From Acidimicrobiaceae bacterium (GTDB lineage Bacteria > Actinomycetota > Acidimicrobiia > Acidimicrobiales > RAAP-2): a DNA stretch of 43,918 nucleotides. A model generated the notes under the pieces. It saw only the letters and a list, made by a program, of their open reading frames with translations, was not told the origin of the DNA and did no database searches. Both the position numbers and the translations under genes were made by a program. Position 1 is the first letter of the stretch, and the number at the start of each line of letters is the position of its first letter. Of this stretch, positions 1-43,918 are shown piece by piece. The DNA lies in assembly GCA_947455165.1 (NCBI GenBank), contig CANGMP010000006.1, forward strand, positions 1-43,918. Reading direction: 5' to 3'.

Positions 1-972
1 CCCGAATTGGCTCGCACAATGCGGGCCTACCTCTCTGAGTGGCAGCCCGAGCCGGTCCACCCCGCAGTCGCGCTCGAAGTGTCAAGTCACGCCCTCGATC
101 AGCACCGTGTTGACGGCTTGGTCTTTGACGTCGCCGTCTTTACCAATCTCTCGCACGACCACCTCGACTATCACGAGACCATGGATCGCTATCTCGCGGT
201 CAAGGCCACGCTCTTCACCCCCGAGCGGAGCCGACACGCGGTCGTCTGGAACGACGGCGTGTGGTCCGAGAAACTCCTCTCGATGGCCACGACGACCGCC
301 ACGGTGCTCGAACCCGATTCACTTGGCGTCGTCGAGGCATCTATCGGGCGACTGAAGTTTCAGTGGCGCGGGCACGTGATCGAATCGCGCTTGACTGGTC
401 GCTACAACGCCGTCAACCTCGCGTTGGCGCTCGAAGCGTGTGCCCAGTTGGGTGCCGATGTTGACAAATTGGTCGTCGCCGCGTCACGCGTTGAGCCCGT
501 GCCGGGGCGGTGCGAGCTGGTGAGTTCACCGACGAGGACAGTTTTGGTTGATTTCGCCCACACTCCGGATGGTCTGGCAACGGTCTTGCGAGATGTGCGT
601 TCGATGCACGCGGGACGCATCATCACCGTTTTTGGGTGTGGAGGAGACAGGGACACGGCCAAGCGTTCAGTCATGGGCCACATTGCCGGTGATCTATCTG
701 ACGTTTCAATCGTCACCAATGACAATCCTCGCTCGGAAGATCCCAGCGCTATCGCCGCTCAGGTGGTGAGCGGAATGCCGTCGGGGGCCACGTATCAGGT
801 GATTCTGGACCGGCGCGATGCAATTCGCGAAGCGTTGGCGCTGGCCGGCGCCGAGGACATTGTGATTGTTGCGGGCAAGGGTCATGAAAAGACGCAACAG
901 ATTGGCGCCACCGTCATTGACTTTGATGACGTGGCTGTGGCGCGAGAGCTAGTAGAGGAGATGTCGTGCTGA
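1..972 (+). CDS. murE: MurE, UDP-MurNAc-tripeptide synthetase (partial, 5' end outside window)
   Basis: The reading frame is open from base 1, so the gene starts left of the window and only the central and C-terminal domains are present (about 323 residues). MurE adds the third stem-peptide residue to UDP-MurNAc-L-Ala-D-Glu in the cytoplasm. The Mur ligase central-domain motif EVSSHALDQHRVDG and the following NLSHDHLDYH are seen near the start. The C-terminal motif DNPRSEDP is the signature of enzymes that add meso-diaminopimelate rather than lysine (known for the family). The end, VIVAGKGHEKTQ, is also typical. The stop overlaps the mraY start by 7 bases, so the two genes are cotranscribed. 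murF, usually between them, is absent. Confidence 0.95.
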   Translation, partial: PELARTMRAYLSEWQPEPVHPAVALEVSSHALDQHRVDGLVFDVAVFTNLSHDHLDYHETMDRYLAVKATLFTPERSRHAVVWNDGVWSEKLLSMATTTATVLEPDSLGVVEASIGRLKFQWRGHVIESRLTGRYNAVNLALALEACAQLGADVDKLVVAASRVEPVPGRCELVSSPTRTVLVDFAHTPDGLATVLRDVRSMHAGRIITVFGCGGDRDTAKRSVMGHIAGDLSDVSIVTNDNPRSEDPSAIAAQVVSGMPSGATYQVILDRRDAIREALALAGAEDIVIVAGKGHEKTQQIGATVIDFDDVAVARELVEEMSC

Positions 973-2009
973 GTTTGATGGAAGCCGGTGGGTTGAGTTT
1001 TATTCTCTCGATTTTGCTCACCCCGATGTTGATGCGATTCCTCCGTGCCCGAAAGTTTGGGCAGAACATCCACGAGGACCTTCCCGAGACGCACCAGAGG
1101 AAGGAGAGGACCCCCACGATGGGCGGCATCGTGATTATCGCCTCGTCCCTCCTGGGCTATCTCGCCGGCCACATTGGAACTTCCGTGGCCTTTAGTCGCG
1201 CTGGCATTCTCGTTATGAGCGTGACCGTGGCTTCAACCTTTATTGGTTTTGCTGACGACATCATCTCAATCCGTAATGCTCGCAATCTTGGGCTCAACAA
1301 GCGGGCCAAGTTGCTGGGTCAACTTGTCGTTGCGTCGACGTTTGCCGTGCTGGCCGTGCAGTGGGTCAAGACGTCGACAACCTTGTCGTTCACTCGTTTC
1401 GATTTCCCGGGCTGGCAGCTCGGAGCCATCGGCTGGTGCGTCTTGGCAGTTTTCATGCTGGTCTCCACGTCGAATGCGGTGAATCTCACCGACGGACTGG
1501 ACGGGCTCGCCGCCGGCTCTTCCACCTTTGGCTTTGGCGTCTTGGCCATCATTGGGTATTGGCAGTTTCGTCACAGCTTCACGCAGAACCTCTACCACCT
1601 GCCGTCGTCGCTCGACTTGGCCCTCGTTGCTGTGGCGCTTGTCGGAGGTTGCCTCGGATTTCTCTGGTGGAACGCACCGCCGGCCAAGATCTTTATGGGA
1701 GACACGGGTTCCTTGGCTCTTGGCACGGCACTGGCTGCGCTCTGTGCGCTGATGAATCTCGACCTGCTCCTCATTGTGATTGGTGGTCTCTTCGTGGTCG
1801 AGACCACCTCGGTGATTCTGCAGGTCTTCAGTTTTCGAGTCTTTGGTCGACGAATCTTTCGCATGACGCCGATTCATCACTCATTCGAACTGCGTGGCTG
1901 GCCCGAGACGACGATTCTGATCCGCTTCTGGATTCTCGCCGGCCTGCTCGCGGCGCTGGGTCTCGGAATCTTCTACGGCGACTTCGTCAAGATTGCGCAA
2001 GTGGTCTGA
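966..2009 (+). CDS. mraY: MraY, phospho-MurNAc-pentapeptide translocase
   Basis: MraY is an integral membrane enzyme that transfers phospho-MurNAc-pentapeptide to undecaprenyl phosphate, making lipid I. The 347-residue product has the family motifs in order: HEDLPETHQRKERTPTMGG at 36-54, FADDIIS with the Asp pair at 97-98, NLTDGLDG at 173-180, GDTGSLALG at 245-253 and MTPIHHSFELRGWPE at 300-314. About ten hydrophobic segments alternate with these cytoplasmic loops. The start is GTG inside the end of murE, an arrangement that suggests translational coupling. ftsW begins 2 bases after the stop, leaving no room for murD, which often lies here. Confidence 0.96.
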   Translation: MLSLMEAGGLSFILSILLTPMLMRFLRARKFGQNIHEDLPETHQRKERTPTMGGIVIIASSLLGYLAGHIGTSVAFSRAGILVMSVTVASTFIGFADDIISIRNARNLGLNKRAKLLGQLVVASTFAVLAVQWVKTSTTLSFTRFDFPGWQLGAIGWCVLAVFMLVSTSNAVNLTDGLDGLAAGSSTFGFGVLAIIGYWQFRHSFTQNLYHLPSSLDLALVAVALVGGCLGFLWWNAPPAKIFMGDTGSLALGTALAALCALMNLDLLLIVIGGLFVVETTSVILQVFSFRVFGRRIFRMTPIHHSFELRGWPETTILIRFWILAGLLAALGLGIFYGDFVKIAQVV

Positions 2010-2011
2010 TT

Positions 2012-3172
2012 ATGAAGCAGCCGGCCTTGCTGAGCGACCGCACTCTCCCGACGTGGATTCGCGGTCTCGCGATTTTGCTGATGGCGATCGGCACGTTTCT
2101 GGTAGCTATTATCTCCGGACCCGACCAGGGTATCCAGGGCTTTTCGCTGCTTGGTTTTCTCGGTCGCGATCTGATTTACGTGGCGGCCGCACTCGGCGCG
2201 CTCTGGTTCGGTCGTCGAGTCTCTCGTCAGTTCCTGGCTCGCACCTTGCCGCTAGTGACGCTGCTGGTTTTTATTCTTGTCCTGGCGGTCTTAGTGCCCC
2301 ACGTCGGCACTTCCATTAACGGCGCCCGTCGCTGGTTTGTCATGGGCCCGCTGCAGTTTCAGCCCTCGGAGCTTCTCAAGCTCGTTGTCTGTCTCGGACT
2401 CCCACTGACCCTCGTTGACGGCCGCTTCGGCTTCTTCCGCCGGGTTCATCCGGTGGTGGCGTGGTTGGTGGCACTGGGTGGTGCCGGTTTGGTGGTTCTC
2501 GAGCCCGACATGGGAACAGGCGCCATCATTGTCTTTATCTCGCTCGCCATTGTTTGGGTCTGGGGCATGGAAAGGCGTTGGTTACAGATCATGGGGATCG
2601 TCAGCGTGGCGGGGGCCGGACTCTCCTTTGCCATTAGCCCCTATCAGTTCTGGCGTCTGGCGGACATTTACATCAAGTCGCGCTGCAATCCCGTTGATAA
2701 CTGCTACCAGACCAATCAGTCCAAGATTGCTCTTGGTTCAGGCGGCATCATTGGTCCGGGCCCCGGCCACATTCGCTCGGCATGGGGATTCTTGCCGAAC
2801 GCCAACACCGACTTCATCTTCTCGGTCGTCGGCGAAGCCTTCGGCTACGTCGGCACGGCGGCCATCATTCTGCTCTACATCGCTCTCGTCTTTTGCGCCG
2901 TTCGAGCTTCAATCGGTGCGCGCGATGAGGCCAGCAAGTACATCGCGCTCGGCATCGCGACGTGGTTCGCTATGGAGACTGCGGTCAACGTCGCGTCGTG
3001 CCTCGGACTCTTTGCCGTCACTGGCATTCCGCTCCCGTTGATGTCGTACGGCGGCACCGCGCTGGTGGTCAATATGGCCGCTATCGGTATTCTCGTGAAC
3101 ATCGCTGAGCACAAGGGAATATCGACGATCTCGATGGCAAAGTCCCTCAAGCCCCGCAGTGGTCGTTCGTAA
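2012..3172 (+). CDS. ftsW: FtsW, SEDS-family peptidoglycan glycosyltransferase
   Basis: FtsW is a polytopic SEDS protein that polymerises lipid II at the division septum together with a class B PBP. The 386-residue product starts at ATG 2012. An open frame continues upstream inside mraY, but that part does not look like SEDS protein. Motifs seen are NGARRW at 103-108, QPSELLKL at 117-124, EPDMGTG at 164-170, a SKIALGSGG loop, LPNANTDFIFSVVGE (the Asp of TDF corresponds to the conserved catalytic Asp of the family) and GIPLPLMSYGGTALV near the C-terminus. The position between mraY and murG favours FtsW over RodA. The stop TAA shares one base with the murG start. Confidence 0.94.
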   Translation: MKQPALLSDRTLPTWIRGLAILLMAIGTFLVAIISGPDQGIQGFSLLGFLGRDLIYVAAALGALWFGRRVSRQFLARTLPLVTLLVFILVLAVLVPHVGTSINGARRWFVMGPLQFQPSELLKLVVCLGLPLTLVDGRFGFFRRVHPVVAWLVALGGAGLVVLEPDMGTGAIIVFISLAIVWVWGMERRWLQIMGIVSVAGAGLSFAISPYQFWRLADIYIKSRCNPVDNCYQTNQSKIALGSGGIIGPGPGHIRSAWGFLPNANTDFIFSVVGEAFGYVGTAAIILLYIALVFCAVRASIGARDEASKYIALGIATWFAMETAVNVASCLGLFAVTGIPLPLMSYGGTALVVNMAAIGILVNIAEHKGISTISMAKSLKPRSGRS

Positions 3173-4296
3173 TGGCTCGAACCATTGTCATTACCGGTGG
3201 TGGAACCGGTGGTCACATCTTTCCAATGACTGCCGTGGCCGACGCGCTCGCAGCTCGCGGTCTTGACGCCGACGTCATCAAGTTCGTCGGTTCACGCCGG
3301 GGGCAAGAGCGAACACTGTTGTCATCCCGTGCGGAAGAAACCGTCCTCTTGCCGGGCCGTGGCATTAAGCGTTCGCTTCGACCGCTCGCGCTCTGGAACA
3401 ACGTCACGGCACTGGTCCGACTGGTCTTTTCAGTGCTCATCGCGCTTCGACTCGTGCTTCGTTGGCGCCCGAGTGTTGTCGTTTCCGTCGGCGGCTACGC
3501 CGCGTTTCCCATGGTCCTGGCCAGCGTGCTCACGCGTCGTCGCCTGATCTTCATTGAGCTCGATGCCACTGCTGGCCTTGTTCATCGTGTTTTCGAGCGA
3601 TACGCCACGGTTTTTTGTTTTGGAATTCGCCCTTCTCATTTGCCGGCCAATGGCCGCGTGACGGGTGTTCCACTCCGCCCATCCATCATGGGCGTGGAGC
3701 GAAGCTTTGAACAACGAAGTGAGGCAGCGGCCCGACTCGGCGTCGACCCCCAGCGACACATCGTCATCGTGATGACCGGATCGCTTGGTTCTGCGACGGT
3801 GAATAACGCCGTCGTTGGTCTGGCCGGACTGTGGTCTGAACGCACCGACGTCGCCATCGTCCACGTAACGGGCCGTCGGGACTTTGAGAGCGTCAGCCAA
3901 CGTCATCCCGAAACGACAGCTCTTGAGTACGTGGTTCTGCCATTCGCCGACGCCATGAACGATCTGTGGAGCGTGGCCGACGTCGCGCTTTGTCGGGCCG
4001 GCGCCACAACGGTGGCCGAACTCACCTATCTCGGCATCCCTTCGATTATGGTGCCTCTGCCGAACGCCCCAGGTGACCACCAGACCAAGAATGCCCAGTC
4101 GGTCGTGGACGCCGGGGGAGCGCTGATGCTGCCCGACAGCGCCTGCTCGGCTAACACCTTGGCCGCCGCCGTCGACGATCTACTGCGTGAGCCGACATCA
4201 CGCGACCAGATGGGCGCAGCGGCGAGGAATCTCGGTCGACGTGACGCCGCCGATGTCTTGGCGACGATTGTTCTTGAGGTCCGTGACGGTGAGTAA
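3172..4296 (+). CDS. murG: MurG, lipid II-forming GlcNAc transferase
   Basis: MurG is a peripheral membrane glycosyltransferase (GT28) that adds GlcNAc from UDP-GlcNAc to lipid I. The 374-residue protein has the N-terminal glycine-rich loop GGGTGGHIFP at 9-18, a GGYAAFP motif in the N-terminal lobe, and the C-terminal nucleotide-sugar motif RAGATTVAELTYLGIPS followed by PNAPGDHQTKNA. Its length is normal for the family. The ATG overlaps the ftsW stop by one base and the 3' end overlaps the murC start by 8 bases, so it sits in one continuous mur/fts operon. Confidence 0.95.
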   Translation: MARTIVITGGGTGGHIFPMTAVADALAARGLDADVIKFVGSRRGQERTLLSSRAEETVLLPGRGIKRSLRPLALWNNVTALVRLVFSVLIALRLVLRWRPSVVVSVGGYAAFPMVLASVLTRRRLIFIELDATAGLVHRVFERYATVFCFGIRPSHLPANGRVTGVPLRPSIMGVERSFEQRSEAAARLGVDPQRHIVIVMTGSLGSATVNNAVVGLAGLWSERTDVAIVHVTGRRDFESVSQRHPETTALEYVVLPFADAMNDLWSVADVALCRAGATTVAELTYLGIPSIMVPLPNAPGDHQTKNAQSVVDAGGALMLPDSACSANTLAAAVDDLLREPTSRDQMGAAARNLGRRDAADVLATIVLEVRDGE

Positions 4297-5641
4297 CGCC
4301 TGGCCCCCGCGTCGGGTCCACATCGTGGGTGTCGGCGGGACCGGCATGAGCGGTGTGGCTCGCTATCTCGCCGAACGCGGCTGTGACGTTTCGGGATCCG
4401 ATGGGGTAGACGGTGCGAGCCTGCAGGCGCTTGGCGATACGTGTGACGTCCGGGTCGGTATTCACCCTGAGCTCGCCGCTGAGGCCGACATTGTGACCAT
4501 GTCACCCGCGGTCTCTCTGGAACACCCAGAGCTCGTGGCCGCCCGCGAGGCGGGAGTGGCCATTCTCGGGCGCTCAGAGTTTCTGGCCCGCATCTGTGCC
4601 GACCATGAAGTCGTCGCCATTGCCGGCACCCACGGAAAGACCACCACGACCTCGATGTACGTGGCAATTTCTCACGCCGCCGGGCGACATGACTCCTGGC
4701 TGCTCGGCGCACCTATTCGGGGAGTCGGAGCCAACGGCCACTTCGCAGGTCGACACTTGATCTTGGAACTCGACGAGAGCTACGGCACGTTAGCGACCAT
4801 CGAACCGACGCTGTTGGGTCTGCTCAACGTGGAGGCCGATCATCTCGATCACTACGGCTCGCTCGAAAATCTTCAGCGCGCCTTTTATCAATTGGTCGCT
4901 CGCACGAAGAGCCACGTCGTGGTCTGGGAGGACGGAACTGCTCACCAGCTTGTTCGCACGGTGGCCTCGGTGGTGACGGTGGGCGAAAACTCAACCGCTA
5001 CGTGGCGTGTCGAGTCAATCGAGCGATCGCTGACTGCAAGCTCGTTCATGCTGCGCGGTCCCAACGTGACGCTTGCCTGTCGCTTGGCCGTTCCTGGACA
5101 ACACAACATTGAAAATGCCGCCGTGGCTGCGGTCACGGCGCTGCTCGACGGCATTGCTCCGGATCACGTGGAGCGAGGCCTCGCCGCATTCTGCGGGGCC
5201 CCACGTCGATTTGAAAGTCACGGCATGGTGCCAGACTCGACTACCTGGGTCATCGAAGACTTCGCCCATCTGCCCGGGGAGCTGGCCACGACCATCGCGA
5301 CCGCACGTGACGGCGGTGCCACCGATATCGTCGCGGTCTTTCAGCCCCACCGAATTACTCGGACGACGTTCCTGGCCGACGAGTTCGGGCGATGCTTCTC
5401 GGGGTTGCGTGAGCTCGTCGTCCTCGACATCTACGCCGCCGGGGAACCTAATCCTGATGGCGTCACTGGCGAGCTCGTCGCTGAAGCGGTCAGGCGCCAC
5501 TCTGATGTGCCGGTGCGCTATATCGCGACTCGCCAAGCGGCGATGACCTATTTGCAGTCGTTAGCGGTTGTTCCCGAAGGTTTCTTGGTGCTCGGCGCCG
5601 GAGACGTTGGCGAGATGGCCGAGTGGCTGGTAGGCAGATAA
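4289..5641 (+). CDS. murC: MurC, UDP-MurNAc-L-alanine ligase (divergent)
   Basis: MurC adds the first amino acid, L-alanine, to UDP-MurNAc. I chose GTG 4289 because GAGG at 4276-4279 lies 9 bases upstream; a GTG at 4283 is too close. The 450-residue product has the N-terminal dinucleotide loop GVGGTGMSG (14-22), the ATP loop GTHGKTTT (113-120), NVEADHLDHYGS, GQHNIENA, GAPRRFE, FQPHRITRT and a C-terminal GAGDVGEM, all MurC-like. Some positions deviate: ELDESYGT replaces the usual EADESDG, and EDFAHLPGE replaces DDYxHHPxE. The N-domain segment MSPAVSLEHPELVAAREAG looks somewhat MurD-like. The GTH form of the ATP loop and the operon position favour MurC. Mpl is a weaker alternative. Confidence 0.88.
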   Translation: MSNAWPPRRVHIVGVGGTGMSGVARYLAERGCDVSGSDGVDGASLQALGDTCDVRVGIHPELAAEADIVTMSPAVSLEHPELVAAREAGVAILGRSEFLARICADHEVVAIAGTHGKTTTTSMYVAISHAAGRHDSWLLGAPIRGVGANGHFAGRHLILELDESYGTLATIEPTLLGLLNVEADHLDHYGSLENLQRAFYQLVARTKSHVVVWEDGTAHQLVRTVASVVTVGENSTATWRVESIERSLTASSFMLRGPNVTLACRLAVPGQHNIENAAVAAVTALLDGIAPDHVERGLAAFCGAPRRFESHGMVPDSTTWVIEDFAHLPGELATTIATARDGGATDIVAVFQPHRITRTTFLADEFGRCFSGLRELVVLDIYAAGEPNPDGVTGELVAEAVRRHSDVPVRYIATRQAAMTYLQSLAVVPEGFLVLGAGDVGEMAEWLVGR

Positions 5642-5643
5642 CC

Positions 5644-6555
5644 ATGTCACTGTCGTTGCCGGACGAGGTCGCTTCGCTTGCGGCGCTGAACGCACCGTTC
5701 GGCGTGCGCACGACCTACCGCGTCGGAGGATCGGCCGCGGCGCTCATCTCGGTGACGAGCCGCGAGGATCTTGACAGGATTGTGGCGAGCCTTCGGGACG
5801 TCAATCCAATCTTTGTGCTCGGGAATGGTTCGAACACGCTCGTGGCCGACGCCGGTTTTGCGGGTGTTGTCCTCAGTCTTTCGGGAGAGTTTGAAGAACT
5901 GGCAACCGAAGAGCTTGGCGATGGCTCCTTTCGGGTTCGAGCGGGAGCCGCCCTCGATCTACCGGTGGCCGCTCGGCGTTTGGCCGAAGCCGGAATTGGC
6001 GGATTCGCCTGGGCCGTGGGCGTACCCGGCACCTTCGGTGGTGCCGCGGTGATGAATGCGGGCGGTCACGGGAGTGACATGGCACACGCCGTTGAGTCGG
6101 TCGAAGTATGGCGCCTCGATGAAGGCCGTATTGAGTCTTGGCCACTCGAGCGGCTGCAGTACGCCTATCGCCACAGTGCCCTCAGTTCTCGTGACGTCGT
6201 CGTTTCTGTGACGCTCCATCTGCCGGCCTCGAGTCGCGATGAGACCGTCGAAGAGATGCGAGAAATCGTGCGTTGGCGCCGTGAGCACCAGCCAGGCGGA
6301 GCGAACGCCGGCAGCGTCTTTCAAAATCCACCGGACACGAGCGCCGGTGCCCTCATCGAAAAGTCTGGACTGAAGGGCTTTCGTCAAGCAAGCGCCTCGG
6401 TAAGCGAGAAGCACGCCAACTTCATTCAGGCTGACCCGGGTGGATCGGCCGATGACGTCTGGCGCTTGATTCGCCACGTCCATGACGTTGTGCTGGCCCA
6501 GACCGGTGTCTACCTGAAGACGGAAATTCGATTCGTTGGGTTTCAGCCATGGTGA
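5644..6555 (+). CDS. murB: MurB, UDP-N-acetylenolpyruvoylglucosamine reductase
   Basis: MurB is the FAD- and NADPH-dependent reductase that makes UDP-MurNAc. The 303-residue protein shows the FAD-binding signature GNGSNTLV starting at residue 60, the AWAVGVPGTFGGAAVMNAGG segment, and the catalytic residues of the family: Arg176 in YRHS, Ser224 in GSVFQNP, and Glu294 in KTEIRF near the C-terminus. ATG 5644 lies 2 bases after the murC stop and is preferred. A GTG at 5623 would overlap murC and add seven unlikely residues. The last 7 bases overlap ftsQ. No regulatory sequence is visible around it. Confidence 0.95.
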   Translation: MSLSLPDEVASLAALNAPFGVRTTYRVGGSAAALISVTSREDLDRIVASLRDVNPIFVLGNGSNTLVADAGFAGVVLSLSGEFEELATEELGDGSFRVRAGAALDLPVAARRLAEAGIGGFAWAVGVPGTFGGAAVMNAGGHGSDMAHAVESVEVWRLDEGRIESWPLERLQYAYRHSALSSRDVVVSVTLHLPASSRDETVEEMREIVRWRREHQPGGANAGSVFQNPPDTSAGALIEKSGLKGFRQASASVSEKHANFIQADPGGSADDVWRLIRHVHDVVLAQTGVYLKTEIRFVGFQPW

Positions 6556-7298
6556 GGCGCGCCCCGCGGAAAAAAGCCAAGAGTGAGAAAGCTCGTCCCG
6601 CGAGAAATCCGGCCTTTCGAAAGTTCCTCCTCTTTACGATTGCCCTGACCTTGGCCGTCGTCGGACTGAACGCCCTCGCTCACATCAACTACTTTCGGGT
6701 GCAAGACGTCACGGTGACCGGCAACGGCCACGAAACGGCCGGGGCCGTCATTTCGGTGACGGGACTCGATCAGGCGCCGCCAATGATTGACGTGGACTCA
6801 AAGGCGCTGACCAAGCGCGCCCAGAGTCTGCGGTGGATTGAATCAATAACGGCCGTTCGCCACTGGCCACACGGCGTGACGTTGAATGTCCGTGAGCGTC
6901 AGCCCGTCGCCGTGGCCTCGGATGATTCGGGTGCCCTCTATCTCGTTGATCGCGGCGGCCACCAACTCGATCCGCCCGCCCTGGGGACGAATCTGCCACG
7001 ACTGCAGGTTCGGGGCACGACGACGGGTTGGCCGTTTCGTAACTGGGCGCGACCCGCGGCCCGAGTGGCCGCGACGCTACCGATTGCCTTTGGTCGACAG
7101 GTCGCCGTCATCTCCATTGATCGACACGGCGTCGTACGGCTCCAAATGACGACACCCGTTTCCTTCGTGCTCGGTACGACTGAAAATCTCCACGACAAGT
7201 ATGTCGCGGTGGCGGCCGTCATAGCCCACCAGGTCTTGACCCCGGGCTCAATTGTCGACGTTTCGGTGCCGTCGGCCGTGACGATTCAGGCCGGTTAA
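6549..7298 (+). CDS. ftsQ: FtsQ/DivIB-type division protein
   Basis: FtsQ is a bitopic membrane protein that links early and late divisome parts. The 249-residue product has a strongly basic cytoplasmic N-terminus (residues 2-25, rich in Arg and Lys), one transmembrane helix at about 27-47, then an extracytoplasmic POTRA-like segment starting with YFRVQDVTVTGN. The LRWIESITAVRHWPHGVTLNVRERQPVA stretch is typical of FtsQ after POTRA. It overlaps murB by 7 bases and is the last gene before the ftsZ promoter region. The identification rests on topology, these motifs and gene order, since the family is weakly conserved in sequence. Confidence 0.9.
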   Translation: MVRRAPRKKAKSEKARPARNPAFRKFLLFTIALTLAVVGLNALAHINYFRVQDVTVTGNGHETAGAVISVTGLDQAPPMIDVDSKALTKRAQSLRWIESITAVRHWPHGVTLNVRERQPVAVASDDSGALYLVDRGGHQLDPPALGTNLPRLQVRGTTTGWPFRNWARPAARVAATLPIAFGRQVAVISIDRHGVVRLQMTTPVSFVLGTTENLHDKYVAVAAVIAHQVLTPGSIVDVSVPSAVTIQAG

Positions 7299-7302
7299 CC
7301 AT

Positions 7303-7331
7303 TTGACCGACCCCGAGACCTCGGGTAGCCT
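7303..7331 (+). promoter_or_regulatory. Probable ftsZ promoter
   Basis: TTGACC at 7303-7308 and TAGCCT at 7326-7331 are separated by 17 bases, a good match to a housekeeping sigma-70 promoter. The predicted mRNA start near 7338 gives ftsZ a leader of about 80 bases. A second weaker candidate is TTGAGC at 7365-7370 with GAGAAT at 7387-7392. Confidence 0.55.
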
Positions 7332-7416
7332 CACCCCTTGTATTCCCAGCAAATTCGGCCGTTTTTGAGCCACCGCCTTTGTCTGCGAGAATAGAAGAAC
7401 GCTTGAAGGGAAGTCC

Positions 7417-8505
7417 ATGAACTTGCAGCAAACCAACTACACGGCCGACATCAAGGTGTTCGGAGTCGGTGGTGGCGGTGTTAACGCCGTCAACCGCATG
7501 ATCGAAGCCGGTCTTCGCAACGTTGAGTTCATCGCCGCCAACACCGACGCCCAGGCCTTGCTCATGAGCGGTGCCGAAGTGAAGCTCGACATTGGTCGAG
7601 ACCTAACTCGCGGGCTCGGCGCCGGCAGCGACCCCGACATTGGTCGCCAGGCCGCCGAAGATCACCGCGCTGACATCGAAGAGGCCATCGGCGATGCCGA
7701 CATGGTCTTCATCACCGCCGGCGAGGGCGGCGGCACTGGAACGGGCGCTGCACCCGTGGTGGCCGAAGTGGCACGCCAAAAGGGTGCCTTGACCATTGGT
7801 GTGGTTACTCGCCCCTTTGCCTTCGAAGGTAAGCGTCGCGCCGCCCAGGCCGAGAAGGGTATTCAGAACCTTCGCGAAAAGGTCGACACCCTCATTGTTA
7901 TCCCAAACGACCGACTTATCTCCAAGGCTTCGGCCCAGACCACCATGGTCGACGCCTTCCGCATGGCTGACGAAGTCTTGCTACAGGGTGTGCGAGGCAT
8001 CACCGACCTCATTACGAACCCGGGCGTCATCAACACCGACTTCGCTGACGTCAAGACCATCATGAGCAACGCTGGAACCGCAATCATGGGCGTGGGTCAG
8101 TCGACTGGCGAAGGTCGCGCTATCAGCGCCGCCCGCACCGCGATCACGTCACAGTTGCTCGAAGCTGAAATCAAGGGCGCCCGTGGCATCCTCGTGAACA
8201 TCGTGGGCTCGGAGAGCTTGAGCCTCCAGGAAGTCACCGACGCCATGAACATCGTCCACGATGTGGCTCACGAAGACGCCAACATCATCTTCGGCACGGC
8301 ACTTGACGAGACGCTGGGTGACGCGGTTCGCGTCACGGTCATCGCCGCTGGCTTTGAGCGGTGGGAGAACGAGGGTCGTCCGGCCGCCGCTCCGGTGCGT
8401 GAAACCACCAGCGCACCAACGACCACGGCCGACATCTTCAAGAACCTCGACAACGATGACTTCCTCACCGGTGGCGAGGATGACATTCCCGACTTCCTCA
8501 AGTAG
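7417..8505 (+). CDS. ftsZ: FtsZ, tubulin-like division GTPase
   Basis: FtsZ polymerises into the Z-ring and recruits the divisome. The 362-residue protein has the tubulin signature GGGTGTG at 104-110, an N-terminal [14 protein letters not shown] nucleotide loop, and the T7 synergy-loop region [15 protein letters not shown]. The C-terminus is a short linker rich in Thr, Ala and Pro, then DDIPDFLK, the conserved tail that binds partners such as SepF. An AAGGGA ribosome site at 7406-7411 precedes ATG 7417. It has its own promoter region (7299-7416) downstream of ftsQ. Confidence 0.98.
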
Positions 8506-9154
8506 TTCGGACTTTTCCGCCCGAGTGGCGGAGAACCTGAGTCACGTCCAGTCGCGAATTGTTGCGACCGGCCGTGCCTTGGCGGACGTCACCATCGTTG
8601 CGGTCACCAAGACATTTCCTACCGAGGCCGTGATCGCTGCGGCGCAGTGTGGACTTTGCGTGGTGGGGGAGAACTACCTCGAAGAGCTGGCCCCGAAGCG
8701 CCACGAGCTGCCAACGCTTGCGGTGACGTGGCAGTACTTAGGCCACCTGCAAACGAACAAGATTGCCCGAATAGCGCAAGTCGCCGACGTCGTGACCTCG
8801 CTCGCTCGAGAAAAAGAGGTCACCTTCTTTACTCGACAGGAGCGGCAGCCGACGTTTTACGTCCAAGTCGACTTCACCAATGCCGAAGCGAGGAACGGCG
8901 CTGCTCCGAGCGAGGTTCCTCGCCTCGTGGATTTTGCGCGTGAGGCCGGACTGAGCGTGACTGGGCTCATGACCGTGGCGCCGCCCGATGGTGAAGGCGC
9001 CCGCCGGGCCTTTGCGGGCACCGCGGCGCTCGCGGACAGCCTGGAGCTTCCGGTTCGGTCCATGGGTATGAGCGACGACCTCGAATTAGCCTTAGCCGCT
9101 GGCACCACTGAGATTCGGCTCGGTCGAGCCCTCTTTGGCGCCAGAAACCCGTGA
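8480..9154 (+). CDS. YggS/PROSC-type pyridoxal-phosphate homeostasis protein
   Basis: This is the PLP-binding YggS family, which buffers pyridoxal phosphate and lies next to ftsZ and sepF in many Gram-positive genomes. The single-domain fold shows the PLP lysine in VAVTKTFP (Lys44), then [27 protein letters not shown], and the phosphate-binding end [22 protein letters not shown]. The start is uncertain. ATG 8480 inside the end of ftsZ keeps the family-like segment [10 protein letters not shown] and has GGTGG about 5 bases upstream. GTG 8525 would avoid the overlap but trims that segment. The length with ATG 8480 is 224 residues, normal for the family. Confidence 0.9.
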
Positions 9155-9167
9155 GGTAGGGACGTCC

Positions 9168-9200
9168 TAGACTGAGGCACGGGTGGAATGAAGTCGGGAG
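9168..9200 (+). promoter_or_regulatory. Candidate sepF -10 element and ribosome site
   Basis: TAGACT at 9168-9173 matches the TANNNT hexamer used elsewhere in the window. GGGAG at 9196-9200 lies 6 bases before the sepF ATG, so this is a leadered transcript. No convincing -35 element is visible. Confidence 0.4.
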
Positions 9201-9206
9201 TACCCA

Positions 9207-9791
9207 ATGGCAAGATCACAAACACGAATCGGCGGCCTTTTGGACCGAGGTCTGGTCTTCTTCGGAATAAAGGAAGAAGAGTTCTCCGACCGCATGTTTG
9301 AGTCGTCGACGCCCGAGTACGAAGCCCCGTCGTTTGCCAGCCCTCGCATGACCACCCCCGCCGCTCCCGAACCTTTACGCCCAGTTGTTGAGCGCTCGTC
9401 TTCGGTTCAAGTAGTTGGTGGCGGCAGTGGACCCCGCGCCGCCGCCCAGACAATCGCTCGTGACATTACGCCCCCCTCGGGCATCTCCACATTCTCCTCC
9501 GGGGTCGCCGAAACCAAGGATGTTGAGCTCTTCGTTGCCCGCTCGTACAACGACTGCAAGGCAATCTGCGACATCCTCAAGTCCCGTCGCGCCGTGGTTC
9601 TCAACACTGGTAACTGTGACGTTGAAACGGGACGACGGATTCAAGCCTTTGTCTGCGGCTACATCTACGCCGTAAACGGCCGTATTCAGTCCGTCGTCAA
9701 GGGGCAGGTCATCATTGCCGAACCCGTCCGTACGCTGCACACCGCCCCCGAGGCGATTGAGCGTTACCGTCGAAACAACTTCGAATTCTAA
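9207..9791 (+). CDS. sepF: SepF, FtsZ membrane anchor and bundling protein
   Basis: SepF anchors FtsZ to the membrane in Actinobacteria and Firmicutes. The 194-residue protein has a short N-terminal segment with an amphipathic GLLDRGLVFFGI stretch (membrane-targeting in known SepF proteins), a variable Pro/Ser-rich linker at about 30-100, and the C-terminal SepF domain from VELFVARSYNDC to the end. That domain includes the conserved RRAVVLNTGNCDVETGRR and the GYIYAVNGRIQSV segments. The neighbours ftsZ, yggS and yggT support the call. Confidence 0.95.
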   Translation: MARSQTRIGGLLDRGLVFFGIKEEEFSDRMFESSTPEYEAPSFASPRMTTPAAPEPLRPVVERSSSVQVVGGGSGPRAAAQTIARDITPPSGISTFSSGVAETKDVELFVARSYNDCKAICDILKSRRAVVLNTGNCDVETGRRIQAFVCGYIYAVNGRIQSVVKGQVIIAEPVRTLHTAPEAIERYRRNNFEF

Positions 9792-9794
9792 GTC

Positions 9795-10046
9795 GTGCGC
9801 CTTCTCGCCACCCTTATCCAGCTCTACATCTACGTCCTGTTCTTTCGGGCGATTCTGAGCTGGTTTCCAAATATTCAAAACCCGACGGTTCGCCAGATCG
9901 CCGCTTTTGCGTTTCAGATCACCGAGCCGGTGTTGGCACCGGTACGTCGCTTGATGTCGCCCATCCGACTCGGTGGAACCTCTTTTGATTTCTCAATCAT
10001 GGTGGTCATGCTGGTTCTGGTGTATCTGAGGAATTTCTTCCTCTGA
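9795..10046 (+). CDS. YggT/YlmG family small membrane protein
   Basis: The product is 83 residues with two hydrophobic segments (about 2-20 and 62-82) and the family motif FFRAILSWFP close to the first helix. It also has the central TEPVLAPVRRLMSP turn typical of YggT/YlmG. The family lies downstream of sepF in many genomes and has been tied to cell shape and membrane processes, but its biochemical function is not settled. It starts at GTG 9795, three bases after the sepF stop, so it is very likely cotranscribed with sepF. Confidence 0.9.
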   Translation: MRLLATLIQLYIYVLFFRAILSWFPNIQNPTVRQIAAFAFQITEPVLAPVRRLMSPIRLGGTSFDFSIMVVMLVLVYLRNFFL

Positions 10047-10074
10047 TTTACCGGCATTTGTGGACATTTGCGGG

Positions 10075-10089
10075 TATCGTGACCGCATG
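10075..10089 (+). promoter_or_regulatory. Leaderless promoter of the divIVA gene
   Basis: TATCGT at 10075-10080 ends exactly six bases before ATG 10087. A transcript starting 7 bases after the hexamer would begin at the A of the start codon. No ribosome site is present upstream of ATG. Confidence 0.6.
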
Positions 10090-10833
10090 GATTCCAGCCT
10101 TTCGACGCCATCGCTCGACACTCTCCGTACTGTTGATTTCCCCAATGCTTTTCGGGGATACAACGTGGACGAGGTCGATAACTTCCTCGACAAGGCCGCC
10201 GAAGAGCTTGACGCGCTGAAAGATCAGTACCGTCAGGCGCAAGCACAGCTCCGATGGGCATCGGACCGCATCAAGCAGCTTGAGGCCGAATCAAAGAACG
10301 ACACCGCTCAGACGCCCAAGGTATCGCCACCTGCACCCGCGGCAACTCCAGCCCCGGCACCAGCCCCAGCCCCAGTCGCCTCGGCCCCGATGGCGACACA
10401 GCAGGTTTCCGAGATGATTGCTATGGCCGAAGAGTTTGTGAGCAAGGCCAAGGAAGAGGCGGTCGCCAAGGCCACCGCTTTGACGACGGCCGCCCAAGAG
10501 CAGGCCCGTGTCATTCTCCAAGAGGCCAAGTCCAACGCCCTCGACGAAGTAACCCAGCTCGAAGGACGCAAGGCTCGACTCACTGAAGAGGTCACGACGT
10601 TGGCTCGATTCGTGGCCAGTGAGCGTGCTCGCCTGAAGTCTCTCTTGGGTGAATTCGGTACCTGGCTCGACTCATCGCTGGCCATCCGCGAGTCCTCGGC
10701 GCCCGAGACTCCCGCTGCGACGCCGGCACCGGCCGCTCCGATCGCCCAAGCGCCCGCTCCAACGACACCGAGCGAGCCAAATCGCGTCACCACCATTGGT
10801 GAAGCGACGCAGTTCAAAATCAATCTTGACTGA
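10087..10833 (+). CDS. DivIVA/Wag31-like polar growth and division protein
   Basis: DivIVA proteins are coiled-coil scaffolds that recognise curved membrane at poles and septa. Residues 1-65 contain the DivIVA lipid-binding domain, with FRGYNVDEVDNFLDKAAEEL followed by a heptad-like helix. Residues about 78-105 form a low-complexity Ala-Pro linker. A second long helix of about 110-200, rich in Ala, Glu and Lys, follows, and the tail is again Ala-Pro rich. The length of 248 residues fits the family. I prefer ATG 10087 over the upstream GTG 10060 because of the leaderless promoter hexamer and because DivIVA homology begins there. The position after sepF-yggT is the classical one. Confidence 0.88.
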   Translation: MDSSLSTPSLDTLRTVDFPNAFRGYNVDEVDNFLDKAAEELDALKDQYRQAQAQLRWASDRIKQLEAESKNDTAQTPKVSPPAPAATPAPAPAPAPVASAPMATQQVSEMIAMAEEFVSKAKEEAVAKATALTTAAQEQARVILQEAKSNALDEVTQLEGRKARLTEEVTTLARFVASERARLKSLLGEFGTWLDSSLAIRESSAPETPAATPAPAAPIAQAPAPTTPSEPNRVTTIGEATQFKINLD

Positions 10834-10842
10834 GTTGTCACT

Positions 10843-10864
10843 GGCGGGCATTAGTTTGCCCGCC
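10843..10864 (+). terminator. Hairpin between divIVA and traR genes
   Basis: GGCGGGCA at 10843-10850 pairs perfectly with TGCCCGCC at 10857-10864 across a six-base loop. It lies 9 bases after the divIVA stop, a terminator-like place, but no T-run follows. It overlaps the -35 of the next promoter and could instead be an operator. Confidence 0.45.
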
Positions 10865-10894
10865 GTCACACTGGTCTCTACCCTGGTCGAGGAG
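10856..10894 (+). promoter_or_regulatory. Probable promoter and ribosome site of the traR-like gene
   Basis: TTGCCC at 10856-10861 and TACCCT at 10879-10884 are separated by 17 bases. GAGGAG at 10889-10894 lies 5 bases before ATG 10900. The leader is predicted to be only about 9 bases long. Confidence 0.5.
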
Positions 10895-10899
10895 AAATA

Positions 10900-12009
10900 A
10901 TGCCTGCTTCAAAGAGCACATCAAAGAAGGCGACGCCGGCAAAGAAGGCCGTGCCGACGAAGGCGGCTGCACCTACTAAGAAGCCCGCGACCACGAAGTC
11001 GGCGCCGGCAAAGAAGGCGGCGCCCGCGAAGAAGGCGGCGCCGGCAGCGACCAAGCCACCCACGAAGAAGGCGGCGCCGGCAGCGACCAAGCCACCCGTA
11101 AAGAAGGCTGCTCCGGCGAAGAAGGCCTCGTCGGCTGCGACCAAGGCCACGGCTTCAGCTGCGCAGAAGGCTCGCGAAAAGGCAGCGCTCGACACGAAGA
11201 AGAAGCGTGAGGCCGAAGCGAAGGCTAAGCATGCGGCACAGGCTGCCAAGAAGAAGATCGATGAGAAGCGGGCCCGCGAAAATGCCGCCCAAAAGGCTAA
11301 GAAGCAGCGCGAAGCTGACGCCCTGGCCGCCAAGAAGGCCCGCGAAAAAGCCGCTGCCGACAAGTTGCGTGCCAAAGAAGCAGCAAAGAAGGCTCGCGAG
11401 CAAGAGACAATTCGCAAGCAGAAGGAACGCGAAGCTGAAGTAGCTCGCAAGATTCGCGAGAAGGAAGCTGCGGAAGCTGCCAAGCGTAAAGAGGCTGAAG
11501 CCAAGCAGCAGGCCAACGAGAAGGAACGCCTCCGTCGTCAAAAGGAGATGGAACGCCGCGAACTCGAAGAGCGAAAGCGTCGTGAGCGTGAAGAGGCTCT
11601 TCGTCTCAAGGCCGAACAGGAGCTTCAACGTAAGCGATCCTCTAAGCCGTACGCCGACGACAAGGCCTTCCTCGATGAGATCCGTGCGTTGCTTCTCGCC
11701 GAGCTCGACATTACGAACCAGCAGATTGTGGCCCTCGACTCACAGGCCGACGAACTGTTGGTAGACCGAGAGCACGTCGAGTTTGACGGCGAGTCCAACA
11801 TGGACTTTGGAACTGACTTTGACCGCGAACAGGTCAAAGAACACGCCGAGCGTCTTCGAGACAAGGCGGAGCAGATTGGTACGGCGTTGCAGTTTGTTGA
11901 GGCCGGCTCCTACGGCCGTTGCGACAACTGCTACGAGCGTATTCCCAAGGACCGTCTCCGTTTCCAGATTCCGGCCTTCCTCTGCACCTCTTGCCGCGTC
12001 TTTTTCTAG
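10900..12009 (+). CDS. TraR/DksA-type zinc-finger protein with long H1-like basic tail
   Basis: The C-terminal third (about residues 250-369) is a TraR/DksA domain: an acidic helical hairpin, then the zinc site Cys341-x2-Cys344-x17-Cys362-x2-Cys365. The known family acts on RNA polymerase. The N-terminal 85 residues are Lys-Ala-Pro repeats (AAPAKKA, TKKAAPAATKPP) like histone H1 or bacterial HU tails. Residues about 86-245 are almost entirely Lys, Arg, Glu and Ala with no Pro, which predicts one very long charged helix. Typical DksA-like proteins are 120-150 residues, so this is more than twice the usual size. The downstream gene lspA starts within or right after the 3' end. Confidence 0.85.
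   Translation: MPASKSTSKKATPAKKAVPTKAAAPTKKPATTKSAPAKKAAPAKKAAPAATKPPTKKAAPAATKPPVKKAAPAKKASSAATKATASAAQKAREKAALDTKKKREAEAKAKHAAQAAKKKIDEKRARENAAQKAKKQREADALAAKKAREKAAADKLRAKEAAKKAREQETIRKQKEREAEVARKIREKEAAEAAKRKEAEAKQQANEKERLRRQKEMERRELEERKRREREEALRLKAEQELQRKRSSKPYADDKAFLDEIRALLLAELDITNQQIVALDSQADELLVDREHVEFDGESNMDFGTDFDREQVKEHAERLRDKAEQIGTALQFVEAGSYGRCDNCYERIPKDRLRFQIPAFLCTSCRVFF
11029..11097 (+). repeat. Tandem direct repeat, 33 bp identical units at 36 bp period
   Basis: The segment 11029-11061 is repeated exactly at 11065-11097, giving a 36-base period that encodes two copies of a Lys-Lys-Ala-Ala-Pro-Ala-Ala-Thr-Lys-Pro-Pro unit in the basic tail. The near-identity at DNA level suggests recent duplication or slippage. 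Confidence 0.85.
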
Positions 12010-12029
12010 GTCGATCACGGTCGATTTGG

Positions 12030-12449
12030 TTGGTCGGCGCCACGGTTGTGGCGCTGGATCTAGAAGTCAAAGCACTCGTTCATGCTCGCCTCAAGCATTC
12101 AGTTGCCCTGCCTGGGCCGTTCCGTCTGACGCCATCATCGAACACCGGCATTAGTTTCGGGCAGTTCGGTGGCCACGCACTCCTCACGGTCTTTTTGTCG
12201 CTGGCCTTTGTCGTGCTCTGTGGAGTCCTGGTTGCCCGATCGGGTAGTTCGCTCGTCGCAGGGGGATTCATGCTGGTTGCGGCCGGAGGTCTCGCGAATG
12301 CGATTGATCGGATGACGCACCAGGGGAGTGTTACTGACTTTCTCCAAGTTGGCTCTCTCTTTGTGTGCAATGTGGCCGATATCGCCATCAGCATTGGTGT
12401 CCTCGTTGTGATTGTGCAAGTGTGTACTGGTCGGAAAGTGTTGCGTTGA
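12030..12449 (+). CDS. lspA: LspA, lipoprotein signal peptidase (start uncertain)
   Basis: LspA is a membrane aspartyl peptidase that removes lipoprotein signal peptides. The family landmarks are present: DLEVKALV in the first helix, NTGISFGQF, GGLANAIDR with one catalytic Asp, and VTDFLQVG followed by NVADIAIS with the second catalytic Asp. Four hydrophobic helices are seen. No ATG or GTG fits the N-terminus. The frame is open back to 11919 inside the previous gene, and candidates are TTG 12030 or ATT 12024. With TTG 12030 the protein is 139 residues, short for the family. The stop overlaps the next ATG as TGATG, indicating coupling. Confidence 0.82.
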   Translation: MVGATVVALDLEVKALVHARLKHSVALPGPFRLTPSSNTGISFGQFGGHALLTVFLSLAFVVLCGVLVARSGSSLVAGGFMLVAAGGLANAIDRMTHQGSVTDFLQVGSLFVCNVADIAISIGVLVVIVQVCTGRKVLR

Positions 12450-13420
12450 TGAGTGATGAACTAGTTGAGAGTGTCGGTGGCGAGAGTCTGGAGGTGACCG
12501 TTCCGGCGACCCTCAACGGCATGCGAATTGACCGCGCGCTGTCGATGCTGACCGGCCTCTCCCGTTCTGAAGCGCAGGCCATGCTTGATGAAGGTCGGGT
12601 CCACGTGGACTCGAAGGTCATCACCAAAGCCTCGTTCCACATTGAAGAGGGCCAGGCGTTGGTGGCATTGCTACCTGAGGCGGACGACGGCTTTGTAACC
12701 CCGGACCACGATGTGCCAGTCGATGTGATCTTTGAAGATCCAGGCTTTGTCGTCATCAATAAGCGAGCCGACCAGGTCGTCCACCCGGGTGCCGGACGCA
12801 GTGAAGGCACATTGATTGCCGGCGTTCTGGCTCGTTATCCCGAGATCGCCCAACTCTCGATTGACGGAGTCTGCGAGGCTCGTCGTCCCGGTGTTGTCCA
12901 CCGGCTCGACAAGGGAACGTCGGGACTCTTGGTCGTAGCTCGAACCGTGGATGCCTTTGACTCGCTGTCGGACCAGCTCGCCGACCGCACGATGGGACGA
13001 ACCTATCTCGGATTGGTGGAAGGCCACGTGGTCGAGACCTTTGGCGTCGTTGACGCGCCCCTAGGACGCAGCACGCGCACCCCAACCATGATGACTGTCC
13101 GCAGCGACGGTCGACCGGCCCGGACCGGTTACGAGGTCATACAGCGCCTCGAGAAGCCACGTCCGCAGACCTTAATGAGACTGCGTCTGGAAACTGGTCG
13201 AACGCACCAAATCCGAGTCCACTTAGCCACAATCGGCCACCCGGTCGTGAATGATGCCCGGTACGGCCAGCGACGAGACAAGCGTCTCGAACAGGACCGT
13301 TTCTACCTGCACTCGGCTTCGTTGACATTTCTCCACCCCACAACGGGTGAGACTGTTTCTAACTTGGCACCTCTACCAGAGGATCTGCGGGCATTAACGC
13401 CCGATGCTCCAGACTGCTAG
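12449..13420 (+). CDS. rluD: RluD-family 23S rRNA pseudouridine synthase
   Basis: The 323-residue protein has an N-terminal S4 RNA-binding domain (MRIDRALSMLTGLSRSEAQAML, about 25-80). The RluA/RluD catalytic domain follows, with HRLDKGTSGLLVVAR (catalytic Asp154), and then GRTHQIRVHLATIGHPVVND. This architecture matches RluD-type enzymes that modify large-subunit rRNA; the exact target uridines cannot be read from sequence. It follows lspA with a one-base overlap, a standard actinobacterial arrangement. Its stop is TAG in a CTAG that also forms the stop of the convergent sigma factor gene. Confidence 0.92.
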   Translation: MSDELVESVGGESLEVTVPATLNGMRIDRALSMLTGLSRSEAQAMLDEGRVHVDSKVITKASFHIEEGQALVALLPEADDGFVTPDHDVPVDVIFEDPGFVVINKRADQVVHPGAGRSEGTLIAGVLARYPEIAQLSIDGVCEARRPGVVHRLDKGTSGLLVVARTVDAFDSLSDQLADRTMGRTYLGLVEGHVVETFGVVDAPLGRSTRTPTMMTVRSDGRPARTGYEVIQRLEKPRPQTLMRLRLETGRTHQIRVHLATIGHPVVNDARYGQRRDKRLEQDRFYLHSASLTFLHPTTGETVSNLAPLPEDLRALTPDAPDC

Positions 13421-14268
13421 GCGTTTTCGTGCTGCGAGACCACTTCGGGGTCTTCGCGCAGAATCTCCAACGCCTCTTCCTCGGCACGACGAACGCGGCG
13501 AACACCGATGTCCATCTTTTGGGCCGTGGCCTGAAGTGAGAGTGGCGATCCACCGTTGAGGCCGTAGCGCAGGTTGAGCACGTCGCGCTGCAGTTCGGTG
13601 AGCTTGTCGAGCGCACCCTTCAGCTGGTCGTGCATCATGTTGCGCTCGATACCCTCGAGCCACGAGTCGTCGTTGCTGCCTACGAGCTCACCCAGCGTGG
13701 TGGTCGAGTCGGACGAGGCGGGCTGGTCCAAGCTGGCCGTGACGGCGGGCAGGTTCTCAAGCTGAAGGCGCTGCGCACGGGTAATGCCGGTCGCTTCGAA
13801 GATCTCTTCGTCGGTGGGGCGGCGTCCGTAGATGGAGGTCAGTTCCGACGTAGCGGCTTCGAGTCTCTGGAGCTGCTCGCCAACTTCGAGGGGGATGCGA
13901 ATGGTGCGACCGTGCTGCTGAACGGCGCGCTGCAACGACTGGCGAATCCACCAGGTGGCGTACGTCGAGAACTTGAATCCACGCTCGGGTTCAAACTTCT
14001 CTACGGCGCGCATTAGGCCAAAGGTGCCTTCCTGCAACAAGTCGGCCATGTCGACGCCACGGTCCTGGTAGCGGCGGGCCCAGTGGATCACAAGGCGGAG
14101 GTTGCCTGCGATCATTTGCTTCTTGGCTTCGGCGTCACCGTCTTGTACGCGCTTGGCGAGCTCGACTTGTTCGTCGTAGTTCGGCATCGGGTACTTGTCT
14201 AGGTCTCGCATGAAAAGAGCCAGCATGTCGTTAGATGCGCTGGCGGCTCGTCGGTTGGTGGTGCTCAT
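13417..14268 (-). CDS. RNA polymerase sigma factor, sigma-70 family (RpoD/group 2 type)
   Basis: The 283-residue protein has region 1.2 (MRDLDKYPMPNYDEQVELAKRV), region 2 with NLRLVIHWARRYQDRG, LLQEGTFGLMRAVEKFEP and FSTYATWWIRQSLQRAV (about 55-120). Region 3 follows, and region 4 (about 215-275) holds LTELQRDVLNLRYGLNGG and a helix-turn-helix. It lacks region 1.1, and LLQEGTFGLMRAVEKF is closer to group 2 factors than to the classic primary sigma, so a second, condition-specific sigma-70 is likely. The ribosome site AGGAGA lies 6 bases before ATG. The promoter carries operator-like palindromes. The gene is convergent with rluD and overlaps it by 4 bases. Confidence 0.88.
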   Translation of the reverse strand: MSTTNRRAASASNDMLALFMRDLDKYPMPNYDEQVELAKRVQDGDAEAKKQMIAGNLRLVIHWARRYQDRGVDMADLLQEGTFGLMRAVEKFEPERGFKFSTYATWWIRQSLQRAVQQHGRTIRIPLEVGEQLQRLEAATSELTSIYGRRPTDEEIFEATGITRAQRLQLENLPAVTASLDQPASSDSTTTLGELVGSNDDSWLEGIERNMMHDQLKGALDKLTELQRDVLNLRYGLNGGSPLSLQATAQKMDIGVRRVRRAEEEALEILREDPEVVSQHENA

Positions 14269-14320
14269 TTCTGGTCTCCTATCGGAACAGCTGACAACAC
14301 TTCGACAGTCGGGGGGACTG

Positions 14321-14349
14321 ACATATCGGTAATTTCCATACCGATATGT
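14321..14349. promoter_or_regulatory. Perfect 11-7-11 inverted repeat, candidate operator
   Basis: ACATATCGGTA at 14321-14331 and TACCGATATGT at 14339-14349 are exact inverted repeats around a seven-base centre. The site lies just downstream of the predicted sigma-gene -10 element, so a bound protein would block transcription. No T-run makes it a terminator. Confidence 0.6.
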
Positions 14350-14353
14350 GAGT

Positions 14354-14381
14354 AAGTTACCACTCGGTAACCAGATTGCAA
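14354..14381 (-). promoter_or_regulatory. Predicted promoter of the sigma factor gene with a second palindrome
   Basis: On the minus strand TTGCAA (14381-14376) and TAACTT (14359-14354) are separated by 16 bases. Inside this spacer and the -10 lies the inverted repeat GTTACC (14356-14361) and GGTAAC (14366-14371). The mRNA leader to ATG 14268 would be about 80 bases. Confidence 0.55.
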
Positions 14382-14415
14382 GACACTCCGTTTTAGAAGG
14401 TTTTTCTTGTAATTA

Positions 14416-14850
14416 CTAGTTAATTGGTGGAATACCACGGGCTCGGTCGACCATATCGGCCAGGGTGTAGCTCGCGAGATGATCAGCCATGTGGTGGCCC
14501 ACTTCGGCCCATACCGCGAGCAGGGCGCACTGGCCCTCGTGGTCGCAGGCCCCGTCTTTGTGGGGCTCGCCAAAGTCACCCGCCACGATTGGCCCATCGA
14601 CGGCAGCGACAATCTCACCGAGGGTCAGCTCCTCGGGTGGGCGGGTCAGGACGTAACCCCCGCCAACGCCGCGCTTACTGGTAACGATTCCGGCGCCCTT
14701 GAGCGAGAGCAAGATCTGTTCCAGGTAGGGCTGGGGGAGTCCGGTGCGCTCCGCGATGTCTCGGACCGAGGTCGGGCCACTCTCTTCTTCGTGGAGGGCG
14801 AGGCTGAGCAGCGCACGGCTGGCGTAGTCACCTCGGGTTGACACTCTCAC
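14416..14850 (-). CDS. Rrf2-family transcriptional regulator, likely iron-sulfur sensor
   Basis: The 144-residue protein has the Rrf2 winged-helix domain: RGDYASRALLSLA at 6-18, VRDIAERTGLPQPYLEQILLSLKGAGIVTSKRG, and the wing GGGYVLTRPPEELTLGEIV. It has two cysteines in a CDHEGQC motif (Cys102 and Cys108). IscR uses three cysteines for a [2Fe-2S] cluster, whereas some Rrf2 proteins use two plus other ligands, so cluster binding is plausible but inferred. The gene is leaderless by its promoter geometry and lies directly upstream of the sigma gene, whose promoter carries palindromes. It may control that promoter. Confidence 0.9.
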   Translation of the reverse strand: MRVSTRGDYASRALLSLALHEEESGPTSVRDIAERTGLPQPYLEQILLSLKGAGIVTSKRGVGGGYVLTRPPEELTLGEIVAAVDGPIVAGDFGEPHKDGACDHEGQCALLAVWAEVGHHMADHLASYTLADMVDRARGIPPIN

Positions 14851-14862
14851 GGGGTCAGAATA
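14848..14862 (-). promoter_or_regulatory. Leaderless promoter of the Rrf2 gene
   Basis: On the minus strand TATTCT (14862-14857) ends six bases before GTG 14850. No ribosome site is present. Confidence 0.6.
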
Positions 14863-14929
14863 CCCCTACGAGTTCTGGTGGTCCGGAAGAAATGCACCAA
14901 TCGTGGCTTTTCGGTGGCACACTGCACTC

Positions 14930-15418
14930 ATGCAAAGTGACGAAACGACGAACGTGGCCGTAGGGCCCGACGAGGTACTGCCGCCGTCGAGTGAAACCCC
15001 CGAAATGGGAGAACCTACCGACTTCATTTCTCAGCCGGCCAAGGTCATGCGGATCGGATCGATGGTCAAGACGTTGCTCGACGAAGCTCGCAACGCGCCG
15101 CTCGACGAGGCTGGTCGACGACGCCTTCGTGAGATCTACGAGCAGTCGGTCCGCGAGCTTTCCGAAGCGCTCTCGAGCGACCTCTCGGCTGAGTTGGCGC
15201 GTATGGCCACCCCGTTTACGGGCGACGTCCCGAGCGAGTCGGAGTTGCGCGTCGCTCAAGCCCAGCTGGTCGGGTGGCTCGAAGGCCTCTTCCACGGCAT
15301 TCAGGCCTCCCTCTTCGCCCAGCAGGCGGCCGCCCAGGCCCAGCTCGAACAGATGCGCAGTCGCGAACTGAGCTCCACCACCCCGAGCGGCGAACCACGG
15401 GCCGGAACGTACCTCTAA
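14930..15418 (+). CDS. bpa: Bpa/PafE-type bacterial proteasome activator (DUF2587)
   Basis: The 162-residue protein matches the ring-forming, ATP-independent activator of actinobacterial 20S proteasomes. The family core runs from about 36 to 150: QPAKVMRIGSMVKTLLDEARNAPLDEAGRRRLREIYE, then PSESELRVAQAQLVGWLEGLFHGIQASLFAQQ. The C-terminus ends in GTYL, matching the GQYL end of the known activator, whose penultimate Tyr docks into the proteasome. The N-terminal 35 residues are acidic and disordered-looking. ATG 14930 is chosen over the upstream TTG 14903 because homology and promoter geometry (CACACT, then six bases) fit. The gene implies that the organism has a 20S proteasome elsewhere. Confidence 0.9.
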   Translation: MQSDETTNVAVGPDEVLPPSSETPEMGEPTDFISQPAKVMRIGSMVKTLLDEARNAPLDEAGRRRLREIYEQSVRELSEALSSDLSAELARMATPFTGDVPSESELRVAQAQLVGWLEGLFHGIQASLFAQQAAAQAQLEQMRSRELSSTTPSGEPRAGTYL

Positions 15419-15429
15419 GTCGGGATTCT

Positions 15430-15458
15430 TTGCCGATGTCTCGACCACCCGCTAGCGT
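15430..15458 (+). promoter_or_regulatory. Probable dnaE promoter
   Basis: TTGCCG at 15430-15435 and TAGCGT at 15453-15458 are 17 bases apart, just after the bpa stop. The leader to ATG 15500 would be about 35 bases and carries AAGGA a few bases before the start. Confidence 0.5.
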
Positions 15459-15499
15459 CTCGTCGCACCGCTTCATCGTGAAGTTGGTCAAGGATTCCA

Positions 15500-18400
15500 A
15501 TGAGCGCTGACAGTTTCGTCCATCTTCACAACCACACCGAGTACTCGATGCTCGACGGTGCGGCCCGTGTCGAGGACTTGGTGTTGGCAGCGAAGGCCGA
15601 CGGCCAACCGGCCATCGGCATCACCGATCACGGCAACCTCTACGGCGTCTTGGACTTCTACGACACCTGTCGCAAGCACGATGTCAATCCCATCATTGGT
15701 CTTGAGGCCTACATGGCTCGAAACTCGCGCCACGACCGCCCACCGCGCCGTGGCAAGGTCGACGACTCCGGCGGTGAGGTTGACGGTGGACACCGCCTCT
15801 ACAACCACCTCACGCTGGTTGCCGAATCAACGGTCGGCTACCGCAACCTCATTCAGCTCTCGTCGCGCGCCTTCCTCGAGGGCTACTACTACAAGCCCCG
15901 TGTCGACTGGGAACTGCTCGAACAGCACCATGAGGGCTTGATCGCCACCAGTAGTTGCCTGAGTGGCGTTGTCCTCGAGGCACTCGTGAAGGACCAGTTC
16001 GACGAGGGTCTGGCCATGGCCGCCCGCCTTCAGGACATCTTTGGACGCGACAATTTTTTTATTGAGCTGCAGGACCACGGCATTGCCGATCAGATCCGCA
16101 CGAACCCCTCGCTGATTGAGATTGCCAAGCGTCTCGACGCACCGCTGCTCGCGACCAACGACATTCACTACGTCCACCGTGAAGATGCCGACATGCAAGA
16201 TGCCCTGCTGTGCGTGCAGACCGGTTCCTTGATGTCTGATGCCAATCGCTTCAAGTTCGACTCCCACGAGAACTACCTCAAGACGGCCGCCGAGATGCGG
16301 TATCTCTTCCGTGAGCTACCGGACGCCTGCAACAACACGTTGTGGATTGCCGAGCGAGCCAACGTAACCATCTCAAAGGACAATGACGCCCTGCCGCAGT
16401 TTCCCGTGCCGCCGGAGTTCCAAAAGGAGACTGAGGCCGAATCGGCCAATAACTACCTTCGCGAACTGACCTACGCCGGAGCCCGCGAGCGCTACGGCGT
16501 TCCGCTGAGCGCCGAGGTGACCGAGCGCATCGATTACGAACTTGGCGTCATTGCCAACATGGGCTTTTCTGACTACTTCTTGGTCGTCTGGGACCTCATT
16601 CGCTTTGCGAAGGAGTCCAAGATCCGCGTCGGTCCTGGCCGTGGTTCGGCGGCCGGATGTTGCGTGGCCTACTGCCTGAGCATTGTGGAGCTTGACCCGA
16701 TCAAGTACGGGTTGATTTTTGAACGGTTCCTCAACCCCGGCCGTAAGCAGATGCCCGATATCGACATGGACTTTGACGAACGATTCCGCGGTGAAATGAT
16801 CAAGTACGCGGCCGAGCGATATGGCAGTGATCACGTCGCGCAGATCGTCACGTTTTCAACCATTAAGGCCCGAGCCGCCGTCCGAGACGCGGCTCGCGTG
16901 TTGGGCTTCCCGCCGGCCGTTGGCGACAAGGTCGCCAAGGCCATGCCTCCGCTCTTGATGGGCAAGGACGTCCCGCTTGCCGCATGCCTGGAGCCCAAGC
17001 CGGGCTACGAGGATCGTTTCTCTGAAGCCCAGGGTCTGCGCGACATGTACGACTCGGACCCCGAAGTGAAAAAGACCGTCGACACGGCACTGGGTCTCGA
17101 AGGAAAGCGTCGCCAGGACGGTATTCACGCCGCCGCCGTTGTCATCACCAAGGAGCCCGTCACCGAGTACGTGCCGATTCAGCGCAAACCCGGTCCGAAC
17201 GGCAACATCGATGACGCCCCGGTTGTCACGCAGTTTGAAATGCACGGCGTCGAAGACCTGGGTCTGTTGAAGATGGACTTTCTAGGTCTCAAGAACCTCG
17301 CCATCATTGAGCGGTGCTTGGATCTCGTCGAGATGAACACGGGGGTCCGCCCCGACATCGACCACGTACCCCTGGACGATCCGGGTGTGTACACCATGCT
17401 CCAGCGCGGTTCGTCCATGGGCCTCTTTCAACTCGAGAGTCCCAACATGCGCGACCTAATGCGTCGTTTGGCGCCCACATCGTTTGAGGACATTGCCGCG
17501 CTCGTGGCGCTCTATCGCCCGGGCCCCATGGGTGAAAAGACGCACCACGAATACGCCGACCGCAAGAACGGCCGCAAGAAGGTGCTGTTCGACCACCCTG
17601 ACCTCGAAGACGTGCTCACCGAAACGTACGGCCTCATGGTGTACCAAGAGGACATGATGCGCGTCGCGACCAAGATCGCCGGCTACTCGATGACCGAAGC
17701 CGACAACCTTCGCAAGGCGACCGGTAAGAAGATTCGCGAGATGATTCAGGCCGAGCGAGAGCGCTTCGTGGGAGGTGCCGACACCGAGGGCTACGGACGC
17801 GACCTGGGCACGTTGCTCTTTGACAAGATCGAACCGTTCGCCGACTACGCCTTCAACAAATCGCACGCGTACGGGTACGCACTGCTGGCCTACCAGAACG
17901 GGTATCTGAAAGTTCACTACCCACTCGAGTACATGTCGGCCGTTCTGACGTCATCCAAGGACGACAAGGACAAGCTCGCTCCGTATCTCACTGAGTGTCG
18001 GACTATGGGTATCAGCGTGAGTGTGCCCGACGTGAATGAATCGTTGGTCGACTTTGCGCCGAGCAAGACGCGCGAGCGAACCATCAACTTCGGGCTCAGT
18101 GCGGTTCGAAACGTTGGTGCCGCGCTCGTTGACCGCATCGTGCAGGAGCGAAACGAGAACGGACCCTTCGCCGATATCTACGACTTTGTTCGTCGCGTTG
18201 ACCCCGTGGTCTTGAACAAACGAACGATGGAGTCACTCGCCAAGGGTGGCGCCTTTGACTCCCTCGGCATCTCTCGCCAGGGTCTCACGCTGGTGGTCGA
18301 CCAGCTGGTCGATCGCACGCTGGAGCGACGCAAGGACATCACGCACGGAATCTCAACGCTGTTCGCGTCCCTCGATGATTCGGGGGACTGGACCGGAACC

Positions 18401-19090
18401 GATATTCCGATCCCCAAGACCGAGTTCACCAAGGAAGACCGATTGAACTTTGAGCGCGAGATGCTCGGCCTCTACGTTTCTGACCACCCCCTCTTGGGCA
18501 TCGAGAAGAGTTTGTCGCTCTATGCCGATGCCATGATTGATGACTTGCGCAACTCGTTCGATGAAGGCGAAGGTCAGGTAGTTACGCGCATCGCCGGCGT
18601 GCTCACCGAAGTCATCGTCAAGACAGCCCGAAGTGGCGCGATCTTTGCCCAGATGACCCTCGAAGACTTGAGTGGTGCCGCCCAGGTCATGGCCTTCGGC
18701 AAGCTCTATGGCGAAAAGTCGTCCCTGCTCTTTAAGGACAACATTGTTTCGATCAAGGTCCGGGCCGAAAAGCGGGATGACACCGTCCGCATGACGGCCC
18801 TCGACGTCACGGCTCCCCGGCTGAAGACCATCGGCAACGACATCGTGCAGCTCAACCTGGACGGACCCTTGGCCACCGCCGACGGCGTAGCCCGGCTGAA
18901 GGAGATTTTGAAGAAGTATCCCGGGCCGACCGAGGTCTATTTGGTGGCCCCACAGTCCTCAAAGAGCTTCCGTCTCGGCGCCGACGTCAAAATCAATGTC
19001 AGCGACGCCGCGGGCGAGCTTTTGACGACTTTTGGGGGCAATGTCTTCCGCTCCAGCCTCCCAAACGAGGGCCTTTCTCAACAGTCGTAG
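15500..19090 (+). CDS. dnaE: DnaE, DNA polymerase III alpha subunit
   Basis: The replicative polymerase has 1196 residues, usual for actinobacterial DnaE1. Domains in order: PHP (HLHNHTEYSMLDG at 8-20, ITDHGNLYG), the palm with GPGRGSAAGCCVAYCL and the catalytic aspartates of MPDIDMDFDERF (Asp420, Asp422, with Asp424 adjacent), fingers (about 560-830), a helix-hairpin-helix tandem near 860-940, and an OB domain (TRIAGVLTEVIVKTARSGAIFAQMTLEDL, about 1030-1080). The PHP metal motif is kept, so proofreading by this domain is possible, as shown for mycobacterial DnaE1. The stop TAG overlaps the next gene's predicted -10 element. Confidence 0.97.
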   Translation: MSADSFVHLHNHTEYSMLDGAARVEDLVLAAKADGQPAIGITDHGNLYGVLDFYDTCRKHDVNPIIGLEAYMARNSRHDRPPRRGKVDDSGGEVDGGHRLYNHLTLVAESTVGYRNLIQLSSRAFLEGYYYKPRVDWELLEQHHEGLIATSSCLSGVVLEALVKDQFDEGLAMAARLQDIFGRDNFFIELQDHGIADQIRTNPSLIEIAKRLDAPLLATNDIHYVHREDADMQDALLCVQTGSLMSDANRFKFDSHENYLKTAAEMRYLFRELPDACNNTLWIAERANVTISKDNDALPQFPVPPEFQKETEAESANNYLRELTYAGARERYGVPLSAEVTERIDYELGVIANMGFSDYFLVVWDLIRFAKESKIRVGPGRGSAAGCCVAYCLSIVELDPIKYGLIFERFLNPGRKQMPDIDMDFDERFRGEMIKYAAERYGSDHVAQIVTFSTIKARAAVRDAARVLGFPPAVGDKVAKAMPPLLMGKDVPLAACLEPKPGYEDRFSEAQGLRDMYDSDPEVKKTVDTALGLEGKRRQDGIHAAAVVITKEPVTEYVPIQRKPGPNGNIDDAPVVTQFEMHGVEDLGLLKMDFLGLKNLAIIERCLDLVEMNTGVRPDIDHVPLDDPGVYTMLQRGSSMGLFQLESPNMRDLMRRLAPTSFEDIAALVALYRPGPMGEKTHHEYADRKNGRKKVLFDHPDLEDVLTETYGLMVYQEDMMRVATKIAGYSMTEADNLRKATGKKIREMIQAERERFVGGADTEGYGRDLGTLLFDKIEPFADYAFNKSHAYGYALLAYQNGYLKVHYPLEYMSAVLTSSKDDKDKLAPYLTECRTMGISVSVPDVNESLVDFAPSKTRERTINFGLSAVRNVGAALVDRIVQERNENGPFADIYDFVRRVDPVVLNKRTMESLAKGGAFDSLGISRQGLTLVVDQLVDRTLERRKDITHGISTLFASLDDSGDWTGTDIPIPKTEFTKEDRLNFEREMLGLYVSDHPLLGIEKSLSLYADAMIDDLRNSFDEGEGQVVTRIAGVLTEVIVKTARSGAIFAQMTLEDLSGAAQVMAFGKLYGEKSSLLFKDNIVSIKVRAEKRDDTVRMTALDVTAPRLKTIGNDIVQLNLDGPLATADGVARLKEILKKYPGPTEVYLVAPQSSKSFRLGADVKINVSDAAGELLTTFGGNVFRSSLPNEGLSQQS

Positions 19091-19102
19091 AATGGTCTCC
19101 CT

Positions 19103-19774
19103 ATGGCGATGACGGTGACTACCAAGGACTCAACGGCGCTTACCGATAGCGACCTCGTGGAAATGGCGGACCTCTGTGCCGACCGAGACCCGGGCTTTGA
19201 CATTGGCTTTCTCTCGAAGGTCCGTGAAGAGTGGGTGCTCGTTACTCACGCTCGCGAAGGCAACAAGCTCCGTGGCTACTCCTTCTGTACGCTCGAGCGC
19301 ATTGGTGGCACCCCGGCACTTTTGATTGGTGTCGCCCTCGTGGACCGCAATACCAAGAGTGACCAGACGCTCAAGGCGCTCATTCACGATCAGTTCCGTC
19401 GCGCCCTGCTCGCATTCCCCGACGAAGACGTCTTGCTCGGCACCCGCCTCGCCTCGGCCGACGGGTTCCGTGCCTTCGGTGGCCTCCAGGACATCGTGCC
19501 CCGCCAGGGTTACAAGCCCACCGGCGAAGACCGCGCGTGGGGTCGCCGTCTGGCGAAGCGCTTTGGCGGCGAGCGGGCCTTTGACGACAAGTCCTTTGTT
19601 CACTCGCTGACCGAGTTGCCCGTTGGTGGACTCGACTACATCTCGTCCAAGGGTGTCTTGCCCGAAGGCAGCGAAACCTTTTTCAAGGGCGTCAAGCCCG
19701 CCAAGGGTCAGCGCCTGATTGTTTTTGGTTGGGCGATGGCCGAAGACTTGGCCTCCGGCAAACTGCCTAAGTAG
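19103..19774 (+). CDS. Unrecognised 223-residue cytoplasmic protein
   Basis: I do not recognise this family with confidence. The protein has no signal peptide or membrane segment. The first half, with RGYSFCTLERIGGTPALLIGVALVDRN and a following helix, resembles the beta-strand and alpha-helix order of GNAT acetyltransferases, but the acetyl-CoA loop is not clear. It is downstream of dnaE with 12 bases between them, and TAGAAT at 19088-19093 sits nine bases before ATG 19103, suggesting its own near-leaderless promoter. A second in-frame ATG lies at 19109. The codon pattern and base composition match the neighbours. It abuts the convergent gene at 19775 without any gap. Confidence 0.7.
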   Translation: MAMTVTTKDSTALTDSDLVEMADLCADRDPGFDIGFLSKVREEWVLVTHAREGNKLRGYSFCTLERIGGTPALLIGVALVDRNTKSDQTLKALIHDQFRRALLAFPDEDVLLGTRLASADGFRAFGGLQDIVPRQGYKPTGEDRAWGRRLAKRFGGERAFDDKSFVHSLTELPVGGLDYISSKGVLPEGSETFFKGVKPAKGQRLIVFGWAMAEDLASGKLPK

Positions 19775-20491
19775 TTAGTAGCGGGGGAGAATCCCCGTGC
19801 AGATCTTGTAGCAGTGTCCGTCAATCGGCTGACTCAAGCTCGCCAACACGTACGTCGGTTTGAAGCCGAGCGCGATAGCCAACTCTTTCCCGGCCAGTGA
19901 CATGCGACGTGCGGCGTCGATGGCCCGAATGGCGTGCTGGTCCTCACAGAGGAGCCAAACGTCATCGAGTTCAAAACCAAAGCGGACCCACGTTGAACCA
20001 TCTTCGGGTCGACGCAGCAGCTGGGGGCCGCGGTCGGCGACCAACAAAGCGGCCGACGGGCGATCACCTCGGAACTCCCAGTAGGGGGCGCTCGGTCCTC
20101 GAAAACCAAAGAGGGGTCCGTCACTCGGTGCCACGATGCGGGCTAGGAGCTTGCGAATCGAACGACCGCTGTAGGTTCCGACCTGGCGAGGCAGGCCTTC
20201 AATGGTGACGGCCTCGGGTTGGGCGAGATCGTCGTCGGCCGGCTCGTCCGCCACGATGGCCTCAACGACACCAAAGAGACGAAGGTCGCTATCGATTCCC
20301 TCGGGCCAGCCAATTCGCCAGCGCACTAGTGCGCCCGAGGCGAGATCGATGACGGTGGTGTCCTCACGGGTCGAGCCGAGGACCAGACCGTGGACGGTCG
20401 CGCCGGGGGTGAAGTCGGCATTGGCTCGTGGGGGAATCGACTGCACGAAACGCTTGGTCTCTAGCCGTTCTGAGTCGCGACGAAACTTCAC
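19775..20491 (-). CDS. Unrecognised 238-residue protein, coupled to the DUF255 gene
   Basis: I do not recognise this protein. It has no signal peptide or membrane helix. The N-terminal half, with PGATVHGLVLGS and VIDLASGALVRWRIGW, looks like beta-rich sequence, and the C-terminal half contains several Trp and aromatic residues and ends in CYKICTGILPRY. The GTG at 20491 overlaps the TGA of the upstream gene (GTGA, 20488-20491), and AAAGGG lies about 4 bases before it, so it is translationally coupled. An upstream GTG at 20533 would overlap more and is less likely. It is probably lineage-specific and has no functional hint beyond the coupling. Confidence 0.7.
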   Translation of the reverse strand: MKFRRDSERLETKRFVQSIPPRANADFTPGATVHGLVLGSTREDTTVIDLASGALVRWRIGWPEGIDSDLRLFGVVEAIVADEPADDDLAQPEAVTIEGLPRQVGTYSGRSIRKLLARIVAPSDGPLFGFRGPSAPYWEFRGDRPSAALLVADRGPQLLRRPEDGSTWVRFGFELDDVWLLCEDQHAIRAIDAARRMSLAGKELAIALGFKPTYVLASLSQPIDGHCYKICTGILPRY

Positions 20492-22479
20492 TGGGCCCTT
20501 TCTTTCACCACAGACGCTAACTGGGCTCGCCACGTTTCGGGGGAATCAGTCGGGCGTTCGCACGTCTGATGGCGACAGAGGTAGGCGAGACCAGCGGTGC
20601 GGCCCGCGAGTAGTTCGCTCCGACCTTCACCGCAGACCAGCAGTGCGCCCGGAACATAGAGCTCCCGAGCGATCAAGGTCAGTTCGTTGCGGGGTCCGGG
20701 GGTCACGAGTTCGACGCCCTCGCTGAGCTGGAGTGCAGCCTCGACAAGATCAGGTACGGCCGTGGGGTGTTCGGTCACCACGGTGTGGGCGAGGGCGACG
20801 AAGTGTTCGGCAGCCTGGCTCATACGCGCGTCACCGGCCAATGTGGCGTACTGAGCCAAGGCCATCGTCACGACGGCGTGCCCCGAGGGGGTGGCTCCGT
20901 CAAAGAGGTCCTTTGGACGCCACGGCAAATCAGTGGCGAGATCGCTCGTCGAAAACACCCCGCCACCCGAGACGAGGTCGCCATCGACGTAGTGATTCTC
21001 GAGATAGGCAATGACTTCACCGGCCTGGTCGAGGTAGGCGTCGACACCGGTTCGCTGGTAGGCGGCCAGGAGCGCTTGAGCCCACCACCCGAGATCGGCC
21101 GCGCTGGCCAGAGCCTGACGACCGTCCGTGCGCCACCACCGACCATTGGTGAAGTGGGTCTTAGGCAGTGCGTCCAAGAGGAGAAGTGCGGGCTCGAAGA
21201 ATTCGACCTCGTCGCTCTCGAGAAGCGCCACGGCCAGCATGGCGTTCCACTCCAAGATGACCTTCTCGTCTCGGCCCGGTTGAATGCGTTGGCGGCGGGC
21301 CGCTCGAAGCGCCGTCAGCGCCGGTTGCAGATTGAGTGGCGTTACAAACGGCTCATCGGGGGCCAGTTGGGGGATGGATGTTCCCTCAAAGAGCACGGTG
21401 CCGTCGAGCTCCCAGCGCCGCATTACCTCGCCCAGCAAGTCGAGGCAGTTAGCGGCCGTGAGAGCCTCGACGAGCTGCTCGCGGGTCCACGTGGCGTGAG
21501 CCCCTTCGTGGCCGTTACTGTCGGCGTCGAGGCTCGAAGCGTATCCGTGAGGCAGGGCAAGGTCTCGGACGACAAAGCGCAACGTGTCGCGCGCCACGTC
21601 GCGCCACGGTGTTTGCCCGCCCGCGGCCCGATCGGCTCGGAGGTAGACCCGAGCGAGCAGTGCTTGATCGGAGAGCATCTTCTCGAAGTGGGGAACGTGC
21701 CATGAGTCGTCCACGCTGTAGCGCGCGAAGCCTCCTTCAATGTGGTCATAGAGACCACGGCGTGACATTTGGTCAAGCGTGACGGTGACGACGTGGTGAA
21801 CGTCTGGTTCGTCGAGAAAGGGGAGAAGCGCGTTGACGTAGCTCGGTCGCGGAAACTTGGGGGCTCGAGAGAATCCACCGGCCGGGTGAAAGGAAGCCAC
21901 CAGTTTGGTGCGCAAGTTTTGAGCGACGCCCTCAAGAGCGTTGCTCGTCGCGGGGGCGAGGCGGTCGACGACGGCAATCTCGTGCTCAATGGCTCGCGAC
22001 ACTTCGTCGGTCTGCTGGTCAATCAGGTGACGCTGGTTCGTCCACCCGTCTTGGATGGCGCTGAGGAGTCGCAGGAAGCCTGGTTGTCCGTGTCGGTCTT
22101 CGGGTGGATAGTAGGTCCCGGCCATGAAGGCCTTGCCGTCGGGGCGCAAAAAGACGGACATGGGCCAGCCGCCGTGGCCGCTGATGGACTGGGTTGCCGC
22201 CATATAAATCGCGTCAACGTCGGGTCGCTCCTCGCGGTCGACCTTGATGGCCACAAAGTTTTGGTTGAGGTAGTCCGCCACGCGCTCGTCTTCAAAGGAC
22301 TCGTGGGCCATGACGTGGCACCAGTGACAGGCGGCGTAGCCGACGCTCAAGAAGACTGGGACGTCGCGCCGGCGAGCTTCGGCGAAGGCCTCGTCACTCC
22401 ACTCCCACCAGTCCACGGGATTCTCGGCGTGCTGACGTAAGTAGGCACTGTGGGCATGGCTGAGTCGATTGGCCGTCAC
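20488..22479 (-). CDS. DUF255/YyaL-type thioredoxin-domain protein
   Basis: The 663-residue protein belongs to the YyaL/SPATA20 group. The N-terminal thioredoxin-like domain (DUF255) starts with HAHSAYLRQHAENPVDWWEW and has the redox motif CHWCH (Cys51, Cys54), then VKVDREERPDVD and GGWPMSVFLRPDG. The remaining 480 residues form an alpha/alpha-barrel like region with repeated helices and Trp-rich stretches (WNAMLAVALLE, DLGWWAQALLAAYQ). Biochemical function is unknown. No signal peptide is seen, so it is cytoplasmic. The start GTG 22479 is chosen because TACGCT lies exactly six bases upstream, a leaderless promoter. Confidence 0.9.
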   Translation of the reverse strand: MTANRLSHAHSAYLRQHAENPVDWWEWSDEAFAEARRRDVPVFLSVGYAACHWCHVMAHESFEDERVADYLNQNFVAIKVDREERPDVDAIYMAATQSISGHGGWPMSVFLRPDGKAFMAGTYYPPEDRHGQPGFLRLLSAIQDGWTNQRHLIDQQTDEVSRAIEHEIAVVDRLAPATSNALEGVAQNLRTKLVASFHPAGGFSRAPKFPRPSYVNALLPFLDEPDVHHVVTVTLDQMSRRGLYDHIEGGFARYSVDDSWHVPHFEKMLSDQALLARVYLRADRAAGGQTPWRDVARDTLRFVVRDLALPHGYASSLDADSNGHEGAHATWTREQLVEALTAANCLDLLGEVMRRWELDGTVLFEGTSIPQLAPDEPFVTPLNLQPALTALRAARRQRIQPGRDEKVILEWNAMLAVALLESDEVEFFEPALLLLDALPKTHFTNGRWWRTDGRQALASAADLGWWAQALLAAYQRTGVDAYLDQAGEVIAYLENHYVDGDLVSGGGVFSTSDLATDLPWRPKDLFDGATPSGHAVVTMALAQYATLAGDARMSQAAEHFVALAHTVVTEHPTAVPDLVEAALQLSEGVELVTPGPRNELTLIARELYVPGALLVCGEGRSELLAGRTAGLAYLCRHQTCERPTDSPETWRAQLASVVKERAQ

Positions 22480-22491
22480 GGCAGAAGCGTA
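22477..22491 (-). promoter_or_regulatory. Leaderless promoter of the DUF255 gene
   Basis: On the minus strand TACGCT (22491-22486) ends six bases before GTG 22479. It is divergent from the bioY promoter, which begins about 25 bases away. Confidence 0.6.
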
Positions 22492-22515
22492 CAGACCTGT
22501 GAGAACATTCCACGC

Positions 22516-22563
22516 TTGGCAGGACCGTGCGAGGTTCTAGTCTTATTCCAATTCTCAGGAGGA
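22516..22563 (+). promoter_or_regulatory. Probable bioY promoter and strong ribosome site
   Basis: TTGGCA at 22516-22521 and TAGTCT at 22538-22543 are separated by 16 bases. AGGAGGA at 22557-22563 sits 4-5 bases before ATG 22568 and is the strongest ribosome site in the window. No biotin operator was recognised. Confidence 0.55.
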
Positions 22564-22567
22564 CCAG

Positions 22568-23167
22568 ATGTCGACCGTAGCCCTACCCGTAGCCCAGCCC
22601 CGCGTCTTGGCCGACGTCGTCTCGAAGTCGCGTCTTCACGACATCTCGCTCATCATCGCCGGCGCACTCTTTGTGGGGTTGATGGCCCAGATCTCAATTC
22701 CGCTGGGCTTCACCCCCGTGCCGCTCACGGGTCAGACGTTGGCCGTGCTGGTGGTGGGAACCTCGTTTGGCTGGCTTCGTTCCACGCTCTCCATGTCGCT
22801 CTACACGGTCGTTGGCCTGCTCGGCGTGCCGTGGTTCTCCGGCCACAGCGGCGGTTGGCACATTGTGCATGGCCCGACCTTCGGTTACCTGATCGGATTC
22901 ATCGTCGCCGGCGCCGCTGGTGGATGGTTGGCGTCGCTCTCGACGGACCGTCGTGTCGAGACCAACATTGCCTCCATGGTTCTCAGCACCGTGATCATCT
23001 ACGCCTTCGGTGTCACCTGGCTCGGCTTCAATCTGAACGTCTCGACCGAAACGGCAATCTCGCTCGGCCTGATTCCTTTCCTGGCTGGCGATGCAATCAA
23101 GGCGGTACTTGCTGGCGTCTTGCTGCCGGCGGCCTGGAAGCTCGTTAAGCGCAACCCCAACGACTAA
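22568..23167 (+). CDS. bioY: BioY, substrate-binding membrane subunit of biotin transport
   Basis: BioY is the S component of an ECF-type biotin transporter. The 199-residue protein has about six hydrophobic helices and the family motifs GFTPVPLTGQTLAVLVVG and a long GPTFGYLIGFIVAGAAGGWLA region. Energy-coupling subunits (BioM, BioN) are not in the window, so it either works alone, as reported for some BioY proteins, or with shared ECF subunits elsewhere. The gene is monocistronic, with its own promoter and strong ribosome site. It overlaps the convergent NYN gene by 4 bases. Confidence 0.93.
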   Translation: MSTVALPVAQPRVLADVVSKSRLHDISLIIAGALFVGLMAQISIPLGFTPVPLTGQTLAVLVVGTSFGWLRSTLSMSLYTVVGLLGVPWFSGHSGGWHIVHGPTFGYLIGFIVAGAAGGWLASLSTDRRVETNIASMVLSTVIIYAFGVTWLGFNLNVSTETAISLGLIPFLAGDAIKAVLAGVLLPAAWKLVKRNPND

Positions 23168-23622
23168 GCGGCAAAAGTCATCTGCCAGTCGCGGGGGAGG
23201 TAGTGCACCTCGTCAGCGATGAGTTCGAGATACTTGGCCAACGTGCCACGATTGGCGACCACGGTGATCTTGGTGCCACGCCGCTGCATGGCTACGGCCA
23301 GTTCGAGGAATGCTTCGTCACCTGAAGCGATGACGAGTTCAACGACGTCCAGATCGGCGTAGTGGTCATTCACAAACTTCACCAGTGCGAGCTCGGCCCC
23401 GTCGCGACCCGCTTGAAAGACGTGGCGGGCGCCTTGGAATCCCGAAGCGGCGAACATGACGGGGGATCCGCCACAACTCGAACCGACCACGATGTGTCCG
23501 AGTCCCTCGGGTAGTAGCGAAATCAATACATCGTGGAGGACGCCGTAGAGATGGGGCGCTGCGCCGGGGCCCATGGTGGCGTTTTCGTGGTCAATCAGGG
23601 TCAACTTCTTAACTGTGTGCAC
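23164..23622 (-). CDS. NYN/LabA-type PIN-like domain protein
   Basis: The 152-residue protein looks like a NYN domain, a PIN-related fold found in RNA-processing nucleases. The N-terminus LTLIDHENAT carries the first acidic residues, and VELVIASGDEAFLELAVAMQRRGTKITVVANRG carries the SGD motif that binds metal in this family. I chose GTG 23622 because AAAGGA lies 6 bases upstream. A TTG at 23661 would add 13 residues that do not look like the family. Nuclease activity is inferred. The stop shares bases 23164-23167 with the bioY stop. Confidence 0.75.
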   Translation of the reverse strand: MHTVKKLTLIDHENATMGPGAAPHLYGVLHDVLISLLPEGLGHIVVGSSCGGSPVMFAASGFQGARHVFQAGRDGAELALVKFVNDHYADLDVVELVIASGDEAFLELAVAMQRRGTKITVVANRGTLAKYLELIADEVHYLPRDWQMTFAA

Positions 23623-23698
23623 AGCGTTTCCTTTCGGTTCGGGTGAGGAACCAGTATCCAAAATGACTATGACATCGCTCTCGGGCGCGGGGGAGTTC

Positions 23699-23713
23699 TA
23701 AAGTTCCGGTGTG
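23699..23713 (+). promoter_or_regulatory. Leaderless promoter of the SDR gene
   Basis: TAAAGT at 23699-23704 ends six bases before GTG 23711, with no ribosome site. Confidence 0.6.
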
Positions 23714-24478
23714 CAGATTTCCCTGGAAGGCCGCGTGGCCATAGTGACTGGAGCCAGCCGCGGTATTGGCCTGGCTATCGCCCATCGAATTCACGAGGCC
23801 GGCGCCTCGGTGATGCTGACGTCCCGAAAGCAAGAGAACCTTGACGAGGCGCTCGCGACGTTCACCAACGGTCTAGAACGCGTCGCTACGGCCACGGGTC
23901 ATGTGGGGCGTGCCGAAGACGCTGACGGCGTCGTGGCGGCCACTATGGCCCGATTCGGCCGCGTCGACATTCTCGTGAATAATGCCGCAACGAACCCCTA
24001 CTTCGGGCCGCTGTTGGAGATTGACGACGTTCGTCTCCAAAAGACGTTCGAGATCAACCAGGCGAGCATCATCTATCACTCTCGGGCCGCCTGGAATGCC
24101 TACATGAAGCAAAACGGTGGCGTCATGCTCAACGTGGCCAGCATCGGTGGAATGGGGGTGGAACCGGGTATTGGTTGGTACAACGTCACGAAGGCTGCGG
24201 TCATTCACATCACCAAGCAACTCTCCTTCGAGCTGGCCCCAACGGTTCGGGTCAACGCACTTGCCCCTGGTTTGGTGCGGACCGAACTGGCCCGTGGCCT
24301 GTGGGAGACCGGAGAGTCGGTAATTAGTACACACATTCCGCTTCGCCGCCTCGGAGAGCCAGACGACATAGCGACCGTGGCGTTGACGCTGGTTTCTGAC
24401 GCCAGTAGCTGGATGACCGGTCAGACCATCGTCGTCGACGGTGGCACCATTAATCAGCCCACGGGCGGCGTGGGTTAA
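23711..24478 (+). CDS. Short-chain dehydrogenase/reductase (classical SDR)
   Basis: This is a classical 255-residue SDR with a Rossmann fold. The cofactor loop TGASRGIG is at 13-20, NNAA follows in the fourth strand, the catalytic Ser lies in NVASIGG, and Tyr157 and Lys161 are in YNVTK. The Arg in MLTSRKQ after strand 2 suggests preference for NADP(H) (inference). The ending GEPDDIATVALTLVSDASSWMTGQTIVVDGG is typical of the FabG-like branch. The substrate is unknown. It is convergent with menE and overlaps it by four bases (TTAA). Confidence 0.9.
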   Translation: MQISLEGRVAIVTGASRGIGLAIAHRIHEAGASVMLTSRKQENLDEALATFTNGLERVATATGHVGRAEDADGVVAATMARFGRVDILVNNAATNPYFGPLLEIDDVRLQKTFEINQASIIYHSRAAWNAYMKQNGGVMLNVASIGGMGVEPGIGWYNVTKAAVIHITKQLSFELAPTVRVNALAPGLVRTELARGLWETGESVISTHIPLRRLGEPDDIATVALTLVSDASSWMTGQTIVVDGGTINQPTGGVG

Positions 24479-25572
24479 AGAGCCGATCGGTTGATTTTTC
24501 CGTTGGCCGTCCGGGGAATGACGGCCACCCGTTCGATGCTCTTGGGCTGAGCCCATCGGCCGACGTGTTCCTTGGCGACTGCGCGAAGTCGATCGAGAAT
24601 AGTCGCGTCGTCTTCATCGGTGACGACGCACGCCACGATTCGCTGACCCCACTCATCGTCATCTCGACCCACGACGGCCACGTCATTGACTCCTTCAACC
24701 TCGGTAAAGAGTCGTTCTAAGTCTTCGGGCCACACCTTTTCACCGCCGGTGTTTATGACGTAGCCCAGTCGTCCGTGAATTGAAACGACGCCGTCGTGCA
24801 GCGAAGCACCGTCGCCGGTGGGGAACCAATCGAGATAACCCTCGTGGGTGACGCTCGGCCGGTCGCTGTCGAGGTATCGACTAAAGAGCGTGGGACTCGC
24901 GATGAGCAGCTCGCCATCGAGAACGGCGACGCGCACACCCGGGAGCGGTGTACCGTCGTAGAGCACGCCCGATCCAGTCTCGGTCATGCCCCAGGTCGTC
25001 ACCACGTTGGATGCGACCGAGTTGGGCGCTGGTCCGCCACCGAGTAGGACGCATTCGTAGGCCGAGGTGTCGTAGCGGGCGAGCTGGGTTCGAACAACGG
25101 CGACGTGAGTGGCGCCGAACTCTGCGCCGTCAGCGACGTCATGATCAAAGAGGAGCTCGGCCGGCCCCAGTACACACCGAAGCAAGACGGCGAGCCCACC
25201 AATGTGGGTCGGTGGCAATGCGGCCAACCACGTCGGCTGACTCTCGCGGGCCAGTGCGGTACTTGTCAACGTGGCGCTCTGGCGAAGCGCCTCCCAGGTC
25301 AATACGGCAGCCTTCGGCGCTCCGGACGATCCCGATGTGAAAACGACGGCCCCATCGCCTTCGCGAAGCGTACGGCCATTCGCGAGTGGCGTGGGCGTCG
25401 CTTCGTCACTCCAAATGTGCGTGGGGCGCAGGGCGGCGAGCGCCTCGGTTCGGCGAAGGATGCTCTGGTTGGGGTCGAGTACGCAAAAGGCCCACTCGGC
25501 GTCGAGGCATCGGCGAATGGCTTGGACTAGAGGTTTACCGAGAGGCATCTCGAGAGCCACAAAGTTCGCCAT
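24475..25572 (-). CDS. menE: MenE, o-succinylbenzoate-CoA ligase
   Basis: MenE activates o-succinylbenzoate with ATP and CoA in menaquinone synthesis. The 365-residue adenylate-forming enzyme has the ATP loop FTSGSSGAPKAAVLTW, the TWGMTETGSG motif, and GDGASLHDGVVSIHGRLGYVINTGGEKV at the hinge. It ends with the catalytic lysine in ANGKINRSAL. It is short compared with general acyl-CoA ligases (about 500 residues), as is typical of actinobacterial MenE. The nearby menB, menA, menH and menD genes support the assignment. Its start is leaderless: TAGTCT ends six bases before ATG 25572. Confidence 0.9.
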   Translation of the reverse strand: MANFVALEMPLGKPLVQAIRRCLDAEWAFCVLDPNQSILRRTEALAALRPTHIWSDEATPTPLANGRTLREGDGAVVFTSGSSGAPKAAVLTWEALRQSATLTSTALARESQPTWLAALPPTHIGGLAVLLRCVLGPAELLFDHDVADGAEFGATHVAVVRTQLARYDTSAYECVLLGGGPAPNSVASNVVTTWGMTETGSGVLYDGTPLPGVRVAVLDGELLIASPTLFSRYLDSDRPSVTHEGYLDWFPTGDGASLHDGVVSIHGRLGYVINTGGEKVWPEDLERLFTEVEGVNDVAVVGRDDDEWGQRIVACVVTDEDDATILDRLRAVAKEHVGRWAQPKSIERVAVIPRTANGKINRSAL

Positions 25573-25584
25573 ACTGTGAGACTA
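25570..25584 (-). promoter_or_regulatory. Leaderless promoter of menE
   Basis: On the minus strand TAGTCT (25584-25579) ends six bases before ATG 25572. The divergent gene at 25619 starts only 46 bases away, so both promoters lie in the same short gap. Confidence 0.65.
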
Positions 25585-25618
25585 CGAGTTCTTGTGAGAA
25601 CACCAGTGAGGGGGCCCC

Positions 25619-26017
25619 GTGGCAACAGTGCGATACGAACGACGCATCAAGGCATCGCCTGACACGGTGTGGAACCTGGTGCGCGATCCGCGGTCGATCC
25701 CCGAGTGGTTTCCCGGCATCACCTCGTGCGACGTAGAGGGCAAGGTGCGAACTATTCACCTCGCGAACGGCATCTCGATGCCAGAGGAGATCATCATCAG
25801 CGACGACCTCCTACGACGATTCGCATATCGCGTGACCTCACCGCTCTATCGTTCGCACCTCGGCACCATTGACGTCATTGAGATTGGGCCGAAGGACTCG
25901 CTCTGTATTTACTCCACCACGGCGGAGCCCGACGTCCTGGCGCTCGTTATTGGTGGCGGATCGGCCGGCGCCTTGGATGAAATTCAGCGCCTGGCCGAAG
26001 AACAGGAAGGAAAGTAG
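25619..26017 (+). CDS. SRPBCC (START/Bet v1-like) family protein
   Basis: The 132-residue protein opens with VRYERRIKASPDTVWNLVRDPRSIPEWFPGI, the hallmark first strand and helix of polyketide cyclase or SRPBCC ligand-binding folds. It ends with a long C-terminal helix (GGGSAGALDEIQRLAEEQEG). The fold binds hydrophobic ligands in many settings, so no specific role can be read. It starts at GTG 25619 after a GAGGGGG ribosome site. The sulfatase ATG follows its stop by two bases, so the two are cotranscribed. It lies between menE and menB. Confidence 0.8.
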   Translation: MATVRYERRIKASPDTVWNLVRDPRSIPEWFPGITSCDVEGKVRTIHLANGISMPEEIIISDDLLRRFAYRVTSPLYRSHLGTIDVIEIGPKDSLCIYSTTAEPDVLALVIGGGSAGALDEIQRLAEEQEGK

Positions 26018-26019
26018 TC

Positions 26020-27594
26020 ATGGGTCGCAAAATCCTCTTCATCACAACAGACCAACAGCGTTTCGACACCATCGGCGTCAACGGCGGCGTGTACTCGCGC
26101 ACCCCGGTCGTCGACAAGTTGGCCAACGACGGAATTCGCTACACCCGCGCCCAGCCGGCGTCGGTGGTCTGCATGCCATCGCGTTCTTCGATGCTCACGG
26201 GTCAGTTCCCAACCCGGCACGGGGCCTGGATGAATGGCGTGCCACTGCGCGTCGATGCCCCCAGTGTCGCCGCCGCCCTCCACGATGAGGGATACAAGAC
26301 GTCGATTATTGGAAAGGCCCACTTCGAACCATTCCTCGACGTCTTTGGTCGCTTTACGGAGAACTCACTCTCGTCACTGGGCGTACCGACGGTGGAGCAG
26401 CCCTGGTACGACGGACGTCGCGGCGTGCACCGTGGCTTTGACCACCTGGAGATGGCCACCCACGGAGCGGCCGGCATGCTCCACTACGCCCGCTGGATTT
26501 CTCAGAACCATCCCGAGATGCTCGGCGCGTTCTACCAAGTCCTCGACGGCGATCTCAATGTGAACGCCCTCGGTGGCGGCGACACCGATGCACCGCAGGT
26601 CAAGCACAACCCCATTCCTAAGGAGTGGTACCACACTGACTGGGTGGCCGATCGCACGATTGCTTGGCTGGATTCACTCGAGGCCGACGCCGACTGGTTC
26701 TGCTGGATGAGCTTTCCTGACCCCCACCACCCTTGGGACCCGCCACAGTCCGAGCTCGGTCGAGTTAACTGGCGCGACGTTGACCTGCCGGCTGGGTACG
26801 AGCCGGACCGCGAAAAGCGCGAAACCCTCCTTGATCAAAAGGCCCGCCACTGGCGCATGTGGTACGACGGTGAGCTGGTTTCGAACTACGAAGCGCCGGC
26901 CAAGTGGGTGCCGGCGACGTTGACGGCCGATCAGATTCGCGAGGTCAACGCCCTCAACGCCATCGAGATTGAACTCATCGACGAAGCCATCGGAAGAGTG
27001 CTCAAGACCATCGAGGCCCGTGGTTGGGATGACGACGTCGACATCATCTTTACGACTGACCACGGTGAGTTTCAGGGCGATTTTGGCCTGCTCTTCAAGG
27101 GGCCTTACCACGTCGACTCCCTCATGCGCCTGCCACTGATTTGGCGACCGGCACCCTCGAGTGGTGTGACGCCGGCCGTGGTTGACGCACCGGTGAGCCT
27201 CGTCTCGCTGGCCGCTACCTTCATGTCAGTGGCTGGCGCTGCGCAGCCCGAATGGGCCGAAGCGCCCGCGCTGCCCGTCTCGAATGAAGACGCCGCGGCT
27301 CGAAAGTTTGACGCAACCGTAACCGAATGGGACTCGGCACTCTTTGGTGTTGACGTCCATGTTCGCTCGGTCGTTACAGACCAGTGGCTCTTTACCCGGT
27401 ACGGCGAGGGCTATGCCCACGACGGCACCGAGGGTGAGCTCTACAGCCTTGGTGATGACCCGCTCCAGCGCGTGAATCGCTTCGCCGACCCCTCGCTGGC
27501 CGCTGTTCGCGAAGAACTCCAGGCGCGCCTTGACACCCACGAAGCACGTCCTGGTGTTGGCGAAAATGACGGAGTCTTGGTCGCACCGGTTTGA
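26020..27594 (+). CDS. Type I sulfatase (FGly-dependent, alkaline phosphatase superfamily)
   Basis: The 524-residue protein starts with the metal-binding [12 protein letters not shown] (Asp11 follows the usual DDQ position). It carries the sulfatase signature [11 protein letters not shown], with Cys51 as the residue converted to formylglycine (C-x-P-x-R). Other landmarks are [17 protein letters not shown] and [18 protein letters not shown], with the Asp-His of the metal site. No signal peptide is visible, so it is predicted cytoplasmic. Activity needs a formylglycine-generating enzyme, not in the window. Family members include sulfatases and phosphonate monoester hydrolases; the substrate is unknown. 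A strong GGAAGG ribosome site precedes ATG 26020. Confidence 0.9.
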
Positions 27595-27607
27595 GTCGCC
27601 GCGCCGG

Positions 27608-27623
27608 TAGCGTGGCGCCCATG
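27608..27623 (+). promoter_or_regulatory. Near-leaderless promoter of menB
   Basis: TAGCGT at 27608-27613 ends seven bases before ATG 27621, predicting an mRNA that begins at or within a base of the start codon. Confidence 0.5.
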
Positions 27624-28514
27624 GAAGAAACCGTCATCAAGGGCTCGCCAGTCGACCCCGTAGAAGCTTTTCGTTCAGTCGATCTCCCCGCGTGGAACCG
27701 AATCGGGGAGTACGAAGACATCTTCTACGACGTGGCCGAAGGCATCGCCAAGATCACGATTAACCGACCCGAACGTCGTAACGCGTTTCGCCCTCAGACC
27801 CTCTTTGAACTCTCGGACGCCTTTGAGCGCGCCCGCGACGACATCTCGGTCGGCGCCATCATCCTGACCGGCGCCGGTCCGGACGCCTTCTGCTCCGGCG
27901 GTGACCAAAAAATCCGTGGCAACGATGGGTACATCGGTGACGACGAAGTGGCTCGCCATGGCGTGGGCCGACTGAACGTCTTGGACCTCCAGGTTCAGAT
28001 TCGTCGCCTGCCTAAGCCGGTCATTGCCAGCATCGCCGGGTACGCCATTGGCGGTGGCCACATCCTGCACTTGGTGTGTGATCTTTCGATCGCGGCCGAC
28101 AACGCCCGCTTTGGTCAGACCGGCCCGATGGTCGGATCTTTCGACGGCGGCTACGGCTCCTCGCTCTTGGCCCGCACTATCGGTCTTAAGCGCGCCAAGG
28201 AAGTCTGGTTCCTCTGCCGCCAGTACGACGCCGCCACCGCGTATGACTGGGGTCTGGTGAATGCCGTGGTGCCCCTGGCTGACCTCGAGCGCGAGACGGT
28301 GGCCTGGTGCCGCCAGATGCTCCAGCTCTCACCAATTGCGCTGCGCATGCTGAAGGCCGGATTCAACGCGGCCGACGACGGCCTCGCCGGCGTTCAGCAG
28401 TTGGCCGGTGACGCCACCATGCTCTTTTACATGTCCGAAGAAGGACAAGAGGGCCGAAACGCCTTCGTCGAGCACCGTCGTCCCGACTTCTCACGTTTCC
28501 CGAAGCGCCCGTGA
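27621..28514 (+). CDS. menB: MenB, 1,4-dihydroxy-2-naphthoyl-CoA synthase
   Basis: MenB closes the naphthoquinone ring from o-succinylbenzoyl-CoA. The 297-residue crotonase-fold protein has [24 protein letters not shown] (oxyanion hole), [24 protein letters not shown], and [10 protein letters not shown] with the MenB-specific Asp. The C-terminal [21 protein letters not shown] is also diagnostic of MenB rather than other crotonases. ATG 27621 is preferred to the upstream TTG 27591 because the promoter hexamer lies just before it. Its stop overlaps the menA GTG (GTGA at 28511-28514). Confidence 0.95.
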
Positions 28515-29374
28515 CGCCTGCGCCCGGCCCGATTCGCCGGTGGGTGCTGGCCGCCCGCCTGCGTACGTTGCCGGCGGCCATCGTGCCGGTCGTCCTCGGC
28601 GCCTTGTCGGTTCGGCCTCAGAGGCTCAACTGGTCATCGACGCTCGGCGCGGCCTTTGTCGCCTTGGCGTTGCAGATTGGCACGAACTTTGCCAACGACT
28701 ACTCCGACGGCATAAAGGGCACGGATGAAAATCGCGTGGGGCCGTTTCGCCTGACCGCATCTGGCCTCGTCCACCAAAAGCTGGTCCGCACCATGGCCTT
28801 TACCTGGTTTGGGTTGGCCGGCCTCGTCGGCCTGAGTGTTGCGGCCACGACGAGTTGGTGGCTAGTACCAATCGGCGTGAGCGCCGTCTTGGCTGGATGG
28901 TTCTATACCGGAGGGCCACGCCCCTACGGTTATTACGGCTTTGGCGAACTGTTCGTCATGATCTACTTCGGTTTTGTCGCCACCGTGGGTACGGCCTTCG
29001 TCCAGCACGGCCACATTTCCACGCGAGCGTGGTGGCTTGGCTTGCTGAGCGGCTCCATGGCCTGCGCACTGTTGGAGGCGAACAATCTCCGCGACGTGGC
29101 CGGTGATGTAGAGGCCGGCAAGCGAACACTGGCGGCTCGACTCGGACGCCATCGTGCGTCGTGGCTGTACGTGGCCTGCGTGCTCGGAGTGGCTATCGGG
29201 GCTGGTGGTGCCGTGCGCTTCGCGTTCTTGATTGCGGTTCTCTACTTCATACCGCTGCATCGATTCGTCTTTACGGACTTTCAGGGTCGCGCCTTGCTGC
29301 CGCTCCTCAAGATCTCGTCGCACATTCAGCTGACTATCGGTGGTCTCATGACCATCTTGTTGCTACTTAGCTAA
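28511..29374 (+). CDS. menA: MenA, 1,4-dihydroxy-2-naphthoate polyprenyltransferase
   Basis: MenA is a membrane UbiA-family prenyltransferase that attaches the isoprenoid tail to dihydroxynaphthoate. The 287-residue protein has about eight hydrophobic helices and the first Asp-rich motif [14 protein letters not shown]. The second is [22 protein letters not shown]. Both bind Mg2+ and prenyl diphosphate in the family. It starts at GTG 28511, overlapping the menB stop by 4 bases, so it is coupled to menB. Its 3' end overlaps the convergent menH gene by 12 bases. Confidence 0.94.
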
Positions 29375-30112
29375 GAACTCGTTCACCACTGCCGCCACGG
29401 CATCGGGTTGTTCGAGGTGCGCGGCGTGACCGGCGTCGGGAATGAGCGCCACGGTGGCGTCTGGTAGCGAGAGGGCCATGTCGATCGCCTCCCCAGCGAA
29501 CTTCTCGTCGAGCGCACCAGCAATGAGCAGGACGGGCATGGTCAAGCGTTCCATGTCCTCCCCGAGGAACCGTTGCGTCCCAGTGCCACAAAGACGAAGG
29601 GAACTGGCGAGGCCGGTGGCGTCGCGAGAGCGTCGAGCGCGTTCGTTTGGATCGTGAGGGAGTGTGGCAAAGAGCGGGCCAGCCAGCCACTCATCGAGAA
29701 AGGCTTCAACACCCACCGTCGCGATTCTATCAGCCCGTAGTTCGTCTTCTTCTCGGCGTTGACGCTGTTGGCTCGGCGAGGCAATGCCTCGAGTGGCGCC
29801 TAAGAGAACGAGCTTATTGATGCGATATGGGAACGCAAGGGCCACGTGGAGGGCTACCCGTCCGCCCATCGAATAGCCGCCGAGCACAATCTGCTCTACG
29901 GGTAGAGAATCGGCGACTAGTGATGCAGTCTCCACTAAGTCGGCCTGCACGTCGGCAGCCTCGCCGTGACCCGGAAGGTCCATGCTCAGCACTTCATGAC
30001 TTCCTGCAACAATGGAGAGGAAGTTCTGGGCTGAATGACGAGTCTGGGTGAAGCCGTGGAGCCACACGAACGGTTCACCCTGGCCCTGGCGTTCGACAGG
30101 CAAGGAAGGCAT
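29363..30112 (-). CDS. menH: MenH-like alpha/beta hydrolase (SHCHC synthase candidate)
   Basis: The 249-residue alpha/beta hydrolase has FVWLHGFTQT (oxyanion region), the nucleophile elbow GGYSMGGRVALH, and GHAAHLEQPD with the catalytic His. The acid residue lies in AGALDEKF. The GYSMGGR elbow and the WLAGPLFATLP segment are typical of MenH, which eliminates pyruvate from the MenD product. The position head-to-head with menD supports this. General hydrolases share the fold, so confidence in MenH specifically is moderate. On the minus strand TACGCT (30126-30121) lies eight bases before ATG 30112. Confidence 0.75.
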   Translation of the reverse strand: MPSLPVERQGQGEPFVWLHGFTQTRHSAQNFLSIVAGSHEVLSMDLPGHGEAADVQADLVETASLVADSLPVEQIVLGGYSMGGRVALHVALAFPYRINKLVLLGATRGIASPSQQRQRREEDELRADRIATVGVEAFLDEWLAGPLFATLPHDPNERARRSRDATGLASSLRLCGTGTQRFLGEDMERLTMPVLLIAGALDEKFAGEAIDMALSLPDATVALIPDAGHAAHLEQPDAVAAVVNEFLAK

Positions 30113-30117
30113 TAGTG

Positions 30118-31776
30118 ATGAGCGTACCGAACCCCAGCGATGTGCAGGCGACCTACGTCGCCACGCTCGTCGATGAGTGGATTCGCTGCGGTCTGAGCGA
30201 CGTCGTAATCTGCCCCGGTTCCCGGTCGACGCCGATGACCCTCGAGTTGGCCCGTCGAAAGGAGTTGCGCATCTCGGTCCGTCTCGATGAGCGCGGAGCC
30301 GCCTTTTACGCCCTCGGGCGTTCTCTGGAGACCACTCGGCCGGCCCTGATCATCGTTACGAGCGGCACCGCGGCAGCGGAACTGCACGCGGCCGTGGCCG
30401 AGGCCGACCAGGCCTATGTCCCATTGCTCGTCGTCACGGCCGATCGCCCACCCGAACTCCACGGCGTCGGCGCACCGCAGACGATTCCCCAGCACGATCT
30501 CTTTGGGCCCATGGTGCGACTGGCGGCCGACCCCGGCGTCGCTACCGAGTCGGCCGCGGGCACATGGCGCTCGCTCGCCAGCGACCTGTGGCACGCCGCC
30601 ATCGGGACGTTGGCACCCGCTGGACCCGTCCATCTCAATGCGGCCTTTATCGAGCCACTTCTCGGCCAACCGTGCACACTGGAGGCAACGGCCACGCTGC
30701 CGATCGATCGATCTCTGCCCGCAAGTATTGAGGTAACCCCGGACGTGGCTGGTCTGCGGGTACTGGCCATTTTTGGTCCAGGGGCCCAGCGTCGTGACTT
30801 CGAACGGGCACGGGCCATGAACTGGGCCGTGCTGGGTGACGCCACGGCCACCAACACGATTTCGTACTTCGACGGTCTCTTGCGCAACGACGACTTTGCC
30901 AAACTCGTCCGACCCGATGTGGTGGTGAGGCTGGGTGGCCTCGTGGCCAGCAAGACGCTGGCGTCACGAATTCGTGAGTGGCATGTTCCAGTCATTGGCC
31001 TCGCGCTCAGCCGCCCCGTTGCCGATCCAGATCGCGTGGTTACGGCCACGTTGCGAGGCACCGATCTCGTCGTCTCGCCGGTTGGACAGGCCGACGCCAC
31101 GTACTGCGACATTTGGCTCACGGCCGCTCGTCGGGCCGAGGAGAACTTTGCCGGCCTCGCCCTGTCATCTTCGAAGTTGACCGAAGCAGTCATTGCGCGA
31201 GAAGTTGTCCGCGAGACCAATGAGTACGATCGGCCGCTCGTGCTGGGTAGCTCGATGCCGATTCGAGAAGTGGAGTGGTTTACTCCCGCCCGCAAGGGAC
31301 ACGTCTTTTCTAACCGCGGTGCTAATGGCATCGATGGCGTGACCTCGACTGTCTTTGGTATTGGTGCAGTGCGCGGCGCGGTTGGACTTATCGGGGATCT
31401 CACCTTCCTTCACGACGCGTCGGCCCTCGTTGATCCACCGCAGGCGCCGGTTGCTGTTGTCGTGGTGGCTAACGATGGAGGTCACATCTTTGACTTCCTC
31501 CCACAAAAGGCCGCTCTCGCCACGGACGAGTTTGCCGAACTCTTTACGACGCCCCGAACACCCCGGCCGAGCGACGTGGCCCGAGGATTCGGATTGAAGG
31601 CCGTCGTGGTGGAAACAGTCGGTGAGCTGCGTGCGGCACTACGTGACAGTGCCAACCAGGCTGACGTCACCGTGATTGAGGCCGTGCCGAGCGCTCCGGT
31701 GACCAACGTGGAGTTTCACGCCTGGCTCGAACGTTCGCTCTCGCGTATCGCTAATGAAACGGTGCAGAGCCAGTGA
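30118..31776 (+). CDS. menD: MenD, SEPHCHC synthase
   Basis: MenD is a thiamine diphosphate enzyme that condenses isochorismate with 2-oxoglutarate. The 552-residue protein has VICPGSRSTPMTLELARR near residues 28-45, RLDERGAAFYALG, TSGTAAAELHAAVAEA and a TPP motif GDLTFLHDASAL with VVANDGGHIFDFLPQ. I prefer ATG 30118, eight bases after AAGGAAGG (30102-30109). The in-frame GTG 30115 is an alternative. Only 5 bases separate it from the divergent menH start, so its ribosome site lies inside menH antisense sequence. Its stop overlaps the ccdA GTG. Confidence 0.94.
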   Translation: MSVPNPSDVQATYVATLVDEWIRCGLSDVVICPGSRSTPMTLELARRKELRISVRLDERGAAFYALGRSLETTRPALIIVTSGTAAAELHAAVAEADQAYVPLLVVTADRPPELHGVGAPQTIPQHDLFGPMVRLAADPGVATESAAGTWRSLASDLWHAAIGTLAPAGPVHLNAAFIEPLLGQPCTLEATATLPIDRSLPASIEVTPDVAGLRVLAIFGPGAQRRDFERARAMNWAVLGDATATNTISYFDGLLRNDDFAKLVRPDVVVRLGGLVASKTLASRIREWHVPVIGLALSRPVADPDRVVTATLRGTDLVVSPVGQADATYCDIWLTAARRAEENFAGLALSSSKLTEAVIAREVVRETNEYDRPLVLGSSMPIREVEWFTPARKGHVFSNRGANGIDGVTSTVFGIGAVRGAVGLIGDLTFLHDASALVDPPQAPVAVVVVANDGGHIFDFLPQKAALATDEFAELFTTPRTPRPSDVARGFGLKAVVVETVGELRAALRDSANQADVTVIEAVPSAPVTNVEFHAWLERSLSRIANETVQSQ

Positions 31777-32513
31777 TTGGCCTGGCGAGCAGCTTCTTTG
31801 CGGCTGCGCCGGTGGCCTTTGCGGCCGGACTCATTTCCTTCCTTTCGCCCTGCGTCTTGCCGCTCTTACCGGGCTACTTGGGCTTTCTCGGTGGTGTGCT
31901 CGGTCAAGAAAGTGGCCACCGTCACCGCGGGCGAGCGGTACTCGGCTCGCTGTTCTTCGTGCTCGGCTTTTCAGTTTTCTTTCTGACACTCGGCTATCTC
32001 TTCGGGGGCTTTGGTCACCTCTTGCGCTCTCATCACCGCATCCTCGAGCTGGTCTTTGGGTCGGTGACGATTGCGATGGGTCTCATGTTTTCCGGAGTTG
32101 TGCCGATGCGTTGGCTCCAGCGCGAACGACGCAGCCACTTTCTCCCTCGCGCCACGCTCCTCGGTGCCTTTTTGCTCGGCCTCCTGTTCGCCCTTGGTTG
32201 GACGCCCTGTATCGGCCCGACGCTGGCGGCCATCATGGGTCTCGCGGCAACCGACACTTCCACAACGGCGTGGCGTGGCACCGGCCTGGCGCTCGTCTAC
32301 TGCCTCGGACTCGGGATACCGTTTGTCGTCGCGGCCATGGCCAGTGAGTGGGCACTCAGCGTCTCTTCAGCGCTGCGTCGCCGAGCTCGAGCAATTGGAC
32401 TGGTCGGGGGAGTCTTTCTCATCTTGCTCGGTCTCCTTCAGGTTCTGGGCTGGTGGCCGACGGTTATTCATTGGGTCCAAGATCTCCTGCCCACCACGTC
32501 GCTTCCGCTCTAA
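31773..32513 (+). CDS. ccdA: CcdA-type membrane thiol transporter
   Basis: CcdA carries electrons from cytoplasmic thioredoxin across the membrane for cytochrome c maturation or other envelope thiol chemistry. The 246-residue protein has six to seven hydrophobic helices and the two conserved redox cysteines in LSPCVLPLLPGY (Cys27) and LGWTPCIGPTL (Cys146). It starts with GTG 31773, overlapping the menD stop by 4 bases (GTGA), so it is cotranscribed with menD. The pairing with menaquinone genes fits a role in respiratory-chain assembly. No cytochrome c or Res genes are visible next to it. Confidence 0.92.
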   Translation: MIGLASSFFAAAPVAFAAGLISFLSPCVLPLLPGYLGFLGGVLGQESGHRHRGRAVLGSLFFVLGFSVFFLTLGYLFGGFGHLLRSHHRILELVFGSVTIAMGLMFSGVVPMRWLQRERRSHFLPRATLLGAFLLGLLFALGWTPCIGPTLAAIMGLAATDTSTTAWRGTGLALVYCLGLGIPFVVAAMASEWALSVSSALRRRARAIGLVGGVFLILLGLLQVLGWWPTVIHWVQDLLPTTSLPL

Positions 32514-32531
32514 GGCGACAAGTCGGTCTTC

Positions 32532-32546
32532 TACACTTGACCTATG
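32532..32546 (+). promoter_or_regulatory. Leaderless promoter of tyrS
   Basis: TACACT at 32532-32537 ends six bases before ATG 32544. No T-box or other leader is possible in this short gap. Confidence 0.65.
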
Positions 32547-33818
32547 GGAGTTCGTGAAGACTGGTTGTTTCGAGGAATTCTTCACCAGTTCACGGATGAA
32601 TCGATATTTGATCGTCTCGATGCCGGCACGGTTACCTACTACGTAGGGTTCGACCCAACGGCCAAGTCACTCCATCTCGGCAATCTGCTGCAGTTGACCA
32701 ACATGCGTCGCCTTCAATTGGCCGGGAATCGTCCGATTGCGCTGGCCGGCGGGGGAACGGGACTCATTGGCGACCCCAGTCACAAGGCCACGGAGCGTCA
32801 GCTCTTAACAATGGATGTTCTCCAGGAGAACGTGGCCGGTATACGTTCGCAGCTGGAGAAGTTCCTTGATTTCTCGCCTTCGGCCGGCAAGAGCCAGGCG
32901 TTGCTCTTGAACAATGCTGATTGGCTTACGACGATTACGTTGACTGACTTTCTTCGCGATACCGGTAAGCACTTCACGGTTAATCAGATGATTGCCAAGG
33001 ACTCGGTCAAGAGCCGTCTCGATCGCCCCGATGTCGGCATTTCTTACACCGAGTTCACGTACATGCTCTTGCAGGCGTACGACTTTTTGCACCTCTACCA
33101 AACCCATGACTGCACGTTGCAGCTCGGTGGTTCGGACCAGTGGGGCAACATCACCATGGGCGCCGAACTGGTGCGCAAGGTGGCCAGTGGTAATGCCGCG
33201 GGACTGACCTCGCCTTTGCTCGTGAAGTCCGATGGGACCAAGTTCGGCAAGTCCGAGAGTGGGGCCATCTACCTCGACCCTGAGATGACGTCGCCCTTCG
33301 CAATGCACCAGTTCCTCTTGAATACTGAGGATGACCTGGTGATCAGCCTTCTCAAGTCGTTTTCGTTTCTCTCCCACGATGAGATCAACGAACTAGCCAC
33401 CTCCACGTCTGAGCGCCCTCAGGAGCGTCAGGCCCAGCGACGGTTGGCCAATGAAGTGGTCGCGTTTGCTCACGGCAGGGACGTGGCCGAAGCAACTGAA
33501 AAGGCCGGTCGAGCGCTGTTCTCGGAGACGATTCGCGATCTGGATGAGGCGACGCTCGTTCAGGTGCTCGCCGACGCTCCGACCTCTTCGATGGGCCGTG
33601 ATGAACTTCGCGAAGGTATCGAGATCGTGGACCTTCTCGTTCGATGCTCGTTGGCCGCTTCTCGAGGCGAAGCACGTCGTTTCGTTGATCAGGGCGGTGT
33701 CTACATCAACAACGCCAAGTTCACTGATGAACGAGTTGATCTCTCGAGCGCCCTGCACGACCGCTACGTCGTCGTGCGACGTGGTCGCCGCCAAACGCAC
33801 CTGCTTGTGCTGTCGTGA
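32544..33818 (+). CDS. tyrS: TyrS, tyrosyl-tRNA synthetase
   Basis: This is a class I synthetase of 424 residues. The HIGH-equivalent motif is HLGN at 44-47, the substrate-binding region is GGSDQWGNITMG, and the KMSKS-equivalent is KFGKS at 233-237. YVGFDPTAKSLH at the start is characteristic of TyrRS. A C-terminal S4-like RNA-binding domain covers about 355-424. The stop overlaps the downstream lipoprotein GTG by 4 bases, so the two are coupled. Confidence 0.97.
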   Translation: MGVREDWLFRGILHQFTDESIFDRLDAGTVTYYVGFDPTAKSLHLGNLLQLTNMRRLQLAGNRPIALAGGGTGLIGDPSHKATERQLLTMDVLQENVAGIRSQLEKFLDFSPSAGKSQALLLNNADWLTTITLTDFLRDTGKHFTVNQMIAKDSVKSRLDRPDVGISYTEFTYMLLQAYDFLHLYQTHDCTLQLGGSDQWGNITMGAELVRKVASGNAAGLTSPLLVKSDGTKFGKSESGAIYLDPEMTSPFAMHQFLLNTEDDLVISLLKSFSFLSHDEINELATSTSERPQERQAQRRLANEVVAFAHGRDVAEATEKAGRALFSETIRDLDEATLVQVLADAPTSSMGRDELREGIEIVDLLVRCSLAASRGEARRFVDQGGVYINNAKFTDERVDLSSALHDRYVVVRRGRRQTHLLVLS

Positions 33819-34264
33819 AGCGTCTCGTCACACTGGTCGTTCTAGGCAGCCTCGTTCTGAGCGGCTGTGGCACGGTAACGACAAAAGAACTCACGGTGAC
33901 GTGGATGAAAGACGCCCAACACGACCGCGTCTACAAGTCTCTTCACCACGACATCGCCAAGACCGTCCGCTACCTCAAAGATCCGACTTCGACGAGAGCC
34001 GATCTCCACACGTTGTGCTCGGTGCTCAATTTGGAAATTCACGCTGCGAACGACCACCTGCCCACGCCAGATCGTGAGGCCACCAACCTGTTGGCCGATG
34101 GATATGACCAGTTAGCCACCGCGACCACTCAGTGTGATGTGGCCGGGGCCGACCCCGTGGCTCGGGCCAAGGCGATTGCCACCTTCCGCAAGGGCTTTGG
34201 CGGGCTGTACTTCGGCACTCTACGTCTCTACAAGGTGCTGGGGCGCCCCGGCTCCCCGAAGTGA
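33815..34264 (+). CDS. Small predicted lipoprotein
   Basis: The 149-residue protein has a lipoprotein signal peptide: basic MKRLV, a hydrophobic core, and the lipobox LSGC with Cys18 as the lipidated residue. The mature part is helical and soluble, with no domain I recognise. It has two further Cys residues (in LHTLCSVLN and TTQCDVAG) that might form a disulfide. It starts at GTG 33815 overlapping the tyrS stop, so it is cotranscribed with tyrS, though a functional link is not obvious. LspA in this window would process it. Confidence 0.8.
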   Translation: MKRLVTLVVLGSLVLSGCGTVTTKELTVTWMKDAQHDRVYKSLHHDIAKTVRYLKDPTSTRADLHTLCSVLNLEIHAANDHLPTPDREATNLLADGYDQLATATTQCDVAGADPVARAKAIATFRKGFGGLYFGTLRLYKVLGRPGSPK

Positions 34265-34265
34265 G

Positions 34266-34490
34266 TTAGTTCGCTGGCGGTCGCAGGTCGATTTCGAGGC
34301 GCAAAATGCCGTCCTCGAGCGTTGCAGTGGCGTCACCAATCATGGCGTAGTCCTGAAAGTCGATACGGGCAGCCTCAATAAAGCGCTGGCGTTCTGGCCC
34401 CTCAACGGGTGGCAGGCCGCGACGGCGTACCGCGTCAGCCCGGTCCTGGAATCGCTTAACCATCTCTTGGGGGTCGAATGCTTGAGCCAC
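34266..34490 (-). CDS. Small unrecognised 74-residue protein
   Basis: This short protein (MAQAFDPQEMVKRFQ at its start) is soluble and ends in LRLEIDLRPPAN. The central block GLPPVEGPERQRFIEAARIDFQDYAMIGDA looks ordered. I cannot assign a function. Support for it being real comes from its promoter: TAGCAT lies exactly six bases before GTG 34490 on the minus strand, the geometry of other leaderless genes here. It also ends one base from the convergent lipoprotein gene. Confidence 0.65.
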   Translation of the reverse strand: MAQAFDPQEMVKRFQDRADAVRRRGLPPVEGPERQRFIEAARIDFQDYAMIGDATATLEDGILRLEIDLRPPAN

Positions 34491-34502
34491 GGCCTCATGC
34501 TA
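34488..34502 (-). promoter_or_regulatory. Leaderless promoter of the 74-residue protein gene
   Basis: On the minus strand TAGCAT (34502-34497) ends six bases before GTG 34490. Confidence 0.55.
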
Positions 34503-34530
34503 GGGGTGCCAACGCCCGAGTGAGATTCGG

Positions 34531-34567
34531 TAGACTGACCGTTCGGAACTTCGTTGTTCCTCAGTCT
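34531..34567 (+). promoter_or_regulatory. Promoter hexamer overlapped by a long imperfect hairpin
   Basis: TAGACT at 34531-34536 is a likely -10. AGACTGA at 34532-34538 pairs with TCAGTCT at 34561-34567, and inside GGAAC at 34545-34549 pairs with GTTCC at 34556-34560, with a six-base bulge on one side. It may be an operator or a leader RNA structure for the next gene. Confidence 0.45.
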
Positions 34568-34603
34568 CCGTTTCATCGATTCGCGGACTAGTGAGGAGTT
34601 GTC

Positions 34604-34819
34604 GTGAAAAAGGGTCGCCACCGTCGCTTCGTCGAAGCGCGTGAACTAAAGCGCACTACCGGTCCTCGTGCTGTCGCCTGCGATGAGTGCGGAGCCGAGC
34701 CAGAGGATGTTCACGCTGAGTGGTGCCGTGCCGAAGAGGATCGTTTTGACGAAATCTTGGGCAGCCTTCCTAAGTCGCAGCGAACTGACGAAGACGACCC
34801 GCTCGCCGCTGAGGGTTAA
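34604..34819 (+). CDS. Small protein with a candidate zinc site (71 residues)
   Basis: The protein begins with a basic segment (MKKGRHRRFVEARELKR) and contains CDECGAEPEDVHAEWC, a C-x2-C and distant His/Cys arrangement that could bind zinc. The C-terminus is acidic. Function is unknown; basic plus zinc-ribbon-like features fit nucleic-acid binding but this is inference. GAGGAG at 34593-34598 is 5 bases before GTG 34604, and the leader before it carries a long hairpin. It is convergent with the Cys-rich gene, sharing the stop bases TTAA (34816-34819). Confidence 0.7.
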   Translation: MKKGRHRRFVEARELKRTTGPRAVACDECGAEPEDVHAEWCRAEEDRFDEILGSLPKSQRTDEDDPLAAEG

Positions 34820-35541
34820 TTCCGCCGCAGTGCGGGGTGCGGAACCGGCGTAGAACGACGGGCCGCCAAGTAGTTGAGCAAGGTGTCGTAGGTCTTTTGA
34901 CCGACCATGGCAATTAGTTCGTCACGCATTGAGTCCACCACGCGGGTCTTGCCAACGAAAGCATCGGGAGCCTCGGTGCACCACCAGTGAAAAGCGTCTC
35001 CACCCTTACCCCAGTGTGAACGGTCCCACTGACGAATCGTGCTGGTGATGTGTCCGTTGTCAGCCACTTCTTCTTCGCGACGTAGCGGCAACTGCCAGCA
35101 GACTTCGGGCTTGAGCGGAATGTAGCTCTCGCCGGTATCCATAGAGAGCACGTGGAGGGCGCATCCCGGTCCGCGGTGAAAGTCGGGTCGATTGAGGAAG
35201 ATGCAGGCGCCCTTTACTAGACGAGTGGTGGTCTCACCATCCTTGTCGGTCTTGGTTATGCCGTCCTTGCCCTTCTTTTTGAACTGCCACTGGTCCTCGG
35301 TCAGGCGCTTGGCGGCCTTTTCGACACGCTTCACGTCTTTTTTGTCGATGAAGTGTGCGCCGTAGCTACAGCAGCCCTCGACGAGCTCGGCCGCCGGGCC
35401 GGTCAGCACGCCCTGGCAGCCGTTGCCGAAAATGCACGTCCAGTTGCTCTCGAGAAAGGTGACGTCAAAGACCCACGTGCGCTCCTCGTCGGCGTCCTCG
35501 AAACTGATCCATTCATGGGCTTTTAAGGGTGCTTCACTCAC
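34816..35541 (-). CDS. Cysteine-rich 241-residue protein, possible metal or Fe-S binder
   Basis: The protein has several spaced cysteines: NWTCIFGNGCQG, VEGCCSYGAHF, GACIFLNRPDFHRGPGCALH and EVCWQLPL, plus many His residues. This recalls DUF3109/YkgJ-type zinc- or iron-chelating families, though I cannot place it exactly. It has no signal peptide and is cytoplasmic. A charged insertion (about 75-105, rich in Lys and Asp) separates the Cys clusters. It is divergent from an NfuA-type iron-sulfur carrier with 54 bases between the starts, which supports an iron-sulfur context by neighbourhood only. Its promoter is leaderless. Confidence 0.75.
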   Translation of the reverse strand: MSEAPLKAHEWISFEDADEERTWVFDVTFLESNWTCIFGNGCQGVLTGPAAELVEGCCSYGAHFIDKKDVKRVEKAAKRLTEDQWQFKKKGKDGITKTDKDGETTTRLVKGACIFLNRPDFHRGPGCALHVLSMDTGESYIPLKPEVCWQLPLRREEEVADNGHITSTIRQWDRSHWGKGGDAFHWWCTEAPDAFVGKTRVVDSMRDELIAMVGQKTYDTLLNYLAARRSTPVPHPALRRN

Positions 35542-35553
35542 GCCGTCAAGTTA
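35539..35553 (-). promoter_or_regulatory. Leaderless promoter of the Cys-rich gene
   Basis: On the minus strand TAACTT (35553-35548) ends six bases before GTG 35541. It is back to back with the NfuA-gene promoter. Confidence 0.55.
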
Positions 35554-35583
35554 GTTCGCGCTGTCTGCCCAGCGAGTGACCTT

Positions 35584-35598
35584 TACACTTGGTCTATG
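35584..35598 (+). promoter_or_regulatory. Leaderless promoter of the NfuA-type gene
   Basis: TACACT at 35584-35589 ends six bases before ATG 35596, the same hexamer as in the tyrS promoter. Confidence 0.65.
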
Positions 35599-36240
35599 AC
35601 CACGGACAATACCGACCTCATCACCCTCACGCCGCAGGCTCGCACCATCGTGCTCGACGCCCTACGCAATGAAGAGAACCACACGACGCTCGGTCTCTGG
35701 GTCGAAGTTACTGGCGTGCGTGGTGCGGGCTACTCCTACGACCTGTTCTTCCAGGACAAAGACGGCATTGAAGAGCTGGTCGAACTCGTGGTCGACGACG
35801 AACTCACGATCGTGGTTCCCACGAAGAGTGCTTCGCGCCTGCGCGGCTCACGCCTCGAGTTCTCAGAAGAGAACGGTGGCGGCCTCGTGCTCGTCAACCC
35901 AAACTCGCCAACCAGCGAAGAGATGAACCCCGGCGTGCCGGCCGAAATTCTGGCCAAGGGCCTCGGTGGCTCGCTGGCGCTAAAGGCTCTCGCCGTTCTC
36001 GAAGCTTCGATCAATCCCTCGATTGCCTCCCACGGCGGCCGAGCTGACCTCGTGGCTCTCGACGACGATGAAAAAGTCGCCTACGTTCGCCTCTCCGGTG
36101 GTTGCCAGGGTTGCGCCATGAGCCGTATGACGTTGTCGCAGGGCATTGAGACCACGTTGAAGGAAGAGATCCCGGTGCTGGTCGGTGTTGTCGACGTCAC
36201 CGACCACGACTCAGGCTCCAACCCCTTCTACGAGCGTTAA
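35596..36240 (+). CDS. NfuA-type iron-sulfur cluster carrier
   Basis: The 214-residue protein has two parts. The N-terminal half (about 1-105) looks like an A-type HesB/IscA domain but without its cluster-binding cysteines, as in known NfuA proteins. The C-terminal half (about 135-205) is a NifU-like domain with the conserved C-x2-C at Cys170 and Cys173 in GGCQGCAMSRMTL. NfuA proteins receive and pass [4Fe-4S] clusters to target enzymes as dimers bridging these cysteines. It has its own leaderless promoter and is followed by the aroC promoter. Confidence 0.88.
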   Translation: MTTDNTDLITLTPQARTIVLDALRNEENHTTLGLWVEVTGVRGAGYSYDLFFQDKDGIEELVELVVDDELTIVVPTKSASRLRGSRLEFSEENGGGLVLVNPNSPTSEEMNPGVPAEILAKGLGGSLALKALAVLEASINPSIASHGGRADLVALDDDEKVAYVRLSGGCQGCAMSRMTLSQGIETTLKEEIPVLVGVVDVTDHDSGSNPFYER

Positions 36241-36245
36241 GCCGA

Positions 36246-36284
36246 TTGAGCAGGGGAGAACCGCTTTACTAGGCTCTCGCTATG
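36246..36284 (+). promoter_or_regulatory. Leaderless promoter of the aroC operon
   Basis: TTGAGC at 36246-36251 and TAGGCT at 36270-36275 are 18 bases apart. The hexamer ends six bases before ATG 36282. Of the leaderless promoters listed here, this is the one with the clearest -35. Confidence 0.65.
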
Positions 36285-37472
36285 TTGCGCTTCCTCACTG
36301 CCGGCGAAAGCCACGGACCATCGCTGACCGTCATCGTGGAGGGTCTGCCCGCGGGCCTACCCATTACCGCCGAGCAGATCGGTGACCAGCTCGCCCGCCG
36401 CCGCCTCGGTTACGGCCGCGGACCCCGCATGCGCTTTGAGCGGGACGAAATTCGACTTACCGGTGGCATTCGTCACGGTCGGACATTGGGTTCGCCAGTC
36501 TCGATTGAAATTCTGAACACCGAGTGGCCGAAGTGGGAGATCGAGATGTCGCCGGCCCCCGGGACACCTACGGACAAACTGACCGCCCCTCGTCCTGGTC
36601 ACGCCGACCTCGTTGGCATGCAGAAGTACGGCTTTGATGATGCGCGTGACGTCCTGGAGCGCGCCAGTGCCCGCGAGACGACGGCTCGCGTGGCGGCCGG
36701 TGCGCTCGCTCGGGCCCTGCTGGCCGAACTCGGTATTTCCATTGTGAGTCACGTTGTGCGCATTGGCGCCGCAGCCACCAATATCGACGACCGACCCGGT
36801 CCCGATGACCTCTCCCAGGTTGACGACAGTGAAGTGCGTTGCCTGAGCTCCGAGGCCGAAGCGGACATGATCACCGAGATCAAGGCGGCGGCCAAGGAGG
36901 GTGACTCCCTCGGCGGTGTCGCCGAAGTCATTGCCTATGGCGTGCCGGCCGGACTTGGAAGTCACGTGCATTGGGATCGCAAGATGGACGGACTCCTCGC
37001 GGGCGCCCTCATGAGTATTCAGGCCGTTAAGGCTGTAGAGATTGGCGATGGAATGGCTCAGGCCACCCAGCGCGGCTCGGTGGCTCATGACGCGATTGCC
37101 ATTGACGACAGTGCCACCTCGAGCGGTGGCTACCTGCGGCGCACCGATCACGCCGGTGGACTCGAGGGCGGCATGACGTCGGGCGCACCGCTGATTGCTC
37201 GCGTATCGATGAAGCCGTTGGCCTCGCTTAATCGCCCCGTTCTCGAGACGGTCGATGTCGTCACGGGCGAGTCGACGGTTTCCTTTAAGGAGCGCACCGA
37301 CGTCACGGCCGTGCCGGCCCTCGGTGTTATCGCCGAAGCAATGACGGCCCTCGTTCTGGCTAACGAAGCGCTCCGCAAGTTCGGCGGCGACTCGGTGGCG
37401 GAGTTCACTCGCAACTACGAGGGCTACATGGCCCACCTGGGCGAGACGCCCAGCGCCGCTCGACCGGCCTAG
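36282..37472 (+). CDS. aroC: AroC, chorismate synthase
   Basis: AroC makes chorismate, using reduced flavin, in the last shikimate step. The 396-residue protein begins with LRFLTAGESHGPSLTVIVEG and carries RRRLGYGRGPRMRFERDE. It also has the GGIRHGRTLGSPV flavin-site segment, PRPGHADLVGMQKYGFDD, RASARETTARVAAGALARALL and the C-terminal AEAMTALVLANEALRKFGGDS. Length is normal. It opens the operon aroC-aroK-aroB-aroQ-efp-nusB, whose junctions are overlapping or short except before efp. Chorismate links to the menaquinone genes in the same window. Confidence 0.97.
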   Translation: MLRFLTAGESHGPSLTVIVEGLPAGLPITAEQIGDQLARRRLGYGRGPRMRFERDEIRLTGGIRHGRTLGSPVSIEILNTEWPKWEIEMSPAPGTPTDKLTAPRPGHADLVGMQKYGFDDARDVLERASARETTARVAAGALARALLAELGISIVSHVVRIGAAATNIDDRPGPDDLSQVDDSEVRCLSSEAEADMITEIKAAAKEGDSLGGVAEVIAYGVPAGLGSHVHWDRKMDGLLAGALMSIQAVKAVEIGDGMAQATQRGSVAHDAIAIDDSATSSGGYLRRTDHAGGLEGGMTSGAPLIARVSMKPLASLNRPVLETVDVVTGESTVSFKERTDVTAVPALGVIAEAMTALVLANEALRKFGGDSVAEFTRNYEGYMAHLGETPSAARPA

Positions 37473-37474
37473 CC

Positions 37475-37969
37475 ATGGCCCGCCTCGTTCTGGTTGGTCT
37501 GCCGGGTGTCGGCAAGTCAACCATTGGCGAGCGAGTGGCCCGCGAACTAGGCGTTGCGTTTGTTGACCTTGATGAAGAAATTGCTCGTGCCGTCGGAGTA
37601 AGTGCCGGTGAGTATCTGCGCCTCCACGGCGAAGCGGAGTTTCGGCGAGTCGAATACGAACAATTGCGCAGCGTCATGGCGAGTGACGTCGTGCTCGCCC
37701 CGGGTGGGGGAGTCGTTACGACACCCGCGGCTCGAGCGCTGTTACGCGACGAGCGGGTCGTCGTGTGGCTCCAAGCACCGGTCGAAGCCCTACTCGCTCG
37801 TCTTGGGTCCACCGATCGACCACTTCTGGAGGGCGACGCCAACGACCGACTCCAACGACTGGATCGGGAGCGTTCTGGCTTCTATGCCGAACTGGCAACG
37901 GACACGATTGATGGATCACGAGGAATCGACGACGTGGTTCGTGACGTCGTGGCCTGCGTGACAACATGA
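37475..37969 (+). CDS. aroK: AroK, shikimate kinase
   Basis: The 164-residue P-loop kinase has the Walker A motif GLPGVGKST at 8-16 and the substrate motif FVDLDEEIA with the conserved Asp. GEAEFRRVEYEQLR follows, with the shikimate-binding Arg. APGGGVVTTPAARALL is the conserved glycine-rich segment, and TDRPLLEGDA lies in the lid. It starts two bases after aroC. ATG of aroB overlaps its stop (ATGA at 37966-37969). Confidence 0.96.
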   Translation: MARLVLVGLPGVGKSTIGERVARELGVAFVDLDEEIARAVGVSAGEYLRLHGEAEFRRVEYEQLRSVMASDVVLAPGGGVVTTPAARALLRDERVVVWLQAPVEALLARLGSTDRPLLEGDANDRLQRLDRERSGFYAELATDTIDGSRGIDDVVRDVVACVTT

Positions 37970-39024
37970 GTGTCGTGAGAATCCCGGTCGAACTCGGCGA
38001 ACGTTCCTACGACGTCATCGTGGGACGAGGCGTTCGTAGCGAACTGGCGTCAGTGATTCGCGACCGAGCGCCCAAGGCGCTCCGGGCCGTGGTCGTCTCG
38101 AGCGAGGCGCTGGTTTCGATGCCGTGGGCGGAACTCGAGACGGGACTGTCGACGACGGTCTTGACCGTCCCCGACGGCGAAGCGGCCAAGGTGGCAACGC
38201 AGGTCGAGCGACTCTGCACGGAGTTCAGTCGTCTCGAGCTCTCTCGACACGACGTCATTGTCTCCCTCGGTGGCGGTTCAGTTACCGACCTGGCTGGCTT
38301 TGCTGCCGCGGTGTACCTGCGCGGTATTGCGGTGGTGCATGTCGCCACATCGCTCGTCGCCCAAGTCGATGCTGCGGTCGGGGGCAAGACTGGCGTGAAC
38401 CTCGCGACCGGCAAGAACTTGATGGGCGCCTTCCACCAGCCCCTCGCCGTGCTGTGCGACCTGGAGCTGCTCGAAACCCTCTCGCCCCGTGAGATCCAAG
38501 ACGGTCGTGGCGAGATTGTGAAGTGTTGTCTCCTGACCGGTATGAGCCTCGGCGACATTGACGCAGCGACATCCGATCAACTCATCACGATGGCGATTTC
38601 ATATAAGTGCTCAATTGTCGGTGCCGACGAACGCGAAGGTGGCCTGCGGGCCCTCTTGAACTACGGCCACACGCTGGCTCACGCTATTGAAGCCCTCCAG
38701 CTCGACGGAGAAGATCTCGACATTCGACACGGCGAGGCTGTTGCCGTTGGTCTGGCCTTTGCGGCTCGTCTGGCTCGGCGACTCGGTCGACTCGACAATG
38801 CCGGGGTCCAGCGCCATGACGACGCCCTCGCGTTCTTCGGCCTCTCCGGATCTCTGCCGGCTGGGCTTTCGGCCATTCGACTCCTGGAGGCGATGGGTCG
38901 CGATAAGAAGGCTCACCACAATCTCACCTTCGTCTTGGCCGGTGAGAATGGATACGAAACTGTGAGCGACCTCAATCCCGAGGTCGTTCTGAGCGAACTG
39001 GTCAACTTTGGAGGTGTCGCGTGA
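37966..39024 (+). CDS. aroB: AroB, 3-dehydroquinate synthase
   Basis: The 352-residue enzyme cyclises DAHP using NAD+ and zinc. Motifs are VPDGEAAKV, the NAD-binding loop SLGGGSVTDLAGFAAAVYLRGI, VATSLVAQVDAAVGGKTGVNL, GAFHQP, RGEIVKC and LNYGHTLAHAIE with metal-binding His residues. RHGEAVAVGLAFAARL and GRDKKAHH near the end complete the site. It overlaps both aroK and aroQ by 4 bases, indicating tight translational coupling. Confidence 0.97.
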   Translation: MSVVRIPVELGERSYDVIVGRGVRSELASVIRDRAPKALRAVVVSSEALVSMPWAELETGLSTTVLTVPDGEAAKVATQVERLCTEFSRLELSRHDVIVSLGGGSVTDLAGFAAAVYLRGIAVVHVATSLVAQVDAAVGGKTGVNLATGKNLMGAFHQPLAVLCDLELLETLSPREIQDGRGEIVKCCLLTGMSLGDIDAATSDQLITMAISYKCSIVGADEREGGLRALLNYGHTLAHAIEALQLDGEDLDIRHGEAVAVGLAFAARLARRLGRLDNAGVQRHDDALAFFGLSGSLPAGLSAIRLLEAMGRDKKAHHNLTFVLAGENGYETVSDLNPEVVLSELVNFGGVA

Positions 39025-39461
39025 GCGGACAAATCTTGCTGCTGTCGGGTCCCAATCTTGACCTCCTGGGCCAACGGAGTCCCGAGATCTACGGCACGGC
39101 CACGCTGGCCGACCACGTCCGAGCGTTTGAGGCAGTTGTGGCGACTCACGGCTACACCGTCCACGCCGTGCAGTCCAACTCCGAAGCGGTCTTGATTGAA
39201 ACTCTGCACGCCGCCCGCACATCGGCCGTGGCGATTGCCTTCAACCCTGGCGCCTTAACCCACGGATCGTGGGCTCTACGTGACGCGCTCGAGATCTTCA
39301 CGGGACCCAAGATTGAAATCCACCTCTCGAATCCGGCCGCCCGTGAGCCCTTCCGTCATCTCTCGACGGTGGCCGGCGCCGTCTCCGGTTCCATTGCGGG
39401 ATTCGGTGGGCTTAGCTACGTTTTGGCCGCGCAGGCCATCGTGGCTCTCTTGAACGCCTAG
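39021..39461 (+). CDS. aroQ: AroQ, type II 3-dehydroquinate dehydratase
   Basis: The 146-residue protein is a type II (dodecameric) dehydroquinase. Active-site residues seen are Arg19 and Tyr24 in RSPEIYG, the Asn and His of NPGALTHGSWALRDAL, and the His of EIHLSNPAAREPFRHLS. NPGALTH has Leu where most members have Tyr, a mild change. GTG 39021 overlaps the aroB stop and GGAGGTG at 39010-39016 is a good ribosome site. It completes the four-gene shikimate block. Confidence 0.93.
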   Translation: MSGQILLLSGPNLDLLGQRSPEIYGTATLADHVRAFEAVVATHGYTVHAVQSNSEAVLIETLHAARTSAVAIAFNPGALTHGSWALRDALEIFTGPKIEIHLSNPAAREPFRHLSTVAGAVSGSIAGFGGLSYVLAAQAIVALLNA

Positions 39462-39480
39462 GTGAGCGACCCGCTCGGCG

Positions 39481-39507
39481 TACACTAACTACGCACGAAA
39501 TGAGGAG
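39481..39507 (+). promoter_or_regulatory. Candidate efp promoter hexamer and ribosome site
   Basis: TACACT at 39481-39486 is a likely -10, and GAGGAG at 39502-39507 is followed by ATG 39519. This implies efp can be transcribed independently of the aro operon. No convincing -35 is visible. Confidence 0.4.
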
Positions 39508-39518
39508 TTAGGTCAGTC

Positions 39519-40082
39519 ATGCCTGCAATTTCCAGTAACGACATCAAGAACGGCGTCACCCTTCAGGTGGAAGGTGGCCTATTTACAATCATTGAGTTCC
39601 AGCACGTTAAGCCCGGCAAGGGTGGCGCCTTCGTGCGCACCAAGCTGCGCAACCTCCGCACCGCTCAGGTCATTGAGCGCACGTACCGCGCCGACGAGCG
39701 CCTCGAGCAGGCCATCATCGACAAGCGTGAAATGCAGTTCTTGTACCGCGACGGTACGGACTACGTCTTCATGGACCAGTCCAACTACGACCAAATCTCG
39801 ATTCCTGAAAAGTCGCTCGGTGACGCATCGAACTTCTTGAAGGAGTCCGGTACGGCTCTCGTTATCTTGCACAACGAAGAAGTCATTGGAGTCGAAATGC
39901 CCGCCTCGGTCGAACTCGTTATCACCGAGACTGAGCCCGGCGTTCAGGGCGACCGCGTGTCGGGAGCCCGTAAGCCGGCCACCCTCGAAACCGGCTTTGT
40001 TGTTCAGGTGCCACTCTTTGTCGGACCCGGCGAAACCATCAAGGTAGATACGCGCACGGGCGACTACATCACCCGGGCCTAG
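39519..40082 (+). CDS. efp: Elongation factor P
   Basis: EF-P rescues ribosomes stalled on proline runs. The 187-residue protein has three beta-barrel domains. Domain I carries the loop VKPGKGGAFVRTKLRNL with Lys34 at the position modified in other bacteria. Domain II is the OB fold with YRDGTDYVFMDQSNYDQISI, and domain III ends in GETIKVDTRTGDYITRA, the usual C-terminal signature. The Ala-Pro and Lys-Pro rich proteins in this window (DivIVA-like, TraR-like) would be natural clients. nusB follows the stop by two bases. Confidence 0.97.
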   Translation: MPAISSNDIKNGVTLQVEGGLFTIIEFQHVKPGKGGAFVRTKLRNLRTAQVIERTYRADERLEQAIIDKREMQFLYRDGTDYVFMDQSNYDQISIPEKSLGDASNFLKESGTALVILHNEEVIGVEMPASVELVITETEPGVQGDRVSGARKPATLETGFVVQVPLFVGPGETIKVDTRTGDYITRA

Positions 40083-40084
40083 GC

Positions 40085-40492
40085 GTGAGCGAGCTCGGCG
40101 ACCAACGCCACCGCGCCCGCGAGCGGGCACTGGAAGTTGCCTACGAGGCATCGATCAAGGAACGTTCAATCGATTCTGTTGTTGGTGAGCTGCCTCTCGC
40201 ACCCGACCCATATTCGATTGCCCTGCTGGCCTCGCTTGACGAACACCGTGAGTGGGCGCGCGAGTTGATTATCGAACACTCCATGGACTGGCAGTTTGAG
40301 CGGATGCCCCTCGTTGATCGCCTCGTGATGACCTTGGCCCTCTGTGAAGCCCGCATGGCCGATGCACCGCCGAAGGCCGTACTTCTCGATGAAGCGGTGG
40401 AGCTAGCCAAGACCTACTCAACCGATGGCAGTCCGGGATTTGTCAACGGCGTAGTGTCGTCTTGCCTTGCTGCGTGGTACGAACAAGCCTGA
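40085..40492 (+). CDS. nusB: NusB, transcription antitermination factor
   Basis: The 135-residue all-helical protein begins with RHRARERALEVAYEASI, the family's RNA-binding start. It continues with WQFERMPLVDRLVMTLALCEAR and the typical end LDEAVELAKTYSTDGSPGFVNGVVSSCLAA. NusB acts with NusE (S10) on rRNA boxA antitermination. It starts at GTG 40085 right after efp, the usual actinobacterial order. The next gene begins 12 bases later with its own ribosome site, so the operon may run on into the Sco-fusion gene. Confidence 0.94.
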   Translation: MSELGDQRHRARERALEVAYEASIKERSIDSVVGELPLAPDPYSIALLASLDEHREWARELIIEHSMDWQFERMPLVDRLVMTLALCEARMADAPPKAVLLDEAVELAKTYSTDGSPGFVNGVVSSCLAAWYEQA

Positions 40493-40504
40493 TAGGAGCT
40501 TCAA

Positions 40505-42229
40505 ATGCCGGGAATGGGTCATGGGGTTGATATTCACAACCCAGTTGTCACGAACCTCTTTCGGTTGGGACTCCACGTCAGTTTTGTTTGGGTCCTCGCG
40601 TTCGCAGTGCTCTTTGCCCTAGGTCTGGCCTTCGTGGCGCTTCGCTCACCTGACGGAGTGCCCCCGCTGAGCGAAGCGCGCCCCCGCACGACCCTCCGCG
40701 TCGGGTTTGGTCTCCTCTGGCTCCTTGACGGCCTCTTGCAGCTGCAGGCCGGAATGCCCCTCGGACTCAGTTCTCAGGTTCTCGCCCCGACCAAAGAGGC
40801 GGCTCCGACCTGGTGGCACGGCTTCATCGGAACGGCCGTACAGATTTGGAATCAACACCCCCTCGCTCTGGCACAGGCAGCAGTCTGGATTCAGATTGCA
40901 CTGGCCTTCGGCCTCTTAGGTTCCACACGCATGGCGAGCCGTGTGGCCGGTCTGCTGTCGGCAATTTGGGCCCTGCTCATCTGGCTGGTCTCAGGTTTTG
41001 GTGGTCTGTTTGGCCACGGTGTCTCCGTCCTCTTCGGATGGCCCGGTGCACCCTTGTTCTACGCGATTGCTGGCTTTGCCCTTGCCCTGCGCCCGGAAAA
41101 GTTCCCCCACGTTTATCAGGCGGTCGTAAGCAAGATTGTGGGCCTCATCTTGATTCTCGGTGCCGTGCTGCAGGCACTCCCCGGTAGTCACTTCTGGACG
41201 ACCGGTAACGACAATGCCCTGAATCAGATGATTCAAGACATGACCAGCGTGCCCCAGCCAGCGTGGCTCGCCGGCATCGGCCACGTCGGCGCCGGCGTCG
41301 TTCGAGCTGCCGGTCCGGGCATCAACATGCTCATTGTCGTCTGGCTGATGGCAGCGGGTGTCGGTCTGTGGCGAATCACGGTGTCGGGATTCCGCTGGCC
41401 CGCAAGCTCACTTGCGGTGGGTGCGGTCATTGTTTGGATCGTTGTTCAAGACACAGGTCTCTTCGGGGGAGTGGCGACAGACCCTAACTCCATGCTGCCG
41501 CTCGCACTGCTCGGAATAACACTGAGCCCACGCCTGCGAACGGCGGCTCCATTCAACGTCAAGCTCTCTGCCGTGGCGCGGCGAGCCATTAGTAATGCCG
41601 CAGTCTCTCTGGCCGGTGGCGCCCTTATTGTCGGCACCTACCTCGGTGCCACGGGGATCTTCGCTTCGCCCGAGACCACGCTGTATCGCGCCTACAACGG
41701 TGACGTAGCGGCCGTCGAGGGCACGCCAGCTCCGGACTTCACGCTGACCGATCAGAACGGCCAGCCATTCTCCCTCTCGACTCATCGCGCAGCTCACGAA
41801 GTTGTTGTGCTGTCGTTTATCGATCCCGTTTGCTACGAGGAGTGCCCTCAGATTGGCCACCAGCTCCTCGATGTCGTCAAAAACCCGCCGTCCGGTGTGA
41901 AGGTGACTGTCGTCATGGTTGCGGCAAATCTGCAGGACCATTCGAAGCGTCAGGTCGAGCACTTCATGGAGCAATACGACCTCGCGGGTGTGTCGTCGCT
42001 GTACTTCCTCAACGGCACGACTCACCAGCTACGTGATGTCTTTGAGCAGTACGGCATAACAGTCACAACCGGCGGTGAGCACGGCATGAGCATCCACAGC
42101 ATGGTTGTCTACATCATCAATGCCGCCGGCGAGATTCGCTACATCGTCGAAGACGATCCAGTCCCGGGTCCGGCCGGTCGCGCCTCGACTGTTCAGGTGC
42201 TGCGCGACGCCATCGTCACACTTCGATAA
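40505..42229 (+). CDS. Polytopic membrane protein fused to a Sco1/SenC copper-chaperone domain
   Basis: Of 574 residues, the first roughly 390 form about nine or ten hydrophobic helices, with a WLLDGLLQLQAGM motif near 70-82. I do not recognise that part by family. The C-terminal domain (about 405-574) is a Sco1-type thioredoxin fold, with PDFTLTDQNGQPFSLS and the copper motif C-x3-C (Cys443, Cys447 in DPVCYEECPQ). The third ligand, His531, lies in HSMVVYIINAAGEI. Sco proteins deliver copper to the CuA site of cytochrome c oxidase. Normally they have one anchor helix, so a polytopic fusion is unusual. AGGAG at 40494-40498 precedes ATG 40505, and ctaG-like follows with one base overlap. Confidence 0.82.
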   Translation: MPGMGHGVDIHNPVVTNLFRLGLHVSFVWVLAFAVLFALGLAFVALRSPDGVPPLSEARPRTTLRVGFGLLWLLDGLLQLQAGMPLGLSSQVLAPTKEAAPTWWHGFIGTAVQIWNQHPLALAQAAVWIQIALAFGLLGSTRMASRVAGLLSAIWALLIWLVSGFGGLFGHGVSVLFGWPGAPLFYAIAGFALALRPEKFPHVYQAVVSKIVGLILILGAVLQALPGSHFWTTGNDNALNQMIQDMTSVPQPAWLAGIGHVGAGVVRAAGPGINMLIVVWLMAAGVGLWRITVSGFRWPASSLAVGAVIVWIVVQDTGLFGGVATDPNSMLPLALLGITLSPRLRTAAPFNVKLSAVARRAISNAAVSLAGGALIVGTYLGATGIFASPETTLYRAYNGDVAAVEGTPAPDFTLTDQNGQPFSLSTHRAAHEVVVLSFIDPVCYEECPQIGHQLLDVVKNPPSGVKVTVVMVAANLQDHSKRQVEHFMEQYDLAGVSSLYFLNGTTHQLRDVFEQYGITVTTGGEHGMSIHSMVVYIINAAGEIRYIVEDDPVPGPAGRASTVQVLRDAIVTLR

Positions 42230-42957
42230 TGCCGAGCATCCCGCTCGTTTTGGTCGGGATGTGGGCAGCATTCACCGCGTCTCGATCGTTGCGGCAAGGG
42301 TTCCAAGCACGAGATGCCCACCTCGCACTCGGCGCCCTTATTCTTTTGATATCGGAGCTTCCACCGCTTGCGGCGTGGTCGGGACATTCCCTGCCAAACC
42401 ACATGGTGAGCCACATCGTGATCATGTTCTTAGCTCCACTCTTTGTGGCGGCGAGTGGTCGCACTGCGCCGTTAACGAGGGTTGGCCATCCGCTTCTCGC
42501 AATCGTGCTGCTCAATGGAGTCATGGTGGCGAGTCACCTGCCGAGCATCTTTAACGCCACTATGGCCAACGAAGCGCTTCGAGCCTTCGTTGTTGAACCG
42601 CTCTTTTTCGCCAGCGGCCTGTACTTTTTTGCCTTCGTCCTCAATGTGAGCCCAGCAGTCCGGCTCGTCAAACTCCGTTGGCAGTTCATTGCGGTCCTGG
42701 CGACCACGCTGGTCATGTTTGTTCTGGCGATGGCCATGTCAATCTTCACTGATCACGCCTGGTACTCATCAATGGCTTCGATGCCAGGAATGGCGATGGC
42801 GGGAGACTTTCGCTCCCAACAACTCGCGGCCGCCATTTTGTGGATCTGCGGCGATATCTGGGCGGTGCCGGTCTTCGTGATTTTGGTGCGGCGGGTCATT
42901 AGTCGCGACGGCTCACTCTTTGCCTCGCTGGACCGTTATGCCTCGCCGTCGTCGTGA
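42229..42957 (+). CDS. CtaG-type cytochrome c oxidase assembly protein (caa3 type)
   Basis: The 242-residue membrane protein has about seven hydrophobic helices. It shows the caa3_CtaG features: NHMVSHIVIMFLAPLFVAASG near 61-81, a central LPSIFN turn, and the late segment FRSQQLAAAILWICGDIW. The Met-rich stretch MASMPGMAMAGD may bind copper. CtaG of this type assists assembly of the CuB/CuA oxidase centres. It overlaps the Sco-fusion stop by one base (TAATG), so it is co-translated with it. Its 3' end overlaps the convergent 42936 gene by 22 bases. Confidence 0.88.
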   Translation: MPSIPLVLVGMWAAFTASRSLRQGFQARDAHLALGALILLISELPPLAAWSGHSLPNHMVSHIVIMFLAPLFVAASGRTAPLTRVGHPLLAIVLLNGVMVASHLPSIFNATMANEALRAFVVEPLFFASGLYFFAFVLNVSPAVRLVKLRWQFIAVLATTLVMFVLAMAMSIFTDHAWYSSMASMPGMAMAGDFRSQQLAAAILWICGDIWAVPVFVILVRRVISRDGSLFASLDRYASPSS

Positions 42958-43247
42958 CGCTTTCCGTGCACCTTGTCGAGGTAGGCGTTCCACTCCTCAA
43001 GTTGACGGTCATGTTCGGGTTCGCTGACAGAGCTGGCCTTGACCACTCCGTGCTCTTCTCGTAGGAGTTTGCGCCAGACGTAGACGGCATACGTGCCAAG
43101 TATGGGCCACTCAAAGACGTATGCCCATGAAAGCGTGTTCCCGTCGAGCGCGCGCTTGGTCTCGATTACAAAAGCCGGAATGCAGATCAGTTCAGCGAGG
43201 ACCAGGCCGAAGTGAATGCGCCACTCCGTTTTGGTCTGCTTGAACAC
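42936..43247 (-). CDS. Small two-helix membrane protein
   Basis: The 103-residue protein has two hydrophobic segments (about 11-30 and 40-60) joined by ETKRALDGNTLSWAYVFEWP, then a hydrophilic acidic/basic tail. I do not recognise the family, but the FEWPILGTYAVYVWRKLL element is a plausible conserved core. It starts at GTG 43247, with TAGCAT six bases before it on the minus strand, a leaderless promoter. It overlaps the ctaG-like 3' end by 22 bases, so the two mRNAs are antisense there. Function unknown; the neighbours suggest the cell envelope. Confidence 0.75.
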   Translation of the reverse strand: MFKQTKTEWRIHFGLVLAELICIPAFVIETKRALDGNTLSWAYVFEWPILGTYAVYVWRKLLREEHGVVKASSVSEPEHDRQLEEWNAYLDKVHGKRHDDGEA

Positions 43248-43259
43248 GCGGTAATGCTA
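43245..43259 (-). promoter_or_regulatory. Leaderless promoter of the small membrane protein gene
   Basis: On the minus strand TAGCAT (43259-43254) ends six bases before GTG 43247. A possible -35 is TTGCTT (43280-43275), which overlaps the divergent promoter. Confidence 0.6.
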
Positions 43260-43263
43260 AACC

Positions 43264-43344
43264 TTGACAACGCCAAGCAAGGTCGTAGAGTTGGCGTAGA
43301 CGTCAAGTACACGCTGGGTGTTTGGTGTCGACAATGAGGGGGAA
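43264..43344 (+). promoter_or_regulatory. Probable promoter of the secreted-protein gene
   Basis: TTGACA at 43264-43269 is a perfect consensus -35 and TAGAGT at 43286-43291 follows after 16 bases. The leader is about 52 bases and ends with a purine-rich ribosome site (AGGGGGAA) 5-6 bases before ATG 43350. It overlaps the divergent leaderless promoter. Confidence 0.6.
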
Positions 43345-43349
43345 ATTTG

Positions 43350-43918
43350 ATGACTCGGGTAAAAGCCCTGACCTTGTCGTTGGCGTCAGTCGTCATCGGC
43401 GCAGTGATTCTCGCTGCCGCCGGATTGGCGCTCGCGCACGCACAGGGAGTTCAAAAGCCTCTGGTGGCAACGCCCGTCGGTTACAGCACGGTCAATGTGG
43501 ATGGCCACCGGCAGACCGTAAAGCACGTAGCGCTCACCTTGGGGACGTACCCGGACTCGCAGTTCAGCACCGTCTTCGGTGCGAACCACGGTCCTCACCC
43601 GGACTGGGTCGCCTACTCCAATAACAACCTCGTTGTGCCGCAGAACTCGGTCGTAACCATCACTATCAAGCAGTACGACGGCGGCGGTGCGCTGAACAAT
43701 ACGTACTTCGGCAACATCTTTGGCACTCTTGACGGCACGGCCACGATTGACGGCAAGGTCGTCACTCATGTCGACCCCAACCACATCGGCCACACCTTCA
43801 CGCTCCGCGGAATCCCTGGCTCGCAGCGCAACATCTTTGTATCGGTACCGATTCCCGCCAACGACGTCGTCGATTCGTGCGACCCGGGCAATCCAGATCC
43901 TTCAATCTGCAGTGCCCA
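43350..43918 (+). CDS. Secreted or membrane-anchored protein, partial at 3' end
   Basis: The frame is open from ATG 43350 to the window edge (189 residues visible). Residues 1-30 form a signal peptide or anchor: MTRVKALTLS, then a hydrophobic core ending in LALAHA. The mature part is beta-rich, with LVVPQNSVVTITIKQYDGG and VDPNHIGHTFTLRGIPG, and this order of strands with an H-x2-H pair is reminiscent of cupredoxins such as sulfocyanin. Complete copper ligands are not visible before the edge. Its neighbours are Sco- and CtaG-like copper proteins, which supports an exported copper or respiratory protein but does not prove it. The end carries two Cys residues (SCDPGNPDPSIC). Confidence 0.7.
   Translation, partial: MTRVKALTLSLASVVIGAVILAAAGLALAHAQGVQKPLVATPVGYSTVNVDGHRQTVKHVALTLGTYPDSQFSTVFGANHGPHPDWVAYSNNNLVVPQNSVVTITIKQYDGGGALNNTYFGNIFGTLDGTATIDGKVVTHVDPNHIGHTFTLRGIPGSQRNIFVSVPIPANDVVDSCDPGNPDPSICSA

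Follow-up and report, generated by a model that had tools for sequence, protein, structure and literature searches.

What do the two palindromes between a sigma factor gene and the rrf2 gene upstream of it do, and how is that sigma gene controlled? The locus lies in the window, the whole stretch of 43,918 nucleotides that we analysed, which comes from a draft genome of 1.54 Mb and 89.5% completeness. A sequence-only reading had placed both palindromes as operators, to be bound by a redox- or Fe-S-sensing Rrf2 protein that would repress the sigma gene in a sensor-to-sigma circuit. The two genes proved to be what that reading had taken them for. Pfam matched regions 1.2, 2, 3 and 4 of sigma-70 in the downstream gene product, which lacks the long region 1.1, as in group 2 sigma-70 factors. 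Its nearest NCBIfam models (Sig70-cyanoRpoD, RpoS and RpoD) all scored under their cut-offs, and no equivalog at cut-off was found among the models listed. The gene just upstream encodes an Rrf2-family protein with the motif CDHEGQC. The intergenic region between them is 147 nt long, and the divergent neighbour of rrf2 is a gene for a bacterial proteasome activator (BPA). The rrf2 message itself may be leaderless, as a -10-like TAG-A-T is seen by eye near the start codon in many relatives (window 14850-14940). A match to the sigma gene at E up to 1e-60 was present in 163 of the 172 genomes of the family, including 94 of 99 from the window genus. From these we read 86 loci of the genus, out of its 94 genomes with a match, and 46 loci of other genera, out of 69. 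The features of the locus are collected in Table 1.

Table 1. Features of the sigma factor locus in the window.
Feature	Position	Strand	Basis or remark
Group-2-like sigma-70 factor, 283 aa	13417..14268	-	Pfam Sigma70 r1.2, r2, r3, r4
Shine-Dalgarno AGGAG of the sigma gene	14276..14280	-	Sequence; 7 nt 5' of the ATG at 14268
Second small hairpin CAGTC-CCCCC-GACTG	14306..14320	-	Fold
Putative hairpin of the 5' leader (the 11-7-11 palindrome), with a stem of 11 bp and UGGAAAU as its 7-nt loop	14321..14349	-	Fold; arm pairing across the genus
Extended -10 GTGGTAACTT	14354..14363	-	Constant spacing from the loop motif across the genus; column conservation
Small palindrome GTTACC-4-GGTAAC, spanning spacer and -10	14356..14371	.	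Unchanged between the window and its three nearest relatives; possible operator
Candidate -35 TTGCAA	14376..14381	-	Changed in the three nearest relatives
Rrf2-family regulator	14416..14850	-	Rrf2 PF02082, E 3.8e-39; D8, H97, C102 and H104 in 44/44, C108 in 43/44

The DNA elements that had been described were likewise found. On the minus strand the promoter consists of TTGCAA (14376-14381), a 16-nt spacer and TAACTT (14354-14359), its weak point being a -35 that is changed in the three nearest relatives; the transcription start would be expected at about 14346-14350. Just past this predicted start lies a perfect 11-7-11 palindrome with the arms ACATATCGGTA and TACCGATATGT (14321-14331 and 14339-14349). 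It is beyond chance for the intergenic region, as inverted repeats with arms of at least 11 and a gap of at most 20 arose in only 3 of 5000 dinucleotide shuffles of these 147 nt. Over the whole window there were two such repeats, compared with 0-2 (mean 0.42) in 12 shuffled windows; the second, also perfect, has arms of at least 11 and a gap of 19 and lies at 40638. The small palindrome is present in the spacer and -10 as well. By itself it is unremarkable, because a comparable dyad (arms of at least 6, gap of at most 10) turned up in 1330 of 5000 dinucleotide shuffles of the same region.

We then asked of each palindrome what is kept among relatives. For the large one, neither sequence nor spacing is: within the clade of the window its stem is 11-7-11 in the window, 5-10-5 in two genomes (G016 and G152) and 6-6-6 with other letters in another (G013). 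As letters and spacing vary between close relatives while the pairing of the arms persists, the claim that it serves as a repressor operator is not supported, and the large palindrome is most likely the stem of an RNA hairpin at the 5' end of the transcript rather than a protein-binding DNA site. Compensatory stem changes in the leaders of the genus were seen by arm permutation, by swaps between nearest relatives and by covariation in a model-fitted alignment. Among 54 loci left after removal of rows at least 80% identical, own arms paired at -9.40 kcal/mol versus -7.41 kcal/mol for permuted arms (z -6.9, 0 of 10,000), and control arms (reversed, complemented, reverse-complemented or shuffled) gave z values of -0.07 to -1.49, reaching -1.75 at stricter redundancy cut-offs. 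When arms were exchanged only between nearest relatives (53 loci, the short rows L111 and L114 being left out), own pairing was better in 40 of 53 (Wilcoxon 3e-5). The model-fitted alignment, built from 43 model matches, held at least one double change in all six pairs and had a covariation score of 0.317 versus 0.237, with 0 of 500 shuffles as high; it is fitted to the structure and holds one off-target row from L013, and in 8 of 500 shuffles the observed value was reached on one of five measures, that of cells with double changes. In a hand-picked alignment of 11 near-identical rows, too uniform to tell, covariation did not show, with 326 of the 500 shuffles scoring at least as high. The arm test at the matching place in other genera yielded z values of -0.5 to -1.8, the last at 197 of 5000 and thus weakly positive at one offset. 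As to stability, a 38-nt piece of the window folds at -15.4 kcal/mol (z -4.7). Across the same 53 loci the stability of the leaders is modest, with a mean z of -1.2 and a z below zero in 40 of them, and in several loci of the genus the predicted fold differs from the expected hairpin.

The loop is conserved and so is its place. In the genus, the region from promoter to leader reads GTGGTAAaTTA, then 12 mostly variable bases, then TAGGAGAAAT, the last being exact in 68 of 86 loci. TAGGAGAAA stands exactly 23 nt past the start of GTGGTA in 70 of the 86 loci; variants at that place were assigned by eye in 14 further loci, for which the anchor was picked by likeness to the consensus and the fixed distance from -10 to loop is therefore partly by construction, and L111 and L114 were anchored differently. 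The loop reads UAGGAGAAAU in most relatives, mostly 40-65 nt 5' of the sigma start codon, and its columns show about the same degree of conservation as the -10 columns. In the clade of the window the purine loop is altered to UGGAAAU. None of the 46 stretches from other genera contained TAGGAGAAA. Downstream of the loop motif, 31 of the 86 genus loci (L006, L009 and L011 among them) have a run of at least five C, which in the window lies inside the second small hairpin. Some loci of other genera (L049, L051-L053) show, by eye, a different small hairpin, such as GAGCAG-loop-CTGCTC, just 5' of the ribosome-binding site. Rfam gave no match in the whole window at the gathering score, nor in 14200-14450 at E up to 1, and among the titles and abstract openings of the matches listed we found no literature on this leader element.

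The element is also tied to a single gene. When 84,980 species genomes were scanned for exact matches to the unit GTGGTAAATTA-N12-TAGGAGAAAT, 70 were returned, 66 of them linked to the sigma gene: 63 directly 5' of it and 3 beside rrf2 at the end of a stretch, with 4 elsewhere and unrelated. The contigs that carry the element are mostly labelled Acidimicrobiaceae, Acidimicrobiales or Actinomycetes. Records labelled Acidobacteria, Acidobacteriota or Saccharibacteria (L173, L177, L178, L186) bear the same element 5' of the sigma gene, and their labels look wrong. A covariance model was tried on 74 of the 86 loci and then on 41 of the 99 genus genomes. At E up to 1 it recognized 42 of the 74 leaders offered; it misses divergent ones such as that of the window, which was not among them. 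At E up to 0.5 it gave 28 matches in 25 of the 41 genomes, of which 23 coincide in position with the sigma leader, 1 (G149) was without comparison and 4 are weak matches elsewhere (E 0.10-0.48). As neither the pattern scan of the 84,980 genomes nor the model in the 41 genus genomes turned up a multi-gene regulon, we read the leader as a cis element of a single gene, not as the mark of a regulon.

A strong stem between rrf2 and the sigma gene might instead end the rrf2 transcript as an intrinsic terminator, or attenuate transcription from rrf2 into the sigma gene. The stem of the window, however, is followed by CAGUCCCCCC and no U-run, so that the GC-rich stem plus U-run of an intrinsic terminator is lacking there, and a run of at least five T within about 50 nt after the loop motif occurs in 3 of 86 genus loci. 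The stem also keeps a near-constant distance from a conserved -10, for which a terminator has no need, and we consider termination or attenuation very improbable. The loop raises another alternative, namely that it is the site of a CsrA-like or other dedicated RNA-binding protein, or that a small RNA base-pairs with it. CsrA sites typically present AGGA in a hairpin loop, and the AGGA of the conserved loop, kept about as well as the -10, resembles them. Yet the CsrA family was found in only 1 of the 26 genus genomes searched, and not in that of the window, on which ground a CsrA-regulated leader was rejected; for the wider class of dedicated loop-binding partners, we think such a role improbable. 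A leader peptide starting from the AGGAG loop was discarded too, as the frames, judged by eye in the leader sequences, are inconsistent.

If the large palindrome is the image of an RNA hairpin, the small one may still be an operator. In such a two-layer arrangement, Rrf2 or another dimeric regulator would sit over the -10 while the hairpin acts on the RNA, both serving the same gene. GTTACCGAGTGGTAACTT is unchanged across the window and its three nearest relatives although the -35 differs there, and a similar TTAC(C/T)GAGTGGTAA is seen by eye in some other lineages without TTG at the -35. Against this, the right half of the small palindrome is the extended -10 and is explained by it, the left half is lost in many loci, and covariation of the arms among the genus loci was not significant, with 362 of 5000 permutations as high. 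TTACC was found at the symmetric place in 22 of the 86 loci, and arms of at least 4 bp in 31. In six genus genomes, TTACC-N4-GGTAA occurs at 1 to 4 places per genome, 14 in all, one in each being the sigma promoter; two further copies, each common to two genomes, lie in or near genes, and no regulon for the dyad was found in these six. On balance, we view the two-layer arrangement as possible but rather doubtful.

The same observations bear on the original proposal, in which Rrf2 would bind both palindromes and so repress the sigma gene in response to redox or Fe-S state. The gene order speaks for it: rrf2 is directly upstream of the sigma gene in all 44 genus loci long enough to judge. In the Rrf2 proteins aligned from these loci, D8, C102 and C108 are kept, as are H97 and H104 (counts in Table 1), and the invariance of GTTACCGAGTGGTAACTT in the window clade, together with the partial retention of TTACC and of short dyad arms in the genus, points the same way. 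IscR has cysteines at three positions, and C102 and C108 align with two of these. The window protein thus shares with IscR and other Rrf2 repressors the Rrf2 domain, a YLEQ stretch and two cysteines at IscR-matching positions, whereas the third cysteine and the histidine position of IscR are unmatched in it, and inspection by eye revealed no IscR-type operator. These differences suggest that the cluster ligands of this Rrf2 may be unusual, and a sensor role for the protein is plausible. Its binding at the sigma promoter is another matter. The large palindrome alters letters and spacing with pairing kept, the arms of the small dyad do not covary significantly, and no dyad was present in the 150 nt 5' of rrf2 in any of the 44 loci, nor was a regulon found in the six genomes. 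Moreover, other genera supply at least 12 loci with rrf2 next to the sigma gene, all of which are without the dyad and the loop motif; this number is a lower bound, as those stretches reach only about 400 nt upstream. We found nothing beyond position in favour of binding by Rrf2, and repression through both palindromes seems to us quite unlikely. Of the sensor-to-sigma circuit, the promoter region, the group-2-like sigma factor and the constant neighbourhood of rrf2 stand, and the large palindrome is most likely not its operator. A literature search found no paper that joins Rrf2, a sigma factor and Acidimicrobi.

The promoter type of this sigma gene differs between the window genus and the other genera of the family. 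GGAAT-N18-GTT was found 5' of the sigma gene in 43 of the 46 loci from other genera (12 of the 46 being oriented from the hit table), compared with a mean of 0.39 and a maximum of 2 in shuffles. Excerpts of PMC10012870 give GGAAT-N18-19-GTT as the sigH consensus and describe sigB of M. tuberculosis, C. glutamicum and R. erythropolis as transcribed by sigE and sigH. As far as those excerpts go, the other genera share this motif at their sigma gene with actinobacterial sigH/sigE control of sigB, whereas the window genus has a different promoter together with the leader hairpin, and the ECF type is present in 11 of its 86 loci. No such sigH/sigR-type motif was found in the promoter region of the window. 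The count of 11 refers to GGAAT-N17-19-GTT near the start; a 12th pattern match (L003) lies farther upstream and is probably due to chance, and L021, with N16, was left uncounted.

The regulators follow the same division. SigH_actino matched at E up to 1e-30 in 64 of 73 genomes of other genera versus 2 of 99 of the genus, and RsrA was above cut-off in 62 of 73 versus 0 of 99; no genus genome had SigH over its curated cut-off (0 of 99), although the absences are to be read with the caution that draft genomes may miss genes. Weaker matches were found in the genus for SigH-like genes (16 of 99 at E up to 1e-22) and for RsrA-like genes (56 of 99 at E up to 1e-4), and the genome of the window, a draft of 89.5% completeness, had neither. 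A SigH-like gene (E up to 1e-22) accompanied 10 of the 12 genomes flagged for an ECF-type promoter versus 6 of the 74 others (Fisher 1.3e-7), the two flagged loci without one being L003/G016, the probable chance match, and L108/G169. This P value overstates independence and the association rests on few independent events, because the loci with the ECF-type promoter form one clade in the sigma tree (11 rows, support 97/93; L251 from G176, a wrong-frame row on a very long branch, is to be disregarded). In that clade, one retention or one re-gain of the promoter is possible. Judging from its spread over the other genera, the ECF-type promoter would be the older state, and the window genus seems to have moved away from sigH/sigR-type control of the sigma gene.

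What, then, would have taken its place? The explanation that we favour, with a probability of roughly 60%, is a housekeeping-type promoter followed by a hairpin at the 5' end of the sigma mRNA, which would act on the stability of the message or on ribosome loading. An extended -10 promoter (TGGTAACTT in the window, TGGTAAATT in most relatives) would set the transcription start a few bases ahead of the stem, and the sigma mRNA would then begin with a hairpin of which the large palindrome is the DNA image. With its Shine-Dalgarno-like purine loop, the hairpin may then act after initiation, guarding the 5' end of the mRNA, holding a ribosome as a standby or stabiliser, or both, and might thereby set the amount of sigma factor made. 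Underlying this explanation are the near-constant distance from -10 to loop, the conserved loop, the variable but pairing arms and the link to one gene, features that in the sequences compared are restricted to one genus; we infer from them the start point and the stabilising step. The Shine-Dalgarno part of the explanation is weakest in the clade of the window, where the loop is predicted to be UGGAAAU.

There are precedents for such an arrangement. Protection of messages by purine-rich tracts and by 5' stem-loops has been reported for Bacillus and mycobacteria (PMC2358910). The leaders described here have the trait of such 5' stabilisers (polypurine or STAB-SD elements and 5'-terminal stem-loops, as in Bacillus and mycobacterial katG), namely a purine, Shine-Dalgarno-like stretch and/or a stem-loop near the inferred 5' end. 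They differ in that a single hairpin, ahead of a sigma gene, carries both purine stretch and stem and keeps its spacing from the -10 nearly constant across a genus; the polypurine tract of katG lies 4 bp before its own start codon, unlike the hairpin here. One may also imagine a new lineage-specific regulatory RNA, in which a 5' hairpin that senses a protein, a small RNA, an ion or temperature replaced the ECF promoter when the genus lost full sigH/RsrA-type control, with Rrf2 maybe adding a layer at the DNA by way of the small palindrome. The comparison of loci shows a genus-wide difference in promoter type and a predicted leader hairpin that matches no Rfam family, and we consider a sensing function of this kind unlikely.

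Overall, these data replace a conjectured protein operator with an RNA element that can be tested. They also point to a natural change in the control of one stress sigma gene, which has an ECF-type promoter in most of the 46 loci of other genera and, in the window genus, another promoter plus a conserved leader hairpin. If the protective hairpin that we favour acts only as a stabiliser, it would be a clear case of 5' protection in a little-studied group of actinobacteria; if it is regulatory, it would represent a new sigma-gene leader RNA.
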